Below are positions 1-64,000 of a stretch of 64,000 nt of DNA, piece by piece. The stretch spans positions 1,612,001-1,676,000 of the forward strand of contig NZ_AP023189.1 in NCBI RefSeq assembly GCF_012767755.2. Direction: 5' to 3'. Position 1 is the first letter of the stretch, and each line of letters begins with the position of its first letter. Both the position numbers and the translations under genes were made by a program. The stretch is from Pseudomonas tohonis. GTDB lineage: Bacteria; Pseudomonadota; Gammaproteobacteria; Pseudomonadales; Pseudomonadaceae. Below the pieces are notes generated by a model that worked only from the letters and a program-made list of their open reading frames with translations, was not told the origin of the DNA and ran no database searches.

Positions 1-210
1 GGCTGCATGCTCGACCAGCCGGACGTGGCCAACGCCACCTACGGCATGGGCAGGCTCGCCTTCGGGCATCCCGGCGCCGGCGGCTCCATCGGTTTCGCCG
101 ATCCGGAACGCGAGGTCGCCTTCGGCTTCGTCACCAACACCCTCGGCCCCTATGTGCTGATGGACCCGCGCGCCCAGCTCCTGGCACGCACCTTCGCCGA
201 GTGCCTGTAG
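1..210 (+). CDS. Beta-lactamase-family serine hydrolase, C-terminal end (5' partial)
   Basis: The reading frame is open from the first base and stops at TAG 208-210, so only the last 69 codons are present. The segment HPGAGGSIGFADPEREVAFG is the C-terminal H-x-G-x-G-G region of class C beta-lactamase/EstB-type esterases. In these the HxG takes the place of the KTG triad, and the strand that follows lines the active site. The catalytic SxxK and YxN motifs would lie upstream, outside the window. Members are usually about 380-430 residues and act as esterases or penicillin-binding-like hydrolases; the substrate cannot be told from this fragment. Next to the OmpA lipoprotein and pdxH it fits the PAO1 PA1047 position, from memory. 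Confidence 0.8.
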   Translation, partial: GCMLDQPDVANATYGMGRLAFGHPGAGGSIGFADPEREVAFGFVTNTLGPYVLMDPRAQLLARTFAECL

Positions 211-351
211 CGGCACCGCTCGTCAGTTGAGCGCAATATCCCTTTGCGGATGAAGGGGTTGCGTCCAGAATTTCAGCTTGTACCTGAGATTGATGCGCCA
301 TCATGCGATGGCGCATCGCCTTCTCCCTTCACCTGTTATGGGGGCCCCTCC

Positions 352-1056
352 ATGAAGCTGCTCAAGTCGTCCACCTTGATCCTCTGCATGACCGTTTCCG
401 GTTGCAGCACCTTCAGCCACGACAAGCCGGCGGAACAAGCCCATGCACAGAACAGCGGCACCAGCCACTGGTGGTGGCCGTTCGGTGGCAGCGACGAGAA
501 GGTGGCCAAGGCCGAGGTGCCCAAGGTCGACGAGAAGCTGACCCAGGCCTGGCTGGACCAGTACGAGCCGCGCCTGCGCGAGGCGGTCAAGGGCAGCAAG
601 CTGGAAGTGGAGCGCCGCGACAACCTGCTGGTGGTCACCGCGCCGGTGGAAGGCTCGTTCAATCCCGATCGCCCCAGCATGCTGCTGCCCATCACCCTCG
701 GCCCCTTCAGCCGTGTCGCCAAGCTGGTGGAGGGCGATCCCAAGACCGGCGTGCTGGTCCTCGGCCATGCCGACACCTCCGGCGAGGATGCCCTCAACCG
801 CAAGCTCAGCCAGGAGCGCGCCCAGGCGGTGGCGGCGATCTTCCGCCTCAGCGGCCTGCAGCGTGATCGCCTGTCGCTCAAGGGCGTCGGTTCCGACATG
901 CCCCGCGCGGCCAACGACAGCAAGGACGGGCGTTCCCTGAACCGCCGCGTGGAGATCCTCCTCACCCCGCAGGACACCCTGGTGGCCCTGCTGGCCCGCT
1001 ACAACCAGCCACCGAAGGTCGCCCAGCAGGTGGTTGCGGCAGATCAAGGAAAATGA
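352..1056 (+). CDS. OmpA-family outer-membrane lipoprotein
   Basis: A 234-residue protein. Residues 1-18 form a lipoprotein signal with lipobox V-S-G-C, so Cys18 should be acylated and the protein anchored in the outer membrane. Residues about 130-225 form an OmpA-C/peptidoglycan-binding domain, recognisable from GHADTSG, then LSQERAQAV, GVGSDMP and the closing NRRVEILL. Such domains hold the outer membrane to the peptidoglycan. I chose ATG 352 rather than the in-frame ATG at 244 because it places the signal peptide at the N-terminus; no strong Shine-Dalgarno is visible. The region from 30 to 130 has a Trp-rich stretch (SHWWWPFGG) of unknown role. It is transcribed toward pdxH, 45 bp away. 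Confidence 0.85.
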   Translation: MKLLKSSTLILCMTVSGCSTFSHDKPAEQAHAQNSGTSHWWWPFGGSDEKVAKAEVPKVDEKLTQAWLDQYEPRLREAVKGSKLEVERRDNLLVVTAPVEGSFNPDRPSMLLPITLGPFSRVAKLVEGDPKTGVLVLGHADTSGEDALNRKLSQERAQAVAAIFRLSGLQRDRLSLKGVGSDMPRAANDSKDGRSLNRRVEILLTPQDTLVALLARYNQPPKVAQQVVAADQGK

Positions 1057-1101
1057 GCCTTCCTTGGGTAAGCTAGGGCTTTCCTTTTCCAGGACGCCGT
1101 G

Positions 1102-1749
1102 ATGACCCAGACCCTCGCCGACATGCGCCGCGACTACACCCGCGACGGCCTCAGCGAAGCCCAGGCTCCCGAGGAGCCCTTCGCCCTCTTCCAGCAGTGG
1201 TTCGGCGATGCGGTGAAGACCGAGCAGCTGCCGGTCGAGCCCAACGCCATGACCCTGGCGACCGTCGATGCCGACGGTCGACCGCACTGCCGGGTGCTCC
1301 TGCTCAAGGGGCTCGATGCGCGCGGCTTCACCTTCTTCAGCAATTATGAGAGCGCCAAGGGCGAGCAGCTCGCGGCCCGTCCCTTCGCCGCCATGACCTT
1401 CTTCTGGCCCAGCCTGGAGCGGCAGGTACGCATCGAGGGCCGTGTCGAGCGGGTCACCCCGGAAGAGTCCGATGCCTATTTCCAGGTGCGCCCCCTGGGC
1501 AGCCGCATCGGCGCCTGGGCCTCGCCGCAGAGCCGGGTGATCGCCGACCGTGCCGAGCTGGAGCAGCTCCTCGCCGAGACCGAGCGGCGCTTCCTCAACC
1601 TGGCGCCCACCTGCCCGCCGCACTGGGGCGGCTACCGCCTGCTGCCCGAACGCGTCGAGTTCTGGCAAGGCCGTCCGAGCCGCCTGCACGACCGCCTCAA
1701 CTACCGCCTCGTCGACGGCCGGTGGATGTTCGAACGCCTCGCCCCCTGA
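1102..1749 (+). CDS. pdxH: Pyridoxamine/pyridoxine 5'-phosphate oxidase
   Basis: A 215-residue FMN enzyme that oxidises pyridoxamine- or pyridoxine-5'-phosphate to pyridoxal phosphate, the last step of vitamin B6 synthesis and salvage, in the cytosol. Visible family marks are the N-terminal [10 protein letters not shown], the FMN-binding [19 protein letters not shown], the PLP-site region [13 protein letters not shown], and the C-terminal RLHDRLNY followed by W..ERLAP. The length equals the usual gamma-proteobacterial enzyme. ATG 1102 directly follows an in-frame GTG at 1099; I prefer the ATG, with AGGA at 1091-1094 as ribosome-binding site. It appears complete and ordinary. Confidence 0.96.
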
Positions 1750-1808
1750 GGCTTTCCCGGGCGGCGTAGCCGCCCTGTAGACTGGCGGCTTCCCCAGGAG
1801 GCCGCCCC

Positions 1809-2963
1809 ATGCTCGAACTCGACTCCACCCTGGCGCAGCACATCGTCGACCGCGCCATGGCCATCCTTCCGCACAACATCAATGTCATGGATGCCCAGGG
1901 CATGATCATCGGCAGCGGCGACCCGCTGCGCATTCACACCCGCCACGAGGGCGCCCAGCTGGTGTTGGCCAACCGCCGCGTGGTGGAGATCGACGAACAG
2001 GCCGCCGCCTGCCTGCGGGGCGTGCGCCCCGGGGTGAACCTGCCGCTGTTCCATGCCGAGCGACTGATCGGCGTGCTTGGTATCACCGGCGAGCCGGATA
2101 CGGTGCGCCCTTATGCCGAACTGGTGCGCATGGCCGCGGAAATGCTGGTGGAGCAGCGCCAGCTGCAGGCCGAGCGGCACTGGCAGCGTCACCAGCTGGA
2201 CGCCTGGCTGAACCAGCTCGCCGACCCACGGACCGACCTGGTGCAACTGGCCGCCGAGGCCGAGCGCATCGGCCTGCAACTGCCCTGGAGGCAGCAGGTC
2301 TGCGTGCTGGAGCTGATGGAGGAGGGCGACCCGGCGGAACGACGGGCGCGGGTCCTGGATGGGCTGGCCCGGCAGGGGATGCTGGGTGCGGCATTGTCCG
2401 CCCGTGAACTGATCTGCTGCCGGCCCTACAGCGCCGAGCGCGATGACGATACCTGGCTGGCCCAGGCCGACGAACGTGGCTGGGGCATCGCCCGCCTGTG
2501 CATCAGCGACCCCCAGGCCGGCATCGGTGACCTGCGCGAAGCCGCCCTGGCGACCCGGTCGCTGCATGCCTTCGCCCGTGCCTGCCGAGCGCAGCAGCGC
2601 ATCTTCCACCTGGAGGAGCACCGGCTGTCGACGCTGCTGTTCAGCCAGCGCAGCAACTGGCTGCTACGGCGCTGGCTCGGCCCGCTGCAGGCGCTGGTCG
2701 ATGCGGATGACGACGGCGTGCTGTGTCGCACCCTGCAGTGTTGGCGCGAGCACGATGGGCACGGCAATGCCTGTGCCCAGGCCCTCGGCATTCACCGCAA
2801 CACCTTGCGCTACCGGCTGGAGCGCATCGCCGAACTGGTAGGGCTGGAGCGCCCGCGTCACGACCAGTTGCTGTTGCTCGGCCTGGGGCTGGACCTGCTG
2901 GGCTGGCCCAAGGTCGATTGTGCGAATGCACGGATGGGTGGCATCGAAGACGCTGTCCGTTAG
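1809..2963 (+). CDS. cdaR: CdaR-family sugar-diacid/glycerate transcriptional regulator
   Basis: A 384-residue regulator. Residues about 5-135 match the putative sugar-diacid recognition domain (LAQHIVDRAMAILPHNINVM; HTRHEGAQLVL). Residues about 310-370 are the PucR/CdaR-type helix-turn-helix (ALGIHRNTLRYRLERIAELV). In E. coli CdaR activates the galactarate/glucarate/glycerate genes in response to glycerate or related acids. Here it lies directly upstream of a GntP permease and glycerate kinase on the same strand, so it very likely activates them. A weak inverted repeat TGCGC-N8-GCGCA in the gap to the permease gene (2964-3049) is a possible binding site. The exact effector is inferred. Confidence 0.88.
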   Translation: MLELDSTLAQHIVDRAMAILPHNINVMDAQGMIIGSGDPLRIHTRHEGAQLVLANRRVVEIDEQAAACLRGVRPGVNLPLFHAERLIGVLGITGEPDTVRPYAELVRMAAEMLVEQRQLQAERHWQRHQLDAWLNQLADPRTDLVQLAAEAERIGLQLPWRQQVCVLELMEEGDPAERRARVLDGLARQGMLGAALSARELICCRPYSAERDDDTWLAQADERGWGIARLCISDPQAGIGDLREAALATRSLHAFARACRAQQRIFHLEEHRLSTLLFSQRSNWLLRRWLGPLQALVDADDDGVLCRTLQCWREHDGHGNACAQALGIHRNTLRYRLERIAELVGLERPRHDQLLLLGLGLDLLGWPKVDCANARMGGIEDAVR

Positions 2964-3049
2964 GTCGTATGCATAAGGCTATTGCGCTCGGGATCGCGCA
3001 GAATCGGGCGGCTATCCGGCATCCATAACAACAACTAAGGAGTCCGCAC

Positions 3050-4408
3050 ATGGGCCTGGTCCTAATCCTGGTGGCGTTGATCGCCTTCATCGTGCTGTCC
3101 ACCACCCGCTTCAAACTGCATCCCTTCCTTGCGCTGCTCGCCGCGGCCTTCATCGCCGGCTTCGCCTACCAGGTCCCCACCGGCGAGATCGTCAAGACCA
3201 TCACCACCGGCTTCGGCAGCATCCTCGGCTACATCGGCATCGTCATCGTCCTGGGCACCGTCATCGGCGTGATCCTCGAGCGCAGCGGCGCGGCCATCAC
3301 CATGGCCGAGACGGTCATCCGCCTGCTGGGTGAACGCTTCCCCACCCTGACCATGTCGATCATCGGCTACCTGGTGTCCATCCCGGTGTTCTGCGACTCG
3401 GGCTTCGTCATCCTCAATTCGCTGAAGAACGCCCTGGCGGCACGCATGCGTGTCTCCACCGTGGCCATGAGCGTGGCGCTGGCCACCGGCCTCTACGCCA
3501 CCCACACCTTCGTGCCGCCCACCCCCGGCCCCATCGCCGCCGCAGGGAACCTCGGCCTGGATGCCAGCCTCGGGCTGGTGATCGCCGTCGGCCTGGTGGT
3601 GGCGCTGGCTACCGCCCTGGCGGGCATGTGGTGGGCCAACCGCTTCATCGGTCGCGAGGTGCAGCTGGAGGACGACCACCTGCCGCTGTCGGCGGACCAG
3701 GACTTCGCCGCGCTGCGTGCCGGCTACGGCAAGCTGCCCAGCGCCTTCCAGGCCTTCGCGCCGATCTTCGTGCCCATCCTGCTGATCTGCCTGGGCTCCA
3801 TCGCCGCGTTCCCCGCCAAGCCCTTCGGCAGCGGCACCGTCTTCGGCCTGCTGAGCTTCCTCGGCCAGCCGGTGGTGGCCCTGCTGGTGGGGGTTGCCCT
3901 GGCCTGCACGCTGCTCAAGAGCGAGGACAAGCGCAAGGAGTTCCACGATCACGTGGTGGAGGGCATCGTGTCCGCCGCGCCCATCCTGCTGATCACCGGT
4001 GCCGGTGGCGCGTTCGGCGCCATGCTCAAGGTCACCCCGCTGGGCGACTACCTCGGCAGCACCCTGTCAGCGCTGGGCATCGGCCTGTTCATGCCCTTCG
4101 TGGTCGCCGCCGCGCTGAAGACCGCGCAAGGCTCGACCACCGTGGCGCTGGTCACCACTTCCGCCCTGGTGGCGCCGCTGCTCGGCCAGCTGGGCCTGGA
4201 CAGCGAGATGGGGCGCGTGCTCACCGTGATGGCCATCGGTGCGGGCGCCATGACCGTGTCCCACGCCAACGACAGCTTCTTCTGGGTGGTGACCCAGTTC
4301 AGCCGCATGCCGGTGTCCCTGGCCTACCGTGCGCAGACCCTGGCGACCCTGGTGCAGGGCATCGTCGGCATGCTCGTCACCTGGCTGCTCAGCCTGATCC
4401 TGCTCTGA
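3050..4408 (+). CDS. GntP-family organic-acid:proton symporter (gluconate/glycerate permease)
   Basis: A 452-residue inner-membrane protein made almost wholly of hydrophobic segments, about 12-14 helices. Family marks are IPVFCDSGFVILNSLKNALA and THTFVPPTPGPIAAA in the middle and GSTTVALVTTSALVAPLL and MTVSHANDSFFWVVTQFS near the end, all characteristic of GntP/GntT/YgbN permeases. These take up gluconate, fructuronate or related sugar acids with protons. Position between a CdaR-type regulator and glycerate kinase suggests glycerate or a sugar diacid as substrate. A good Shine-Dalgarno (AAGGAG, 3037-3042) precedes ATG 3050. The kinase start is 51 bp downstream, so the two are probably co-transcribed. 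Confidence 0.93.
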   Translation: MGLVLILVALIAFIVLSTTRFKLHPFLALLAAAFIAGFAYQVPTGEIVKTITTGFGSILGYIGIVIVLGTVIGVILERSGAAITMAETVIRLLGERFPTLTMSIIGYLVSIPVFCDSGFVILNSLKNALAARMRVSTVAMSVALATGLYATHTFVPPTPGPIAAAGNLGLDASLGLVIAVGLVVALATALAGMWWANRFIGREVQLEDDHLPLSADQDFAALRAGYGKLPSAFQAFAPIFVPILLICLGSIAAFPAKPFGSGTVFGLLSFLGQPVVALLVGVALACTLLKSEDKRKEFHDHVVEGIVSAAPILLITGAGGAFGAMLKVTPLGDYLGSTLSALGIGLFMPFVVAAALKTAQGSTTVALVTTSALVAPLLGQLGLDSEMGRVLTVMAIGAGAMTVSHANDSFFWVVTQFSRMPVSLAYRAQTLATLVQGIVGMLVTWLLSLILL

Positions 4409-4459
4409 CCGCAGTACTGCCCGGAGCCTGGTGCTCCGGGCCCATCCCGAGGTAACCCG

Positions 4460-5608
4460 ATGAAGATTGTGATTGCCCCCGACTCCTTCAAGGAAAGCCT
4501 GAGCGCGCCCGACGTGGCTGCCGCCATCGGGCGCGGCTGGACGTCGGTGCACCCGGCCGCACAGGTACTGCTGCGCCCCATGGCCGACGGCGGGGAGGGC
4601 ACGGTTGATGCCGTGCTCGCGGCCACGGGCGGCGAGCGCCGCACGGCCATCGTGCGGGGGCCGCTGGGGGACGGCGTCGAGGCGCACTGGGGCTGGCTGG
4701 GGGAGGGCGGCGCGATCATCGAGATGGCCGCCGCCAGCGGCTTGCACCGGGTGCCCCAGGCCGAGCGGGATGCCACCCGCACTTGCAGTTTCGGTACCGG
4801 TGAGCTGATCCGCGAGGCTTTGGACGCCGGCGCGACGCGCATCACCCTGGGCCTCGGCGGCAGCGCCACCAACGATGGCGGCGCCGGGCTGCTGCGGGCA
4901 CTCGGGCTGCGTCTGCTGGACGCGGATGGCGAGGAGCTGGCGCCCGGTGGCGCCGCATTGGCGGGGCTGGCATGCATCGATCGCAGCGGCATCGATCCAC
5001 GCCTCGCAGGTGTCGCGTTCGATGTGGCGGCGGATGTGGACAACCCGCTCTGCGGCCCTCGCGGCGCCTCCCATGTCTTCGGCCCGCAGAAGGGGGCGAG
5101 CCCGGCGCAGGTCGAGGCGTTGGACGCAGCCCTGCAGCGCTATGCCGATGTCGTGGCCGCCGAACTGGGCGAGGATCACAGCCGCCAACCGGGTGTCGGC
5201 GCGGCCGGTGGGTTGGGCTTCGCCGCGCGGGCCTTCCTCGGCGCACGTTTCCGTCCCGGCATCGAACTGGTGGCCGAGCTGGCCGGGTTGGCCGAGGCAG
5301 TGGTCGGTGCCGACCTGGTGATCACCGGGGAGGGGCGCCTGGATGCCCAGAGCCTGCACGGCAAGACGCCGGTGGGCGTGGCGCGTATCGCGCGCGCTGC
5401 CGGCGTCCCGGTGATCGCCCTGGCGGGCAGCCTGGGGGAGGGCTACCCGCGTCTGCGCGAGGCGGGCATCGAGGCGGCCTTCAGCCTGGTGCCCGGGCCG
5501 ATGACGCTGGATCGGGCGATGGCCGTGGCCGCCGGGGAACTGGAAGCACGCAGCGCCGACATCGCCCGGCTCTGGGCGCTGGCGGCGCGCAGTCAGGCGC
5601 CGGGGTAA
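4460..5608 (+). CDS. garK: Glycerate 2-kinase (GarK/GlxK family)
   Basis: A 382-residue enzyme that phosphorylates D-glycerate with ATP to 2-phosphoglycerate, moving glycerate into lower glycolysis. It belongs to the type-2 glycerate kinase family: N-terminal IAPDSFKESLSAPDVAAAI, then MADGGEGTVDAV, the loop TLGLGGSATNDGGAGLL, and C-terminal ITGEGRLDAQSLHGKTPVGV, all highly conserved there. The length is normal (about 380). It is the last gene of the cdaR-permease-kinase unit. The 3' end overlaps by 16 bp the end of the convergent small membrane-protein gene. The partner enzymes that make glycerate (tartronate-semialdehyde reductase and hydroxypyruvate isomerase) are encoded 20 kb away at 25.2-26.9 kb. 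Confidence 0.95.
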   Translation: MKIVIAPDSFKESLSAPDVAAAIGRGWTSVHPAAQVLLRPMADGGEGTVDAVLAATGGERRTAIVRGPLGDGVEAHWGWLGEGGAIIEMAAASGLHRVPQAERDATRTCSFGTGELIREALDAGATRITLGLGGSATNDGGAGLLRALGLRLLDADGEELAPGGAALAGLACIDRSGIDPRLAGVAFDVAADVDNPLCGPRGASHVFGPQKGASPAQVEALDAALQRYADVVAAELGEDHSRQPGVGAAGGLGFAARAFLGARFRPGIELVAELAGLAEAVVGADLVITGEGRLDAQSLHGKTPVGVARIARAAGVPVIALAGSLGEGYPRLREAGIEAAFSLVPGPMTLDRAMAVAAGELEARSADIARLWALAARSQAPG

Positions 5609-5829
5609 CGCTGCGCGGCCTGTTCGAGCCAGGCGGGCAGGTCCTTGCGCTTCACGCCCTCACGACGCGCGGCCTGCAGTTGGTCGAGCATGTAGTCGCG
5701 GCGCCCGGCATCCGCCCCGGCGAGCGACAGCGCCAGGTCGCGATCCATCCAGCGCTTGATGCGCACGTAGATCCACCAGTGGAAGTACAGCCCCGCTGCG
5801 GTGGTGACGACGATGATGAAATAATCCAT
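5593..5829 (-). CDS. Small conserved membrane-anchored protein, function unknown
   Basis: A 78-residue protein with one N-terminal transmembrane segment (residues about 2-20, FIIVVTTAAGLYFHWWIYV) followed by a charged cytoplasmic-type tail rich in Arg, Asp and Leu (RIKRWMDRDLALSLAG; LDQLQAARREGVKRKD). I believe it is a family conserved in Pseudomonas at this position, but I assign no function. It is convergent with glycerate kinase, sharing 16 bp of 3' sequence. Codon use is typical of the neighbours, which supports it as a real gene. Confidence 0.7.
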   Translation of the reverse strand: MDYFIIVVTTAAGLYFHWWIYVRIKRWMDRDLALSLAGADAGRRDYMLDQLQAARREGVKRKDLPAWLEQAAQRYPGA

Positions 5830-5987
5830 GAACTACCCTTGCTCTGGCGGCACCCGGGCGCTTCGGCGTTGTCCGAGTGAGGAGTCTGTATGGAAACTGA
5901 ACGGGTCGGCAGTTTGTTCAGGCGCCGGGTGACAGTTTCCGCAGCTGCGGAGTCTAATGGACGAGCATCCAATCTGGAGGAAATGCT

Positions 5988-6452
5988 ATGCGTAAATCCG
6001 TTCTGCTAGTCGCTTCGTTCTCTGCGGTAGCGATGCTTCTGGGCGGCTGTCAGTCGAGCCTGACCGGAGACACCTATTCGCGCGACGAAGCACGTCAGGT
6101 GCAGACCGTGCGCATGGGCACCATCGAGTCGCTGCGTCCGGTGAAGATCGAAGGCACCAAGACCCCGATCGGCGCAGGTGCCGGTGCGGTCGTTGGTGGC
6201 GTCGGCGGCAGCGCCATCGGTGGCGGGCGTGGCAGCGTGGTGGCGGCGGTTATCGGCGCGGTCGCCGGCGGCCTGCTGGGTGCCGCGACCGAGGAAGGCC
6301 TGACCCGTACCCAGGGCGTCGAGATCACCGTTCGCGAGGACGATGGCTCCATGCGTGCCTATGTACAGGAAGTGCAGGAAAACGAAATCTTCCGTGTAGG
6401 CGAGCGCGTGCGCATCATGACCGTCAACGGTACCAGCCGCGTCTCCCACTGA
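5988..6452 (+). CDS. slyB: Glycine-zipper (SlyB-like) outer-membrane lipoprotein
   Basis: A 154-residue lipoprotein. The signal ends in lipobox L-G-G-C with Cys at residue 21. Residues about 57-103 are a glycine-zipper 2TM domain (repeated GAGAGAVVGGVGGSAIGGG and IGAVAGGLLGAATEEG), which forms two tightly packed helices in the membrane. The C-terminal part carries ITVREDDGS and FRVGERVRIM, typical of SlyB/Pcp-type proteins. SlyB family members help keep outer-membrane integrity under stress and are often PhoPQ-controlled. It has its own AGGAGG-like ribosome-binding site (GGAGGAA before ATG) and is followed by a long hairpin (6511-6560). Synteny matches PAO1 PA1053, from memory. Confidence 0.88.
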   Translation: MRKSVLLVASFSAVAMLLGGCQSSLTGDTYSRDEARQVQTVRMGTIESLRPVKIEGTKTPIGAGAGAVVGGVGGSAIGGGRGSVVAAVIGAVAGGLLGAATEEGLTRTQGVEITVREDDGSMRAYVQEVQENEIFRVGERVRIMTVNGTSRVSH

Positions 6453-6510
6453 TCCCGGTTCGCCCGCCACGGGCGAATCCTCCCCGTTTCGTCTCTACTC
6501 TCCCGTGCCA

Positions 6511-6560
6511 CCTCCGGAAGAGGGGGGCCGCGCAGCAATGCGCATCGCCTCTTCCGGAGG
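6511..6560 (+). terminator. Long compound stem-loop after the SlyB-like gene
   Basis: A perfect 13-bp outer stem (CCTCCGGAAGAGG 6511-6523 with its complement 6548-6560) encloses a second perfect 5-bp stem (GCGCA 6530-6534 / TGCGC 6539-6543) capped by a GCAA tetraloop. Downstream lies a broken T-rich run (GCTTTTGCTAGTTTTTT). It most likely terminates the lipoprotein transcript ahead of the antiporter operon. Confidence 0.65.
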
Positions 6561-6687
6561 CGGCGGGCTTTTGCTAGTTTTTTGAAATAATTCAATGCAT
6601 GTTCGGCAATCGATAGTTATGGATAATCGTCGAGTTTCGCCACGCCGGTCCTCAGCGCTGGACGAGGCCAAGTAAGGAGGATCATCG

Positions 6688-9482
<2,795 letters not shown>

Positions 9483-9483
<1 letters not shown>

Positions 9484-9815
9484 TGGAGGCCCTGTTCGCC
9501 GTCACCCTTGGCCTGCTCACCGCCAGCGGCATCTACCTGCTGCTGCGTGCTCGCACCTTTCCCGTGGTGCTGGGGCTGACCCTGCTGTCCTACGCCGTCA
9601 ACCTGTTCCTCTTCGCCATGGGGCGCCTCGCCGGCGACGCCGCGGTGATCGGCAGCGGCGGGCAATACGCCGACCCGCTGCCCCAGGCGCTGGTGCTCAC
9701 CGCCATCGTCATCGGCTTCGCCATGACCGCCTTCGTGGTGACCCTGGCGCTGCGCGGCGTGGGGGAGCTGGGCAACGACCACGTGGATGGCCGCGCGGAC
9801 GGGGAGGGGCGATGA
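9483..9815 (+). CDS. shaC: Na+/H+ antiporter subunit C (MnhC/MrpC)
   Basis: A 110-residue membrane protein with three hydrophobic helices, homologous to NuoK and MrpC (LRARTFPVVLGLTLLSYAVN; DPLPQALVLTAIVIGFAMTA, the highly conserved MrpC segment). It is one of the membrane subunits of the hetero-oligomeric cation/proton antiporter. Start and stop overlap the genes on both sides (TGATG with shaA, ATGA with shaD), so it is fully embedded in the operon and translationally coupled. Confidence 0.95.
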
Positions 9816-11314
9816 GTCACCTGTCCATCCTGCCGATCCTGATCCCGATGTTCGCCGGGGCGCTGCTGCTGATGCTGCCGTCCCTGGAGCGGCTCAAGCG
9901 CGCCATCTCGGTCATCGCCACCCTGGCCCTGGTGCCGCTGGCGCTGCTGCTGATGGCCCGCGCCGACGACGGCCAGCTGCAGGTCTACGCCCTGGGCGGC
10001 TGGCAGCCGCCGTTCGGCATCGTCCTGCTGCTCGATCGCCTCGCGGCGCTGATGCTGCTGGCCACCGCCGTGCTCGGCAGTGCCGTGGTGCTCTATGCGG
10101 TGCGTGGCGACGACCGTCGCGGCCTGCGCTTCCACGCGCTGCTGCAACTCCAGCTGCTGGGCATCAACGGCGCCTTCATGACCGGCGACCTGTTCAACCT
10201 CTTCGTGTTCTTCGAGATCATGCTGATCGCCTCCTATGCGCTGCTGTTCCACGGCGGCGGCGCGGAGCGGGTGCGTGCCGGGCTGCACTACGTGGTGCTC
10301 AACCTGGTGGGCTCGGCCTTCTTCCTGATCGCGATCGGCGTGCTCTATGGCGTCACCGGCACCCTGAACATGAGCGATCTTTCCGCCAAGGTGGCCCAGG
10401 CCGATGCCGACAGCGCATCGTTGCTGGCCGCCGCCGGCCTGCTCCTGCTGGTGGTCTTCGCCCTCAAGGCCGCGCTCCTGCCGCTGCACTTCTGGCTGCC
10501 GCGTGCCTATTCGGCCGCCAGCGCGCCGGTGGCGGCGCTGTTCGCGATCATGACCAAGGTCGGCGTCTACTCCATCGTGCGCATCTACCTGCTGGTGTTC
10601 GGCACCGGGGCCGGCGAACTGGCGGACCTCGCCCTCGCCTGGCTCTGGCCCCTGGCCCTGGGGACCATGGCGCTTGCGGCGATCGGCGCCCTCGCCGCCA
10701 CCCGCCTGCCGGCGCTGGTGGCCTACCTGGTGCTGCTCTCCGCCGGCACGCTGCTGGCCGCCGTCGCGCTGGGCACGCCCGAATCCCTGGCGGCGGCGCT
10801 GTTCTACCTGCTGCACAGCACCTGGGTGGCGGGCGGGATGTTCCTGCTCGCCGACCTGATCGCCCGTCAGCGCGGCGACAAGGCCGGCCTGCTGGTGCAA
10901 GGGCCGGCGTTGATGAACCCGCACCTGCTGGGCGGCGCCTTCTTCTTCGGCGCCATCGCCGTGGCCGGCCTACCGCCACTGTCCGGTTTCATCGGCAAGG
11001 TGCTGCTGCTCAAGGCGGTGGCGCCTGGCGTGCAGGCGGCGCTGCTGTGGTCGTTGCTGCTCGGTGGCAGCCTGCTCTGCCTGGTCGCCCTCAGCCGCGC
11101 CGGCAGCACACTGTTCTGGCGGGTAGGCAACGACGTGCTGGGCAGCGCCGAGCTGGACCGTGGCCGCCTGCTGGCGACCTTCGCGCTGCTCGCCACCGCC
11201 CTGCTGCTGGTGGCCTTCGCCGCGCCGCTGCTCGATTACGTGCAGGCCACCGCCGTGCAGCTGCATGACGTCGACCTCTACCGGCAGGTGAGCCTGCCAG
11301 GAGCGACGCCATGA
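9812..11314 (+). CDS. shaD: Na+/H+ antiporter subunit D (MnhD/MrpD)
   Basis: A 500-residue polytopic protein of the NuoM/NuoN/MrpD proton-translocating family. Marks are the segment LFNLFVFFEIMLIASYALL with the conserved glutamate, and ALKAALLPLHFWLPRAYSAA with the lysine and HFWLP motif shared with complex I subunits. MrpD and MrpA are thought to form the proton and cation paths of the antiporter. ATG lies in an ATGA overlap with shaC, and its stop overlaps the shaE start by 4 bp. The predicted length is normal. Confidence 0.95.
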   Translation: MSHLSILPILIPMFAGALLLMLPSLERLKRAISVIATLALVPLALLLMARADDGQLQVYALGGWQPPFGIVLLLDRLAALMLLATAVLGSAVVLYAVRGDDRRGLRFHALLQLQLLGINGAFMTGDLFNLFVFFEIMLIASYALLFHGGGAERVRAGLHYVVLNLVGSAFFLIAIGVLYGVTGTLNMSDLSAKVAQADADSASLLAAAGLLLLVVFALKAALLPLHFWLPRAYSAASAPVAALFAIMTKVGVYSIVRIYLLVFGTGAGELADLALAWLWPLALGTMALAAIGALAATRLPALVAYLVLLSAGTLLAAVALGTPESLAAALFYLLHSTWVAGGMFLLADLIARQRGDKAGLLVQGPALMNPHLLGGAFFFGAIAVAGLPPLSGFIGKVLLLKAVAPGVQAALLWSLLLGGSLLCLVALSRAGSTLFWRVGNDVLGSAELDRGRLLATFALLATALLLVAFAAPLLDYVQATAVQLHDVDLYRQVSLPGATP

Positions 11315-11811
11315 TCCGTCGCCTCCTGCCCCATCCGACCATGAGCCTGCTGTTGCTGCTGGTGTGGCTGCTGCTGGTCGACTCCGTCGCCCTCGGCCAC
11401 TGGCTGCTGGGCGGCCTGCTCGGCGTGGCCATCCCGTTGCTGTGCAACCCGTTGATGATCGAGCGCCCCCGCGAATGGCACCCGACCCTGCTGGTGCGTT
11501 TCGTGCTGCTGGTGATGTGGGACATCCTGGTGGCCAACTTCCAAGTCGCGCGCCAGACCCTGGGCCCGCTGCACAGGCTGCGCCCGGCCTTCGTCGAGGT
11601 GCCCATCGACCTGGACAACGAGATGGCCATCAGCATGCTGGTGTGCGTGGTCTCGCTGACCCCGGGCTCGGTCTCCGCCGACCTCTCGGCGGACCGCCGG
11701 ACCCTGCTGGTGCACGCCCTCGACGTGCCGGACGAGGCGGCGCTGATCGCCGAGATCAAGTCGCGCTACGAGGCGCCCCTGAAGGAGGTCTTCCCATGCT
11801 CGCCTACGTGA
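11311..11811 (+). CDS. shaE: Na+/H+ antiporter subunit E (MnhE/MrpE)
   Basis: A 166-residue protein with two or three N-terminal transmembrane helices and a C-terminal cytoplasmic domain. It carries the MrpE family segments VEVPIDLDNEMAISMLVCVV and SLTPGSVSADLSADRRTLLVH. MrpE is needed for assembly or full activity of the Mrp complex rather than for the ion path itself. It starts within the ATGA overlap with shaD and runs 16 bp into shaF. Confidence 0.95.
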   Translation: MIRRLLPHPTMSLLLLLVWLLLVDSVALGHWLLGGLLGVAIPLLCNPLMIERPREWHPTLLVRFVLLVMWDILVANFQVARQTLGPLHRLRPAFVEVPIDLDNEMAISMLVCVVSLTPGSVSADLSADRRTLLVHALDVPDEAALIAEIKSRYEAPLKEVFPCSPT

Positions 11812-12065
11812 TCCCGCTGTGCCTCGGGCTGCTGGTGCTCGCCCTGCTGCTGACCCTGGCCCGCCTGGTCCGTGGCCCCTGCCTGCCGGACCGGATGCTG
11901 GCCCTGGACACCCTCTACGTCAACGCCATCGCCCTGCTGATCCTGCTGGGCATCTGGCAGGGCACCACCCTCTACTTCGAAGTGGCGCTGCTGATCGCCG
12001 TGCTCGGCTTCGTCGGCACCGTGGCGGTGGCCAAGTACATGCTGCGAGGAGACATCATCGAATGA
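11796..12065 (+). CDS. shaF: Na+/H+ antiporter subunit F (MnhF/MrpF)
   Basis: An 89-residue protein with three transmembrane segments. RLVRGPCLPDRMLALDTLYVNAI is the MrpF signature region (a G-P-x-x-x-D-R-x-x-A-x-D motif), and the C-terminal half ends in GTVAVAKYMLRGD. I place the start at ATG 11796, preceded by GAAGGAGG at 11781-11788, because a longer reading of the same frame would run far into shaE. It overlaps shaE by 16 bp and shaG by 4 bp (ATGA). Confidence 0.94.
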   Translation: MLAYVIPLCLGLLVLALLLTLARLVRGPCLPDRMLALDTLYVNAIALLILLGIWQGTTLYFEVALLIAVLGFVGTVAVAKYMLRGDIIE

Positions 12066-12409
12066 ACGCCGAGCCCCTGGCCCTCTGGGTCGAGATCCTC
12101 ATCTCGCTGTTCCTCCTGCTGGGCGCGGCCTTCGTGCTGATCGGTGCCATCGGCCTGTTCCGCCTGCCGGACTTCTTCATGCGCCTGCACGGGCCGACCA
12201 AGGCGACCACCCTGGGCGTGGGCAGCCTGGTGGTGGCCTCGTTGATCTACTTCTCGGCGACCCGCGAAGGCCTCAGCCTGCACGAGCTGCTGATCAGCCT
12301 GTTCCTCTTCATCAGTGCCCCGGTCAGTGCCTACATGCTGGCCAAGGCGGCGGTGCTGCAGCAGTTGCCGCTGACGCCGCGCACCCGTGGCAAGCCCTGG
12401 GAGCAGTAA
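12062..12409 (+). CDS. shaG: Na+/H+ antiporter subunit G (MnhG/MrpG)
   Basis: A 115-residue three-helix membrane protein and the last subunit of the operon. The MrpG signature GAIGLFRLPDFFMRLHGPTKATTLG is intact. Start is ATG 12062, overlapping the shaF stop. With A/B, C, D, E and F the operon is complete and all junctions overlap, so one mRNA should make the subunits in fixed ratio. The operon sits between the SlyB-like gene and a DMT transporter gene. Confidence 0.94.
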   Translation: MNAEPLALWVEILISLFLLLGAAFVLIGAIGLFRLPDFFMRLHGPTKATTLGVGSLVVASLIYFSATREGLSLHELLISLFLFISAPVSAYMLAKAAVLQQLPLTPRTRGKPWEQ

Positions 12410-12484
12410 CAGTTTTATCCCCTCGCTGTGCCTGTCATGGCGCCGGCCCGGCGCCTAGACTTGTGATTTTCCCGGAGGCAGGCG

Positions 12485-13396
12485 ATGGCGCAGCAAGGTC
12501 GTTGGGTGGCGGTCGCCTGCCTGGTCCTGGCCATGGCCTTGTGGGGCAGCTCCTTCATCGCCCTCAAGCTGGCCTTCCGCGAAGTGGCGCCCATGTGGGT
12601 GATCTTCGCGCGCATGGCCTTCGGCAGCCTGGTCTTCCTGCTCGCGTGGCGCTGGCGCGGTGAGTGCGATCCCCGGCCCGGGGACTGGAAATACTTCCTC
12701 GGCCTCGCCGCCTGCGAACCCTGCCTGTACTTCATCTTCGAGGCCCTGGCGCTGCAGCACACCAGTGCCGCCCAGGCCGGGATGATCACCGCGCTGCTGC
12801 CGCTGCCGCTGCTGGTGGCGGTCGGCGCCTACGCCTTCCTCCGTGAGCGCATCACCCGCACCACCCTGGCGGGCTTCCTCCTGGCGGTGGCCGGTGCCGT
12901 GTGGCTGAGCCTGGCCGGCGAGGCGGACGCGCACGCCACGGCGCCGTTGCTGGGCAACTTCTACGAATTCCTCGCCATGGTCTGCGCCACCGGCTACACC
13001 TTGCTGCTCAAGCATTTGTCGGCGCGCTATTCGGTGTTCCTGCTCACCGCGATGCAGGCGTTCATCGGCGCGCTGTTCTTCCTGCCCGTCGCCGCGCTGA
13101 CCGCGCCGCTGCCGCAAGCGCCCGGCGCACTGGCCATCGGCTCGATGCTCTACCTGGGCGTGGTCGTGACCGTCGGCGCCTATGGGCTGTACAACTTTGG
13201 CGTGGGCCGCCTGCCGGCCAGCCAGGCATCGGGGTTCATCAACCTGATCCCGGTGTTCACCCTGATCTTCGCCATGCTCCTGCTGGACGAGCGCCTGAGC
13301 CCCATGCAGCTCGGCGCCGCCGCCCTGGTCTTCGCCGGGGTGGCCCTGAGCCAGTGGCGCAGCGCTCCTCCGGCGCCCGCCGGCATCCTGGACTGA
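12485..13396 (+). CDS. DMT-superfamily (EamA) transporter
   Basis: A 303-residue inner-membrane protein with about ten transmembrane helices arranged as two EamA repeats. The first opens with LVLAMALWGSSFIALKLAFREV; the second covers about residues 155-290 (FYEFLAMVCATGYTLLLKHL; ASGFINLIPVFTLIFAMLLLDE, the hallmark of EamA exporters). Family members export amino acids, nucleosides or small metabolites with proton exchange; the substrate here is unknown. CCCGGAGGC precedes ATG 12485. The PLP enzyme gene starts 10 bp after its stop, so both may be one operon. Confidence 0.9.
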   Translation: MAQQGRWVAVACLVLAMALWGSSFIALKLAFREVAPMWVIFARMAFGSLVFLLAWRWRGECDPRPGDWKYFLGLAACEPCLYFIFEALALQHTSAAQAGMITALLPLPLLVAVGAYAFLRERITRTTLAGFLLAVAGAVWLSLAGEADAHATAPLLGNFYEFLAMVCATGYTLLLKHLSARYSVFLLTAMQAFIGALFFLPVAALTAPLPQAPGALAIGSMLYLGVVVTVGAYGLYNFGVGRLPASQASGFINLIPVFTLIFAMLLLDERLSPMQLGAAALVFAGVALSQWRSAPPAPAGILD

Positions 13397-13405
13397 GAGG
13401 TCGTC

Positions 13406-14500
13406 ATGCAAGACATCCGTAGCTGGACCCGCGAAGCCCTGCGCATCATCGAGGCGGACTTCCAGCGCAGCGCCGACACCCACCTGATTCCCCTGGAGCT
13501 CCCCGGCCTTCCGGGTATCGAGCTGTACTTCAAGGACGAGTCGAGCCACCCCACCGGCAGCCTCAAGCACCGCCTGGCGCGCTCGCTGTTCCTCTACGCG
13601 CTGTGTAACGGCCGGCTGAAGCCGGGGGCGCCGGTGATCGAGGCCTCCAGCGGTTCGACGGCGATTTCCGAAGCCTATTTCGCCCGCCTGCTGGGCCTGC
13701 CCTTCATCGCCGTGGTGCCGGCGTCCACCTCGCGGGAGAAGATCGCCCAGATCGCCTTCTACGGCGGGCGCAGCCACCTGGTGGACGACCCGACGCAGAT
13801 CCACGCCGAATCCGAGCGCCTGGCCCGCGAAAGCGGCGGCCATTTCATGGACCAGTTCACCTACGCCGAGCGGGCCACCGACTGGCGGGCGAACAACAAC
13901 ATCGCCGAGTCGATCTTCCAGCAGCTGCGCCACGAGCATTTCCCCGAGCCAGCCTGGCTGGTCTCCAGCCCCGGCACCGGCGGCACCCTGGCCACCCTGG
14001 GCCGCTACGTGCGCTATCGCCAGCACCGCACCCGGGTGTTCTGCGCCGACGCCGAGCGCTCGGTGTTCTTCGATGCCTACCGCAGCGGCGACCGCAGCCT
14101 GACCCTGGACTGCGGCTCGCGCATCGAGGGCATCGGCCGGCCGCGCGTGGAGGCGTCCTTCCTGCCGGAGGTGATCGACGCCATGGCCAAGGTGCCGGAC
14201 GCGCTGTCCCTGGCCGCCATGCGCTACCTGGCCCAGCGCCTCGGGCGGCGTGTCGGCGGGTCCAGCGGCACCAACCTGGTGGGCGCGCTGCTGGTGGGCC
14301 TGCGCATGGTCGCGGCGGGGGAGAAGGGCTCGGTGGTCGCCATCCTCTGCGACGGCGGCGAGCGCTACGCCACCACCTACTACGACGATGCCTGGGTGCA
14401 GGCCCAGGGCTACGACCTGGCCCCCCTGATCGCGACCATCACGGCTTGTGCGGAGCAGGGCGCGGCGCTGCCCGGCTCCATCCAGCTGGCCGGCCTCTGA
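13406..14500 (+). CDS. PLP-dependent cysteine synthase/cysteine desulfhydrase-family enzyme
   Basis: A 364-residue fold-type II PLP enzyme. The PLP lysine lies in [23 protein letters not shown] forms the substrate carboxylate loop and [15 protein letters not shown] the phosphate loop; VGGSSGTN and [14 protein letters not shown] are C-terminal cysteine-synthase-like segments. The S-S-G-S-T loop in place of T-S-G-N-T and the extra N-terminal region separate it from CysK/CysM. Related proteins are annotated as L-cysteine desulfhydrases, which would release sulfide, pyruvate and ammonia. Cytosolic. It follows the DMT exporter gene by 10 bp and precedes an acetyltransferase by 1 bp; a role with the exporter in amino-acid or thiol turnover is inference. 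Confidence 0.85.
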
Positions 14501-14501
14501 G

Positions 14502-15014
14502 ATGACGGCCGGCTTCCAGCTGCGCGCTGCCCGGGCGCAGGACATCGAATCGCTCGCCGGCTTCATCTTCGAGCACGGTCCCAACCCCTGGAACTTCCTG
14601 CCCGAAGCCGAGGTGCGCGAACACCTGGGCGGTATCGCCGAGGGGCGCGTGCAGGCGTGCCTGGCCGAGCAGGCGGGACGCCTGGCCGGCTTCGTCACCT
14701 TCCATCGGTGCGAGGCGTTCGCCGAGGACCAGGACGGGACGCGTGGCGACCTGCCCCGTGCCTACATCTGCGAGGCCGTGGTGCACCGCGAACTGGCCGG
14801 GCGCGGCCTGGGCTCGCGGTTGCTGGCGGCGGTGGTCGAGCGCCTCGCGGCCCAGGGCGTGGGCGATGTGTTCATCGAGCGGCACGAGGAAAACGCAGGT
14901 TCTGCCGGGATGATGCGCAAGGCGGGTTTCCGCGAGGTGCGCACCTTCGATGACCCCGAGCGCCGTGCCACCGGTTCGCGGCGCACGACGCTCTGCCACC
15001 TGCGGGTGGGTTGA
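14502..15014 (+). CDS. GNAT-family N-acetyltransferase
   Basis: A 170-residue acetyltransferase. The acetyl-CoA pyrophosphate loop is ELAGRGLGSRLLAAVVERLA (the R/Q-x-x-G-x-G/A motif), followed by a beta-strand with VFIERHEENAGSAGMMRKAGF, the common N-x-x-x-x-x-x-Y/F-x-K-x-G-F end of GNAT folds. It starts at ATG 14502, one base after the PLP enzyme stop, so the two are probably translated from one mRNA. The substrate cannot be predicted. It converges with the GAPDH gene, leaving only 3 bp between the stops. Confidence 0.88.
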   Translation: MTAGFQLRAARAQDIESLAGFIFEHGPNPWNFLPEAEVREHLGGIAEGRVQACLAEQAGRLAGFVTFHRCEAFAEDQDGTRGDLPRAYICEAVVHRELAGRGLGSRLLAAVVERLAAQGVGDVFIERHEENAGSAGMMRKAGFREVRTFDDPERRATGSRRTTLCHLRVG

Positions 15015-15017
15015 GGC

Positions 15018-16016
15018 TCAGCGCTCCAGCCAGGCCAGCATCACGTCGAGCATGCGGTTGGCGAAGGCCCATTCGTTGTCGTACCAGGCCAGCACCTTGA
15101 CCAGTTCGCCCTGCACGCGGGTGTGGCCGAGATCCGCTACGCAGGAGACCGGGTGGCCGTTGAAGTCGGTGGAGACCAGCGCCTCCTCGTTGCATTCCAT
15201 CACCCCGGCGGGCATCCGCGCGGCACCCTCGCGCAGGGCGGCGTTGACCGCCTCGCGGCTGGCCGGGCGTTCGGCGATGAAGGAGAGGTCCACCAGCGAG
15301 ACGTTGGGCGTCGGCACCCGCACCGCCATGCCGTCCAGGCGCCCGGCCAGCTCGGGGATGACCAGGCCGATGGCGCGCGCCGCGCCGGTGCCGGTGGGGA
15401 TCATCGACAGGGCGGCGGCGCGGGCGCGATAGAGGTCGTCGTGGGTCTTGTCCAGCAGGTTCTGGTCATTGGTGTAGGCGTGCACCGTGGTCACCAGGCC
15501 GCTGCGGATGCCGAACGCCTGGTGCAGCACCTGGGCCAGGGGGGCCAGGCAGTTGGTGGTGCAGGAGGCGTTGGAAACGATGCGCTGGTCGCCCAGCAGG
15601 GCGTGGTTGACGCCATAGACCAGGGTCAGGTCGGCGCTGTCCAGCGGGTGCGACAGCAGCACCCGGGGGGCGCCGGCGGCCAGGTGGCGCTCGACCTGCT
15701 CACGGCTCTTCATGCGCCCGGAGCACTCCAGCACCAGGTCGACGCCCAGTTCGCTCCAGGGCAGCCGCACCGGGTCGCGTTCGGCGAGCAGGCGGATCGA
15801 CTGCAGGCCGATGTCCATGCGGTCGCCGTTCAGCTTCACGGGGCAGGCGAAGCGGCCGAAGGTGGAATCGAAGCGGGTGAGGTGGGCGAGGGTGGCGGCG
15901 TCGCCGAGGTCGTTGATCGCCTCGATCCGGACGCGGGCGTCGAGGCCCCGTTCGAACAGGGCGCGGACCAGGGCGCGACCGATGCGGCCATATCCATTCA
16001 GTGCGATGCGCAGCAT
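15018..16016 (-). CDS. gap: Type I glyceraldehyde-3-phosphate dehydrogenase
   Basis: A 332-residue NAD(P)-dependent dehydrogenase that oxidises glyceraldehyde-3-phosphate to 1,3-bisphosphoglycerate. N-terminal ALNGYGRIGRALVRA is the nucleotide-binding loop; SNASCTTNCLAP holds the catalytic Cys152; TVHAYTNDQ carries the catalytic histidine; ARAAALSMIPTGTGAA and VRVPTPNVSLVDL line the phosphate sites; the protein ends with the usual LAWYDNEWAFANRM. The A-Y-T-N-D-Q and T-G-T-G-A-A segments fit GAPDH better than erythrose-4-phosphate dehydrogenase (Epd), though the ending resembles Epd. Start ATG 16016 is chosen because GAAGGAG precedes it and homologs begin there. Pseudomonas genomes carry several paralogs; which one this is cannot be settled here. 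Confidence 0.9.
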   Translation of the reverse strand: MLRIALNGYGRIGRALVRALFERGLDARVRIEAINDLGDAATLAHLTRFDSTFGRFACPVKLNGDRMDIGLQSIRLLAERDPVRLPWSELGVDLVLECSGRMKSREQVERHLAAGAPRVLLSHPLDSADLTLVYGVNHALLGDQRIVSNASCTTNCLAPLAQVLHQAFGIRSGLVTTVHAYTNDQNLLDKTHDDLYRARAAALSMIPTGTGAARAIGLVIPELAGRLDGMAVRVPTPNVSLVDLSFIAERPASREAVNAALREGAARMPAGVMECNEEALVSTDFNGHPVSCVADLGHTRVQGELVKVLAWYDNEWAFANRMLDVMLAWLER

Positions 16017-16145
16017 GACGTTCTCCTTCTGCTTGTCCTTGCACAAGCTTAGGAGCTGGCGGCGGCCCGTGCGCCCCGGCCGGCCGGTGGCCGCGGCCGA
16101 GAGTGCTGGGAGAAAGGAGCCCGGCCCGGGTCGGCCGGGTGGCGG

Positions 16146-16808
16146 TCACTCGTTGCGCGAGCCGCCGAAATAGGCGCAGCCACGCAGGGGCTTGCCGTCC
16201 AGGCGCAGTTCGGCGGTCAGATGCTGCACCGAGCCGCTCATGGAGTCGACGCAGCGCTGCGGGGCGACCCAGAGTTCGATGCGCTTGCCGTTGGCTTCGC
16301 TGGTGAGGTTGAAGCGGCCGTGGGGCAGTTGCTCTTCCATGTAGGGCAGGGCGACGGGCTCCTGGCCGAGCTGCTCCAGCACCAGGCCCTTGGCGTTGAC
16401 GTTGACGTTCCACTCCGGCTCGTGGCCGCTGGCGCGCAGCAGCAGGCGCTTGAAGTTCAGGTCCTCGCAGCCGTGGCCTTCGCGTTGCAGGCGATAGAGC
16501 TGGGTAACGTCCATCTGGCCGTCGGCGCCCTGGGCGGCGCCGAGGTTGCCGCGCAGGTCGACGAACAGCGGGCCGGGGCCGTCGTCCAGCAGGGTGGCGG
16601 CTTCCTGGAGGATGCCGGTGGCGCCGCTGTCGGCGACCACGAAGCGCCGCTGCTCGGAGCAGGGGCGCAACAGCAGGCGCCCGGCGTCCGCGCTCAGTTC
16701 ACCCTGGGTACGCGGTGCCAGCGGCGCGGGGGCGTCGTCGGTGGAGAACACCTGGCAGCCGGCGAAGAGGGGGAGCAGACTGAAAAGCAGTGGGCGGACA
16801 ACGCGCAT
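16146..16808 (-). CDS. COG3650-like lipoprotein of unknown function
   Basis: A 220-residue lipoprotein with lipobox F-A-G-C (Cys18). The segment LLRASGHEPEWNVNV near residue 125 and the C-terminal PQRCVDSMSGSVQHLTAELRLDGKPLRGCAYFGG recall COG3650/META-like periplasmic proteins, where the Cys pairs probably form disulfides: besides the lipidated Cys there are four more, in LLRPCSE, HGCED, QRCVD and RGCAY. Such proteins are heat-shock or envelope-associated but have no settled role. It runs opposite to the downstream DUF488 gene, with 66 bp between the two starts. Confidence 0.75.
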   Translation of the reverse strand: MRVVRPLLFSLLPLFAGCQVFSTDDAPAPLAPRTQGELSADAGRLLLRPCSEQRRFVVADSGATGILQEAATLLDDGPGPLFVDLRGNLGAAQGADGQMDVTQLYRLQREGHGCEDLNFKRLLLRASGHEPEWNVNVNAKGLVLEQLGQEPVALPYMEEQLPHGRFNLTSEANGKRIELWVAPQRCVDSMSGSVQHLTAELRLDGKPLRGCAYFGGSRNE

Positions 16809-16874
16809 TCGGGGGGCCTCCTTAAGGAAGCGGCCACGTTACCGGGGCGCATCGACTATCTCAAGGGAGGCACG

Positions 16875-17270
16875 ATGATCCAGTGCAGGCGGGTCTACGA
16901 GGAGAGGCGCGACGACGATGGGCGTCGGGTGCTAGTCGACAGGCTGTGGCCACGGGGCTGCCGCAAGGAGGCGCTGGCGCTCGATGCCTGGCTGCGCGAC
17001 GTGGCGCCCTCGACCGAGCTGCGCCGGGGTTTCTGCCACGACCCGGCGCTGTTCGATCAATTTCGCCTGCGCTATCGCGGCGAACTCGCGGCCCACCCCG
17101 AGCACTGGCAGGGCCTGTTGCAGATGGCCCGGGAAGGTCGGCTGACGCTGCTTTTCGCTGCCAAGGACGAGCAGGCCAACAACGCCCGGGTGCTGGCCGA
17201 GTTCCTCGAGGAGGAGCTGGACCGCGAAGGTCCGTCCGCCTCGCCGGTGTGCTATGCCGGCGAGGCCTGA
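16875..17270 (+). CDS. DUF488-family protein (YeaO-like)
   Basis: A 131-residue cytosolic protein of the DUF488/YeaO family, recognised from RRVLVDRLWPRGCRKEAL at the N-terminus, the W-L-R-D-V-A-P-S-T-E-L-R-R-G-F run, and LTLLFAAKDEQANNARVLAEFL near the end. Structures of the family show a compact alpha/beta fold; the function is unknown. ATG 16875 follows a strong GGGAGG at 16865-16870, so upstream in-frame starts were rejected. The gene converges with the SDR gene, with only 3 bp between the stops. Confidence 0.88.
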   Translation: MIQCRRVYEERRDDDGRRVLVDRLWPRGCRKEALALDAWLRDVAPSTELRRGFCHDPALFDQFRLRYRGELAAHPEHWQGLLQMAREGRLTLLFAAKDEQANNARVLAEFLEEELDREGPSASPVCYAGEA

Positions 17271-17273
17271 GCC

Positions 17274-17873
17274 CTACCAGACGCGATACACCTGGCCGGT
17301 CTGCGCGCCTTCTGCACTCTTGGCATAGGCCAGGGCGGCGAGGGCGGCGGGCACGGCCTTGTAGCCGCGGAAGAAGGGGCCGTAGGAGGGCAGGGCTTCC
17401 TCGATCACCGTGGGGCTGACGCTGTTGATGCGCAGGCCACGGGGTAGCTCGATGGCGGCGCTTTTCACGAAGCTGTCGATGGCGCCGTTGACCATGCTCG
17501 CCGAGGAGCCGGCGCGGATCGGGTCGTCGCTGAGCACGCCCGAGGTGAGGGTGAAGGAGGCACCGTCGTTGGCGAATTCGCGACCGATCAGCACCAGGTT
17601 CACCTGGCCCATCAGCTTGTCCGCCAGGCCCACGGCGAACTGCGCCTCGCCCATCTCCGCCAGGGCGCCGAAATGCACCTTGCCGGTGGCGCTGATCAAT
17701 GCGTCGAAGCGGCCGGTCTGCTCGAACAGGCGGCGGATCGACGCGGCATCGCGGATGTCCACCTGGAAGTCGCCGCTGCTGTGGCCGACGCGGATGATCT
17801 CGTGGCGCTCTTTCAGTTCGTCGTCGATGGCCCGGCCGATGGTGCCGCTGGCACCGATGAGGATGATCTTCAT
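17274..17873 (-). CDS. Short-chain dehydrogenase/reductase
   Basis: A 199-residue short SDR. The N-terminal IILIGASGTIGRAI gives the G-x-x-G-x-x-G dinucleotide loop; VDIRDAASIRRLFEQ and ALISATGKVHFG match the adenine-binding and NAG-like strands. TLTSGVLSDDPIRAG would hold the catalytic Ser. The expected Y-x-x-x-K is not clear: the aligned stretch is SMVNGAIDSFVKSAAIEL, where the tyrosine is replaced by Asn or Val, as in the related family of short atypical SDRs. So the protein may bind NAD(P) but be catalytically different. Start ATG 17873. It is divergent from a LysR-type regulator gene (116 bp between starts) that may control it. Confidence 0.85.
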   Translation of the reverse strand: MKIILIGASGTIGRAIDDELKERHEIIRVGHSSGDFQVDIRDAASIRRLFEQTGRFDALISATGKVHFGALAEMGEAQFAVGLADKLMGQVNLVLIGREFANDGASFTLTSGVLSDDPIRAGSSASMVNGAIDSFVKSAAIELPRGLRINSVSPTVIEEALPSYGPFFRGYKAVPAALAALAYAKSAEGAQTGQVYRVW

Positions 17874-17988
17874 GGGTCGATTCCTGTGTGTGTGGATGAC
17901 TGAAGCCAGTGTAGAGTCGCTTTTGTTGTCGATAATCCAGGCAATCGGAAACCTGTGGTTCTCATATGGAAACAGTGAGGGGCTCTTC

Positions 17989-18897
17989 ATGAGCGAGATG
18001 GAGGATCTGGCGGCCTTCGCCGTGCTGCTGGAGGTGGGCAGTTTCACCGGCGCCGCCGAGCGCCTGGGTTGCAGCAAGGGGCAGCTGTCCAAGCGTATCC
18101 GTCAGCTGGAAGCGGGGCTCGGCGCCACCCTGCTGCACCGCACCACGCGACGGTTGGACCTGACCGCCGCCGGCGCCGCGCTGCTGCCCGAGGCCCAGGC
18201 GCTGCTGGCCCAGGCCAACCGGGCACGCCAGGCGGTGCAGCGTTTGCAGGAGGAGATCGCCGGGCGGGTGCGCATCACCGTGCCGGTGTCCCTGGGCGAG
18301 ACCTTCTTCGATGCGCTGCTGCTGGAGTTCACCCGCCGCCATCCCGAGGTGCGGGTGGAGCTGGACCTGAGCAACAGCTACCGCGACCTGGTGGCCGAAG
18401 GCTACGACCTGGGCGTGCGTTCCGGTCCGCACCTGGACGAGCGCCTGGTGGCGCGGCCGCTGTTCTCCCTGGAGGAGATCACCTGCGCCGCGCCCGCGTA
18501 CCTGGCCCGCCACGGCGAGCCGAAAGCGCCGGCGGAACTGGGCGGGCACCAGTGCCTGCTCAACACCCACTATGCCGGCTACGAGGAGTGGCTCTACCAC
18601 CGCCAGCACCAGCTGGAGCGGGTGAAGGTGGCGGGCAACCTCGCGAGCAATCACTACAGCCTGCTGAAGAAGGCGGCGCTGTCCGGGGCCGGCATCGCCC
18701 GGCTGCCGTCCTACATGCTGCACGACGAGCTGGCCGATGGGCGCCTGGTGTGGCTGCTGCGCGGCTACCAGACGCGGCAGTCACCGGTGTTCCTCGTGCA
18801 TCCCTACCAGGGCGGCCTGCCACGCCGCACCCAGGTGCTGCTGGAGTACCTGCTGGACTGGTTCGAGCGCAGCCGCCAGGCGCTGGATAGGCTGTAG
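17989..18897 (+). CDS. LysR-family transcriptional regulator
   Basis: A 302-residue regulator: N-terminal winged helix-turn-helix at residues about 5-63 (FAVLLEVGSFTGAAERLGCSK, GQLSKRIRQLEAGLG, LLHRTTRRLDLTAAG) and a periplasmic-binding-like effector domain from about 90 on. It belongs to the CrgA/DsdC-like subgroup by its R-x-D-L-T-A-A-G end of the wing. It is divergent from the SDR gene, the usual layout for a LysR protein and its target. ATG 17989 has GAGGGG upstream (17977-17982). The effector is unknown. Confidence 0.9.
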   Translation: MSEMEDLAAFAVLLEVGSFTGAAERLGCSKGQLSKRIRQLEAGLGATLLHRTTRRLDLTAAGAALLPEAQALLAQANRARQAVQRLQEEIAGRVRITVPVSLGETFFDALLLEFTRRHPEVRVELDLSNSYRDLVAEGYDLGVRSGPHLDERLVARPLFSLEEITCAAPAYLARHGEPKAPAELGGHQCLLNTHYAGYEEWLYHRQHQLERVKVAGNLASNHYSLLKKAALSGAGIARLPSYMLHDELADGRLVWLLRGYQTRQSPVFLVHPYQGGLPRRTQVLLEYLLDWFERSRQALDRL

Positions 18898-18930
18898 GGC
18901 TCCTGCCCAGCCTGGGGAGGGGCGCGCCTT

Positions 18931-18954
18931 GTGGGAGCGGTTTCAACCGCGAAA
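18931..18954. repeat. REP element (copy 1)
   Basis: GTGGGAGCGG followed by a perfect 14-bp palindrome GCGGTT-TC-AACCGC (18937-18950). This is the Pseudomonas REP core; related copies lie at 52869, 62512 (inverted) and 62551. It lies between the LysR gene and the end of the bra operon. Confidence 0.75.
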
Positions 18955-18977
18955 GGGTTTGCACGATGAGTTCGTAG

Positions 18978-19002
18978 GTTGGGCTGAGGCACGAAGCCCA
19001 AC
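18978..19002. repeat. GTTGGGCT inverted repeat
   Basis: GTTGGGCT (18978-18985) faces AGCCCAAC (18995-19002) across 9 bp. Sister elements with the same arms lie at 52936-52960 and 62463-62487, each close to a REP copy, so the two seem to travel together. Confidence 0.6.
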
Positions 19003-19094
19003 GCAGCGGGGCCGGGCAGCGTGCTGTCGGGCCTCGCTGCGCTCGGCGCCAACCTGCGGTATGGCTCCCGGCCTTTGTTTCCGGCACCAACGAA

Positions 19095-19116
19095 AACGGC
19101 CCCGAAAGGGGCCGTT
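19095..19116 (-). terminator. braG: Rho-independent terminator of the bra/liv operon
   Basis: A perfect 9-bp stem AACGGCCCC (19095-19103) and its complement (19108-19116) with a 4-nt loop. Read on the minus strand it is followed by TTTTCG and lies 19 bp after the livF stop codon, so it ends the livHMGF message. Confidence 0.85.
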
Positions 19117-19134
19117 GTCGGAGTGCCGCGGGGA

Positions 19135-19836
19135 TCAGCCGCCGAGGTAGGCGTCACGCACCTTGGGATCGGTGAGCAGTGCTTCACCGGTGCCCTGCAT
19201 GACGATCCGCCCGTTCTCCAGCACGTAGCCGCGATCCGCCAGCTTGAGCGCCTGGTTGGCGTTCTGCTCGACGAGGAACACGGTCACGCCATCACGGCGC
19301 AGCTGTTCGATGATGTCGAAGATCTGCTGGATGATGATCGGCGCCAGGCCCAGGGACGGCTCGTCGAGCAGCAGCAGTTGCGGCTTGCTCATCAGCGCGC
19401 GGCCGATGGCGAGCATCTGCTGCTCACCGCCGGACATGGTGCCGGCGCGCTGTTCGAAGCGTTCCTTGAGGCGCGGGAAGAGGCCGAGGATCTTGTCCAT
19501 CTGCTCGTCGTAATCACCCTTGGGCGTGAAGAAACCGCCCATGGCCAGGTTCTCCTCGACCGTCAGGCGGGCGAACACGCGGCGGCCTTCCGGCACCACC
19601 GCGATGCTCTTGCGCATGATGTCGCTGGATTCCTGGCCGACCAGTTCCTCGCCCAGGTAGCGGATGCTGCCGCTGGCCGCGCGTGGCGAGCCGCAGAGGG
19701 TCATCAGCAGGGTCGACTTGCCGGCGCCGTTGGCGCCGATCAGGGTGACGATCTCGCCACGGCTGACTTCCATGCTGACCTCGTGCAGCGCCTGGACCTT
19801 GCCGTAGAAGGTGGAAACCTTGTCGAAACTCAGCAT
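19135..19836 (-). CDS. braG: Branched-chain amino-acid ABC transporter, ATP-binding protein LivF/BraG
   Basis: A 233-residue ABC ATPase. Walker A is GANGAGKST, the signature is TMSGGEQQML, Walker B is LLLLDEPSLGL and the switch His lies after it in FLVEQNANQAL (here Gln/Asn as in LivF). It pairs with LivG at the inner membrane to power uptake of Leu, Ile and Val bound by LivJ/BraC. Last gene of the operon; ATG 19836 is 3 bp beyond the livG stop. The sequence closely resembles P. aeruginosa BraG. Confidence 0.96.
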   Translation of the reverse strand: MLSFDKVSTFYGKVQALHEVSMEVSRGEIVTLIGANGAGKSTLLMTLCGSPRAASGSIRYLGEELVGQESSDIMRKSIAVVPEGRRVFARLTVEENLAMGGFFTPKGDYDEQMDKILGLFPRLKERFEQRAGTMSGGEQQMLAIGRALMSKPQLLLLDEPSLGLAPIIIQQIFDIIEQLRRDGVTVFLVEQNANQALKLADRGYVLENGRIVMQGTGEALLTDPKVRDAYLGG

Positions 19837-19839
19837 GGC

Positions 19840-20607
19840 TCAGGCCTCCCCCAGATAGGCTTTGATCACATCCGGGTTGCTGCGGATCTGCTCCGGCGTA
19901 CCGTCGGCCAGGGGCGTGCCCTGGTTGATCACGTAGATATGGTCGGAAATGCTCATGACCAGATGCATGTCGTGCTCGATCAGCAGCACGGTGACGTTGT
20001 ACTCGTTGCGCAGCAGGGCGATCAGGGCCTTGAGGTCCTCGGTCTCGCGCGGGTTGAGGCCGGCGGCCGGCTCGTCGAGCATGAGGATGCGCGGGCGCGT
20101 CATCATGCAGCGGGCGATCTCCAGGCGACGCTGCTGGCCGTAGGCGAGGGTGCCCGCCGGGCGGTTGGCGACGTCGGTCAGGTTGACCTGCTCCAGCCAG
20201 TGCGCGGCGTAGTCCATGGCCTCGCGCTCGCTCTTGCGGAAGCCCGGGGTCTTGAACAGGCCGGACAGGAAATTGGTGTTGAGGTGACGATGCTGGGCGA
20301 CCAGCAGGTTCTCGACAGCGGTCATTTCCTTGAACAGGCGGACGTTCTGGAAGGTACGCACCACGCCCTTGCGGGCGATCTTGTGGCCCGGCAGGCCTTC
20401 GATCGGCTCACCGTCGAGGCGGATGCTGCCGCCGGTGGGCTGGTAGAAGCCGGTCAGGCAGTTGAACACGGTGGTCTTGCCGGCGCCGTTCGGGCCGATC
20501 ATCGAGACCACCTGCTTTTCTTGGACGGACAGTGCCACGCCGTTGACGGCCAGGAGGCCGCCGAAACGCATGGAGAGGCCGCTTACTTCGAGAATCGGGC
20601 GGCTCAT
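19840..20607 (-). CDS. braF: Branched-chain amino-acid ABC transporter, ATP-binding protein LivG/BraF
   Basis: A 255-residue ABC ATPase with Walker A GPNGAGKTT, signature TLAYGQQRRLEIARCM, Walker B ILMLDEPAAGLNP and switch LLIEHDMHLVM. It has the C-terminal extension of about 25 residues typical of LivG (GTPEQIRSNPDVIKAYLGEA). ATG 20607 is used, not the GTG just before it; it overlaps the livM stop by one base (TGATG), so translation is coupled. It forms the nucleotide-binding heterodimer with BraG. Confidence 0.96.
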   Translation of the reverse strand: MSRPILEVSGLSMRFGGLLAVNGVALSVQEKQVVSMIGPNGAGKTTVFNCLTGFYQPTGGSIRLDGEPIEGLPGHKIARKGVVRTFQNVRLFKEMTAVENLLVAQHRHLNTNFLSGLFKTPGFRKSEREAMDYAAHWLEQVNLTDVANRPAGTLAYGQQRRLEIARCMMTRPRILMLDEPAAGLNPRETEDLKALIALLRNEYNVTVLLIEHDMHLVMSISDHIYVINQGTPLADGTPEQIRSNPDVIKAYLGEA

Positions 20608-21862
20608 CACTTCAGCTCCAGGTGGGGACGTTGCATGGGCAGCAGGCCCTGCGGACGCCAGATCATCATCAGCACCATCAGGGCGCCGAACATCAGCATG
20701 CGGTACTCGTTGAATTCACGGGCGAGTTCCGGCAGCAGGATCATCACCACCGCAGCGAGGATGATCCCCAGCTGCGAACCCATGCCACCCAGCACGACGA
20801 TGGCGAGGATGATCGCCGACTCGATGAAGGTGAAGGATTCGGGGGTCACCAGGCCCTGGCGGGCGGCGAAGAAGCTGCCGGCGAAACCGGCGAAGCAGGC
20901 GCCCAGGGTGAATGCGGAGAGCTTGATGATGGTGGGGTTCATGCCCAGCGCGCGGCAGGCGATCTCGTCTTCGCGCAGCGCTTCCCAGGCACGGCCGATG
21001 GGCATGCGCAGCAGGCGGTTGATCACGAACAGCGTCAGCAGCACCAGCAGCAGGGCGATCAGGTAGAGGAACACCACCTTGTTCACCGAGTTGTAGGCGA
21101 TGCCGAAGTACTCGTGGAAGGTCTGCATGCCTTCGGCCGCACGACGCTCGAAGGAAAGGCCGAACAGGCTCGGCTTCTCGATGTTGCTGATGCCGTTGGG
21201 GCCGCCGGTGATCTCGGTGAGGTTGCGCAGCAGGATGCGGATGATCTCGCCGAAGCCGAGGGTCACGATGGCCAGGTAGTCACCGCGCAGGCGCAGCACC
21301 GGGAAGCCCAGCAGGAAGCCGAACAGCGCGGCCATCATGCCGGCGATCGGCAGGCACACCCAGAAGCCCAGGCCGTAGTAGTGCGACAGCAGCGCATAGC
21401 TGTAGGCGCCCACGGCGTAGAAGCCGACATAGCCCAGGTCCAGCAGGCCGGCGAGGCCGACCACGATGTTCAGGCCGAGGCCGAGCATCACGTAGATCAG
21501 GATCAGGGTGGCGATGTCCACCGCACCGCGCGAGCCGAAGAACGGCCAGGCGAGGGCGACCACCACCAGGCCGAGGATGATCCAGCGCTGGGTGGAGGGC
21601 AGGGTGAGGAAGTTGCTCGCCTTGCTGGAGAGCTTCGGCAGCTTCGGCGCGCTGTCCCAGGCGCCCATCAGGCGGGTGCGGAACAGTTGCCAGAAGAACA
21701 TGGCGATGGCGCAACCGGCGATGGTCCAGAGCACGGCGGGGCTGGCGCCCTGCACCTGCAGGCTGATGCCCACGGTGCTGAGCTTCAGGCCCATCACCGG
21801 GTAGGCGACGGCCAGGACCAGCAGCGCGCTGAAGAACGCGGTCTTGAGGGATTTCTGGCTGA

Positions 21863-21866
<4 letters not shown>
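20607..21866 (-). CDS. braE: Branched-chain amino-acid ABC transporter, permease LivM/BraE
   Basis: A 419-residue inner-membrane permease. An N-terminal region of about 110 residues with extra helices precedes the conserved LivM core, starting near [33 protein letters not shown]. The EAA-like cytoplasmic loop that contacts the ATPases is [22 protein letters not shown]. It forms the translocation channel with BraD. Overlaps livH by 4 bp (ATGA). Confidence 0.96.
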
Positions 21867-22786
<920 letters not shown>

Positions 22787-22858
22787 TCCCCAACTCCTCG
22801 GGCATCACGTAAAGCGGCGCTTGTGGCGCAGCGGAGCCCGCAAATCTCGGATAAACAA

Positions 22859-22882
22859 AGCCCACTGCTCTCGCAGTGGGCT
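22859..22882 (-). terminator. Internal terminator/attenuator between braC and braD
   Basis: A perfect 10-bp stem AGCCCACTGC (22859-22868) with complement (22873-22882) and a 4-nt loop, followed on the minus strand by TTTGTTTAT. It is located 19 bp after the braC stop and 72 bp before the braD start. Such partial terminators let the binding protein be made in excess over the membrane parts. Confidence 0.85.
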
Positions 22883-22901
22883 CTGGGCTAAGGCGGGAAG
22901 C

Positions 22902-24023
22902 TTATTTGGCTTCGGTTTTGGTGCCGTCCTTGTGCCATTCGTAAACCACGAAGCTGAAGTCCTTCAGATCGCCCTTCTCGTCGAAGGAGAGGTTGCCGGT
23001 GGGGGTGGCGAAGCTGTTGGCGCGCAGGGCTGCGGCCACTTTGGCGGTGTCGTCCTCGCCGGCTTTCTTGATGCCTTCGGCAATCACTTGCACGGCGGCG
23101 TAGGCCGGGAATACGAACGGGCCGGTGGGGTCTTCGTTCTTGGCCTTGAAGGCGTCGACCAGGGCCTGGTTCTTCGGATCCTGGTCGAAGGACTTCGGCA
23201 GGGTGACCAGCAGGCCTTCGGAGGCCGGGCCGGCGATGGCCGAGATTTCCTTGTTGCCCACGCCTTCCGGACCCATGAAGCGGGCCTTCAGGCCTTTTTC
23301 AGCCGACTGGCGCAGCAGCAGGCCGAGTTCCGGGTGGTAGCCGCCGTAGTAGACGAAGTCGACGTTGGCCTGCTTCAGCTTGGCGATCAGGGCGGAGAAG
23401 TCCTTGTCGCCGGCGTTGATGCCTTCGAACAGGGCGACCTTGCTGCCCTTGGCTTCCAGGGTCTGCTTCACGGCAGTGGCGATGCCTTCGCCGTACTGCT
23501 GCTTGTCGTGGATGACGGCGACGGTCTTCGGCTTGATGTGGTCAGCGATAAAGTTGCCGGCGGTCGGGCCTTGCAGGCTGTCCAGGCCGATGGTGCGGAA
23601 CACCAGCTGGTAGCCACGGGAGGTGATTTCCGGGCTGGTGGACGCCGCGGTGATCATCAGGATGCCTTCGTCCTCATAGATGTCGGACGCGGGCTGGGTG
23701 GAGCTGGAGCACAGGTGGCCGACGACGTACTTCACGCCATCGTTGACGATCTTGTTGGCTACGGCGACCGCTTGTTTCGGGTCGCAGGCGTCGTCGTACA
23801 CCACGCCTTCCAGTTGAGCGCCGTTTACGCCGCCAGCCTTGTTGATCTGCTCGATCGCCATCTTGGCGCCGATGAATTGCATCTCACCGTACTGGGCGAC
23901 AGCACCCGTTACCGGGCCGGCCAGGGCGATCTTGATGGTGTCGGCGGCTACGGAGTAGCTGGCAACACCGGCGAGGGCCATGGCGGCGAACAGTTTGGAA
24001 ATCTGCTTGGTAGCCTTGTTCAT
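22902..24023 (-). CDS. braC: Branched-chain amino-acid ABC transporter, periplasmic binding protein LivJ/BraC
   Basis: A 373-residue periplasmic protein. Residues 1-26 are a Sec signal peptide ending SYSVAA, with cleavage before DTIKIA. The mature part has the type I solute-binding fold (IKIALAGPVTGAVAQYG; GVVGHLCSSST-type ligand loop YVVGHLCSSSTQPAS with the conserved Cys pair at DDACDP and HLCSSS). It captures Leu, Ile, Val and, in P. aeruginosa, also Ala and Thr, and hands them to BraDE. It is the first gene of the unit; the promoter region at 24024-24130 holds a perfect 16-bp palindrome. Confidence 0.97.
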   Translation of the reverse strand: MNKATKQISKLFAAMALAGVASYSVAADTIKIALAGPVTGAVAQYGEMQFIGAKMAIEQINKAGGVNGAQLEGVVYDDACDPKQAVAVANKIVNDGVKYVVGHLCSSSTQPASDIYEDEGILMITAASTSPEITSRGYQLVFRTIGLDSLQGPTAGNFIADHIKPKTVAVIHDKQQYGEGIATAVKQTLEAKGSKVALFEGINAGDKDFSALIAKLKQANVDFVYYGGYHPELGLLLRQSAEKGLKARFMGPEGVGNKEISAIAGPASEGLLVTLPKSFDQDPKNQALVDAFKAKNEDPTGPFVFPAYAAVQVIAEGIKKAGEDDTAKVAAALRANSFATPTGNLSFDEKGDLKDFSFVVYEWHKDGTKTEAK

Positions 24024-24325
24024 AGTGCTCCACTCTTATGTTTTTCGTTGTTTTTGTCCTGATTGCCTACAGGACAGGGTCCTTTTTCCACCCCGCCATA
24101 TCCCGCGGCAACTGTACCGGTACAGTGTAGAGTGCCGATTTGCGGCTTGAAAAGCCGACACATGGGGGGTGAATGTTCCTATGTCGCTTAATCACAACAA
24201 ACGTATAGAAAAACGGCGTGCCCCGATTGGAGCAGGAAGCGTCTGGCTGGACTTGTGAACAAGATGGCAGGCGTTGGTTATCATTGCCCGCCCTGCAACC
24301 GTTACTTTCCCACTCAGAGCAAGCC
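24024..24325. other. Intergenic region between braC and DUF2288 (302 bp)
   Basis: Holds the promoters of two divergent genes. Besides the 16-bp palindrome, the braC-proximal 60 bp are A/T-rich on the minus strand, with ACATAAGAGTGGAGCACT as the ribosome-binding region. The half nearer DUF2288 has an AT-rich stretch around 24183-24212 that could hold a promoter. No open reading frame is convincing here. Confidence 0.5.
24111..24126. promoter_or_regulatory. Perfect 16-bp palindrome upstream of braC (operator candidate)
   Basis: ACTGTACC/GGTACAGT is self-complementary over all 16 bases and lies 88 bp before the braC start, in the region between braC and the divergent DUF2288 gene. It has CTG-N8-CAG geometry, which does not fit LexA (CTG-N10-CAG). 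The regulator is unknown. Confidence 0.55.
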
Positions 24326-24643
24326 ATGAACGATTCCTCAAGCACCCTCTATGCCAAGCTGCTTGGCGAGACCGCCGCCATCACCTGGGAGGAGCTGCAG
24401 CCCTTCTTCGCACGGGGCGCGCTGCTCTGGGTCGAGGGCGCCGAGGACCTCGTCGGCGTGGCCCTGGCCGTCGCCGAGGACGACAAGCCCAAGGTCGCCG
24501 AGCTGCTGGGCCGTGGTGCGCTGAGCAAGGTCGAGGAGACCCGCGCGCAGGACCTGCTGGCGCGCGATCCCAAGCTCTGGGCCGTGGTGGTCGCCCCCTG
24601 GGTGCTGATCCAGGAGCGCGACGAGGCGCCGACCCGGCACTGA
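24326..24643 (+). CDS. DUF2288-family protein
   Basis: A 105-residue soluble acidic protein of the DUF2288 family, recognised from LYAKLLGETAAITWEELQPFFARGALLWV and from VVVAPWVLIQE at the C-terminus. Function unknown. ATG 24326 was chosen over upstream starts because the conserved family sequence begins there. It is divergent from braC and followed after 5 bp by a probable DUF5064 gene. Confidence 0.85.
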   Translation: MNDSSSTLYAKLLGETAAITWEELQPFFARGALLWVEGAEDLVGVALAVAEDDKPKVAELLGRGALSKVEETRAQDLLARDPKLWAVVVAPWVLIQERDEAPTRH

Positions 24644-24648
24644 TCGAC

Positions 24649-25089
24649 GTGGGACCTGCGGCACTCCTGCCTGTCCAGGCGGCTGCGACCGACGCCAGCC
24701 ATCCCCTCGGGAGTGCCTCCAGTTTCAAGCCCGGTCATCTGCATCGCGGCGACCTCCCTGGTCTGTCCGGCCAGCGCGGATTCACCCCCGATCTCCATTG
24801 CCAGGTCCACCATGACGAGCAGGCGGGCACGCCGTTGCAGTTCCGCCTGCTGGGTGAGGTCGACGGGGAGCGTTTCGAGGAGACGTTCGCGTTGCACCGC
24901 GACACCGCCTGCACCTTCGCCAGCGTCCTGTCGCGCATCGCCGCGGAGCACGGCCTGCCTCCGGAGAGCGGCCCCATCCTGCGTGAGCACGCGGCGTTCG
25001 GGTCGATGTTCGAGGACCTCCGTGGGCGATTACAGGTCGGGCCGGGCGAGCCGGTGGACCTCGACCCCCCGCTCAAGGACGGGCGTTGA
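24649..25089 (+). CDS. DUF5064-like protein, start uncertain
   Basis: From about 24718 onward the frame reads FKPGHLHRGDLPGL, then LLGEVDGERFEETFALHRDTACTFASV and SRIAAEHGLP, which resembles the Pseudomonas-specific DUF5064 family (about 115-120 residues). Those proteins normally begin a residue or two before F-x-P-G-H-L-H. Here that place is AGT with no ATG, GTG or TTG nearby. GTG 24649 is the nearest standard start and would add about 25 residues of unusual sequence, without a clear ribosome-binding site. The gene may have lost its start, or begin at a non-standard codon. TGA at 25087-25089. Confidence 0.55.
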   Translation: MGPAALLPVQAAATDASHPLGSASSFKPGHLHRGDLPGLSGQRGFTPDLHCQVHHDEQAGTPLQFRLLGEVDGERFEETFALHRDTACTFASVLSRIAAEHGLPPESGPILREHAAFGSMFEDLRGRLQVGPGEPVDLDPPLKDGR

Positions 25090-25223
25090 GCATTTCGGTG
25101 CCCTGATGTGGGGCGTGGTGTTACCGGCTGCTCGATGATGGTGCGCGATCCGGCCTTCCCGCAGGCGTGCACAGGCTGACCGTTGGGTTTAGATTGGGCA
25201 CCCGTTTTCCGGAGCTCACCTGC

Positions 25224-26108
25224 ATGACTCTTCCCAGCATCGCCTTCGCCGGCATCGGCCTGATGGGCCTGCCGATGACCCGTCGCCTGCTCGCCGCCGG
25301 CTACCCGCTGTCGGTGTGGAACCGCAGCGCCGACAAATGTGCCCCCCTCGAAGCCTTGTGCGCACGCCGTGTGGACAGCCCCGCCGCGCTCTGTGCGCAG
25401 GCCGATATCGTCATGCTCTGCCTGGCCGATACGGCCGTGGTGCGCGAGGTGGTCTTCGGCCCGGGCGGCATCGTCGAAGGCGCGCGGCCCGGGCAGTTGC
25501 TGGTGGATTTCTCCAGCCTGGAACCGGCAGCCACCCGCGAGATGGCGGCCGAGCTCGAGCGCCGTACCGGCATGCGCTGGGTGGACGCACCGGTTTCCGG
25601 CGGCACGCCGGGGGCCGAGGCCGGCACCCTGGCGATCATGGCGGGCGGTCGCGAGGAGGATGTCGAGCGCGTGCGCCCGATACTGGCCCATCTCGGCCAG
25701 CGCCTGACCCGCATGGGCGAGGTCGGTGCCGGCCAGGTGACCAAGGTGTGCAACCAGATGATCGTCGCGTGCAACGCCCTGGTGATCGCCGAGGTGGTGG
25801 CGCTGGCGGAAAGGTCCGGTGTCGATGCCAGCCTGCTGGCCCCGGCGCTCGCGGGTGGTTTCGCCGATTCCAGGCCGCTGCAGATCCTCGCGCCGCAGAT
25901 GGCCGAGAGCCGCTTCGAGCCGATCAAGTGGCACGTGCGCACCCTGCTCAAGGACCTGGACACCGCCGTCAAACTGTCCCGCGAGGAGGGCAGCGCCACC
26001 CCCATGAGCGGCCTGGCCGCGCAACTGATGCGCCTGCACGGCAGCCAGGGCAACCTGGCGCGTGATCCGGCGACGCTGGTGGAGATGTACCGCGAGGAGC
26101 AGTCATGA
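25224..26108 (+). CDS. glxR: 2-hydroxy-3-oxopropionate (tartronate semialdehyde) reductase
   Basis: A 294-residue beta-hydroxyacid dehydrogenase. The N-terminal FAGIGLMGLPMTRRLLAAGY is the G-x-G-x-x-G NAD loop; MRWVDAPVSGGTPGAEAG is the substrate-binding signature; GAGQVTKVCNQMIVACN contains the catalytic lysine; IKWHVRTLLKDLDTAVKLS is the C-terminal family motif. It reduces tartronate semialdehyde to D-glycerate. The next gene, overlapping by 4 bp, is a hydroxypyruvate isomerase, the usual partner in the glyoxylate carboligase pathway. The start at ATG 25224 is preceded by CCGGAG; an upstream GTG was rejected because it adds non-homologous sequence. Confidence 0.9.
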   Translation: MTLPSIAFAGIGLMGLPMTRRLLAAGYPLSVWNRSADKCAPLEALCARRVDSPAALCAQADIVMLCLADTAVVREVVFGPGGIVEGARPGQLLVDFSSLEPAATREMAAELERRTGMRWVDAPVSGGTPGAEAGTLAIMAGGREEDVERVRPILAHLGQRLTRMGEVGAGQVTKVCNQMIVACNALVIAEVVALAERSGVDASLLAPALAGGFADSRPLQILAPQMAESRFEPIKWHVRTLLKDLDTAVKLSREEGSATPMSGLAAQLMRLHGSQGNLARDPATLVEMYREEQS

Positions 26109-26884
26109 GGATCGCCGCCAACCTCTCCATGCTGTTCACCGAGCTGCCGCTGATCGAGCGCATCGGCGCCGCCGCCGCTGCGGGCTTCGAAGCGGTGGAA
26201 ATCCAGTTTCCCTACGAATTGCCGGCCGGCGAGCTCAAGGCCGCGCTGGACCAGGCCGGCCTGCCGCTGCTGCTGATCAACCTGCCCGCCGCCGACCTGC
26301 TGCAGGGCGGCCCGGGCCTGGCGGCGGTGCCGGCGCGCCAGGACGCGTTCGATGCCGCGCTGCGCCAGGCGTACGCCTATGCGGCGGTGGTCAACCCGCT
26401 GTTCGTCAACGTGCTGCCCGGCCGCCTGGGCGAGGGGCTGGACCGCGAGACCGCCCTGGCGACCCTGGTGGCGAACCTGCGCAAGGCCGCCGACACCTTC
26501 CACCCGCTGGGCATCCAGGTACTGGCCGAAGCCATCAACCCGATCGACATGCCGGGCTTCCTGATCCATACGCCGGAGCACCTGGATGAACTGCTGCGTG
26601 CCGTGGGCCGGCCGAACGTCGCCGCGCAGTTCGACCTGTACCACATGGCCCGCCAGGAGCTGGACGTGGTCGCCGGCATCCGCTTGCTGGCGGGGCGCAT
26701 CGCCCATGTGCAGTTCGCCGATTGCCCCGGTCGGGCCGAGCCGGGCTCGGGCTCGATGGATTTCGCGCCCCTGCTCGATGCGCTGGAGGACAATGGCTAC
26801 GCCGGCTGGCTGGCCGCCGAGTACCGGCCGGGCAAGCCGACCGAAGACAGCCTGGGCTGGCTGCCCGCATTCAAGGCGCGTTGA
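26105..26884 (+). CDS. hyi: Hydroxypyruvate isomerase-family protein
   Basis: A 259-residue TIM-barrel isomerase of the xylose isomerase-like AP endonuclease 2 superfamily. MRIAANLSMLFTELPLIERI, GFEAVEIQFPYELP, LAEAINPIDMPGF, QFDLYHMAR and AHVQFADCPGRAEPGSG are the conserved Hyi segments carrying the metal/substrate acidic residues and the GxGxxxF end. It interconverts hydroxypyruvate and tartronate semialdehyde (or 2-oxo-tetronate in OtnI). ATGA overlap with glxR shows translational coupling. No glyoxylate carboligase gene is present in this window. Confidence 0.9.
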   Translation: MRIAANLSMLFTELPLIERIGAAAAAGFEAVEIQFPYELPAGELKAALDQAGLPLLLINLPAADLLQGGPGLAAVPARQDAFDAALRQAYAYAAVVNPLFVNVLPGRLGEGLDRETALATLVANLRKAADTFHPLGIQVLAEAINPIDMPGFLIHTPEHLDELLRAVGRPNVAAQFDLYHMARQELDVVAGIRLLAGRIAHVQFADCPGRAEPGSGSMDFAPLLDALEDNGYAGWLAAEYRPGKPTEDSLGWLPAFKAR

Positions 26885-26896
26885 GGGCGCGAGGCG

Positions 26897-26939
26897 GCCG
26901 GACGGGCTTCACGCCCCGTTGGGGTGGTGCCCGTCCGGC
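26897..26939 (+). terminator. Stem-loop after hyi
   Basis: Perfect 11-bp arms GCCGGACGGGC (26897-26907) and its complement (26929-26939) around a 21-nt loop, 12 bp after the hyi stop. No T-run follows, so it may protect the 3' end or end transcription inefficiently. Confidence 0.45.
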
Positions 26940-26981
26940 GTCCATGATCGGCGGCAGTGTTGGATTGTCCTACATAACGCT

Positions 26982-26995
26982 TGCGAATGTTCGCA
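26982..26995. promoter_or_regulatory. Perfect 14-bp palindrome upstream of the MFS gene
   Basis: TGCGAA-TG-TTCGCA, 88 bp before the MFS start codon, in a 199-bp gap after hyi. Position and symmetry suit a repressor or activator operator. No regulator gene is adjacent. Confidence 0.5.
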
Positions 26996-27083
26996 GACAG
27001 GGCACGGCCGCAGGGTCTAGATTGCGGCTTACAAGCCTGGCAGGCGGTTTGCCCGGCAGATAACAACAATCGAGACCGACCCC

Positions 27084-28433
27084 ATGCAGCCTTTGCAGCC
27101 TTCCCCCCAGGCGGCGAACGCCTGGCGCGTTCTGTTCCTGCTGTTCCTTGCCAACCTGTTCAACTTCTTCGACCGCACCATCCCGGCCATCATCATCGAG
27201 CCGGTGCGCCACGAGTGGAGCCTGAGCGATTTCCAGCTCGGCTTGATCGGAACCGCCTTCACCCTCGTCTATGCCATCGCCGGCCTGCCGCTCGGGCGCA
27301 TGGCCGACACCGGCTCGCGCAAGAAGATCATGGGCTGGGGGCTGGCGGTGTGGAGCGGGCTGACGGCGGTCAACGCCCTGGCGTGGAATTTCTGGAGCTT
27401 CCTGCTGATCCGCATGGGCGTGGGCATCGGTGAAGCCAGCTACGCGCCGGCCGCCAACTCGCTGATCGGTGACCTGTTCCCGGCCAACAAGCGCGCCCGC
27501 GCCATGGGCATCTTCATGCTCGGCCTGCCGCTGGGCCTGGTGCTGGCCTTCTTCACCATCGGCGCCATGGTCCAGGCCTTCGGCAGCTGGCGTGCGCCCT
27601 TCGTCATCGCCGCGATCCCGGGGCTGATCCTGGCGCTGTTCATGTTCTTCATCAAGGAACCGGCCCGGGGGGCCGCGGAGTCGGTCAAGGTCGACCTCTC
27701 GCCCGTGGACAAGCCGCTGCGGCGGGTCCTGGCGATCCGCACCTTCTGGTGGCTGACCCTGGCGGGCCTCACCTTCAACTTCGCCACCTACGCCTGCAAC
27801 TCCTTCATGGTGCCGATGCTGCAACGCTACTTCCTGCTGCCGCTGCAGAGCGCGGCCGTGGCCACCGGGGTGATCTGCGGGGTCACCGGGCTGATCGGCC
27901 TGACCGTCGGCGGCTGGCTGGCCGACAAGGCCCACGAGAAATCCGAGCGCGGCCGCCTGCTGCTGGCCACCGGCAGCATGCTGGTCGCCACCCTCGCCAC
28001 CGGTTTCGCGTTGTTCTCCGGGCGCATCGAGATCGGTCTGTTCGTCGGCGTGTTCAGCATCGGCTGGCTGTTCGCCTACACCTTCTATACCTGCGTCTAC
28101 ACCGCCATTCAGGACGTTATAGAGCCGCGCCTGCGGGCCACGGCGATGGCGCTGTTCTTCGCCGGCCTCTACCTGCTCGGCGGTGGCCTCGGCCCGGTGG
28201 TGGTGGGGCTGTTGTCCGACCACTTCGCCCACGCCGCGATGTACGCCGCCGGCGCCAGCGAGATGACCGAGCAGTTCAAGGCCATCGGGCTGCACGACGC
28301 CATGTACCTGATCCCCGTGGCCCTGGGCCTGACCATGCTGGCGCTGCTCCAGGCCGCCCGCTGCTTCGGCCGTGATGCCCGCAGCATGCGTGCGGGGATG
28401 GAAACGGGCAGCGTCAACGCGGTGCCGGCCTGA
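27084..28433 (+). CDS. MFS transporter, Spinster-like family
   Basis: A 449-residue, 12-helix major-facilitator permease. The N-terminal FLANLFNFFDRTIPAIIIEPVRHEW is typical of Spinster-like/anion:cation symporter-type MFS proteins, and motif A is present as GRMADTGSRKKIMGWGLAVW; LIRMGVGIGEASYAPAANSLIGDLFP is the motif C-like helix. Substrates of this bacterial group include organic acids and aromatic compounds. It follows the glxR-hyi pair on the same strand after 199 bp with its own palindrome, so a carboxylate substrate is plausible but not shown. Confidence 0.88.
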   Translation: MQPLQPSPQAANAWRVLFLLFLANLFNFFDRTIPAIIIEPVRHEWSLSDFQLGLIGTAFTLVYAIAGLPLGRMADTGSRKKIMGWGLAVWSGLTAVNALAWNFWSFLLIRMGVGIGEASYAPAANSLIGDLFPANKRARAMGIFMLGLPLGLVLAFFTIGAMVQAFGSWRAPFVIAAIPGLILALFMFFIKEPARGAAESVKVDLSPVDKPLRRVLAIRTFWWLTLAGLTFNFATYACNSFMVPMLQRYFLLPLQSAAVATGVICGVTGLIGLTVGGWLADKAHEKSERGRLLLATGSMLVATLATGFALFSGRIEIGLFVGVFSIGWLFAYTFYTCVYTAIQDVIEPRLRATAMALFFAGLYLLGGGLGPVVVGLLSDHFAHAAMYAAGASEMTEQFKAIGLHDAMYLIPVALGLTMLALLQAARCFGRDARSMRAGMETGSVNAVPA

Positions 28434-28533
28434 GGCCTGCACATCCTATGTGGCGGCAGCTTTCGTAGGATGGCGTAGAGCGAAGCGAAACCCATCGCAC
28501 GGGCCTTCCCCCGGCTACAGCAGATAAAGAAAA

Positions 28534-28551
28534 AGCGCGCCGAGGCGCGCT
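28534..28551. terminator. Bidirectional terminator between MFS gene and rapA
   Basis: AGCGCGC (28534-28540) pairs with GCGCGCT (28545-28551), loop CGAG, flanked by AAAAA on the left and TTTTT on the right. It therefore ends transcripts from both the MFS gene (plus) and rapA (minus), which converge here. Confidence 0.85.
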
Positions 28552-28574
28552 TTTTCATTCATTGCACAAGCAGA

Positions 28575-31424
28575 TCAACCCGCCACCAGCACGCGGATCG
28601 CCTCCAGGCGCAGGGCGGCTTTTTCCATCAGCGCCAGGCCGTCGTCACGCTGCTTGCGCAGGGCTTCGATCTCGCTGTCGCGAACGCTCGGGTTGACGGC
28701 CTTGAGGGCGGTCATGCGCGCCAGTTCCTCGTCCAGCTCGGCGCTCAGGCGCTTCACGGCATCGGCCACACGGGCTTCGTGACGCGGGCGGATCTTCGCT
28801 TCGGCGGCGTGGATCTGTGCCGAGAGCACGTCGCGCTGGGCCTGGACGAACTTGTTGGCGCTGCCGCGCGGCACGCTTTCCAGCTGGTCGTTGAGGGTGT
28901 CGAACGCCACCTTGCTGGCCAGGTCGTTGCCGTTGGCGTCGAGCAGGCAGCGCAGCGCCGCCGGCGGCAGGTAGCGGCCCAGCTGCAATGCACGCGGCGC
29001 CACCACTTCGCTGACGTAGAGCAGCTCGAGCAGCACGGTGCCGGGCTTGAGCGCCTTGTTCTTGATCAGCGCCACCGAGGTGTTGCCCATGGAGCCGGAG
29101 AGCACCAGGTCCATGCCGCCCTGCACCATGGGGTGTTCCCAGGTGAGGAACTGCATGTCCTCGCGGGACAGCGCCTGGTTGCGGTCGTAGGTGATGGTCA
29201 CGCCTTCGTCGTCGCCCAGGGGGAAGCCGGCGTCGAGCATCTTCTCGCCCGGCTTGAGCACCAGGGCGTTCTCGGAGTGGTCCTCGCTGTCGATGCCGAA
29301 GGCGTCGAACAGGGCCTCCATATAGATGGGCAGGGCGAACTGGTCGTCCTGCTCGTGGATCGCCTCCACCAGCGCCTGGCCTTCGCCGGCACCGCCGGAG
29401 TTGAGCTCCAGCAGGCGGTCGCGGCCCGCATGCAGCTCGCCTTCCAGGCGCTTGCGCTCGGCTTCGGCCTCGTCCACCAGGGCCTGCCACTCGCCGTCGT
29501 CACCGCCGTCCAGCAGCGGCAGCAGGCGCGGGCCGAACTGGTGCTGCAGGGCGTTGCCGGTGGGGCAGGTGGCGAGGAAGGCGTTGAGTGCCTGGTTGTA
29601 CCACTGGAACAGGCGCTCCTGCGGGCTGGTCTCCAGGTAGGGCACGTGCAGCTGGATGGTGTGCTTCTGGCCGATGCGGTCGAGGCGGCCGATGCGTTGC
29701 TCCAGCAGGTCCGGGTGGGCCGGCAGGTCGAACAGCACCAGGTGATGGGCGAACTGGAAGTTGCGGCCTTCGCTGCCGATCTCGGAACAGATCAGCACCT
29801 GGGCGCCGAATTCCTCGTCGGCGAAGTAGGCGGCGGCGCGGTCACGCTCGAGGATGCTCATGCCTTCGTGGAACACGGTGGCGGGGATGCCGGAACGCAC
29901 GCGCAGGGCGTCTTCCAAGTCCAGGGCGGTCTCGGCGTGGGCACAGATCACCAGCACCTTGAACTTCTTGAGCATCTTCAGGGTGTCGATCAGCCATTCG
30001 ACGCGCGGGTCGAAGCGCCACCAGCGCTCGGCCTCGTCACCGCTTTCCTGCTGCGCCTGGAAGCTGACTTCCGGGTACAGGTCGGGGTGTTCACCCACCG
30101 GCAGCTCCATGTATTCCACGGGGCTCGGCAGCGGGTAGGGGTGCAGGTTGCGCTCGGGGAAGCCCTGCACGGCGGCGCGGGTGTTGCGGAACAGCAGGCG
30201 ACCGGTGCCGTGGCGGTCCAGCAGCTCGCGCACCAGGCGGGCGGCGGCCTCGCTGTCGCAATCGGAGACGGCGGCCAGCAGGGCTTCGCCTTCGGCGCCG
30301 AGGAAGCCGGAGATGGTGGCGTGCGCACCGGGTGACAGGCGGCCCTGGTCCAGCAGCTCCTGCACGGCCTCGGCGATGGGCTTGTAGTTGGCGCTTTCGG
30401 CGCGGAAGGCTTCCAGGTCATGGAAGCGCGCCGGGTCGAGCAGGCGCAGGCGGGCGAAGTGGCTGTCCTGGCCCAGCTGTTCCGGGGTGGCGGTGAGCAG
30501 CAGCACGCCGGGGATGACCTCGGCCAGTTGCTCGACCAGGCGGTATTCGTCGCTGGCCTGCTCCGGGTGCCAGACCAGGTGGTGGGCTTCGTCGACCACC
30601 AGCAGGTCCCAGCCGGCGGCGAAGGCGGCGTCCTGGGCCTTCTCGCTGTCCTTCAGCCATTCCAGGGAGACCAGCGCCAGCTGCGCGTCCTCGAAGGGGT
30701 TGCTGGCGTCGCTCTCGAGGAAGCGCTCGCCGTCGAACAGCGCGACCTGCAGGTTGAAGCGGCGGCGCATTTCCACCAGCCACTGGTGCTGGAGGTTCTC
30801 CGGTACCAGGATCAGCACGCGGTTGGCGCGGCCGGACAGCAGCTGGCGGTGGATCACCAGGCCCGCTTCGATGGTCTTGCCGAGGCCCACTTCGTCGGCC
30901 AGCAGGACGCGCGGGGCGATGCGGTCGGCCACTTCACGGGCGATGTGCAGCTGGTGGGCGATGGGTTGCGCGCGGGCGCCGCCGAGGCCCCAGAGCGGGG
31001 ATTGCAGCAGGCGGCTCTGGTGCTCCAGGGTGTGGTAGCGCAGGCCGAACCAGTTCATCGGGTCGATCTGGCCGGCGAACAGGCGATCGCTGGCGAGGCG
31101 GAACTGGATGAAGTTGGAGAGCTGGGTCTCCGGCAGGGTCCGTTCTTCGTGCTGCGCCGTGAGGCCGTGGTAGATCAGCAGGCCGTCGATGTCGTCGACT
31201 TCCTGGACGGTGAGCTTCCAGCCGTCGAAGTGGGTGATCTCGTCACCCGGGGCGAAGCGGACGCGGGTCAGGGGCGCATTGCGCAGGGCGTACTGGCGGG
31301 TTTCGCCCGTGGCCGGGTAGAGCACTGTGAGCAGGCGTCCATCCGATGCCAGGATGGTCCCGAGCCCCAGTTCCGCTTCGCTGTCACTGATCCAGCGTTG
31401 CCCCGGTTGGTACTGCTGCGCCAT
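28575..31424 (-). CDS. rapA: RNA polymerase-associated ATPase RapA (HepA)
   Basis: A 949-residue Swi2/Snf2 ATPase that binds RNA polymerase and recycles it after transcription. The N-terminal about 110 residues are the Tudor-like pair ([20 protein letters not shown]). Walker [17 protein letters not shown] lies near residue 180 and the DEAH box [14 protein letters not shown] near 280; the helicase C-terminal half has [20 protein letters not shown] and [11 protein letters not shown] (motifs V and VI). The length is nearly the same as E. coli RapA (968). The frame is open upstream to 31895, but ATG 31424, with GGGAGAGAC upstream, matches known N-termini. Confidence 0.96.
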
Positions 31425-31580
31425 GCGTCTCTCCCACCATGCAAAAAAGCCGGCAAGTTTAACGGAACGCGGTGCCAAGAGCGACGGGACTTGCGCTCCA
31501 TATGTCTGTTGCAGTGTAGCGAGCGGCGTTAAAGTAGTGATACGCCCTGCCGACAGTCTGATCAGAGGAGGGCCGAAACC

Positions 31581-31877
31581 ATGTTGCCGCCGATACCCCA
31601 TAGCCTGGTTCCCGTGACATCCCAGCAGGACGTGATCAAGCCGCGTCCTGACATCCCGCCTGTCACGCCGGCGAAGGAAGGCTCCGAGGAAAGCGCCATC
31701 GGCCTGGACCGGCGCCACCCGCAGGAGGCCGAGGAGATGCTCCGCGAGGAGCAGCGCCGCCGCCAGCGCCGGGGCTACACGGCCGAGGAGCTGGCCGAGG
31801 GCGATGTGAAACAGGCCGACGAAGAGGTGATCGAGCAGCTCCCGCGCCAGGGGCTGTGGGTGGATGTCGAAGTCTGA
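31581..31877 (+). CDS. Small hydrophilic conserved protein
   Basis: A 98-residue, strongly charged protein of unknown function. The first 45 residues are rich in Pro; residues about 45-70 form a predicted helix [30 protein letters not shown] with alternating acidic and basic side chains. It is probably partly disordered. GAGGAGG at 31565-31571 is a strong ribosome-binding site for ATG 31581. The place between rapA (divergent) and alkB matches PAO1 PA3307, from memory. Confidence 0.7.
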
Positions 31878-31918
31878 GGCGCGCATGATTCCCACCCAGC
31901 CCCTTTCCGGTTGACCCC

Positions 31919-32515
31919 GTGGACCTGTTCGACGACATCCCCCTCGACCTGCCCGACGCCCAGCTGCGTTTCGAACCCCATTGGCTATCCGTCGAAGAAG
32001 CCGACGACTGGTTCGCCCGCCTGGTCGCCGAAACCCCCTGGGAACAACCCAGTGTCCATCTGCACGGCCGTGACTACCCGGTGCCCAGGCTGCTGGCCTG
32101 GTACGGCGATGCCGAGGCCAGCTACCGCTACTCCGGCCTGGTGCACCGCCCGCTGCCCTGGACGCCGCTGCTGGCCGAGATTCGTGCCCGTGTGCAGGAA
32201 GCGGTCGGCCAGCCGCTCAACGGCGCGCTGCTCAACTATTACCGCGACGGCCAGGATTCCATGGGCTGGCACAGCGACGACGAGGCAGAGCTCGGGCGCG
32301 ATCCGCTCATCGCTTCGTTGAACCTCGGCGGAACCCGGCGTTTCGATCTGCGTCGCAAGGGGAGTGGGCGCATCGGGCATTCGTTGCAGCTCGGGCACGG
32401 GGCGCTGCTGGTCATGAGCGGTCCGACACAGCATCATTGGCAACACCAGGTGGCGAAGACGCGCACGCCCTGCGATCCTCGCCTGAATCTCACCTTCCGC
32501 TGGATCCGTTCATGA
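31919..32515 (+). CDS. alkB: AlkB-family alpha-ketoglutarate-dependent DNA/RNA demethylase
   Basis: A 198-residue Fe(II)/2-oxoglutarate dioxygenase of the 2OG-FeII_Oxy_2 group, close to eukaryotic ALKBH2/3-type. The facial triad is in MGWHSDDE (H-x-D) and HHWQHQV (distal His), with 2-oxoglutarate arginines in the final [10 protein letters not shown]-terminal [12 protein letters not shown] is the nucleotide-recognition lid. It removes methyl groups such as 1-methyladenine and 3-methylcytosine by oxidation. It begins with GTG 31919; no ATG lies closer. The next small gene overlaps by 4 bp. Confidence 0.92.
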
Positions 32516-32667
32516 GCAATGACGAGAAACTGGTCGACTTCGGCGCCGAGCGTGACAAACGCATCCATGATCTGCACGAGAAACGCCTCAACGACGTGCG
32601 CAACGCCTTCGAGCAGGCCATGCCCCTGGGCAAATCGAAAAAGCCCCGCAAGCCGAAAAAGCGCTGA
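32512..32667 (+). CDS. Small basic protein downstream of alkB
   Basis: A 51-residue protein starting at ATG 32512, overlapping the alkB stop (ATGA). Acidic/neutral N-terminal half (DEKLVDFGAERDKRIHDLHEK, helical) and a very basic tail with four lysine/arginine-proline repeats (KSKKPRKPKKR), suggesting nucleic-acid or ribosome contact. Function unknown. The coupling with alkB and codon use support it as a real gene. Confidence 0.65.
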   Translation: MSNDEKLVDFGAERDKRIHDLHEKRLNDVRNAFEQAMPLGKSKKPRKPKKR

Positions 32668-32693
32668 ATCCCTCCGCTGCACCCCCACTTAAA

Positions 32694-32707
32694 TTGACCT
32701 GGATCAG
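32694..32707. promoter_or_regulatory. Second, weaker ANR/FNR-like box
   Basis: TTGACCTGGATCAG, one end off the TTGAT-N4-ATCAA consensus, 36 bp upstream of the perfect box. It may strengthen ANR (or Dnr) binding at the phrS promoter. Confidence 0.5.
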
Positions 32708-32743
32708 TTCCCCGACGGCCTCGCCGGCGGGGCCCTGCGCCCA

Positions 32744-32757
32744 TTGATCCAGATCAA
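32744..32757 (+). promoter_or_regulatory. ANR box of the phrS promoter
   Basis: TTGATCCAGATCAA is an exact match to the ANR/FNR consensus TTGAT-N4-ATCAA. Its centre (32750.5) is 41.5 bp before position 32792, and a -10-like TACCTT lies at 32780-32785, the classic layout of an oxygen-limited, ANR-activated promoter. Confidence 0.88.
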
Positions 32758-32827
32758 TTTCCCCTGCCAGGCGCGGGTCTACCTTTGACCCATCGAAACA
32801 AACAACGCCAACGCAGGAGGCAGCCAA

Positions 32828-32944
32828 ATGTTCATCGATGTAGTGGTTCTCGCCGGTATCGGGACCGTAGGTCTGATGGTCGCCTTCTTCGCAGGCGTCG
32901 GATATTTCATCTGGAAGGACTCGCACAAGCGCGACAAGGCTTGA
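32828..32944 (+). CDS. ccoM: CcoM-like small subunit of cbb3 oxidase encoded within phrS
   Basis: A 38-residue single-helix membrane peptide. It begins MFIDVVVLAGIGTVGLM, has one transmembrane helix up to about residue 29 with FIWKD at the membrane edge, and a basic tail. AGGAGG at 32815-32820 sits 7 bp before ATG, so it is very well set up for translation. As I remember, the P. stutzeri cbb3-oxidase subunit CcoM is of the same length and begins MFVD-VVLAG with a closing YFIWKD. An oxygen-limited promoter fits a cbb3 subunit. That PhrS's frame and CcoM are the same gene is my inference from these features. Confidence 0.75.
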   Translation: MFIDVVVLAGIGTVGLMVAFFAGVGYFIWKDSHKRDKA

Positions 32945-32977
32945 GTCCACCAGGTTCACAGGCACGCAAGGCACCTC

Positions 32978-33002
32978 GGGCGACTTCGGTCGCCCTTTTT
33001 TT
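32978..33002 (+). terminator. phrS: Rho-independent terminator of phrS
   Basis: GGGCGAC (32978-32984), TTCG loop, GTCGCCC (32989-32995), then seven T (32996-33002). An ideal intrinsic terminator. Confidence 0.93.
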
Positions 33003-33124
33003 CGTCCGCGATTCTTGCCCCGCCGAGCTCCACACCTTCACGTAGGGCGGGTGAAACCCGGGAACGCCCAGGCTCCGGGATGTGGAGTCTCACCCGACCC
33101 ACGGCACTTCATGGTCCATCGCCA

Positions 33125-34210
33125 TCAGTCCAGCCGCTTGTGCACCCGCGATACGGCGACGCCGAGCATCACCGCCGTGAACACCAGCAGCGCGACCATC
33201 TCCAGCCACAGCTCTGCCAGCGTGGCGCTGCGCAGCATGATGCCGCGCGCCAGGCGCAGGAAGTGGGTGAGCGGCAGCACCTCGGCTATCCACTGGGCGA
33301 TGCGCGGCATGCCGGCGAAGGGGAACATGAACCCCGACAGCAGGATCTGCGGCAGGAAGGTGAAGAAGGCCATCTGCATCGCCTGGAACTGGCTCTGCGC
33401 CAGGGTGGAGATGAACACGCCCAGGGTCAGGCTGGCGAAGATGAACAGCAGCGCCGCCGCGTAGAGCTCCAGCAGCGAGCCGCGCACCGGCACCTCGAAC
33501 AGCAGCAGGCCGACGATGAGGATCACCGTCACCTGCACCAGGCCGATGCCGACGAAGGGCAGCACCTTGCCGATGGTCAGCTCCCAGGGCGAGACGGGCG
33601 TGGTGATCAGCATCTCCATGTTGCCGCGCTCGCGCTCGCGCACCAGGGCGATGGCGGTGAACAGCACCATGGTCATGGTCAGGATCACCCCGATCAGCCC
33701 CGGCACCGTGTTCAGCGGTGCCAGTCGCTCGGGGTTGTAGAAGTTCACCACCGCCATCGCCTGGCGGTTGTTCCAGCCCTCCAGCGGGAAGCCCGCCAAC
33801 TGGCGGGCCGAGGCCTGCACCACCTGGTCGGAGCCGTCCACCACCAGTTGCAGCGGCGGGCGCGCTGGGTCCTGGCGTTGCACCCGGGCCTCGAAATCGC
33901 GGGGGATCACCAGCGCCGCGCTGATGCGCCCGGCGCGCAGCAGCCGGTCGATCTCCTGGGGGCTGCCCAGGTGGTAGCGGAAGTTCACCACCTGGCTGGA
34001 GCCGATCTCCGCCACCGCCTCGCGGGAGCGCGCCGTGTCCGCCTGGTCCAGCACCGCGGCGTCGAGGCCGCGCACATCCATGTTGATGGCGTAGCCGAAC
34101 AGCACCAGCTGCATGATGGGAATGCCGACGATCATGGCGAAGGTCAGGCGGTCGCGGCGCAACTGGCGCAGCTCCTTGAGGACGATGGCGCCCAGGCGGT
34201 GCAGGTTCAT
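33125..34210 (-). CDS. ABC-2 type transporter permease (YbhR/YbhS-like)
   Basis: A 361-residue permease: an N-terminal helix (IVLKELRQLRRDRLTFAMIV), a large periplasmic domain (about residues 45-175) and five or so helices in the C-terminal half, including the ABC-2 loop ALVRERERGNMEMLITTPVS. It matches the permeases of the E. coli YbhFSR drug/tellurite-type exporter. Only one permease is encoded here, so it probably works as a homodimer. Overlaps the ATPase gene by 4 bp (ATGA). Last gene of the TetR-controlled operon. Confidence 0.92.
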   Translation of the reverse strand: MNLHRLGAIVLKELRQLRRDRLTFAMIVGIPIMQLVLFGYAINMDVRGLDAAVLDQADTARSREAVAEIGSSQVVNFRYHLGSPQEIDRLLRAGRISAALVIPRDFEARVQRQDPARPPLQLVVDGSDQVVQASARQLAGFPLEGWNNRQAMAVVNFYNPERLAPLNTVPGLIGVILTMTMVLFTAIALVRERERGNMEMLITTPVSPWELTIGKVLPFVGIGLVQVTVILIVGLLLFEVPVRGSLLELYAAALLFIFASLTLGVFISTLAQSQFQAMQMAFFTFLPQILLSGFMFPFAGMPRIAQWIAEVLPLTHFLRLARGIMLRSATLAELWLEMVALLVFTAVMLGVAVSRVHKRLD

Positions 34211-35154
34211 CGGGCAGCCTCCGCCTTCTGCAACGGCTGGTGGGTGACGGTGACGAAGACGTCCTCCAGGTTCGGCTCGGTCTCCTTCACCTCGGCCTGC
34301 ACACCCTGCCCGGCCAGGCGTCGGGCGATGCGCTCGCGGGCGTTGGCCTCGGCGCTGAGCACCCGCAGCGAGGCGCCGATCTGCGCCATGGCGATCACCT
34401 CGTCGGCCCCCTGCAGCGCCCGTTGCGCCTGGCGCGGCTGGGCGCATTCGATCAGCAGCGGGTGGCCGGGCAGGGCGCCCATCAGCTCGGCCGGGCTGCC
34501 GTCGGCCACCAGCCGGCCGGCGTCGAGGATGCCCAGGCGCGTGCAGCGCTCGGCCTCGTCCATGTAGTGGGTGGAGACCAGCAGGGTGGTGCCGGCCTCG
34601 GCCAGCTCGAACAGCGAGTTCCAGAATTCCCGGCGCGACTGCGGGTCCACCGCGCTGGTGGGTTCGTCGAGCAGCAGCAGGTCGGGCTTGTGCAGGACCG
34701 CCCCGGCCAGGGCCAGGCGCTGCTTCTGCCCGCCGCTGAGGGTGCCGGCGAGCTGCTTGCGGCGGTCCGCCAGCCAGTAGCGTTCCAGCAACTCCTCGAT
34801 GCGGCGGCGGCTCTCGGGGCGCGAGAGCCCCTGCACGGCGGCGAGGAATTCCAGGTTCTCGCCGATGGTCAGGTCCTCGTAGAGGGAGAACTTCTGCGTC
34901 ATGTAGCCGATGCGTCGCTTCAGCGCCTCGGCGTCGCGGGGGATCTGGCAGCCGAGCACCTCGATCTCCCCCTCGCTGGGCAGCAGCAGGCCGCAGAGCA
35001 TGCGGATGGTGGTGGACTTGCCGCAGCCGTTGGGGCCGAGGAAGCCGAACACCTCGGCGCGGTTCACCTCGAGGTTCAGCCCGTCCACCGCCGCCAGCTG
35101 GCCGAAGCGCTTGGTGAGGCCGCGCGCGCGGATCACCGCTTCGCCGTCATTCAT
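34207..35154 (-). CDS. ABC exporter ATP-binding protein (YbhF-like)
   Basis: A 315-residue ABC ATPase with Walker A GPNGCGKSTT, signature LSGGQKQRLALAGA, Walker B LLLLDEPTSAVDP and switch H in LLVSTHYMDEAERC. The C-terminal 80 residues form the extra domain common in drug-exporter ATPases (with ETEPNLEDVFVTVT). It drives the permease encoded next to it. I chose ATG 35154 over the upstream ATG at 35172; both are possible, and both overlap the adaptor gene's end. Confidence 0.93.
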   Translation of the reverse strand: MNDGEAVIRARGLTKRFGQLAAVDGLNLEVNRAEVFGFLGPNGCGKSTTIRMLCGLLLPSEGEIEVLGCQIPRDAEALKRRIGYMTQKFSLYEDLTIGENLEFLAAVQGLSRPESRRRIEELLERYWLADRRKQLAGTLSGGQKQRLALAGAVLHKPDLLLLDEPTSAVDPQSRREFWNSLFELAEAGTTLLVSTHYMDEAERCTRLGILDAGRLVADGSPAELMGALPGHPLLIECAQPRQAQRALQGADEVIAMAQIGASLRVLSAEANARERIARRLAGQGVQAEVKETEPNLEDVFVTVTHQPLQKAEAAR

Positions 35155-36109
35155 CGCCCGGGCGTTCCGCATGCAGCGGCAGGCCGGCCGGCAGGCGCGC
35201 GGCGGCCTCGCCCTCCAGCACCAGTTCGGCGCGGTACACCAGGCGGCTGGCGTCGCTGCCGGTCAGGGCGTAGTAGGGGGTGAAGCTGGCCTCGCTGGCA
35301 ATGCTGCGCACCCGCCCGGTGAAGAGGCCCTCGACCCCTTCGACGCCCACCTGCAGGCGGTCGCCGATGGCGATGCGCGAACGCACTGGGGCCGGGATGA
35401 ACAGCCGCGCATAAGGCGTCTCGCCCACCAGCAGGCTGACCACTTCGGCGTTGGCCGGCGGCTGGTCGCCGGGGCGGAAGGGCAGGGCGTCGACCCGGCC
35501 GGCGCGGGGCGCGCGCACGCTCAGGTGCTCGCGGTCCACCTGCAGCCGGGCCAGCGCGGCGCGGGCGGCCTGCAGCTCGGCGGCGGCCTGGGCCAGTTGT
35601 TCCGGGCGGGTGCCATTGGTGAGTTCGCGCAACTGGGCATCGGCGTTCTTCACCGCGGCGTCGGCCTGGTCACGGCTGGCACGGGCGCGATCGCGCTCGG
35701 CGATGGCCACCTGGCCCCGCGCATAGAGAGCGGCGATGCGCTGGTAGTTGCGCCCGGCCTCGGTGGCATCGGCGCGGTTGCGCACCAGGGTGGCGCGGGC
35801 GGCGTCGATGCTTTCCCGGCGTGCGCCGTTGCTCAGCTCCTCCAGGCGCGCCTCGGCCTGGGCCACCTGGCCGCGCGCCTGGTCGAGGCGCGCGTCGAGG
35901 CGGCGCGGGTCCAGCTCCACGAGCACCTGCCCGGCCTGCACCGCGTCGCCTTCGGCCACCTTCCAGTCGAGGATGGTTTCCGAGGCTTCGGCGGGCACGC
36001 CGATGCGGTCCCATTCCAGGGTGCCCAGCAGGGGCTCGCTGTCGCGGCGGTCGCAACCGCCCAGCAGGGCCAGGCAGAGGAGGCCGGGAATGAAGGTGCG
36101 GGCGGTCAT
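35147..36109 (-). CDS. HlyD-family membrane-fusion lipoprotein (YbhG-like)
   Basis: A 320-residue periplasmic adaptor protein. The N-terminus is a lipoprotein signal with lipobox L-G-G-C (Cys19) rather than a transmembrane anchor. A lipoyl-like half (VAEGDAVQAGQVLVELDPR) is followed by a long alpha-hairpin coiled coil (about residues 70-175, rich in Ala, Arg, Glu, with two internal copies of the motif NGARRE/NGTRPE) and a beta-barrel domain with FTPYYALTGSDASRLVYRAE. This is the YbhG/YhiI type of tip-less adaptor. It links the ABC exporter in the inner membrane to an outer-membrane channel. Confidence 0.92.
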   Translation of the reverse strand: MTARTFIPGLLCLALLGGCDRRDSEPLLGTLEWDRIGVPAEASETILDWKVAEGDAVQAGQVLVELDPRRLDARLDQARGQVAQAEARLEELSNGARRESIDAARATLVRNRADATEAGRNYQRIAALYARGQVAIAERDRARASRDQADAAVKNADAQLRELTNGTRPEQLAQAAAELQAARAALARLQVDREHLSVRAPRAGRVDALPFRPGDQPPANAEVVSLLVGETPYARLFIPAPVRSRIAIGDRLQVGVEGVEGLFTGRVRSIASEASFTPYYALTGSDASRLVYRAELVLEGEAAARLPAGLPLHAERPGDE

Positions 36110-36741
36110 GGCGATACCTCCAGGCCGCGTTCGAGCAGGGCCAGGGTGTGGTTGACGAGGGCGTCGTTGCCGATCTCCGGGTTGGCGAAGATGCCGCGCC
36201 AGAGCGGCGCTGCGGCGTGGGGCAGCATGGTCAGGCCGATCAGCGAGACCACCAGCAGGCGCGGGTCGAGATCCGGGTTGAGGGCGCCACGGGCCTGGGC
36301 CGCAGCGAAGCGCTGGGCCAGCAGCATCGGAATCAGCGGGGCGATGCGCTGGGGCAGCAGTTCACGCAGCACGCCGCCCTCGCAGAGGATCTCGCGCACC
36401 CACAGCGGCGGTATCCAGGGCTGTTCGGCCACCGTTTCGCTGATGCCGCGCACGAACAGGCGCACCAGTTCCAGGGGCTCGTCGCCGGCCTTCTGCAGGC
36501 GCGCGGCCAGGTTGCGGACCAACGGCAGGAAGCGCTCTTCCACCACCGCATCCACCAGGCGCTGCTTGTTGCCGAAGTAGTAATTGACCATCGCCGGCGT
36601 CACCCCGGTGCTCTGGGCGATGCCGCGCAGGCTGCTGGCCTTGATGCCCTGCTGGGCGAAGGCTTCGCAGGCGGTGTCGAGCAGGCGTTCGCGTTGCTGG
36701 GCTTCGCCGGCAGGGCGGCCGGGTGCGCGGGGCGTGGTCAT
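36106..36741 (-). CDS. TetR-family repressor (CecR-like) of the ABC exporter operon
   Basis: A 211-residue TetR protein. The N-terminal HTH is QRERLLDTACEAFAQQGIKASSLRGIAQSTG, VTPAMVNYYFGNKQRLVDAV; residues about 70-205 form the ligand domain, with the CecR-like DUF1956 block LLPQRIAPLIPMLLAQRF. E. coli CecR (YbiH) controls ybhFSR and senses antibiotics such as cefoperazone and chloramphenicol. The same gene order (TetR, adaptor, ATPase, permease) with overlapping stops and starts strongly implies the same wiring. It probably also influences the divergent efflux operon, since an operator-like repeat lies between them. Confidence 0.9.
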   Translation of the reverse strand: MTTPRAPGRPAGEAQQRERLLDTACEAFAQQGIKASSLRGIAQSTGVTPAMVNYYFGNKQRLVDAVVEERFLPLVRNLAARLQKAGDEPLELVRLFVRGISETVAEQPWIPPLWVREILCEGGVLRELLPQRIAPLIPMLLAQRFAAAQARGALNPDLDPRLLVVSLIGLTMLPHAAAPLWRGIFANPEIGNDALVNHTLALLERGLEVSP

Positions 36742-36773
36742 GCGGCAGGTCCTGGAGGGGGGATGGAAATTAT

Positions 36774-36789
36774 TTAAATACGCATTTAA
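36774..36789. promoter_or_regulatory. AT-rich inverted repeat between TetR and FUSC genes
   Basis: TTAAAT-ACGC-ATTTAA: perfect 6-bp arms with a 4-bp spacer in an unusually AT-rich patch, 33 bp upstream of the TetR start. It is the most likely operator of this repressor. It could act on both divergent operons (FUSC start at 36920). Confidence 0.55.
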
Positions 36790-36919
36790 TTAATTTTCAA
36801 ACGGCGCTTCGATAATCCGCTGGACGGCATTTAGATAGCTTGCTAATAATTGTTTCCGTTGAACTCATGGCCGGCCGAAGCGGCCTATCCTTCTGGCAAT
36901 TCCCCTCAAGGTCCTGTGC

Positions 36920-38908
36920 GTGCGCGATTCCCTGCGGGCGTTCCTCGCCCCCGACATCCCGGCTCTCCAGTTCGCCATCAAGACCCTCCTGGGCGGTGGC
37001 CTGGCGCTCTGGTGCGCGCTGCGCTTCGGCCTGGAGCAGCCGCAATGGGCGCTGATGACGGCCTTCATCGTCGCCCAGCCGCTGTCCGGAATGGTGGTGC
37101 AGAAGGGCCTGGCACGGCTGCTCGGGACCCTGGTCGGCACCGTCATGGCCGTGGTGGCGATGGCCCTGTTCGCGCAGGCGCCCTGGCTGTTCATCCTCGC
37201 GCTGGCCACCTGGCTGGGCCTGTGTACCGCGGCCTCGACCATGCTGCGCAGCGCCTGGTCCTACTCCTTCGTGCTGGCCGGCTACACGGTGGCGATCATC
37301 GGCCTGCCGGCCATCGCCCACCCGCTGACCGTTTTCGACCAGGCGGTGGCGCGCTGCACCGAGATCTGCCTCGGCATCATCTGCGCCACCGCCGTCAGCG
37401 CGCTGGTCTGGCCGCAGCGGGTGGAGCGCCAGCTGGCGCGCCAGGCCGGCGATGCCTGGAGCGCCGGCATCGCCGCCGCGCGTTCGGCGTTGCGCGGCGA
37501 GCCCCATGAACGCCAGGGCCTGCTCGGGGTGCTGGGGCGCATCGTCGCCGTGGACGCCCAGCGCGAGCACGCCTGGTTCGAAGGCAACCGTGGCCGCCAG
37601 CGCGCCGCCGCCCTGCGGGTGCTCAGCCGCGAGCTGCTCAGCCTGCTGCGCCTGGCCCGGGGCGTGGCCCGGCAGTGGCGGCAACTGTCGGCGGGCGAGG
37701 CCGAGCGCCTGGCGCCCTGGATGGACGAGGTGCTGCAACGCCTGGCCGAGCCCGATGACGCCGCCTGCGAAGCCCTCGGCCAGCGCCTGCTGGACGCTGC
37801 CGAAGCCGACGACCTGGTGCCCGTGCAGCAGTATTGCCTGGGCCGCCTGGCGGTGATGCTGCGGCAGATGCTCGCCGCGGCCGAAGCCCTGCGTGCGGTG
37901 GAGCGCGGCGAGGCGCCGGAAGATGCCGGCGCGCCGCTGTCCTGGCACCGCGACCTGCCCACCGCGTTGCTCTATGGCCTGCGCAGCAGCGTCGCCTTCG
38001 TCGGCCTGGCGTCGTTCTGGCTGGCCACCGCCTGGACTTCCTCGGTGGGCGCGCTGACCCTCACTTGCGTGGTCTGCAGCCTGTTCGCCAGCCGCGAGAA
38101 CGCCGAGCAGATCGGCCTGATGTTCCTGCGCGGCATCCTCTACGCGCTGCCGGTGGCCTTCTTCATCGGCCAGGTGGTGCTGCCGCAGATGAGCGGCTTC
38201 CCGCTGCTCTGCATGGCCCTCGGCGTACCGCTGTTCTTCGGCACCCTGGGCATGGCCAAGCCGGCACTGGGGGCGACGTCCACCTCCTTCTGCCTGCACT
38301 TCATCGTGCTTTGCGCACCGCAGAACACCATGCACTTCGACGTGGCGCTGTTCCTCAACGAGGCCATGGCCATCCTCCTCGGCGTGGGCTTCGCGGTGCT
38401 GGTGTTCCGCGTCATCGTGCTGACCAACCCCGGCTGGCACGGGCGGCGCCTGCTCAAGGCCACCTTCCATGACCTGGGCCGCCTCACCCACCGTGCACTG
38501 GCGGGTGCCGAGAACTGGTTCGGCGGGCGCATGGCCGACCGCCTGCTGCAGCTGGCGCGGCACTACCCGGCGCTGCCCAGCCAGTCGCGCAACCGCTGGG
38601 ACGACGGCATCACCAGCCTCGACATCGGCGACGAACTGCTGCACCTGCGCCGTTGCCTGGCCGCCGGCGAGCGCTCGGTCGAGGCCTGCGAGGCGCGCTT
38701 CCTGCGCAGCATCGAGCCGCTGCTGGAGCGCGGGCCGGCGGCGTCGCTGGCGGGTGCGATGGACGAACCCTCGGAACAACTGATCCGCGCCCTGCGCGAG
38801 GCCGGCACCAGCATCGACCGGCGCCTGGCCCAGGCGGCCCTGCTGCAGCTGCGGCAGAGCTGGCGCCAATGGTGTGAACAACAGGAGGCGAGCCATGGGC
38901 TTGCGTGA
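36920..38908 (+). CDS. FUSC-family (AaeB-like) efflux pump subunit
   Basis: A 662-residue inner-membrane protein with two blocks of six or so helices (residues about 15-160 and 350-490) separated by a cytoplasmic region. N-terminal FLAPDIPALQFAIKTLLGGGLAL and TAFIVAQPLSGMVVQKGLARLLGT is the FUSC signature; the second half repeats it. AaeB of E. coli exports aromatic carboxylic acids with AaeA. The start is GTG 36920 with AAGG upstream. The next gene overlaps by 14 bp. Aromatic acid or related efflux is the inferred role. Confidence 0.9.
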   Translation: MRDSLRAFLAPDIPALQFAIKTLLGGGLALWCALRFGLEQPQWALMTAFIVAQPLSGMVVQKGLARLLGTLVGTVMAVVAMALFAQAPWLFILALATWLGLCTAASTMLRSAWSYSFVLAGYTVAIIGLPAIAHPLTVFDQAVARCTEICLGIICATAVSALVWPQRVERQLARQAGDAWSAGIAAARSALRGEPHERQGLLGVLGRIVAVDAQREHAWFEGNRGRQRAAALRVLSRELLSLLRLARGVARQWRQLSAGEAERLAPWMDEVLQRLAEPDDAACEALGQRLLDAAEADDLVPVQQYCLGRLAVMLRQMLAAAEALRAVERGEAPEDAGAPLSWHRDLPTALLYGLRSSVAFVGLASFWLATAWTSSVGALTLTCVVCSLFASRENAEQIGLMFLRGILYALPVAFFIGQVVLPQMSGFPLLCMALGVPLFFGTLGMAKPALGATSTSFCLHFIVLCAPQNTMHFDVALFLNEAMAILLGVGFAVLVFRVIVLTNPGWHGRRLLKATFHDLGRLTHRALAGAENWFGGRMADRLLQLARHYPALPSQSRNRWDDGITSLDIGDELLHLRRCLAAGERSVEACEARFLRSIEPLLERGPAASLAGAMDEPSEQLIRALREAGTSIDRRLAQAALLQLRQSWRQWCEQQEASHGLA

Positions 38909-39101
38909 ATGGTCCCTGGGCGGCGTGCTGCTCAGCCCCTTTCTGATGTATGCGCTGGCGGCGCTGCTGGCGACGGGCGTGCTGCGCCTGGCCCTGCAGC
39001 GTGTCGGCATGGCGCGCTGGATCTGGCACGAAGCGCTGTTCGACTGTGCCCTGTATGTCTGTGTCCTGTCGTTGCTGGTCGCCTGGTTCGGGCACTGGTG
39101 A
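38895..39101 (+). CDS. DUF1656-family small membrane protein (AaeX-like)
   Basis: A 68-residue protein with two transmembrane helices (residues about 8-28 and 48-66), matching DUF1656/AaeX, which is always encoded between FUSC pumps and their adaptor. GGAGG at 38884-38888 precedes ATG 38895, inside the end of the FUSC gene. AaeX has an unclear accessory role in the pump. The adaptor gene starts 12 bp beyond the stop. Confidence 0.88.
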   Translation: MGLREWSLGGVLLSPFLMYALAALLATGVLRLALQRVGMARWIWHEALFDCALYVCVLSLLVAWFGHW

Positions 39102-39112
39102 AGGAGAAACCC

Positions 39113-39985
39113 ATGCGTTCCACCCTGCGTATCGTCATCACCCTGGCCCTGGTCGCCGCCGCCATCGTCGGTGGCTGGAGCCTCTGGCAGCACTACATGC
39201 TCTCGCCCTGGACGCGCGACGCGCGCATCCGTGCCGACGTGGTGGTGATCTCGCCGGACATCTCCGGCTGGGTCGTCGACCTCAAGGTCCACGACAACCA
39301 GCAGGTGAAGGCCGGCGACCTGCTGCTGAGCGTCGACCGCGAGCGCTACCTGGCGGCCCTGGAGAAGGCTCGCGCGGTGGCCGAGACGCGCCAGCAGCAG
39401 CTGCGCCTGCGCGAGCACGAGGCTTCTCGCCGCGCCCACCTGGGGCCGCAGGCGATCAGCGCCGAGCTGAAGGAGAACGCGCAGATCACCGCCGACATCG
39501 CCCGGGGCGAATATCGCCAGGCCCAGGCGGACGTGAAGGTCGCCGAGCTCAACCTGGCCCGCAGCGAGGTGCGCGCGCCGCGCAGCGGACAGATCACCAA
39601 CCTGCGCCTGGCCCAGGGCAACTACGCCAACGCCGGGCAGCCGGTGATGGCGCTGGTGGATGACGCCTCCTTTTATGTGCAGGCCTATTTCGAGGAGACC
39701 AAGCTGCCGGGCATCCACGTCGGCGCGCCGGTGAAGATCTGGCTGATGAGCGCCGGTCGCCCCTTGACCGGCTCGGTGGAAAGCATCAGCCGCGGCATCA
39801 CCGACCGCAACGCCAGCCCCGACGGCCAGTTGCTGGCCAACGTCGAGCCCACCTTCAACTGGGTGCGCCTGGCCCAGCGCATCCCGGTGCGGATCAAGCT
39901 CGATCAAGTGCCGGACGACATCCAGCTCAGCGCGGGGATGACCGCCAGCGTCACGGTCGGGGATCAGCCGCAGGCGCAGGACTAG
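39113..39985 (+). CDS. HlyD-family efflux adaptor (AaeA-like)
   Basis: A 290-residue membrane-fusion protein with one N-terminal transmembrane helix (IVITLALVAAAIVGGWSLW), then YMLSPWTRDARIRADVVVISPDISGWVV (strong AaeA/EmrA-type signature), a lipoyl domain split by a short alpha-hairpin, and a beta-barrel (APRSGQITNLRLAQGNYANAGQPV). It bridges the FUSC pump to an outer-membrane channel. AAGGAG at 39101-39106 directs start ATG 39113. A bidirectional terminator follows. Confidence 0.92.
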   Translation: MRSTLRIVITLALVAAAIVGGWSLWQHYMLSPWTRDARIRADVVVISPDISGWVVDLKVHDNQQVKAGDLLLSVDRERYLAALEKARAVAETRQQQLRLREHEASRRAHLGPQAISAELKENAQITADIARGEYRQAQADVKVAELNLARSEVRAPRSGQITNLRLAQGNYANAGQPVMALVDDASFYVQAYFEETKLPGIHVGAPVKIWLMSAGRPLTGSVESISRGITDRNASPDGQLLANVEPTFNWVRLAQRIPVRIKLDQVPDDIQLSAGMTASVTVGDQPQAQD

Positions 39986-40009
39986 CCGGAAGCTCCCCCG
40001 GAACGAAAA

Positions 40010-40029
40010 AGCCCGGCGATTGCCGGGCT
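40010..40029. terminator. Bidirectional terminator after the AaeA-like gene
   Basis: AGCCCGGC (40010-40017), loop GATT, GCCGGGCT (40022-40029), with AAAAA before and TTCTTTC after. It ends the efflux operon (plus) and the lipase-phaJ operon (minus), which converge here. Confidence 0.85.
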
Positions 40030-40051
40030 TCTTTCATCCTGCCTGCGGGGT

Positions 40052-40522
40052 TCAGCCGATGGTGATCGGCGGCAGCTCCGGCAGCTCGATGGCCAGGGAC
40101 TGCTTGGGCGCCAGGACCTCGGCCTCGCCGTCCACCACCTGCTCGGCGTTCTGGTTGAACACGCGGGTGGCGATGCGCACGCGGTTCTTCGGCAGCTTCT
40201 CGAGGATTTCCAGCTCCACGGTCAGGGCGTCGCCGAGCTTCACCGGGCGGGTGAACTTCAGCTGCTGGCCGAGGTAGATGGTGCCCGGTCCGGGCAGTTC
40301 GCAGGCGATGGCCGCGCTGATCAGGGCGCCGCTGAACATGCCGTGGGCGATGCGCTCCTTGAAGATCGTGCCGGCCGCGTACTCGGCATCCAGGTGCACC
40401 GGGTTGCGGTCGCCGGAGAGGGCGGCGAACAGCTGGATGTCACGTTCTTCGACGGTCTTGGCGTAGCTGGCCTTCTGGCCGACTTCGAGGGCGTCGTAGG
40501 TGAAGTTGGTTACCTGGGTCAT
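40052..40522 (-). CDS. phaJ: (R)-specific enoyl-CoA hydratase, MaoC family
   Basis: A 156-residue hot-dog fold hydratase. The catalytic D-x-x-x-x-H is in SGDRNPVHLDAEYA, with IFKERIAHGMFSGALIS after it. The protein ends ELPPITIG. It is very similar to P. aeruginosa PhaJ1, which converts trans-2-enoyl-CoA to (R)-3-hydroxyacyl-CoA and so feeds beta-oxidation intermediates into polyhydroxyalkanoates. Start ATG 40522 overlaps the lipase stop (ATGA), so the two are translated together; beyond the lipase lies the divergent fadD2. Confidence 0.93.
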   Translation of the reverse strand: MTQVTNFTYDALEVGQKASYAKTVEERDIQLFAALSGDRNPVHLDAEYAAGTIFKERIAHGMFSGALISAAIACELPGPGTIYLGQQLKFTRPVKLGDALTVELEILEKLPKNRVRIATRVFNQNAEQVVDGEAEVLAPKQSLAIELPELPPITIG

Positions 40523-41475
40523 GGGGTCTCCTTGTTCGGTTGGCAGTAGCGACTGTGGGCAAGGGCATGCTCCAGCCAGTCGAGCAGGTGGGCGGTCACC
40601 TCGTCACGGTTGGTCTCGTTGAGCAGCTCGTGGCGGGCATCGGGGTAGATCTTCAGTTGCACGTCCTTCACCCCGGCCTCGCCCAGGGCGCGGGCGAGGT
40701 CGTCCAGGCGGCGACCGTCGCTGACCGGGTCGCGCGCGCCGCCGATCACCAGCAACGGCAGGTCGGGGTCGATCTGCGCCAGGTTCTTCACCGGGGTGAT
40801 GGTCTGAAGCCCGCCGAGCAGGTCGAGCCACAACTGGTTGGTGCAGCGGAAGCCGCACAGCGGGTCGTTGACGTACTTGTCCACTTCGTCCGGGTCGCGG
40901 CTGAGCCAGTCGAAGGGCGTGCGGTTGGGCTTGAAGGCCTTGTTGAAGGAACCGAAGGAGAGGAACTCGATCAGCGCGCTCCGGCCGTTCGGGCCCTGGC
41001 GCCAGCGCTCCAGCCGCGCCACCACGGCGGCGGCGCGGTAGAGCCCCACCGGCTGGTAGTTGGAGCCGGAAAGGATCGCGCCCTGCAGGCTGCAGCTGTG
41101 CTGCATCAGGTAGGCCTGGCCGATGTAGCTGCCCATGCTGTGGCCGAGCAGGACGATCGGCACCTGCGGATGCTGCTGGCGGATGTGGTGGTTGAGGCTG
41201 GCCAGGTCGCCGACCACCTTGTTCCAGCCGTCGTGCTCGGCGTACAGGCCGAGGATGCCGTGCTGGGCGGTGCGGCCGTGGCCGCGCTGGTCGTGCACGT
41301 AGAGCTCCAGGCCCGCCGCCACCAGGGCCTGGCCCAGGCGCGCGTAGCGGCCACCGTGCTCGGCCATGCCGTGGGCGACCATCACCACGGCCCTTGGCGG
41401 GGCATCGCCGCTCCAGCGGTTGACGTGCAGCGAGGCGCCATCGCTGGCGGTGAGCCAGAAAGCATCGTGGGGCAT
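40519..41475 (-). CDS. Alpha/beta-hydrolase, monoacylglycerol lipase-like
   Basis: A 318-residue serine hydrolase. The nucleophile elbow is VLLGHSMGSYIGQAYL (G-H-S-M-G). The oxyanion region is VVMVAHGMAEHGGRYARLGQAL, a monoglyceride lipase signature; the catalytic Asp and His fit LLVIGGARDPVSDGR and IYPDARHELLNE. Members hydrolyse monoacylglycerols or lysophospholipids. ATG 41475 starts the conserved part; the frame is open further upstream but is not homologous. It forms an operon with phaJ and sits divergent to fadD2, consistent with release and use of fatty acids. Confidence 0.9.
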   Translation of the reverse strand: MPHDAFWLTASDGASLHVNRWSGDAPPRAVVMVAHGMAEHGGRYARLGQALVAAGLELYVHDQRGHGRTAQHGILGLYAEHDGWNKVVGDLASLNHHIRQQHPQVPIVLLGHSMGSYIGQAYLMQHSCSLQGAILSGSNYQPVGLYRAAAVVARLERWRQGPNGRSALIEFLSFGSFNKAFKPNRTPFDWLSRDPDEVDKYVNDPLCGFRCTNQLWLDLLGGLQTITPVKNLAQIDPDLPLLVIGGARDPVSDGRRLDDLARALGEAGVKDVQLKIYPDARHELLNETNRDEVTAHLLDWLEHALAHSRYCQPNKETP

Positions 41476-41749
41476 GGCCAATCCTTGTGGCGTTGGGGTG
41501 TCGACGCATTGTGCACGGGCGGCCTGGCGGCGCAAAGCTCGGCACGTGGCTGACCGATCGGTTCCCTGCGGGACCGCCCGGGCAGCGGGTGGCCAGGGTG
41601 CCGCGGGCCGCTCAGGCACGGGCGATGGCGGCAAGATTCACACTGTCTATGACGCGTTCGCGAGTATTTGCGTACGGGTGCGGACCTGCTAATTTCCGGG
41701 CAGTCCCGCTCGCGGGCCAGACACATTCAGGGCAAAGAGGATAAGAACA

Positions 41750-43438
41750 ATGCAACCTGATTTCTGGAGCGACAAACGCCCTGCTGGCGTCCCCGACCAG
41801 ATCGACCTGACCGCCTATCGCTCGGTGATCGAGGTCTTCGAACGTTCCTGCAAGAAATTCGCCGACCGACCGGCCTTCAGCAACCTCGGCGTCACCCTGA
41901 CCTACGCCGAGCTCGACCGCCTCTCCGGCGCCTTCGCCGCCTACCTGCAGAAGCACACCGACCTCAAGCCGGGCGACCGCATCGCGGTGCAGATGCCCAA
42001 CGTGCTGCAGTACCCGATCGCCGTGTTCGGCGCCCTGCGCGCCGGCCTAATCGTGGTCAACACCAACCCGCTGTACACCGCCCGCGAGATGCGCCACCAG
42101 TTCAAGGACGCCGGCGTGCGCGCGCTGGTCTACGTCAACCTGTTCGGCAAGCTGGTGCAGGAAGTGCTGCCCGATACCGAAATCGACTACCTGATCGAAG
42201 CACGCATGGGCGACATGCTGCCGGCCCTCAAGGGCTGGCTGGTCAACACCGTGGTGAAGAAGGTCAAGAAGATGGTGCCGGACTACCACCTGCCCCAGGC
42301 CGTGTCCTTCAAGGCCGCGCTGAAGCAGGGCCAGGGCCACGCGCTGAAACCGGTGAAGGTGGGCCTGGAGGACATCGCCGTGCTGCAGTACACCGGCGGC
42401 ACCACGGGCGTGGCCAAGGGCGCGATGCTCACCCACGGCAACCTGGTGGCCAACATGCAGCAGGTGGACGCCTGCCTCTCGCAGCTGGGCCCGGATGGCC
42501 AGCCGCTGATGAAGCAGGGCCAGGAGATCATGATCGCGCCGCTGCCGCTCTATCACATCTATGCCTTCACCGCGAACTGCATGTGCATGATGGTCAACGG
42601 CAACCACAACGTGCTGATCACCAACCCGCGCGACATCCAAGGCTTCGTCAAGGAGCTGAAGAAGTGGCGCTTCTCCGCGCTGCTGGGCCTCAACACCCTG
42701 TTCGTCGCGCTGATGGACCACCCCGAGTTCAAGGACCTGGACTTCTCCAACCTAAAGGTCACCAACTCCGGCGGCACCGCGCTGGTCAAGGCCACCGCCG
42801 AGCGCTGGCAGGCCATGACCGGCTGCTCCGTGGTCGAGGGCTACGGCCTCACCGAAACCTCGCCCGTGGCCAGCACCAACCCCTACGGCAGCCTGGCGCG
42901 CCTGGGCACCGTGGGCATCCCGGTGCCGGGTACCGCCTTCAAGGTGATCGATGACGAAGGCGCCGAGCTGCCCCTGGGCGAGCGCGGCGAGCTGTGCATC
43001 AAGGGCCCGCAGGTGATGAAGGGCTACTGGCAGCGCGAGGAGGCCACCGCCGAGGTGCTCGACGCCGAAGGCTGGCTGAAGACCGGCGACATCGCCGTGA
43101 TCGACCCGGACGGCTACGTGCGCATCGTCGACCGCAAGAAGGACCTGATCATCGTCTCCGGCTTCAACGTCTACCCCAACGAGATCGAGGACGTGGTCAT
43201 GGCCCACCCGAAGGTGGCCAGCTGCGCGGCCATCGGCGTGCCCGACGACAAGTCCGGCGAGGCGGTGAAGCTGTTCGTCGTGGCCCGCGAGGGCGGCCTC
43301 AGCGTCGACGAGCTGAAGGCCTACTGCAAGGCCAATTTCACCGGCTACAAGGTGCCCAAGCACATCGTCCTCAAGGACGCCCTGCCGATGACGCCGGTCG
43401 GCAAGATCCTCCGTCGCGAGCTGCGCGACATCGCCTGA
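41750..43438 (+). CDS. fadD2: Long-chain fatty-acid-CoA ligase FadD2
   Basis: A 562-residue acyl-adenylate-forming ligase. P-loop YTGGTTGVAKGAMLTH, the A5-like GYGLTETSP, and the C-terminal hinge IVDRKKDLIIVSGFNVYPNEIE with the catalytic lysine near the end (MTPVGKILRREL). It activates fatty acids with ATP and CoA at the inner face of the membrane. In P. aeruginosa FadD2 (PA3300) prefers short and medium chains. The gene lies upstream of a near-paralog (fadD1) and divergent to the lipase-phaJ operon. Start ATG 41750 is supported by homology (MQPDFW). Confidence 0.95.
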   Translation: MQPDFWSDKRPAGVPDQIDLTAYRSVIEVFERSCKKFADRPAFSNLGVTLTYAELDRLSGAFAAYLQKHTDLKPGDRIAVQMPNVLQYPIAVFGALRAGLIVVNTNPLYTAREMRHQFKDAGVRALVYVNLFGKLVQEVLPDTEIDYLIEARMGDMLPALKGWLVNTVVKKVKKMVPDYHLPQAVSFKAALKQGQGHALKPVKVGLEDIAVLQYTGGTTGVAKGAMLTHGNLVANMQQVDACLSQLGPDGQPLMKQGQEIMIAPLPLYHIYAFTANCMCMMVNGNHNVLITNPRDIQGFVKELKKWRFSALLGLNTLFVALMDHPEFKDLDFSNLKVTNSGGTALVKATAERWQAMTGCSVVEGYGLTETSPVASTNPYGSLARLGTVGIPVPGTAFKVIDDEGAELPLGERGELCIKGPQVMKGYWQREEATAEVLDAEGWLKTGDIAVIDPDGYVRIVDRKKDLIIVSGFNVYPNEIEDVVMAHPKVASCAAIGVPDDKSGEAVKLFVVAREGGLSVDELKAYCKANFTGYKVPKHIVLKDALPMTPVGKILRRELRDIA

Positions 43439-43540
43439 CCCTTCCCCCCATCCCCGGCCCGCGAGGGCCGGCGGATGCACGGCGATCCCTCTGCGACGCC
43501 TTCTGCACGCCGATTAGAGACGTTACTCTAAAGATGACCG

Positions 43541-43571
43541 GAGTCATTGCATTCGGTCATTTTAATGACTC
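43541..43571. promoter_or_regulatory. Inverted repeat upstream of fadD1
   Basis: GAGTCATT (43541-43548) pairs with AATGACTC (43564-43571) across 15 bp. A second, adjacent perfect repeat TTAGAG-N6-CTCTAA covers 43514-43531. Both lie in the 285-bp gap between fadD2 and fadD1, within an AT-richer patch, and look like regulator sites or a leader hairpin for fadD1. Confidence 0.5.
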
Positions 43572-43723
43572 GTTGGGCCTTGTTTGGCTCTGGTCGCCCA
43601 TTTGCAAAGCTGCTACTCTCGGCGCGTTTTTTTGCCCTGGAAAGGGCCGAAACGACCGCACAGAACACAACAAACAACTGCCTCGTGCAGTGAAGATCAG
43701 CTGTTGCTTAGGAGTGGGCTTCC

Positions 43724-45409
43724 ATGACCGAAAATTTCTGGAAGGACAAGTATCCAGCAGGCATTCCTGCGGAAATCAATGCCGACGCGTACCCCAATAT
43801 CCAGGCGGTATTGAAAGAGTCCTGCCAACGCTTTGCCGACAAGCCCGCTTTCAGCAACCTGGGCAAGACCATCACCTACGGTGAGCTCTACGAGCTGTCC
43901 GGCGCCTTCGCGGCCTACCTGCAACAGAACACCGACCTGCAACCCGGCGATCGCATCGCCGTGCAGCTGCCGAACGTGCTGCAGTACCCCATCGTGGTCT
44001 TCGGTGCCCTGCGCGCCGGCCTCACCGTGGTCAACACCAACCCGCTGTACACCGCGCGGGAGATGGAGCACCAGTTCAACGACGCCGGCGCCAAGGCCCT
44101 GGTCTGCCTGGCCAACATGGCCCACCTGGCCCAGGACGTCCTGCCGCGCACCGGCATCAAGCACGTCGTGGTCACCGAAGTCGGCGACATGCTGCCGGCG
44201 CTCAAGCGCCTCTTGGTCAACAGCGTCGTCAAGTACGTGAAGAAGATGGTCCCGGCCTATCACCTGCCCCAGGCGGTGAAGCTCAACGATGCCCTGGCCA
44301 AGGGCCGCGGCAAGCCGGTCAAGGATGCATCCCCGGCCGCCAGCGACATCGCCGTGCTGCAGTACACCGGCGGCACCACGGGCGTGGCCAAGGGCGCGAT
44401 GCTGACCCACCGCAACCTGATCGCCAATATGCTGCAGTGCAAGGCACTGATGGGCGCCAACCTCAATGAAGGTTGCGAGGTGCTGATCACGCCGCTGCCG
44501 CTGTACCACATCTACGCCTTCACCTTCCATTGCATGTCCATGATGCTGACCGGCAACCACAACGTGCTGATCAGCAACCCCCGCGACCTGCCGACCATGG
44601 TCAAGGAACTGTCCAACTGGAAGTTCACCGGCTTCGTGGGGCTCAACACCCTGTTCGTCGCCCTGTGCAACAACGAGGACTTCCGCAAGCTGGACTTCTC
44701 CGCCCTCAAGCTGACCCTGTCCGGCGGCATGGCCCTGCAGCTGGCCGCGGCCGAGCGCTGGAAGGACGTCACCGGCTGCGCCATCTGCGAAGGCTTCGGC
44801 ATGACCGAGACCAGCCCGGTGGTATCGGTGAACCCGTTCCAGAGCATCCAGATCGGCACCATCGGCATCCCGGTCCCCTCGACCCTGTGCAAGGTGGTCG
44901 ACGACGAGGGCAACGACCTCGCCATCGGCGCCATCGGCGAGCTGTGCGTCAAGGGCCCGCAGGTGATGAAGGGCTACTGGCAGCGCCAGGACGCCACCGA
45001 CGAGATCCTCTCGGCGGACGGCTGGCTGAAGACCGGCGACATCGGCCTGATCCAGGAAGACGGCTACATGCGCATCGTCGACCGCAAGAAGGACATGATC
45101 CTGGTCTCCGGTTTCAACGTGTACCCGAACGAGCTGGAAGACGTGCTCGCCACCCTGCCGGGCGTGCTGCAATGCGCCGCCATCGGCATCCCCGACGAGA
45201 AGTCCGGCGAGGCGATCAAGGTCTTCGTGGTGGTCAAGCCGGGTGCCAGCCTGACCAAGGACGAGGTGATGCAGCACATGCGCGCCAACGTCACCGGCTA
45301 CAAGATGCCCAAGGCCGTCGAGTTCCGCGACAGCCTGCCGACCACCAACGTCGGCAAGATCCTGCGCCGTGAACTGCGTGACCAGGAACTGAAGAAGCTC
45401 AAGGGCTGA
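43724..45409 (+). CDS. fadD1: Long-chain fatty-acid-CoA ligase FadD1
   Basis: A 561-residue paralog of FadD2, similar over its whole length. P-loop YTGGTTGVAKGAMLTH is identical to that of FadD2, followed by GFGMTETSPVVS and RIVDRKKDMILVSGFNVYPNELE, then NVGKILRRELRD at the end. In P. aeruginosa FadD1 (PA3299) prefers long chains. It has its own 285-bp upstream region with inverted repeats, and TTAGGAGTGG before ATG 43724, so expression is probably independent of fadD2. Confidence 0.95.
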   Translation: MTENFWKDKYPAGIPAEINADAYPNIQAVLKESCQRFADKPAFSNLGKTITYGELYELSGAFAAYLQQNTDLQPGDRIAVQLPNVLQYPIVVFGALRAGLTVVNTNPLYTAREMEHQFNDAGAKALVCLANMAHLAQDVLPRTGIKHVVVTEVGDMLPALKRLLVNSVVKYVKKMVPAYHLPQAVKLNDALAKGRGKPVKDASPAASDIAVLQYTGGTTGVAKGAMLTHRNLIANMLQCKALMGANLNEGCEVLITPLPLYHIYAFTFHCMSMMLTGNHNVLISNPRDLPTMVKELSNWKFTGFVGLNTLFVALCNNEDFRKLDFSALKLTLSGGMALQLAAAERWKDVTGCAICEGFGMTETSPVVSVNPFQSIQIGTIGIPVPSTLCKVVDDEGNDLAIGAIGELCVKGPQVMKGYWQRQDATDEILSADGWLKTGDIGLIQEDGYMRIVDRKKDMILVSGFNVYPNELEDVLATLPGVLQCAAIGIPDEKSGEAIKVFVVVKPGASLTKDEVMQHMRANVTGYKMPKAVEFRDSLPTTNVGKILRRELRDQELKKLKG

Positions 45410-45426
45410 TCCATTCCGCATGAACG

Positions 45427-45446
45427 AGCCCCGCACCCGCGGGGCT
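45427..45446 (+). terminator. fadD1: Rho-independent terminator of fadD1
   Basis: AGCCCCGC (45427-45434), loop ACCC, GCGGGGCT (45439-45446), then TTTTCTTTTC, 17 bp after the fadD1 stop. Confidence 0.9.
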
Positions 45447-45521
45447 TTTTCTTTTCTGCATCCCCGCAGGTTGGTGCCGGGCGCAGCGAGGCCCAACGCT
45501 GCACTCGGTGCCGCCGCTGGC

Positions 45522-45539
45522 CCCGGACTGAAGTCCGGG
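45522..45539. repeat. Inverted-repeat element, CCCGGACT-GA-AGTCCGGG
   Basis: A perfect 8-bp arm palindrome followed by CTACGGG. A sister copy, CCCGGGCT-GA-AGCCCGGG followed by CTACGGGG, lies at 52831-52848 over the end of nadR. It is a short dispersed repeat of REP type. Confidence 0.65.
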
Positions 45540-45703
45540 CTACGGGTCCGCCCCCCGGGCCAGCCGCTTCGCTAGCTCTACCGAACGGTATGACCTCCCG
45601 TCGCTCCCGCCCGTTGCCAGCATTGCGACAGCGGCGGATTCGCATAACCTGCGCCGGTCCGCGGGCCCGTGGCCCGCACCGTTGCGCTTCCTGGGGGACC
45701 TCC

Positions 45704-46537
45704 ATGCGTATGAACGTGCGTCGAATCCTCCTGGCCTGGATGCTGGGAGTTGTCGTCGTCGGCCCGACCGTGGCCGCTGAAAACCCGTCCGCGAAACCGG
45801 TGATCGGTTCCGCCTCGCCGCAGGCCGTGACCGGCCGCCCGCTCAGCGTGCTGTTCGTGGGCAACAGCTACACCTTCTACAACGACCTGCCGCGCATGGT
45901 CCGGCAGATGTCGCTCGACGCCGCCCAGCCGCGCCCGCTGGACGTGCGCGACGTCACCTTCGGCGGCGCGAGCCTTGAGGCCCACTGGAACCGCGGCGTG
46001 GTGCAGCAGGTGCTGGCCAGCCAGCACTGGGACTACGTGGTGATCCAGGACTTCAGCACCATGCCGGTGGACAACCCCGAGAAGACCCGCACCTACGTGC
46101 GCCTGATGGCCGCCGAGGCACGCAAGGCCGGCGCCCAGCCGATCCTCTACCTGACCTGGGCGCGCCAGGCGAACCCGGCCATGCAGGCGCAGCTCGATGC
46201 CGTCTACACCGGCCTGGCCAACGAGACCCACGCACTGCTGGCCCCGGTCGGGCAGGCCTGGAAGCAGGCCCTGGCGGCCACCCCGCAACCGCACCTGTTC
46301 ATCGAGGACGGCAGCCACCCGAGCTACAGCGGCAGCTACCTGACCGCCTCGGTGTTCTACGCGCTGATCTACGGCGTGCAGCCGCCGGCACCGTCGTCCG
46401 AGCAGGCCGCGCGCCTGGACCACGACAGCAGCAGCGCCCTGCAGGGCTTCGCCTGGAACTCCCTGCAGGCCCAGGACCTGGCCCTGCGCACCGTCCCGGC
46501 CGAGCTGCGCAGCCTGCCGATCACCGCCACCCGCTGA
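45704..46537 (+). CDS. Secreted SGNH/GDSL-type hydrolase
   Basis: A 277-residue protein with an N-terminal Sec signal (RILLAWMLGVVVVGPTVAA, cleavage before ENPS). Block I is LSVLFVGNSYTFYNDLPRM, where S of G-N-S would be the nucleophile; block V is DGSHPSYSGSYLTASVFYA with the catalytic Asp and His (D-x-x-H). Such enzymes act on esters or acyl groups in the periplasm or outside; the substrate is unknown. ATG 45704 is chosen because it opens the signal peptide; another ATG lies 2 codons on. No coupled neighbour; hrpA follows after 108 bp. Confidence 0.85.
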   Translation: MRMNVRRILLAWMLGVVVVGPTVAAENPSAKPVIGSASPQAVTGRPLSVLFVGNSYTFYNDLPRMVRQMSLDAAQPRPLDVRDVTFGGASLEAHWNRGVVQQVLASQHWDYVVIQDFSTMPVDNPEKTRTYVRLMAAEARKAGAQPILYLTWARQANPAMQAQLDAVYTGLANETHALLAPVGQAWKQALAATPQPHLFIEDGSHPSYSGSYLTASVFYALIYGVQPPAPSSEQAARLDHDSSSALQGFAWNSLQAQDLALRTVPAELRSLPITATR

Positions 46538-46645
46538 CCCGCTCCACCCCGCGCCGCCGAGCCATCGGCGCGCGGGCGCTTCCCGATGCGGTGCGGGGGC
46601 GGAATCTGCGACAATCGCGCCTTTGCCACGATTGCCCAGCGCCTG

Positions 46646-49600
46646 ATGACCGACATCGCCTCCCTGCACAAGAACCTCGACCACGCCCTGATCGCCGACC
46701 GCCATCGCCTGCGCCGCCAGCTCCACGAGCTGCACAAGAAGCCGGACGAGGCGAAGCTCGCCCAGTGGCTGGAACGCTTCCAGGCTTCCTGCGCCAAGGT
46801 CGAGGCCCGTCGCGCCAGCGTGCCGCGCATGCGCTACGACGACGCCCTGCCCATCGCCGCCAAGCGCGACGAGATCAAGGCCGCCCTGGAGAAGCACCAG
46901 GTGCTGGTGATCGCCGGCGAGACCGGCTCGGGCAAGACCACCCAGCTGCCGAAGATCTGCCTGGAGATCGGCCGCGGCACCCACGGCCTGATCGGCCACA
47001 CCCAGCCGCGCCGGCTGGCCGCGCGCAGCGTGGCGACCCGCGTGGCCGAGGAGATCGGCACGCCCCTGGGGGAACTGGTGGGCTACCAGGTGCGCTTCGA
47101 GGACCAGTCCAACGAGCGCAGCCTGATCAAGCTGATGACCGACGGCATCCTCCTGGCCGAAACCCAGCACGACCGCCTGCTCGAGCGCTACGACACGATC
47201 ATCGTCGACGAGGCCCACGAGCGCAGCCTGAACATCGACTTCCTCCTGGGCTACCTGAAGACCCTGCTGCCACGACGCCCGGACCTGAAGCTGATCATCA
47301 CCTCGGCGACCATCGACCTGGAGCGCTTTTCCAAGCACTTCGGCGACGCGCCCATCGTCGAGGTCTCCGGCCGCACCTACCCGGTGGAGACCTGGTACCG
47401 GCCCCTGGCCGCCGAGGTGGATGAGAACGGCGAGGCGCTGTTCGACGACCTGTCGGTGGACCAAGGCATCCTCCGCGCCCTGGACGAGATCGCCGACCAC
47501 GAGCGCGCCGAAGGCAAGCGCCCGGGCGATGTGCTGGTGTTCCTCCCCGGCGAGCGCGAGATCCGCGACGCCGCCGAGGTGCTGCGCAAGGCCAACCTGC
47601 GCCACACCGAGGTGCTGCCGCTCTATGCACGGCTGACCCCGGCCGAGCAGCAGAAGATCTTCGCGCCCATGCCGGGCCGCAAGATCGTGCTCGCCACCAA
47701 CGTCGCCGAAACCTCGCTGACGGTGCCCGGCATCCGCTACGTGATCGACAGCGGCACCGCGCGCATCAGCCGCTACAGCTACCGCGCCAAGGTCCAGCGC
47801 CTGCCCATCGAGGCCGTGTCCCAGGCCAGCGCCAACCAGCGCAAGGGCCGCTGCGGGCGGGTCGAGCCGGGCATCTGCGTGCGCCTGTACAGCGAGGAGG
47901 ACTTCCTCGGCCGCCCGCAGTTCACCGACCCGGAGATCCTGCGCACCAACCTGGCGGCGGTGATCCTGCAGATGCTCCACCTGCGCCTGGGCGAGATCGG
48001 CGACTTCCCCTTCATCGAACCGCCGGACGGCAAGGCGGTGAGCGACGGCTTCACCCTGCTGCAGGAGCTCTCGGCAGTGAACCGCGAGGGCCAGCTCACG
48101 CCCCTGGGCCGCCAGCTGGCACGCCTGCCGGTGGACCCGCGCCTGGGCCGCATGGTGCTGGAAGGCGCCAGCCAGGGCAGCCTCGACGAGGTGCTGCTGA
48201 TCACCAGTGCGCTCTCGGTGCAGGACCCGCGCGAACGGCCGATGGAACGCCAGCAGGCCGCCGACCAGGCCCACGCGCAATGGAAGGATGTGGATTCCGA
48301 CTTCGCCGCGCTGGTCAACCTCTGGCGCGGCTTCGAGGAGCAGCGCCAGGCGCTGGGCTCCAACGCCCTGCGCACCTGGTGCCGGAAGAACTTCCTCAAC
48401 TACATGCGCCTGCGCGAGTGGCGTGATGCCCACCGCCAGCTGACGCTGATCTGCCGCGAGCTCAAGCTCTCCATCAACAAGGAGCCGGCGGACTACCCGC
48501 GCGTGCACAAGGCGCTGCTCTCCGGCCTGCTCAGCCAGATCGGCCAGAAGAGCGAGGACGGCGACTACCTCGGCGCCCGCCAGCGGCGTTTCTGGATCCA
48601 TCCCTCGACCGTGATCGCCAAGAAGCGCCCGCAGTGGATCATGGCCGCCGAGCTGGTGGAGACCACCAAGCTGTTCGCGCGCATGGTCGCCAAGATCGAC
48701 CCCGACTGGCTGGAACCCCTGGCCGGCCACCTGGTGAAGAAGAACCACCTGGAGCCGCACTGGGAGAAGCGCCGTGGCCAGGTCGTGGCCTACGAGCAGG
48801 TCACCCTCTACGGGCTGATCGTGGTCGGCCGCCGCCCGGTGCACTACGGGCCCATCGACCCGCCGGTGGCGCGCGAGCTGTTCATCCGCGAGGGCCTGGT
48901 GCGCGGTGAGATCCACAGCCGCGCCAAGTGCCTGGCCGCCAACCGCCAGTTGCTGGAACGGCTCGACGAGCTGGAAGCCAAGGCCCGCCGCCGCGACATC
49001 CTCGCCGACGAGGAAACCCTCTTCGGCTACTACGCCGCGCGCCTGCCCGAGGACATCTACCAGACCGCCAGCTTCGAGAAGTGGTACGAGCGCGAGCGGG
49101 CGAAGAATCCCGAGCTGCTGATCATGCGCGAGGAGGACGTGCTGGCCCGCGAAGCCAGCGAAGTCACCGCCGCGCAGTACCCGGACACCCTGCGCATCGG
49201 CGAGCTTCAACTGCCGCTGGACTACCACTTCGAACCCGGCCACCCGCGTGACGGCGTGACCCTGCGGGTGCCCGCGCCCCTGTTGCCGCAGCTGCCCGCC
49301 GAGCGCCTCGACTGGCTGGTGCCCGGCCTGCTGGAAGCCAAGTGCGTGGCCCTGGTGCGCAACCTGCCCAAGGCCATCCGCAAGAACTTCGTGCCGGTGC
49401 CGGATTTCGTGAAGGCCGCGCTGGCCAAGCTGGCCTTCGCCCAGGGCTCGCTGCCCGAGGCGCTGGGCCGCGAACTGCAGCGCATGACCGGCGCCCGCGT
49501 GCCCGAGGAGGCCTGGGCGGAAGCCGCCGGCCTGCTGGAGCACCACCTGAAGATGAACATCGAGGTGGTGGACGCGCGCGGCAAGTTCCTCGGCGAAGGC

Positions 49601-50545
49601 CGTGACCTGGCCGAGCTGACCGCGCGCTTCGCCGAGGCCAGCCAGGCCGCCCTGGCCATCCCGCAGAAGCAGGGCGAGCAGCGCCCGGTGGAAGCCAAGG
49701 GCTTCGCCCAGGTGGCGGAGAAGACCCAGCAGAAGGTCGCCGGCCTGTCCATGACCGTCTACCCGGCGCTGGTGGAGGAGGGCGGCAGCGTCAAGGAAAG
49801 CCGCTTCCCCACCCAGGCCGAGGCCGACTGGCAGCACCGCCGCGCCCTGCAGCGGCTGCTGTTGCAACAACTGGCCGAGCCGGCCAAGTACCTGCGCGGC
49901 AAGCTGCCGGGCCTGACCGAGCTGGGCCTGCTGTACCGCGACATGGGCCGGGTCGACGCGCTGGTGGAGGACATCCTCCTGGCCAGCCTCGACAGCTGCA
50001 TACTCGACGGCGAAGCCAGCCTGCCCCGCGATGGCGCGGCCCTGGCCTCGCTGGCGGAGAAGAAGCGCGGTGCCTGGGCCGAGCACGCCGAACGCCTGGC
50101 CCGCCTGACCCTGGACATCCTCAAGCTCTGGCATGGCCTGCAGAAGCGCTTCAAGGGCCGCATCGACCTGGCCCAGGCGGTGGCGCTCAACGACATCAAG
50201 GCGCAGCTGGGCAACCTCGTGTACCCCGGTTTCGTCCGCGAGACCCCGGCCGAGTGGCTGAAGGAAGTGCCGCGCTACCTCAAGGCCATCGAGCAGCGCT
50301 TCGACAAGATCGGCGCCCAGCTGCAGCGTGACCGCGTCTGGTCCGGCGAGCTGGCCGGCTATTGGGAGCAGTACCAGGCGCGCCTGGCCAAGCATGCCCA
50401 GGAAGGCAAGCGCGACCCCGAACTGGTGCTGTACCGCTGGATGCTGGAGGAGTACCGCGTGTCCCTCTTCGCCCAGCAGCTGGGGACGAAGATGGCGGTC
50501 TCCGACAAGCGTCTCAACAAGCAGTGGACCCAGGTGGAGGGTTGA
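46646..50545 (+). CDS. hrpA: ATP-dependent RNA helicase HrpA
   Basis: A 1299-residue DEAH-box helicase. Walker A is VIAGETGSGKTTQLPKICLE (about residue 90), DEAH is IIVDEAHERSLNIDF (about 185), motif III TSATIDLERFSKHF, motif VI QRKGRCGRVEPG; then HA2/winged-helix and OB-type domains and the DUF3418 C-terminal part typical of HrpA. In E. coli it rescues stalled, collided ribosomes and processes mRNA. It starts at ATG 46646, the conserved N-terminus MTDIASLHKNLD; an earlier in-frame start was rejected. The length matches the family (about 1300). Confidence 0.96.
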   Translation: MTDIASLHKNLDHALIADRHRLRRQLHELHKKPDEAKLAQWLERFQASCAKVEARRASVPRMRYDDALPIAAKRDEIKAALEKHQVLVIAGETGSGKTTQLPKICLEIGRGTHGLIGHTQPRRLAARSVATRVAEEIGTPLGELVGYQVRFEDQSNERSLIKLMTDGILLAETQHDRLLERYDTIIVDEAHERSLNIDFLLGYLKTLLPRRPDLKLIITSATIDLERFSKHFGDAPIVEVSGRTYPVETWYRPLAAEVDENGEALFDDLSVDQGILRALDEIADHERAEGKRPGDVLVFLPGEREIRDAAEVLRKANLRHTEVLPLYARLTPAEQQKIFAPMPGRKIVLATNVAETSLTVPGIRYVIDSGTARISRYSYRAKVQRLPIEAVSQASANQRKGRCGRVEPGICVRLYSEEDFLGRPQFTDPEILRTNLAAVILQMLHLRLGEIGDFPFIEPPDGKAVSDGFTLLQELSAVNREGQLTPLGRQLARLPVDPRLGRMVLEGASQGSLDEVLLITSALSVQDPRERPMERQQAADQAHAQWKDVDSDFAALVNLWRGFEEQRQALGSNALRTWCRKNFLNYMRLREWRDAHRQLTLICRELKLSINKEPADYPRVHKALLSGLLSQIGQKSEDGDYLGARQRRFWIHPSTVIAKKRPQWIMAAELVETTKLFARMVAKIDPDWLEPLAGHLVKKNHLEPHWEKRRGQVVAYEQVTLYGLIVVGRRPVHYGPIDPPVARELFIREGLVRGEIHSRAKCLAANRQLLERLDELEAKARRRDILADEETLFGYYAARLPEDIYQTASFEKWYERERAKNPELLIMREEDVLAREASEVTAAQYPDTLRIGELQLPLDYHFEPGHPRDGVTLRVPAPLLPQLPAERLDWLVPGLLEAKCVALVRNLPKAIRKNFVPVPDFVKAALAKLAFAQGSLPEALGRELQRMTGARVPEEAWAEAAGLLEHHLKMNIEVVDARGKFLGEGRDLAELTARFAEASQAALAIPQKQGEQRPVEAKGFAQVAEKTQQKVAGLSMTVYPALVEEGGSVKESRFPTQAEADWQHRRALQRLLLQQLAEPAKYLRGKLPGLTELGLLYRDMGRVDALVEDILLASLDSCILDGEASLPRDGAALASLAEKKRGAWAEHAERLARLTLDILKLWHGLQKRFKGRIDLAQAVALNDIKAQLGNLVYPGFVRETPAEWLKEVPRYLKAIEQRFDKIGAQLQRDRVWSGELAGYWEQYQARLAKHAQEGKRDPELVLYRWMLEEYRVSLFAQQLGTKMAVSDKRLNKQWTQVEG

Positions 50546-50548
50546 TCC

Positions 50549-51085
50549 GTGAGTGATGTGCTGTTCGAAATCCGCCCCATGAGCCCCGAGCTGTACCGCG
50601 AGAGGACCCGGCGCATCGCCATCGGCATCGCCGTGCTGTTCATCGCCCTGGCGATGCTGTTCGCCACGGCCAGCGTGCAGCTGTTCGGCACCCCCGGTGG
50701 CGACAACTTCCGCTGGAACCTGGCTGGCGTACTGGCCGGGCTGGCGGTGACGGTGGCCCTGGTGCGCCTGCAGTTCTGGCCGCGCCCGTTCATGGCGCCG
50801 GCGGTCTATGGCTGGGGGCTCAAGCGCAGCCTGATGCGCGTCACCAACCTGATGCACCGGGTCAAGGCCGGTGTCGCCGTGAACGACCCGTCGGCGATGA
50901 AGCTGCTGCGCTTCTACCACCTGGGCGTGACCCAGATGCACCAGCTGGACGGCAACACCTCCGACCTCAGCCAGATGGTCCGCGAGATCGATGCGCACCG
51001 CGAGGCGATGCTGGCCCAGGGGCTCGACCCGGAGCAGGGGCGCCTGGAGCGCGACTGGCTGGACGCGGTCAAGCGCTTCGGCTGA
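50549..51085 (+). CDS. DUF3087-family membrane protein
   Basis: A 178-residue protein with two transmembrane helices at residues about 23-43 and 55-75 and a cytoplasmic C-terminal domain; the family DUF3087 is recognised from FEIRPMSPELYRERTRRIAIG and VTQMHQLDGNTSDLSQM. Function unknown. It starts with GTG 50549, preceded by GGAGGG at 50536-50541, 3 bp after hrpA; so it is co-transcribed with hrpA. An in-frame ATG at 50579 is a less likely start. Confidence 0.82.
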   Translation: MSDVLFEIRPMSPELYRERTRRIAIGIAVLFIALAMLFATASVQLFGTPGGDNFRWNLAGVLAGLAVTVALVRLQFWPRPFMAPAVYGWGLKRSLMRVTNLMHRVKAGVAVNDPSAMKLLRFYHLGVTQMHQLDGNTSDLSQMVREIDAHREAMLAQGLDPEQGRLERDWLDAVKRFG

Positions 51086-51101
51086 ACCACCGTCTGCCGG
51101 G

Positions 51102-51171
51102 TTCCCGCGTTCGCGGGAATGACGCTCACGAAAGACCCGCCCCGCACTCGTCATCCTCGCGAACGCGGGGA
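51102..51171. repeat. Inverted pair of REP-like hairpins
   Basis: Left unit: TTCCCGCG-TT-CGCGGGAA (51102-51119, perfect). Right unit: TCCTCGCG-AA-CGCGGGGA (51154-51171, one mismatch). The right unit is the reverse complement of the left with its flanks (GTTC...GAATGAC versus GTCAT...GGATC), so the pair is a REP doublet (REPIN/BIME). It sits between DUF3087 and pnuC genes. Confidence 0.75.
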
Positions 51172-51207
51172 TCCACTGGAACAGCATCACCCCACAGGGA
51201 CGATCCC

Positions 51208-51798
51208 ATGCCTTCCACCCTCGAACTCGTCGCCGACCTGGTGAACCTGATCGCCGTGCTGCTGGCGGCGCGCAACAGCGTGCACACCTGGTCCAGCGGC
51301 ATCCTCGGCTGCGTGCTGTTCGGCTGGTTGTTCTTCGAATCCCAGCTGTATGCCGACGTCACCCTGCAGGGTTTCTTCATCGTCACCAGCGCCCTGGGTT
51401 GGTGGGCCTGGTTGCGTGGCAACGCCGGCACCCAGCTGCCGGTGAGCCGCACCGCGCCAGGCACGCTGGCGTGGATGGCGGCCCTGGCGGTGGTGGTGGC
51501 GTTGGCCTATGGCGCACTGCTGCATTACTTCACCGATGCCTATGCACCGCTGGTGGACTCCCTGGTGCTGACTTTCAGCGTGCTGGCGCAGCTGTTGCTG
51601 ATGCGCCGGCGCCTGGAGAACTGGTACGCCTGGCTGCTGGTGAACACCCTGGCGGTGCCGCTCTACGCCTCCCGCGAGCTGTACCTCACCGCCGGGCTCT
51701 ACACGCTGTTCTGGTGCAACGCCTGGTACGGCCTGTACCGCTGGCGCCGTGAGCTGCGCGAGGCCGCCGCGCCGGTGGCCGGGCAGGAGCCGGCCTGA
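51208..51798 (+). CDS. pnuC: Nicotinamide riboside transporter PnuC
   Basis: A 196-residue inner-membrane protein with seven helices. LVADLVNLIAVLLAARNSVHTW and GWWAWLRGN (the W-W-x-W motif) and NTLAVPLYASRELYLTAG are PnuC marks; the aromatic and Asn residues bind nicotinamide riboside. PnuC lets it diffuse in and phosphorylation by NadR traps it. The nadR start is 2 bp after its stop, so they form one operon for NAD salvage. Confidence 0.93.
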   Translation: MPSTLELVADLVNLIAVLLAARNSVHTWSSGILGCVLFGWLFFESQLYADVTLQGFFIVTSALGWWAWLRGNAGTQLPVSRTAPGTLAWMAALAVVVALAYGALLHYFTDAYAPLVDSLVLTFSVLAQLLLMRRRLENWYAWLLVNTLAVPLYASRELYLTAGLYTLFWCNAWYGLYRWRRELREAAAPVAGQEPA

Positions 51799-51799
51799 G

Positions 51800-52840
51800 A
51801 TGCACACGACCTTTCGCACCGGCCTGGTGGTGGGCAAGTTCTCGCCGCTGCACCTGGGCCATGAGCGGCTGATCCGCGCGGCCCAGGGGCAATGCGAGCG
51901 GCTGTTGCTGCTCTGCTGGTCCCTCCCCGAGCTGCCGGGTTGCGAGGCCGGGCGCCGTGAGCGCTGGCTGCGCCTGCGCTTTCCGGAGTTGCAGGCCGAG
52001 GTGGTCACCCCGGCCCGCATCCAGGCCTGGCGGGAGCAGGGCAAGCGCCTGCCCGACCTGCCCCACAACGACGCCCCCGAGTTCGAGCCGCGCCAGTTCG
52101 TCGCCGAGTTCTGCCAGGCGGTGTTCGGCACCACGGTGGACGCGGTGTTCACCAGCGAGGGCTATGGCGAGGGGTTCGCCGCGCACCTGGCGGGTGTCTT
52201 CGGGCACTCGGTGCGGCACGTCTGCGTCGACCCGCAGCGCCTCGCCGTGCCCGTTTCCGGCACCCGCCTGCGGGCCGACCCCCACGGGTTGCGGGACTTC
52301 CTCGCCCCCGAGGTGCACGCCGACTTCGTCGAACGGATCGTCCTGCTCGGCGGCGAATCCACCGGCAAGAGCAGCCTCGCCATCGCCCTGGCCGCCGCGC
52401 TCGACGCGCCTTGCGTGGCCGAGTTCGGCCGCGAGCACTGGGTGGCGAAGGACGGCCAGCTGGAGTTCGATGACCTGCTGCACATCGGCCGCACCCAGGT
52501 GGCGCGGGAAGACCAGGCAGCGCTCACGGCCGGGCGCTACCTGGTCTGCGACACCTCGGCGCTGACCACGCTGTTCTACAGCCACGCGATGTTCGGCCGC
52601 GCCGAGGCCGAGCTGGCCACCCTGGCCGAACGCCCCTATGCGCACACCTTCCTCTGCGCCGACGACTTCCCCTTCGTCCAGGACGGCACCCGCCAGGACG
52701 AAACCTTCCGCCGCCGCCAGCAGGCCTGGTACCGCGCCGAACTGCAACGCCGCGGCTGGCCCTTCCAGGTACTCACCGGCCCGCTGGAGGCGCGGGTGGA
52801 GCAGGTGCTGGGCCATCTGCGCAACGCCTCCCCGGGCTGA
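51800..52840 (+). CDS. nadR: Bifunctional NMN adenylyltransferase/ribosylnicotinamide kinase NadR
   Basis: A 346-residue protein. The N-terminal half is an NMN adenylyltransferase (TGLVVGKFSPLHLGHERLI with the nucleotide-binding G-K-F-x-P-x-H-x-G-H; end segment VSGTRLRADP is the I-S-x-T-x-x-R equivalent). The C-terminal half, from about 175, is the kinase (LLGGESTGKSSLAIALA Walker A). The N-terminal HTH repressor domain of enterobacterial NadR is missing, so it is an enzyme only. It phosphorylates nicotinamide riboside taken up by PnuC and adenylates NMN. ATG 51800 is directly after the pnuC stop. The 3' end overlaps a repeat element. Confidence 0.92.
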   Translation: MHTTFRTGLVVGKFSPLHLGHERLIRAAQGQCERLLLLCWSLPELPGCEAGRRERWLRLRFPELQAEVVTPARIQAWREQGKRLPDLPHNDAPEFEPRQFVAEFCQAVFGTTVDAVFTSEGYGEGFAAHLAGVFGHSVRHVCVDPQRLAVPVSGTRLRADPHGLRDFLAPEVHADFVERIVLLGGESTGKSSLAIALAAALDAPCVAEFGREHWVAKDGQLEFDDLLHIGRTQVAREDQAALTAGRYLVCDTSALTTLFYSHAMFGRAEAELATLAERPYAHTFLCADDFPFVQDGTRQDETFRRRQQAWYRAELQRRGWPFQVLTGPLEARVEQVLGHLRNASPG

Positions 52841-52848
52841 AGCCCGGG
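52831..52848. repeat. Inverted-repeat element, CCCGGGCT-GA-AGCCCGGG
   Basis: Second copy of the element at 45522, perfect arms. It overlaps the nadR stop codon (52838-52840), so the repeat contributes the last codons. Confidence 0.65.
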
Positions 52849-52868
52849 CTACGGGGCGGCTGCTCCTG

Positions 52869-52960
52869 TGGGAGCGGATTCATCCGCGATTGATGCCACT
52901 CCGATGGCCTACGGCGCGGAGCCGAGCCATGTATCGTTGGGTTTCGTCCCTCTACCCAAC
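52869..52960. repeat. REP element and GTTGGGT inverted repeat
   Basis: GTGGGAGCGGATTCATCCGCG starts at about 52869 (REP copy 2: GCGGAT-TC-ATCCGC), and GTTGGGT (52936-52942) faces ACCCAAC (52954-52960). The same pair of elements occurs at 18931-19002 and 62463-62575. Here it fills the gap between nadR and higA. Confidence 0.65.
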
Positions 52961-52975
52961 CTACGGTGACTGCCA

Positions 52976-53275
52976 ATGATTAAGAACGGCATGCGTCCCA
53001 TCCATCCCGGTGAAATCCTCCGTGAGGAATTCCTCGTGCCGCTGGACATGAGCGTCAACGCGCTGGCCGGTGCCTTGCGCGTTCCGGCCACCCGCCTGCA
53101 CGAGATCGTCAAGGAGCGTCGCGCCATTTCCGCCGATACCGCGCTGCGGCTGGCCCGCTACTTCGGTGGCGAGGCACAGTCCTGGCTCAACCTGCAGGCT
53201 TCCTATGACTTGCGGGTCGCCGAGCTGGACCACGGTGCGGAAATCGAGGCCGATGTGTCCCCTCGCGTCGCCTGA
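52976..53275 (+). CDS. higA: HigA-family antitoxin (orphan)
   Basis: A 99-residue HTH_XRE antitoxin. MRPIHPGEILREEFLVPLDMSVNALAGALRVPATRLHEIV matches HigA/VapI. It binds its own operon's DNA and neutralises the HigB mRNase. Here no HigB toxin gene precedes it: the 135 bp upstream hold only repeat elements, and the next gene is unrelated. So it is either an orphan regulator or a remnant. Its start ATG 52976 has no clear ribosome-binding site. Confidence 0.88.
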   Translation: MIKNGMRPIHPGEILREEFLVPLDMSVNALAGALRVPATRLHEIVKERRAISADTALRLARYFGGEAQSWLNLQASYDLRVAELDHGAEIEADVSPRVA

Positions 53276-53459
53276 CTCGTGGGTGGGTTTGTCTACAGGG
53301 AAAACCGTCACCGATTCGACAGGGTGCCTTTCCGCTCCCAGGTGGAGTGAATGCTGGCGAGCAAGGGACGGATGGCTTTGGCGCCCCGAAACCCGCGCTG
53401 CTATGTTCAATCCGGTGTCCCTGCCGTCTTTGCTTCGGCGACCGTCAATGGAGTGACCC

Positions 53460-53978
53460 ATGAAACTGGCCGAGATTCATGACGACGTGTTCATGTGCAA
53501 CATCATGGTGTTCGCCGGGCATGGCGGGTTCTGCCGGGTCTACCGTAATCGCCCGAGGATGATCACGGTGCCTTCGAACACCACTATCACCTTCTGGTGC
53601 CCCGACCAGAGCGGCCAGTTTTCCAGCCTGAGCACGCTGGACAATGACATCGGCAAGCTCATCGACGTGACCAATGGGCTGTCGGAGATGTGCAAGACGA
53701 TGCGTGCTAGCAACGATCGTCTGCCCGTCACCTATGAACCCGGTGATCAGATCAAGAACTACGTGCTGATGTCGCCACAGAGTCTGCAGCTAGGTGAGGC
53801 CCGCTCCCTGTCAAGGTTGGTGACGGTGCAGCAGAGCGGCATCGGTTCGACCAAGGGCGTGTTCCTGGAGGACCTCCTGTATGAATTCGGCGGCAGGAAC
53901 TGCCATTGGGCGGCATGTCGCGAAGTGATCAATCTGAGCGACGTCATTATGGAAGGCGGGGAGCTGGTCAGAAACTGA
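53460..53978 (+). CDS. Small protein with GHGG and WAACR motifs, possible Stv/caspase-like fold
   Basis: A 172-residue protein with no signal peptide or transmembrane segment. The sequence shows a His motif VFAGHGGF near residue 20 and a Cys motif CHWAACRE near residue 156, with strands VPSNTTITFWCPDQSGQ in between. GHG plus A-C spacing recalls the His-Cys dyad of clan CD peptidases, and the overall pattern recalls the 'putative adhesin Stv' family. The length and unusual position next to an orphan antitoxin suggest an accessory gene, possibly an effector. The composition is less GC-rich than the neighbours. GGAG lies before ATG 53460. Assignment is tentative. Confidence 0.6.
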   Translation: MKLAEIHDDVFMCNIMVFAGHGGFCRVYRNRPRMITVPSNTTITFWCPDQSGQFSSLSTLDNDIGKLIDVTNGLSEMCKTMRASNDRLPVTYEPGDQIKNYVLMSPQSLQLGEARSLSRLVTVQQSGIGSTKGVFLEDLLYEFGGRNCHWAACREVINLSDVIMEGGELVRN

Positions 53979-53994
53979 CAGGCTCCACAGAGAA

Positions 53995-54026
53995 AGGCCG
54001 CCGCTGGAGTGATCCGGCGGCGGCCT
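53995..54026 (+). terminator. Terminator after the GHGG/WAACR gene
   Basis: AGGCCGCCG (53995-54003) pairs with CGGCGGCCT (54018-54026), then TTTTT. On the minus strand it is preceded by a T-run too weak to serve the convergent MFS gene well. Confidence 0.8.
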
Positions 54027-54042
54027 TTTTCGTTGGGCTGGC

Positions 54043-55215
54043 TCAGGCCATGGCCAGCCGGGCGTCGCGGCGTTTTTCCAGGCGCAGGGCGAAGAGGGCG
54101 ACGGCGAGGGCGAGGATCGGCAGGCTGGCGGCGGCCCAGGGCAGGGCGATGAGGCCGGGGCCCTGGTCGATGACGCTGCCACCGAGCCAGGCGCCCAGGG
54201 CGTTGCCCAGGTTGAAGGCAGCGATGTTGAAGCTGGCGGCCACGCTCTGGCCGGCACCTTCGGCCTTTTCCAGCACCCAGATCTGCAGGGGCGGCACGGT
54301 GGCGAAGCCGGCGACGCCGAGCAGGAAGGTGAAGGCGATGACCGCGACCTGGTTTTCCAGCACGAAGCCCATCAGGCCCAGCACCACGGCCAGGGCGGCC
54401 ATGCTGCCGAGGAGTGCCGGCAGCAGGCGGCGGTCGGCGAGGCGGCCGCCCAGCAGGTTGCCCAGCACCAGGCCGGCACCGAACACCAGCAGCACCGGCG
54501 AGACGGCCGCTTCGCCGAAGCCGCTGACACGGGTCAGCAACGGTGCGATGTAGCTGAACACGGTGAACACGCCGCCAAAGCCCAGCACGGTGGTGAGCAG
54601 GCCGAGCAGCACGGCGGGGCGGCCGAGCACGCGGAAATCTTCGCGCAGGCTGCTGGGGGCAGGCTTCTCGCGGTCGCGGGGGACGAACAGGGCGATGATC
54701 ACCAGCGCCACCACGCCGACCACGGTCACCGCCCAGAAGGCCGCGCGCCAGCCCATGGCCTGGCCGAGCCAGGTGCCGAAGGGCACGCCGAGGATGGTGG
54801 CGACGGTGAGGCCGGTGAAGATGATGGCGATGGCCGAGGCGCGACGGTCGGCGGCCACCAGGCTGGTGGCGACCACCGAGCCGACGCCGAAGAAGGTGCC
54901 GTGGGCGAATGAGGTGAGCACCCGCGCGGCCATCAGCGCGGTGTAGTTGGGCGCCAGGGCGCAGGCGAGGTTGCCGAGGGTGAAGATCACCATCAACGCC
55001 AGCAGCGTGGTCTTGCGTGGCCAGCGTGCGCTGAGGGCGGTGAGCAGCGGGGCGCCGGCGACCACGCCGAGGGCGTAGCCGGAGATCAGCAGGCCGGCGG
55101 CGGAGATGGAAACGCCAAGGTCGCCGCCGACCTCCAGCAGCAATCCCATGATGATGAATTCGGTGACACCGATGCCGAAGGCACCGGCTGTGAGGGCGTA
55201 GAGAGCGACGGGCAT
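54043..55215 (-). CDS. MFS transporter (DHA1 drug-efflux type, YdhP/AraJ-like)
   Basis: A 390-residue, 12-helix permease. ALTAGAFGIGVTEFIIMGLL is the typical N-terminus of the AraJ/YdhP group; motif A is present as LTALSARWPRKTTLLALM; GTWLGQAMGWRAAFWAV is the motif C helix. Such proteins export arabinose-type sugars, drugs or small metabolites. It is divergent from a LysR gene (100 bp between the starts) that probably regulates it. Confidence 0.9.
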   Translation of the reverse strand: MPVALYALTAGAFGIGVTEFIIMGLLLEVGGDLGVSISAAGLLISGYALGVVAGAPLLTALSARWPRKTTLLALMVIFTLGNLACALAPNYTALMAARVLTSFAHGTFFGVGSVVATSLVAADRRASAIAIIFTGLTVATILGVPFGTWLGQAMGWRAAFWAVTVVGVVALVIIALFVPRDREKPAPSSLREDFRVLGRPAVLLGLLTTVLGFGGVFTVFSYIAPLLTRVSGFGEAAVSPVLLVFGAGLVLGNLLGGRLADRRLLPALLGSMAALAVVLGLMGFVLENQVAVIAFTFLLGVAGFATVPPLQIWVLEKAEGAGQSVAASFNIAAFNLGNALGAWLGGSVIDQGPGLIALPWAAASLPILALAVALFALRLEKRRDARLAMA

Positions 55216-55296
55216 GACGCGGGCTCCGATGGATGGGCGATGGCGGGCAGCTTATCCACGGCGCTTTTGCTGATATAGACTGCCTCCGCGCAAATC

Positions 55297-55312
55297 ACTT
55301 GTGAGTTCAAGT
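55297..55312. promoter_or_regulatory. Candidate LysR operator, ACTTG-N6-CAAGT
   Basis: Perfect 5-bp arms ACTTG (55297-55301) and CAAGT (55308-55312) in the 100-bp region between the divergent MFS and LysR genes, immediately before the LysR start. The geometry is close to a LysR box (T-N11-A). Confidence 0.55.
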
Positions 55313-55315
55313 CAT

Positions 55316-56218
55316 ATGCCCCGGCCCGATATCAACCGTTTCGGCGAGATGGACGTCTTCGTCCGCGTGGTGGAAACCGGCGGTTTCACCAGCGCCGCCC
55401 GCGCCTGCGGGATAACGCCCTCGGCGGTGAGCAAGCTGGTGTCGCGCCTGGAGGCACGCCTCGGCGCACGGCTGTTCAACCGCTCCACCCGGCGCCTGGG
55501 GCTGACGCCGGAAGGCGAGCGCTTCTACCAGCGCAGCCTGGGCATCCTCGCCGACCTCAATGAGGCCGAGCGCGAGGCCGGGGCCAGTGCGCGTCCCCAT
55601 GGGCGGGTGTGCATCAGTTGCAACGTGCCCATCGGCCGGCAGTACCTGATCCCGGTGCTGCCGGAGTTCCTCGCCCTGTACCCGGAGGTGACTCTCGACA
55701 TCAGCCTCACCGATGCGGTGGTGGACCTGCTGGAGACCCGCGCCGACGTGGCGATCCGCAGCGGCCCGTTGAAGGACTCCGGGCTGGTGGCGCGCAAGCT
55801 CGGCGACTCGGCTCACCATGTGGTGGCGGCGCCTGCCTATCTCGCCCGCCACGGTGCACCGGCGACGCCCGCCGAGCTGGCCGGGCACAACTGCCTCAAT
55901 TTCAACTACCAGCGGGCGGGGCGTGACTGGCCTTTCACGGGCATCGAGGACGAACACGAGGCGCCCCGGGGCAACCTGCTGATCAGCGATGGCGACGCCT
56001 TGCGCCACCTGGCCCTGGAAGGACTGGGACTGGCGCGGCTGGCCAGTTTCCAGGTGCACGACGACCTCCGCGAGGGGCGCCTGCAGGCGGTGCTGGAGGA
56101 CTACAACCCCGGCGACAGCAAGCCGATTCACGCACTCTACGTCGGCCAGGGCGGGCACCTGCCGACACGGGTGCGGGTGCTGCTGGACTTTCTGGCCGAG
56201 CGGATGCGCCTTCCCTAG
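55316..56218 (+). CDS. LysR-family transcriptional regulator
   Basis: A 300-residue regulator. HTH: DVFVRVVETGGFTSAARACGIT, PSAVSKLVSRLEARLGARLFNRSTRRLGLTPEG at residues about 10-65; effector domain from about 90 with LPEFLALYPEVTLDISLTD. It is the CrgA/YafC-like subgroup. Divergent from the MFS efflux gene with a candidate operator between; control of that pump is inferred. It starts at ATG 55316; an in-frame GTG at 55301 is less likely. It converges with the methyltransferase gene and overlaps it by 4 bp. Confidence 0.91.
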   Translation: MPRPDINRFGEMDVFVRVVETGGFTSAARACGITPSAVSKLVSRLEARLGARLFNRSTRRLGLTPEGERFYQRSLGILADLNEAEREAGASARPHGRVCISCNVPIGRQYLIPVLPEFLALYPEVTLDISLTDAVVDLLETRADVAIRSGPLKDSGLVARKLGDSAHHVVAAPAYLARHGAPATPAELAGHNCLNFNYQRAGRDWPFTGIEDEHEAPRGNLLISDGDALRHLALEGLGLARLASFQVHDDLREGRLQAVLEDYNPGDSKPIHALYVGQGGHLPTRVRVLLDFLAERMRLP

Positions 56219-57015
56219 AGAGGCTTCTCCGCCCAGGTGGCGAGGAAGGTCGGCAGGTACCTGTCGATCACGAAGCGCGGGTTCGGCTGGGCGTCTTCAT
56301 GGAAGCCGCGCAGCACGAAGCCGGCTTCCAGCTGGCCGCCGATCTGCTGCGCCAGGCTGTGGCCGAACACCAGTGCTTCTCCGCGTTCGCGCTTGGCCGC
56401 CAGCTCCTCTGGACCCAGGTCGTCGAGGTCGGAATAGGGCAGGGTGAAGCGCGGCTTGATCAGGCCCTGCTCGGCGTAGTGCGGATCGCGGTCGGCGACG
56501 AACACCACCGGGTTGTAGAAGCTCGACAGCAGCCGGCCGCCGGGGCGCAGGACGCGGAAGCACTCGCGCCAGACAGGGCGGATATCCGGCACGTAGAGGT
56601 TGGAGATGGGGTGGAACACGCAGTCGAAACGCGCGTCGGCCAGGGCCGAGAGGTCGCGCATGTCGCCTTGCAGGGTTTCCAGCTGCAGGCCGTCTCGCCC
56701 GGCCACCTCGCGGTCGCGGGCGAGCTGCTCGGCGGAGGCGTCCAGCACCAGCACCTCGGCACCGGCGGCGGCCAGTACCGGGGCCTGCTGGCCGCCACCG
56801 GAAGCCAGGCAGAGGATGCGCAGCCCGCGCACCTCGGGGAGCCAGCCGGCGGGCAGCGGGCCGGGCGTGAGGCGCACCTGCCAGTCGCCCGCGCGGGCGG
56901 CGGCGATGGTGGCGGCGTCCACGGGGCGCGACCATTCGCAGTATTGCCGGGCCTGGCGGTCCCAGGCGGCGCTGTTGTGCTGGAGGATGTCCAGTGCGGG
57001 CTTGTGGCGGGGTAT
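56215..57015 (-). CDS. Class I SAM-dependent methyltransferase, start codon unclear
   Basis: The enzyme part is clear: QHNSAAWDRQARQYCEWSRPVD, motif I RGLRILCLASGGGQQAPVLAAAGA (SAM loop), VLVLDASAEQL (acidic end of strand 2), GDMRDLSALAD, and CVFHPISNLYVPDI. About 266 residues from IPRHKPALDILQHNS to WAEKPL. Homologs would begin at or near M-P-R-H-K. Here that codon is ATA (57015-57013), preceded at the right distance by AAGGA; no ATG, GTG or TTG is closer than a TTG about 45 bases upstream and another at 57201. So it may use ATA, a longer unnatural N-terminus, or be disabled by an ATG to ATA change. It acts on an unknown substrate. Confidence 0.7.
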   Translation of the reverse strand: MPRHKPALDILQHNSAAWDRQARQYCEWSRPVDAATIAAARAGDWQVRLTPGPLPAGWLPEVRGLRILCLASGGGQQAPVLAAAGAEVLVLDASAEQLARDREVAGRDGLQLETLQGDMRDLSALADARFDCVFHPISNLYVPDIRPVWRECFRVLRPGGRLLSSFYNPVVFVADRDPHYAEQGLIKPRFTLPYSDLDDLGPEELAAKRERGEALVFGHSLAQQIGGQLEAGFVLRGFHEDAQPNPRFVIDRYLPTFLATWAEKPL

Positions 57016-57238
57016 GTGGCGTTCCTTGCGGGGGTGGTCCGAGGCTTGGGTAGGAAGAAATACCTGAAAACGTCCCAAGAGTGACAGGGCGATGCAGAGC
57101 TTTAAGATGTCGAGCCGAAACTGCCACCTTGTACTGGGAACAGCCTCTACGGGTTGATGCGTATGGAAAGGGCAGAAACCAGTAATGCGCGTTTGAGGCA
57201 AGGTACTTCAAGAATGGAGCTCTGGGGACACTGATCCA

Positions 57239-57739
57239 ATGGATAAAAAATCCCGGGTGGTTGTAAACCCACACTACACATCAAGGCTTCTTGGCCCGCT
57301 TGCCTTGGCTGCTGAGATGGACGCAGAAGGGCTTGTCCTGGGAGCGGTCGATTACACCAACCGGCGCCACTGTGAACTCGTAATAGAGAACCTGGTTCGG
57401 CCTACATTCGAACGACTGGATGTGAGTGAAGCGACGGAAGTCAAAAACTCCTTGGGTTACTTGGGTACAGACCCCAATGCCCGGAAGAGTTTGATTGAGG
57501 ACAGGCTCCTGCTATGCGGCATTCCTCCTGAGGAACACTGCAAGTTCATCACTTTATTGTGGGCGGTTCTCTTTGATGATGAGGATGGCGATGCCGAGTC
57601 CGGTTTTGAACAGTTCAAAGTCGTGAATAAGCCGCTCGGCCGACATCGTTTTTCTCTCATCGGCCCACAGAAAAGAACGCTTGCAGAGCAGCTCGATGAG
57701 CTACGGATTCAGCTCGCTTTTTTAGAGCGGCAGAATTAG
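57239..57739 (+). CDS. Low-GC orphan gene, function unknown
   Basis: A 166-residue protein that I do not recognise. The composition is near 50 percent GC, clearly lower than all neighbours, with rare codons (AGA, TTA, CTA, ATA), as is the 200 bp before it. The N-terminus is basic (MDKKSRVVVNP), then a hydrophobic stretch PLALAAEMDAEGLVLGAVDY, an acidic patch DDEDGDAESGFEQF, and a C-terminal heptad-like helix LAEQLDELRIQLAFLERQN. No signal peptide. It looks horizontally acquired. It sits between the methyltransferase (divergent) and HIT gene. Confidence 0.6.
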   Translation: MDKKSRVVVNPHYTSRLLGPLALAAEMDAEGLVLGAVDYTNRRHCELVIENLVRPTFERLDVSEATEVKNSLGYLGTDPNARKSLIEDRLLLCGIPPEEHCKFITLLWAVLFDDEDGDAESGFEQFKVVNKPLGRHRFSLIGPQKRTLAEQLDELRIQLAFLERQN

Positions 57740-57852
57740 GAATAGGCGCGAGGCGCAGGCTGTTCCAGTTGGATTTAGGCACTCTGGGGGTTCAACCCGG
57801 CGGCGGCGGGCGTTAAGGTGCGCGGTCAGCAAACGGCAAATGGAGCGCCACG

Positions 57853-58284
57853 ATGAGCCTTCACGGCACCTACGATCCGCAGAACGTCTTCGCCCAGATC
57901 ATTCGTGGCGAGGCCCCGTGCTACAAGCTCTACGAGGACGACGACGTGCTCGCCTTCCTCGATATCTTCCCGCAGTCCTACGGCCACACCCTGGTGATCC
58001 CCAAGCGTTCGGCGGCGCGCAACATCCTCGATATCGACCCCGATGCCCTGGCCAAGGTCATGGCCGTGGTGCAGCGCCTGGCGCGCGTGCTGGTGGAGGA
58101 GCTGGAGCCGGCCGGCGTGCAGGTGGCGCAGTTCAACGGCTCGCCGGCGGGGCAGACGGTGTTCCATATCCACATGCACATCGTCCCCCGCTTCGAGGGC
58201 GAGGCCCTGGGCATCCACGCCAGCAAGAAGGCCGATCCGGCGGAGCTGGAAGCGCTGCAGGCGCGTCTGCTCAAGCGCCTCTGA
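57853..58284 (+). CDS. HIT-family nucleotide hydrolase
   Basis: A 143-residue histidine-triad protein. N-terminal NVFAQIIRGEAPCYKLYEDDDVLAF and the triad TVFHIHMHIVPR (H-x-H-x-H-x-x) close to residue 105. HIT proteins split AMP from adenylyl-lysine, ADP-sulfate or similar P-N/P-O bonds. GGAG (57842-57845) precedes ATG 57853. Corresponds to PAO1 PA3295, from memory. A 521-bp non-coding region follows. Confidence 0.93.
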   Translation: MSLHGTYDPQNVFAQIIRGEAPCYKLYEDDDVLAFLDIFPQSYGHTLVIPKRSAARNILDIDPDALAKVMAVVQRLARVLVEELEPAGVQVAQFNGSPAGQTVFHIHMHIVPRFEGEALGIHASKKADPAELEALQARLLKRL

Positions 58285-58805
58285 CGCCCGTCGCCCGTCG
58301 CCCGTCGCGGGCGGCCGGCGGCGAAAGCGGCCGTTCGCGTCCTGTGGGCGGTCGATTTGGCCTTTTTAGCCGCATATAAGCCGATTTTCCCACTCGTCCA
58401 CCTGTGTCCTGGGTGCCGTGTCGAGCATCTATAACCACAATGAACGGAGGCGTTTGTAGGATAAGTCCTACCTGCTCGATGCATTCCAGCCCCGCCGAGC
58501 GACCTTCGTGCACTCGTGCCTGCGCTGGCCGATGGTCTGACGCAGCGGCGCAGGTACCCCGGAAGAGGCCGCGCTGTGGCAGAATTCGCGCCTTGCGCGC
58601 GGGGCCGTTGCTATCCTGCGACGAGCCGTGAGAAGGCCCTCGCGCCTGCCGCCGTGCCCCCTGGGCGCCCCGATACAACAAGGATTCGCTGTTCCGTCCC
58701 GCGTAGCGGGATGAGCCTTTTTCCAATGCTGGCCGAGCCTTCGTCCAGTGACCAACTGCCCAACCGGCTGTGCCGCGCCACAGCCCAGTAACGAGAGGAT
58801 CGACC
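58285..58805. other. 521-bp intergenic region between HIT and fabH2
   Basis: No convincing coding frame. It begins with a GC-rich tandem run (CGCCCGT repeated three times, 58286-58306), then an AT-richer stretch. A perfect repeat GTAGGA-TAAG-TCCTAC lies at 58456-58471. A hairpin TCCCGC-GTA-GCGGGA (58697-58711) followed by TGAGCCTTTTT ends about 85 bp before fabH2. It may hide a small RNA, or be the fabH2 leader with an attenuator-like terminator. Confidence 0.5.
58697..58722 (+). terminator. Terminator-like hairpin in the fabH2 upstream region
   Basis: TCCCGC (58697-58702), GTA loop, GCGGGA (58706-58711), then TGAGCCTTTTT. The 6-bp gap to the T-run is longer than ideal, so it may be weak or regulated. 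Confidence 0.45.
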
Positions 58806-59927
58806 GTGCACAAAGTCGTGATCAGTGGCACCGGCCTTTACACCCCGTCCCAGAGCATCTCCAACGAAGAACTGGTGGCTTCCTTCAACGCCTATGTCCA
58901 GGCCTTCAATGCCGAGAACGCCGCCGCCATCGAGCGTGGCGAGGTCGAGGCGCTGAGCGAATCCAGCGTCGCCTTCATCGAGAAAGCCTCGGGGATCCAG
59001 AGCCGCTTCGTGATGGACAAGGACGGCATCCTCGACCCGCAACGCATGGTTCCGCGCATTCCCGAGCGTTCCAACGAAGAATGGGGCGTGCTCTGCGAGA
59101 TGGCCGTTGGCGCCGCCAAGCAGGCCCTGGAGCGTGCCGGCCGCACCGCCGCCGATATCGACGGCGTGATCGTCGCCTGCTCCAACCTGCAGCGTGCCTA
59201 CCCGGCGGTGGCCATCGAGGTCCAGGCCGCCCTGGGCATCCAGGGCTTCGGCTACGACATGAACGTCGCCTGCTCCTCGGCCACCTTCGGCATCCAGGCG
59301 GCGACCACCGCCGTACAGACCGGCCAGGCGCGCGCCATCCTCATGGTCAACCCGGAAATCTGCACCGGCCACCTGAACTTCCGCGACCGTGACAGCCACT
59401 TCATCTTCGGCGACGCGGCCACTGCGGTGATCATCGAGCGTGCCGACCAGGCCACCTCGAAGTACCAGTTCGACATCGTCGGCACCAAGCTGCTGACCCA
59501 GTTCTCCAACAACATCCGCAACAACTTCGGCTTCCTCAACCGCGCGGCGGAAGAGGGCGTCGGTGCCCGCGACAAGCTGTTCGTGCAGGAAGGCCGCAAG
59601 GTGTTCCGCGACGTCTGCCCCATGGTCGCCGAGCTGATCGCCGCGCACCTGCAGGAGAACGCGCTGGAGGTCACCGACGTGAAGCGCTTCTGGCTGCACC
59701 AGGCCAACCTCAACATGAACCTGCTGATCGCCCGCAAGCTGCTGGGTCGCGACGCCGAGGCCCACGAGGCGCCGGTGATCCTCGACACCTACGCCAACAC
59801 CAGCTCCGCCGGTTCGGTGATCGCCTTCCACAAGTACCAGGACGACCTGCCCAGCGGTGCCCTGGGCGTGCTCAGCTCCTTCGGTGCCGGCTACTCCATC
59901 GGCAGCGTGATCCTGCGCAAGCGTTGA
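58806..59927 (+). CDS. fabH2: Beta-ketoacyl-ACP synthase III family, FabH2
   Basis: A 373-residue thiolase-fold condensing enzyme. Catalytic Cys in [14 protein letters not shown], His in [16 protein letters not shown], Asn in [15 protein letters not shown]. It is very close to P. aeruginosa PA3286 (FabH2), reported to condense octanoyl-CoA with malonyl-ACP and so carry beta-oxidation intermediates into fatty-acid synthesis, bypassing the first cycles. GTG start 58806 (V-H-K-V-V-I-S-G); GAGAGG at 58793-58798 supports it. It overlaps by one base with the downstream ECF sigma gene (TGATG). Confidence 0.94.
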
Positions 59928-60538
59928 TGGCCGCTCCCGCGGACGACGAACTGCTGCCGCGCCTCAGGGCGGGGCAGCAGCAGGCGTTCCGCGAACTCAT
60001 CGATACCTACCAGGGCGCCATGCGCGCCGTGGCCTTCGCCATCGTTGGCGGCCGGCATGCCGAGGAGGTGGTGCAGGATGCCTGGCTCGCCGTGGTGCGC
60101 AGCCTGGACAGCTTCCAGCAGCGCTCCAGCCTGAAGACCTGGCTGCTGACCATCGTCGCCAACACCGCCCGCACCCGGCTCAAGCAAAGCCGCCGTGAAG
60201 TGCTGCTCGACGACCTGCCCGCGCCCCACGGCACCGTGGACGACGCGCGCTTCGCCGCCGACGGCCACTGGCTGGCCGCCCCCTCCGCCTGGCACGAGGA
60301 CTCCCCCGAGGCCCTGCTCGCCGAGGAGGAGCTGCGTCAGTGCCTGGAGAAGACCCTGCTGAGCCTTTCCGACCTGCAGCGCAGCGTGCTGCTGCTGCGC
60401 GAGCGCCAGGGCCTGGAGTTGCAGGAGATCTGTAACCTGCTGGAGGTTTCGCTCTCCAATGTCCGGGTGCTGCTGCATCGCGGGCGCCTCAAGCTGTTCG
60501 CCACCCTGGAGCACTACGAGGAGACGGGCCAATGCTGA
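59927..60538 (+). CDS. ECF-family RNA polymerase sigma factor
   Basis: A 203-residue sigma-70 family protein. Region 2 (residues about 15-80): FRELIDTYQGAMRAVAFAIV, AEEVVQDAWLAVVRSLDSF, LKTWLLTIVANTARTRLK. Region 4 (about 135-190): LSLSDLQRSVLLLRERQGLE, LQEICNLLEVSLSNVRVLLHRGRLKL. It starts with ATG 59927, overlapping the fabH2 stop, and overlaps the anti-sigma gene by 7 bp. The promoter it recognises is unknown. Corresponds to PAO1 PA3285, from memory. Confidence 0.93.
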   Translation: MAAPADDELLPRLRAGQQQAFRELIDTYQGAMRAVAFAIVGGRHAEEVVQDAWLAVVRSLDSFQQRSSLKTWLLTIVANTARTRLKQSRREVLLDDLPAPHGTVDDARFAADGHWLAAPSAWHEDSPEALLAEEELRQCLEKTLLSLSDLQRSVLLLRERQGLELQEICNLLEVSLSNVRVLLHRGRLKLFATLEHYEETGQC

Positions 60539-60765
60539 ACTGCCGCGAGCTGGTCGCCCGATCCAGCGACTACATCGATGGCCAGCTGGGCGTCGTGCAG
60601 CGCCTGGGTGTTCGCCAGCACCTGCTGATCTGCCCTCACTGCCGGCGCTTCCTCGCCCAGTTGAACCTCACCCGAGAAGTGTTCAGGCAATTGTCCGAAC
60701 CGGCTCCCGACGGTGATGAAAACCTCGCAGAACTACTCGCCAGGGCACGCCACGAATCCCCCTGA
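60532..60765 (+). CDS. Zinc-finger anti-sigma factor (zf-HC2)
   Basis: A 77-residue protein with the HCC zinc motif: VRQHLLICPHCRRFL (H-x3-C-x2-C), preceded by the paired Cys at MLNCRELVARSSDYIDGQL. It lacks a transmembrane segment, so it is a soluble, ZAS-type (possibly redox-responsive) anti-sigma factor that would hold the ECF sigma factor encoded upstream. Overlap of 7 bp with the sigma gene gives coupled translation, keeping the ratio fixed. Confidence 0.9.
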   Translation: MLNCRELVARSSDYIDGQLGVVQRLGVRQHLLICPHCRRFLAQLNLTREVFRQLSEPAPDGDENLAELLARARHESP

Positions 60766-60909
60766 AGCGGGTCATCGCGCCGTAACATTTCCGTCGTGTC
60801 GTCATATCCGGTTGCATGCCACGCTGCGACAAGCTGCCGCTTCGCTTGGCTGTAAAGCCCGGCCTAGAGCGGTTTTTCTCATATTTCCAATGGCGATGAA
60901 AAAGTTCCT

Positions 60910-60927
60910 CTGTCATAAAACATTTAT
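60910..60927 (+). promoter_or_regulatory. Pho box upstream of the porin gene
   Basis: CTGTCATAAAACATTTAT matches the PhoB site consensus (CTGTCATAWAWCTGTAAY) at 14 of 18 positions, with the first ten exact, 109 bp before the porin start. It indicates induction under phosphate limitation, as for oprP/oprO. Confidence 0.7.
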
Positions 60928-61035
60928 CTAAAAGCAACTGAGCTGAAATAACCCCCCGCCAACATTCCCCCCCAGCACGAACGAGCCCAACGCTCGGGTG
61001 TTTTCCAGCACTAAAGACCAACAGGGGAATCTTCG

Positions 61036-62385
61036 ATGATCCGTAAGCACTTCGCCGGTTTTGCCGCCAGCGCCATGGCCCTGGCCATTTCCGCCCAGGC
61101 TTTCGCTGGTACCGTCACCACCGACGGCACCGACATCGTTATCAAGACCAAGGGCGGCCTTGAAGTCGCTACCACCGACAAGTCCTTCGCCTTCAAGCTG
61201 GGCGGCCGCCTGCAAGCCGACTACGGTCGCTTCGATGGCCTCTACACCCGCAATGGCGACACCGGTGACGCTGCCTACTTCCGCCGCGCCTACCTGGAAC
61301 TCTCCGGCATCGCGTTCACCGACTGGGCCTACGCTGTCGCCTATGACTTCTCCGAGAACTCCGGTAACGGTGGCAGCACCAGCAACGGCAGCAGCAACCA
61401 GCCCAGCGGTAACTTCGACGAAGCTTCGCTGAGCTACACCGGCTTCAACCCGATCACCATCCGCGTCGGTCGTTTCGACCCCGATTTCGGCCTGGAAAAA
61501 GCCACCAGCTCCAAGTGGGTGACCGCTCTGGAACGCAGCGCCATGAACGAAGTCGTGGATTGGGCCAACACCCACCAGGACGGCCTCGGCGTTCAGGTCC
61601 AGGCGCTGATCAGCAACTACGGCTATGTCTCCACCAGCCTGGCCAGCAAAGACGCCAACGACGACGAAGGCGACAGCGTCAAGCAGTTCAACGTCCGCGG
61701 CGTGTTCGCCCCGATGGCCGAAGCCGGCAACGTGCTGCACTTCGGTGTGAACTTCGCCCAGCGCAAGCTGGACGACGTGGCCGGTGCCGACGTTCGCTAC
61801 CGCTCCCGCCTGGGCATGCGTGGCGTGGACACCAACGGTGGTAACTCCAGCGGCAACCTGGGCAACCGCGCCGTGCTGGCCGGCACCAACTCCGCCACGT
61901 CCTTCTGGGACGACGACACCGCATTCGGCCTGGAAGCCGCTTTCGCCTCTGGCCCGTTCTCCATCCAGGGTGAGTGGATGAAGCGCGAGACCGATTCCGC
62001 TGGTGCCCAGTCCGACCTGGAAGCCGATGGCTTCTACGTCCAGGCCGCCTACACCCTGACCGGTGAAGCGCGTGGCTACAAAATGGGCAAGTTCGACGCC
62101 ATCAAGCCTGCCAACAAGCAGACCGGCGCCTGGGAAATCTACTATCGCTACGACAGCATCTCGGCTGACAACGACGTTGCCGTGCTGGCCGCTGCCAACC
62201 AGACCTTCCTGCGTGATGCCGAAGACACCGAAGCCAAGGTCCACAACATCGGTGTGAACTGGTACGCCAACGAAGCGGTGAAGATCAGCGGCATGTACAC
62301 CAAGGCCAAGACCGACCACTTCACCAACCGTGTGGGTGATGACAGCGGCGACGGCTTCGTGGTCCGCGCCCAGTACGTGTTCTAA
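61036..62385 (+). CDS. oprP: Phosphate/polyphosphate-selective porin, OprP/OprO family
   Basis: A 449-residue outer-membrane porin. The signal peptide ends SAQAFA, cleavage before GTVTTDG; the mature protein begins GTVTTDGTDIVIKTKGGLEV, almost identical to OprP. It closes with DGFVVRAQYVF, with terminal Phe for BAM-mediated insertion. In the central part GLEKATSSKWVTALER matches OprP. The positions equal to OprP 62 and 114 are Tyr (FRRAYLEL) and Asp (GRFDPDFG): OprP has Tyr/Tyr and OprO Phe/Asp. So the channel combines both. One loop (SNGSSNQPSG) is about 10 residues longer. Single gene here, not an oprO-oprP pair. A Pho box lies upstream and a terminator follows. Confidence 0.92.
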   Translation: MIRKHFAGFAASAMALAISAQAFAGTVTTDGTDIVIKTKGGLEVATTDKSFAFKLGGRLQADYGRFDGLYTRNGDTGDAAYFRRAYLELSGIAFTDWAYAVAYDFSENSGNGGSTSNGSSNQPSGNFDEASLSYTGFNPITIRVGRFDPDFGLEKATSSKWVTALERSAMNEVVDWANTHQDGLGVQVQALISNYGYVSTSLASKDANDDEGDSVKQFNVRGVFAPMAEAGNVLHFGVNFAQRKLDDVAGADVRYRSRLGMRGVDTNGGNSSGNLGNRAVLAGTNSATSFWDDDTAFGLEAAFASGPFSIQGEWMKRETDSAGAQSDLEADGFYVQAAYTLTGEARGYKMGKFDAIKPANKQTGAWEIYYRYDSISADNDVAVLAAANQTFLRDAEDTEAKVHNIGVNWYANEAVKISGMYTKAKTDHFTNRVGDDSGDGFVVRAQYVF

Positions 62386-62412
62386 GCAATACCGTTCATC
62401 CGCTCCTTCTTG

Positions 62413-62437
62413 AGCCCCGCTTCGGCGGGGCTTTTTT
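62413..62437 (+). terminator. oprP: Rho-independent terminator of the porin gene
   Basis: AGCCCCGC (62413-62420), TTCG loop, GCGGGGCT (62425-62432), then T-run to 62437, 28 bp after the stop. Confidence 0.92.
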
Positions 62438-62462
62438 ATGGGTGCGATTCCACACGACGTAG

Positions 62463-62573
62463 GTTGGGCCTCGTCCCTCGGCCCAACCTAAGGCGGAGCG
62501 CTCTGGGCTCATCGCGGATGAATCCGCTCCCACGCCGGGGGCGCATGCGTTGTGGGAGCGGTTTCAACCGCGA
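62463..62573. repeat. Repeat cluster: GTTGGGCC inverted repeat and two opposed REP copies
   Basis: GTTGGGCC (62463-62470) faces GGCCCAAC (62480-62487). Then REP copies occur in opposite orientation: ATCGCGGATGAATCCGCTCC from about 62512, and GTGGGAGCGGTTTCAACCGC from about 62551. They form an inverted REP doublet between the porin and the next gene. Confidence 0.7.
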
Positions 62574-62642
62574 AGGAACATCGTCGATGAATTCTCTGCG
62601 ACAGGCTTTTTTTCGCCGGCGCCGCAGGCCAGACTGGTCGCC

Positions 62643-63776
62643 ATGCCGATCCAGACCCTTTCCCGCCTTTGTGAAGTCGACGCCGCCAGCTGGGATGCCC
62701 TGCTGAAGGACGACCAGCCCTTCCTGCGCCATGCCTTCCTTTCCACCCTGGAGGACAGCGGCAGCGTCGGCGGGCGCAGCGGCTGGTGGCCGGCCCATCG
62801 CCTGCTGCGTGGCGCGGGTGGCGAGTTGCTCGCGGCGATGCCGGCCTACGTGAAGGCGCATTCCTATGGCGAGTACGTGTTCGACTGGGGCTGGGCCGAT
62901 GCCTGCCAGCGCGCCGGCATCCCTTACTACCCCAAGCTGCTGGCCGCCGTGCCCTTCTCGCCGGTGGGGGGCGCGCGCCTGCTGGGCCATGACGAGGCCG
63001 CGGCGGCGGCACTGATCGACGAGCTGGTCCCCGAGCTGGAGGCGGCGGGGCTGTCCGGGCTGCACGTCAACTTCACCGACGCCTTCGCCGATGCCCGCCT
63101 GCAGGGCCGCGAGCACTGGCTGGAGCGCCTGGGCTGCCAGTACCACTGGCACAACCGGGGCTATCGGGACTTCCAGGACTTCCTCGACACCTTCTCCTCG
63201 CGCAAGCGCAAGCAGGTGCGCAAGGAGCGCGAGCAGGTGGCGGGGCAGGGCATCGGCTTCGAGTGGCACGAGGGGGGCGCACTGAGCGAGGCGGACTGGG
63301 ATTTCGTCTACGCCTGCTACGCCAACACCTATGAGGTGCGCGGCCAGGCGCCCTACCTGACGCGGGCGTTCTTCAGCCTGCTGGCCGAACGCATGCCCCA
63401 GGCCATTCGCGTGGTGCTGGCCAGGCAAGGCGCACGGCCGGTGGCGATGGCCTTTTCTCTGGTGGATTCGGGGGCGCTCTACGGGCGCTACTGGGGTTGC
63501 CTGGCGGAGTTCGACCGCCTGCATTTCGAAACCTGTTTCTATCAGGGCATCGACATGGCCATCGCTGGCGCGCTGCCCCGCTTCGACGCCGGTGCCCAGG
63601 GTGAGCACAAGCTGATCCGGGGGTTCGAGCCGGTGATCACCCGCTCCTGGCATTACCTCGTCCACCCCGGCCTGCGCGAGGCGGTGGCGGACTTCCTGGA
63701 GCAGGAGCGCCCCGCGATCCTCGGTTATGCCGAAGAAGCGCGGGGCCTGCTGCCGTATCGCAAGTCGGGGGAATGA
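62643..63776 (+). CDS. GNAT-superfamily protein, DUF482/COG3146 (peptidoglycan-related acyltransferase-like)
   Basis: A 377-residue cytosolic protein. The DUF482 family is recognised from DQPFLRHAFLSTLEDSGSVG, HSYGEYVFDWGWADA, RKRKQVRKEREQV, FYQGIDMAIAGALPRFDAGAQGEHK and the HPGLREAVADFL end. COG3146 is described as related to FemAB/GNAT, and named 'predicted N-acyltransferase', but no reaction is established. The start is ATG 62643; the frame is open upstream through a REP sequence, which is not coding. Confidence 0.85.
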   Translation: MPIQTLSRLCEVDAASWDALLKDDQPFLRHAFLSTLEDSGSVGGRSGWWPAHRLLRGAGGELLAAMPAYVKAHSYGEYVFDWGWADACQRAGIPYYPKLLAAVPFSPVGGARLLGHDEAAAAALIDELVPELEAAGLSGLHVNFTDAFADARLQGREHWLERLGCQYHWHNRGYRDFQDFLDTFSSRKRKQVRKEREQVAGQGIGFEWHEGGALSEADWDFVYACYANTYEVRGQAPYLTRAFFSLLAERMPQAIRVVLARQGARPVAMAFSLVDSGALYGRYWGCLAEFDRLHFETCFYQGIDMAIAGALPRFDAGAQGEHKLIRGFEPVITRSWHYLVHPGLREAVADFLEQERPAILGYAEEARGLLPYRKSGE

Positions 63777-63797
63777 GCCCCCGTCTGCCGGTGGCGA

Positions 63798-64000
63798 TCA
63801 GCTGTTGCTGACGCTGCCACCCCATTCCAGGAACTTCATCTTGTGCACTTCGCCCTTGCTGTCCTCGTAGACCAGAACCACGGGTACGACGCCGGACTTG
63901 CTGGTGTTGTCGGTGCGGTAGATGACCTTCTGCACGTCCACGTTCATGCCGTAGTGGTATTCGACGGCGGTAAGGTCGGCGCCCGGCTCGCGGCTTTCGG
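63798..64000 (-). CDS. DUF2790-domain small secreted protein (5' partial)
   Basis: Only the C-terminal 67 codons are in the window; the gene extends beyond the right edge. The frame shows AVEYHYGMNVDVQKVIYRTDN, VVPVVLVYEDSKGEVHKMKFLEWG and a stop at 63800-63798, which is the Pseudomonas DUF2790 domain (about 80-90 residues, with Y-x-Y-G-M and Y-x-D-S-x-G). Such proteins are small periplasmic or secreted proteins of unknown function, often induced by stress or copper. The usual final cysteine is not present: the tail is GGSVSNS. Confidence 0.78.
   Translation of the reverse strand, partial: ESREPGADLTAVEYHYGMNVDVQKVIYRTDNTSKSGVVPVVLVYEDSKGEVHKMKFLEWGGSVSNS

Follow-up and report, generated by a model that had tools for sequence, protein, structure and literature searches.

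A locus in a 64-kb window of the Pseudomonas tohonis genome (the window being the whole stretch of DNA analysed) is predicted to produce a PhrS RNA that carries a CcoM-family frame. We consider it probable, at about 0.82, that this RNA serves as the ccoM messenger and likely acts, as a separate function, as a base-pairing small RNA through its creg element. According to this model, low oxygen would activate ANR, which would switch on the PhrS/ccoM transcript together with ccoN1; the frame would be translated and CcoM would join the cbb3 complex, and creg, which lies between frame and terminator, would then pair with other mRNAs. Lineages that lose cbb3 would drop the frame and often keep the ANR box, creg and terminator, in one genus as an RNA of ~70 nt. 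The first half of the model, in which one low-oxygen transcript would yield CcoM, is backed by strong homology. The second half, in which creg would act on other RNAs, is likely, and draws on published work on creg in P. aeruginosa and on natural copies that have no frame.

The predicted layout of the locus is given in Table 1. The transcript start at 32792 was chosen because this places the proximal ANR box at its predicted distance, and TACCTT would then span -12 to -7. The proximal box is the sole perfect copy within the 64-kb window (chance expectation, 0.01 sites) when scored with an ANR consensus, and the distal box lies 50 bp from it, centre to centre. The terminator consists of a stem (32978-32984/32989-32995) followed by a T-run to 33002, and a gene for an AlkB-like 2OG-Fe(II) oxygenase is located upstream of the locus. 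The earlier sequence-only reading had named the perfect ANR box at -41.5, the TACCTT, the AGGAGG, the 38-codon frame and the terminator, and all of these are present; its RNA length of about 212 nt becomes 211 nt in our prediction. The same organization is widespread. Among the best 80 of at least 487 confirmed relatives, predicted ANR boxes scoring at least 8/10 occur at most 170 nt upstream of the frame in all 80, and 53 have two such boxes; of the same 80 loci, 75 have the AlkB-like gene as a neighbour and 78 a small Lys-rich frame, and the predicted RNAs measure 198-249 nt (median 208, n=77). Both boxes, creg and the terminator also stand out in an alignment of the window with five hand-picked species.

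Table 1. Predicted features of the PhrS/ccoM locus, in window positions
Feature	Position	Strand	Basis
Distal ANR-like box TTGACCTGGATCAG, weaker	32694..32707	+	
Proximal ANR/FNR box TTGATCCAGATCAA, perfect	32744..32757	+	predicted at -41.5
-10-like TACCTT, predicted	32780..32785	+	read in sequence; fits start 32792
PhrS/ccoM transcript, predicted 211 nt	32792..33002	+	RF01673 match 32796-33004
Shine-Dalgarno AGGAGG	32815..32820	+	read in sequence
ccoM, 38 codons	32828..32944 (ATG 32828, stop ends 32944)	+	NF041600.1 and PDB 5djq_N
creg element GCACGCAAGGCA, 12 nt, predicted base-pairing seed	32962..32973	+	exact 12-mer
Intrinsic terminator	32978..33002	+	read in sequence; covered by RF01673

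The Rfam PhrS model (RF01673) matches the locus over all 212 model positions with 177.1 bits (E 4.5e-44), above its gathering score of 37, and the 12-nt creg downstream of the frame, a PhrS trait, is present and exact. By homology, the locus encodes a PhrS RNA. It resembles PhrS of P. aeruginosa in family, ANR box, creg, terminator, length and the presence of a short internal frame, but the best known target of that RNA, PqsR, was not found in the genome of the window at the threshold used below. Another difference concerns the peptide, whose function is described as unknown for P. aeruginosa in the available parts of reviews, whereas here it is identified as CcoM.

By homology, the 38-codon frame belongs to CcoM, a family of cbb3-oxidase subunits. 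The NCBIfam equivalog model NF041600.1 (cyt_ox_CcoM) matches it at positions 1-34 of 34 with 74.5 bits (cut-off 40). In a comparison with all PDB chains, the sole significant match was 5djq_N (36 residues; E 2.5e-14), to which the frame is 74% identical over 35 residues; the next chain had an E of 0.75. Chain N of 5DJQ, labelled 'putative uncharacterized protein' by its depositors, scores 71.7 bits on the CcoM model, and we take it to be CcoM of the P. stutzeri cbb3 oxidase. This protein was reportedly described by Kohlstaedt in 2016, in P. stutzeri ZoBell, as a subunit of the cbb3 oxidase 36 aa in length. The ZoBell protein has the same start and falls in the same length class as the present frame (36 aa versus 38 codons), whose product is a predicted subunit. 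CcoM is important under oxygen limitation in P. stutzeri, according to the available part of PMC10433244. CcoQ/FixQ (PF05545), which is also a small cbb3 component, was rejected as an identity for the frame; the resemblance is weak (12.4 bits, E 0.15) and lies below the gathering cut-off of 29.

The two families converge from the other direction as well. The frame translated from the PhrS consensus of Rfam scores 67.2 bits on the CcoM model, and the ccoM loci of S. stutzeri 24a75 and P. aeruginosa PA7 match RF01673 with 154.1 and 204.1 bits, respectively, the S. stutzeri gene likewise lying inside a PhrS-type RNA. It follows, at the level of homology, that ccoM of the P. stutzeri type and phrS of the P. 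aeruginosa type are one and the same gene. The frame is also conserved across pseudomonads under purifying selection, as indicated by a pooled pN/pS of 0.24 and a median dN/dS of 0.13; the underlying pairs are not independent, and many of them approach saturation at synonymous sites. The values were obtained from 111 frames (95 unique) out of 113 loci, two loci (L123 and L133) having been left out by a motif filter, and the median was taken over the 2081 of 4465 pairs with a pS of 0.05-0.6. The pooled value accords with protein-level selection on the frame, a trait of dual-function RNAs. The resemblance to CcoM that the sequence-only reading had noticed is borne out by the equivalog, PDB and consensus-frame scores; it had named missing CcoM similarity, missing conservation and a missing Rfam match as outcomes that would count against it, and similarity, conservation and the Rfam match were all found.

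The genome of the window encodes cbb3 with three ccoN genes. A perfect ANR box is located upstream of ccoN1 (G000:4158468), and no box of at least 8/10 was detected in the stretches fetched for the other two. Because both ccoM and ccoN1 have perfect boxes, CcoM and cbb3 would share a predicted switch.

At the family level, among 298 Pseudomonadaceae genomes, the PhrS model was detected in 291 at E<=1e-3 (276 above the gathering score), CcoM in 271 (270 above the cut-off) and ccoN in 274 at E<=1e-100. Among 369 class-wide genomes, CcoM was found in five, three of them above the cut-off, namely the genome of the window, one of the same family and one of another family in the same order (G661). 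The 93 pattern stretches taken from viral contigs included no relatives. Genomes absent from the match lists were identified by elimination from the numbered set of 298. ccoN is missing from 18 of the 27 CcoM-less genomes versus 6 of the 271 with CcoM (Fisher p 1.6e-17, kinship ignored). The 18 double losses span four genera (g6, g11, g12 and g13), 11 of them being in g6, where ccoN was detected at the threshold in none of 13 sampled genomes; g6 presumably resembles the oryzihabitans/luteola group, which is classically oxidase-negative. The messenger part is thus mostly kept together with the oxidase, and genomes without ccoN have usually lost the frame as well. To judge from these gene contents, CcoM is dispensable, because 9 of the 27 CcoM-less genomes keep ccoN. 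The six genomes with CcoM but without ccoN at the threshold are G039, G210 and G248, which are 71-78% complete, G072, which is complete, and G099 and G113. The last two, which belong to g6 (L137 and L138), carry a diverged CcoM-like frame that may be decaying or have another partner.

These distributions bear on two alternative accounts of the messenger half. In the first, the co-loss of CcoM and ccoN would be a chance outcome of a handful of lineages and of assemblies with missing parts. In its favour, 11 of the 18 double losses fall in g6, the Fisher statistic takes no account of this kinship, and two of the assemblies (G051 and G053) are only 70-77% complete. However, the losses are spread over four genera, 16 of the 18 assemblies reach a completeness of 99% or more and one g6 genome (G091, described below) contains a frame that has decayed in place, so we regard such an accident as rather unlikely. 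It is also conceivable that the peptide, although CcoM-like, has another job as a membrane small protein and is no cbb3 subunit outside P. stutzeri, which would suit the nine genomes with ccoN but without CcoM and the six with the reverse pattern, as well as the lack of effect of the frame alone on CRISPR2 reported in the accessible part of PMC6700203. Such a role is quite improbable given the equivalog-level match, the 74% identity to a crystallised chain, the co-loss with ccoN and the common predicted control by ANR boxes. We therefore retain the reading in which the transcript would be the ccoM messenger.

The genomes that lack CcoM are also informative about the remainder of the RNA. An exact creg with a terminator was found in 16 of the 27, 13 of which have no ccoN, and an ANR box of at least 8/10 precedes 15 of these 16 copies. 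In two other CcoM-less genomes (G027 and G051), an exact creg is followed by a T-run and the stem falls short of our terminator criterion, and in another (G267) creg has one mismatch. No creg copy was found in the remaining eight: in five (G012, G041, G053, G186 and G286), the best RF01673 match contains no creg, and in three (G029, G037 and G055) there was no RF01673 match at all. In G005 and G002, the frame-less copy holds the only exact creg of the genome, and a chance origin of the G005 copy is unlikely because this sole creg also stands behind an ANR box.

Ten of the frame-less copies, all in g6, form a distinct class of short RNAs predicted to be 68-74 nt long, in which a 5' stem, creg and the terminator follow one another without a CcoM frame and the ANR box lies 76-81 nt before creg. 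They score 26.6-32.1 bits on RF01673, below the cut-off of 37, and neither the AlkB-like nor the Lys-rich neighbour was found in the 3 kb fetched. Because of these scores and the absent neighbours, their descent from PhrS would have to be argued from the ANR box, creg and terminator; we consider them PhrS-like and likely related, and do not count them as PhrS members. In an alignment of the ten, the region from creg to the terminator is nearly invariant. In the 5' stem, 3 of the 11 pairs have changed on both sides with pairing kept, and at five others pairing is lost in one or two sequences, which gives moderate support for this stem.

Five of the 16 frame-less loci exceed the RF01673 cut-off (G010, G013, G054, G091 and G256). 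In G054 and G256 (49.5 and 40.6 bits), both of which retain ccoN, the usual locus next to the small Lys-rich frame has no CcoM frame. In G091, a g6 genome, the locus scores 63.6 bits with its usual neighbours in place, and a relic of ccoM, containing a stop and a frame change, lies between an ANR-type box and creg with its terminator; this looks like a messenger part that has decayed and a regulatory part that has been retained. Since the frame appears to be lost with the oxidase and the creg part to survive alone, the RNA likely has two separable jobs. G010 has two creg copies ~0.7 kb apart (L144, reverse-strand 965 and 1647), both of which match the PhrS model, and upstream of the copy examined there is a shortened ccoM-like remnant.

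In the window, GCACGCAAGGCA is the sole exact copy of creg, an element on which the sequence-only reading was silent, and one copy with a single mismatch is present at 46118. A 12-nt creg located within nt 169-182 of PhrS has been described (PMC9308961, in its available part), and in the PhrS match of PA7 the 12-mer starts at nt 171. Among the best 80 of at least 487 confirmed relatives, 77 carry an exact copy, as against a mean identity of 0.53 in the 25 nt preceding it (75 loci among the same 80). In MFE folds, part of creg is paired. In all four examined loci of genus g5 that keep CcoM (L140-L143), creg has been altered to GCTCGCAAGGCC, with two mismatches, and in L139 it has three mismatches. 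The four g5 loci are Stutzerimonas-like, and their common GCTCGCAAGGCC represents a lineage-specific seed change that could match a changed target. Outside the family, G661 has a 40-codon CcoM-like frame with FNR-type boxes upstream; creg was not seen at that locus, where RF01673 reaches 16.4 bits. Judged by this one outgroup, creg was apparently added in Pseudomonadaceae to an oxygen-controlled ccoM of earlier origin.

The targets of creg were sought in several ways. In P. aeruginosa, PhrS depends on Anr and acts through an upstream frame to stimulate the translation of pqsR (PMC8395346; PMC9308961), creg is reported to be necessary for pqsR regulation (PMC9308961), and creg but not the frame is required for the action of PhrS on CRISPR2 (PMC6700203), all according to the available portions of these papers. 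Using the first 227 residues of PqsR/MvfR from PA7 as the query, we found no match at E<=1e-40 in the genome of the window (9 of 88 first-look candidates scored), and this N-terminal piece was matched in only 3 of the 298 Pseudomonadaceae genomes at the same threshold. Of 300 shuffles, 17 equalled the pairing of PA7 creg with the pqsR leader (-22.1 kcal/mol); the leaders of the other two PqsR carriers fitted no better than shuffles (92/300 and 190/300). PqsR is thus a target in few species at most, and pqsR was rejected as a conserved family-wide target. The two other carriers (L120 and L121, in G019 and G001) belong to genus g2, outside the genus of P. aeruginosa, and have genomes of 4.7-4.8 Mb and PqsR/MvfR homologues 80-86% identical to that of PA7; the PA7 mvfR frame itself (L114:4218-5249) appears to contain a frame change in its final third.

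Exact 12-mers complementary to creg were searched for in 38 relatives, including 18 same-genus genomes. The latter yielded 42 matches, 18 of which are phrS itself, leaving 24 others versus 8 for a reversed control; in the genome of the window, phrS is the only match. No gene is widely common among these 24 sites and 10 more from four other genomes, one site recurring before a frame in G115, G062 and G101 and three others recurring in pairs. Pairing of creg at the ccoN starts was rejected, as 51, 86 and 79 of 100 mononucleotide shuffles were as good in the three stretches of this genome. A review of 2025, in its available part, states that PhrS lowers cyoAB expression (PMC12101431). The PA7 cyoA gene (L243 ~11413; G126:C1:4211413, - strand) is preceded by a 14-codon frame that has its own Shine-Dalgarno sequence, with which a 7-nt creg complement is flush, and whose stop overlaps the cyoA start, an arrangement that recalls the upstream frame of pqsR. 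The creg-cyoA leader pairing was nevertheless not significant, as 191 of 300 shuffles were as good and a run of 8 appeared in 104 of 1000. The PA7 cyo neighbourhood is partly collinear with the genome of the window, and 400 kb of that genome (G000) and another 400 kb of G161 yielded no match to the cyoB motif.

There is also an alternative to the regulatory half of the model: the frame would still make CcoM, but creg would be a 3'-end element serving stability, Hfq landing or termination rather than a trans-acting seed. Its position directly before the terminator is what such an element would have, the 18 same-genus genomes share no widely common exact target gene, and neither the ccoN starts nor the PA7 cyoA leader gave anything above shuffles. 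Even so, we find this reading unlikely, in view of the published need for creg in pqsR regulation and CRISPR2 stimulation cited above, of its invariance in the short g6 RNAs while 3 of 11 pairs of their 5' stem changed on both sides, and of its exactness in 77 of the 80 loci next to a poorly conserved 25-nt stretch. The version favoured by the sequence-only reading, in which the transcript would couple respiration at low oxygen with quinolone signalling in this organism, is partly true for P. aeruginosa by published work (PMC8395346, in the part available), and the PA7 creg-pqsR leader pairing beats most shuffles. For the present organism it is highly improbable: PqsR was not found here at E<=1e-40 and occurs in 3 of 298 genomes, as against 271 with CcoM, and the pairing is unsupported in the other two carriers. 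The same reading had called PhrS an antisense regulator of pqsR; regulation of pqsR stands for P. aeruginosa, but PhrS activates through an upstream frame (PMC8395346, available part), so 'antisense' is a loose term. The preferred reading therefore remains a ccoM messenger that likely also pairs, through creg, with other RNAs.

A broader proposal would make PhrS an oxidase-switch RNA of all Pseudomonadaceae, with CcoM serving cbb3 and creg repressing a competing function such as bo3 (cyo); control of pqsR would then be a late addition in P. aeruginosa, and lineages without cbb3 would keep a bare creg small RNA. The lowering of cyoAB by PhrS, reported in the accessible text of PMC12101431, would make it such a switch, but we hold this proposal to be tentative and, on balance, doubtful.

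PhrS and CcoM are each already known, and the NCBI model would name the frame CcoM where applied. In the available parts of reviews of 2021 and 2022, the conserved 37-aa peptide of PhrS is said to have a function that 'has so far remained elusive' (PMC8395346; PMC9308961). Our literature search returned no paper joining PhrS and CcoM, although the link may have been made earlier, in Kohlstaedt 2016 or Sonnleitner 2011; no PhrS-cbb3 link appears in the accessible part of PMC12491237, and the frame-less short RNA and the co-loss with ccoN are not described in the portions of the PhrS/CcoM literature examined. VcdRP of Vibrio cholerae reportedly also combines a small protein and a pairing region in one transcript (PMC8672173). 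A difference is that, in the present case, natural frame-less copies suggest an evolutionary separation of the two parts, which the sequence-only reading could not have detected. The identity of PhrS and CcoM makes the question of the peptide directly testable, and the phenotypes of phrS deletions may partly be due to the loss of CcoM. Quinolone control would be recast as a species-specific extra, and the frame-less short RNAs would be natural mutants that separate messenger from regulator and point to a conserved creg target.

In addition, the Rfam small RNA P18 (RF01671) was detected in the window at 38919-39053 (+) with 82.6 bits. In P. aeruginosa PA7 and P. putida W15Oct28, P18 is located downstream of phrS as well, at a distance of ~2.2 kb.
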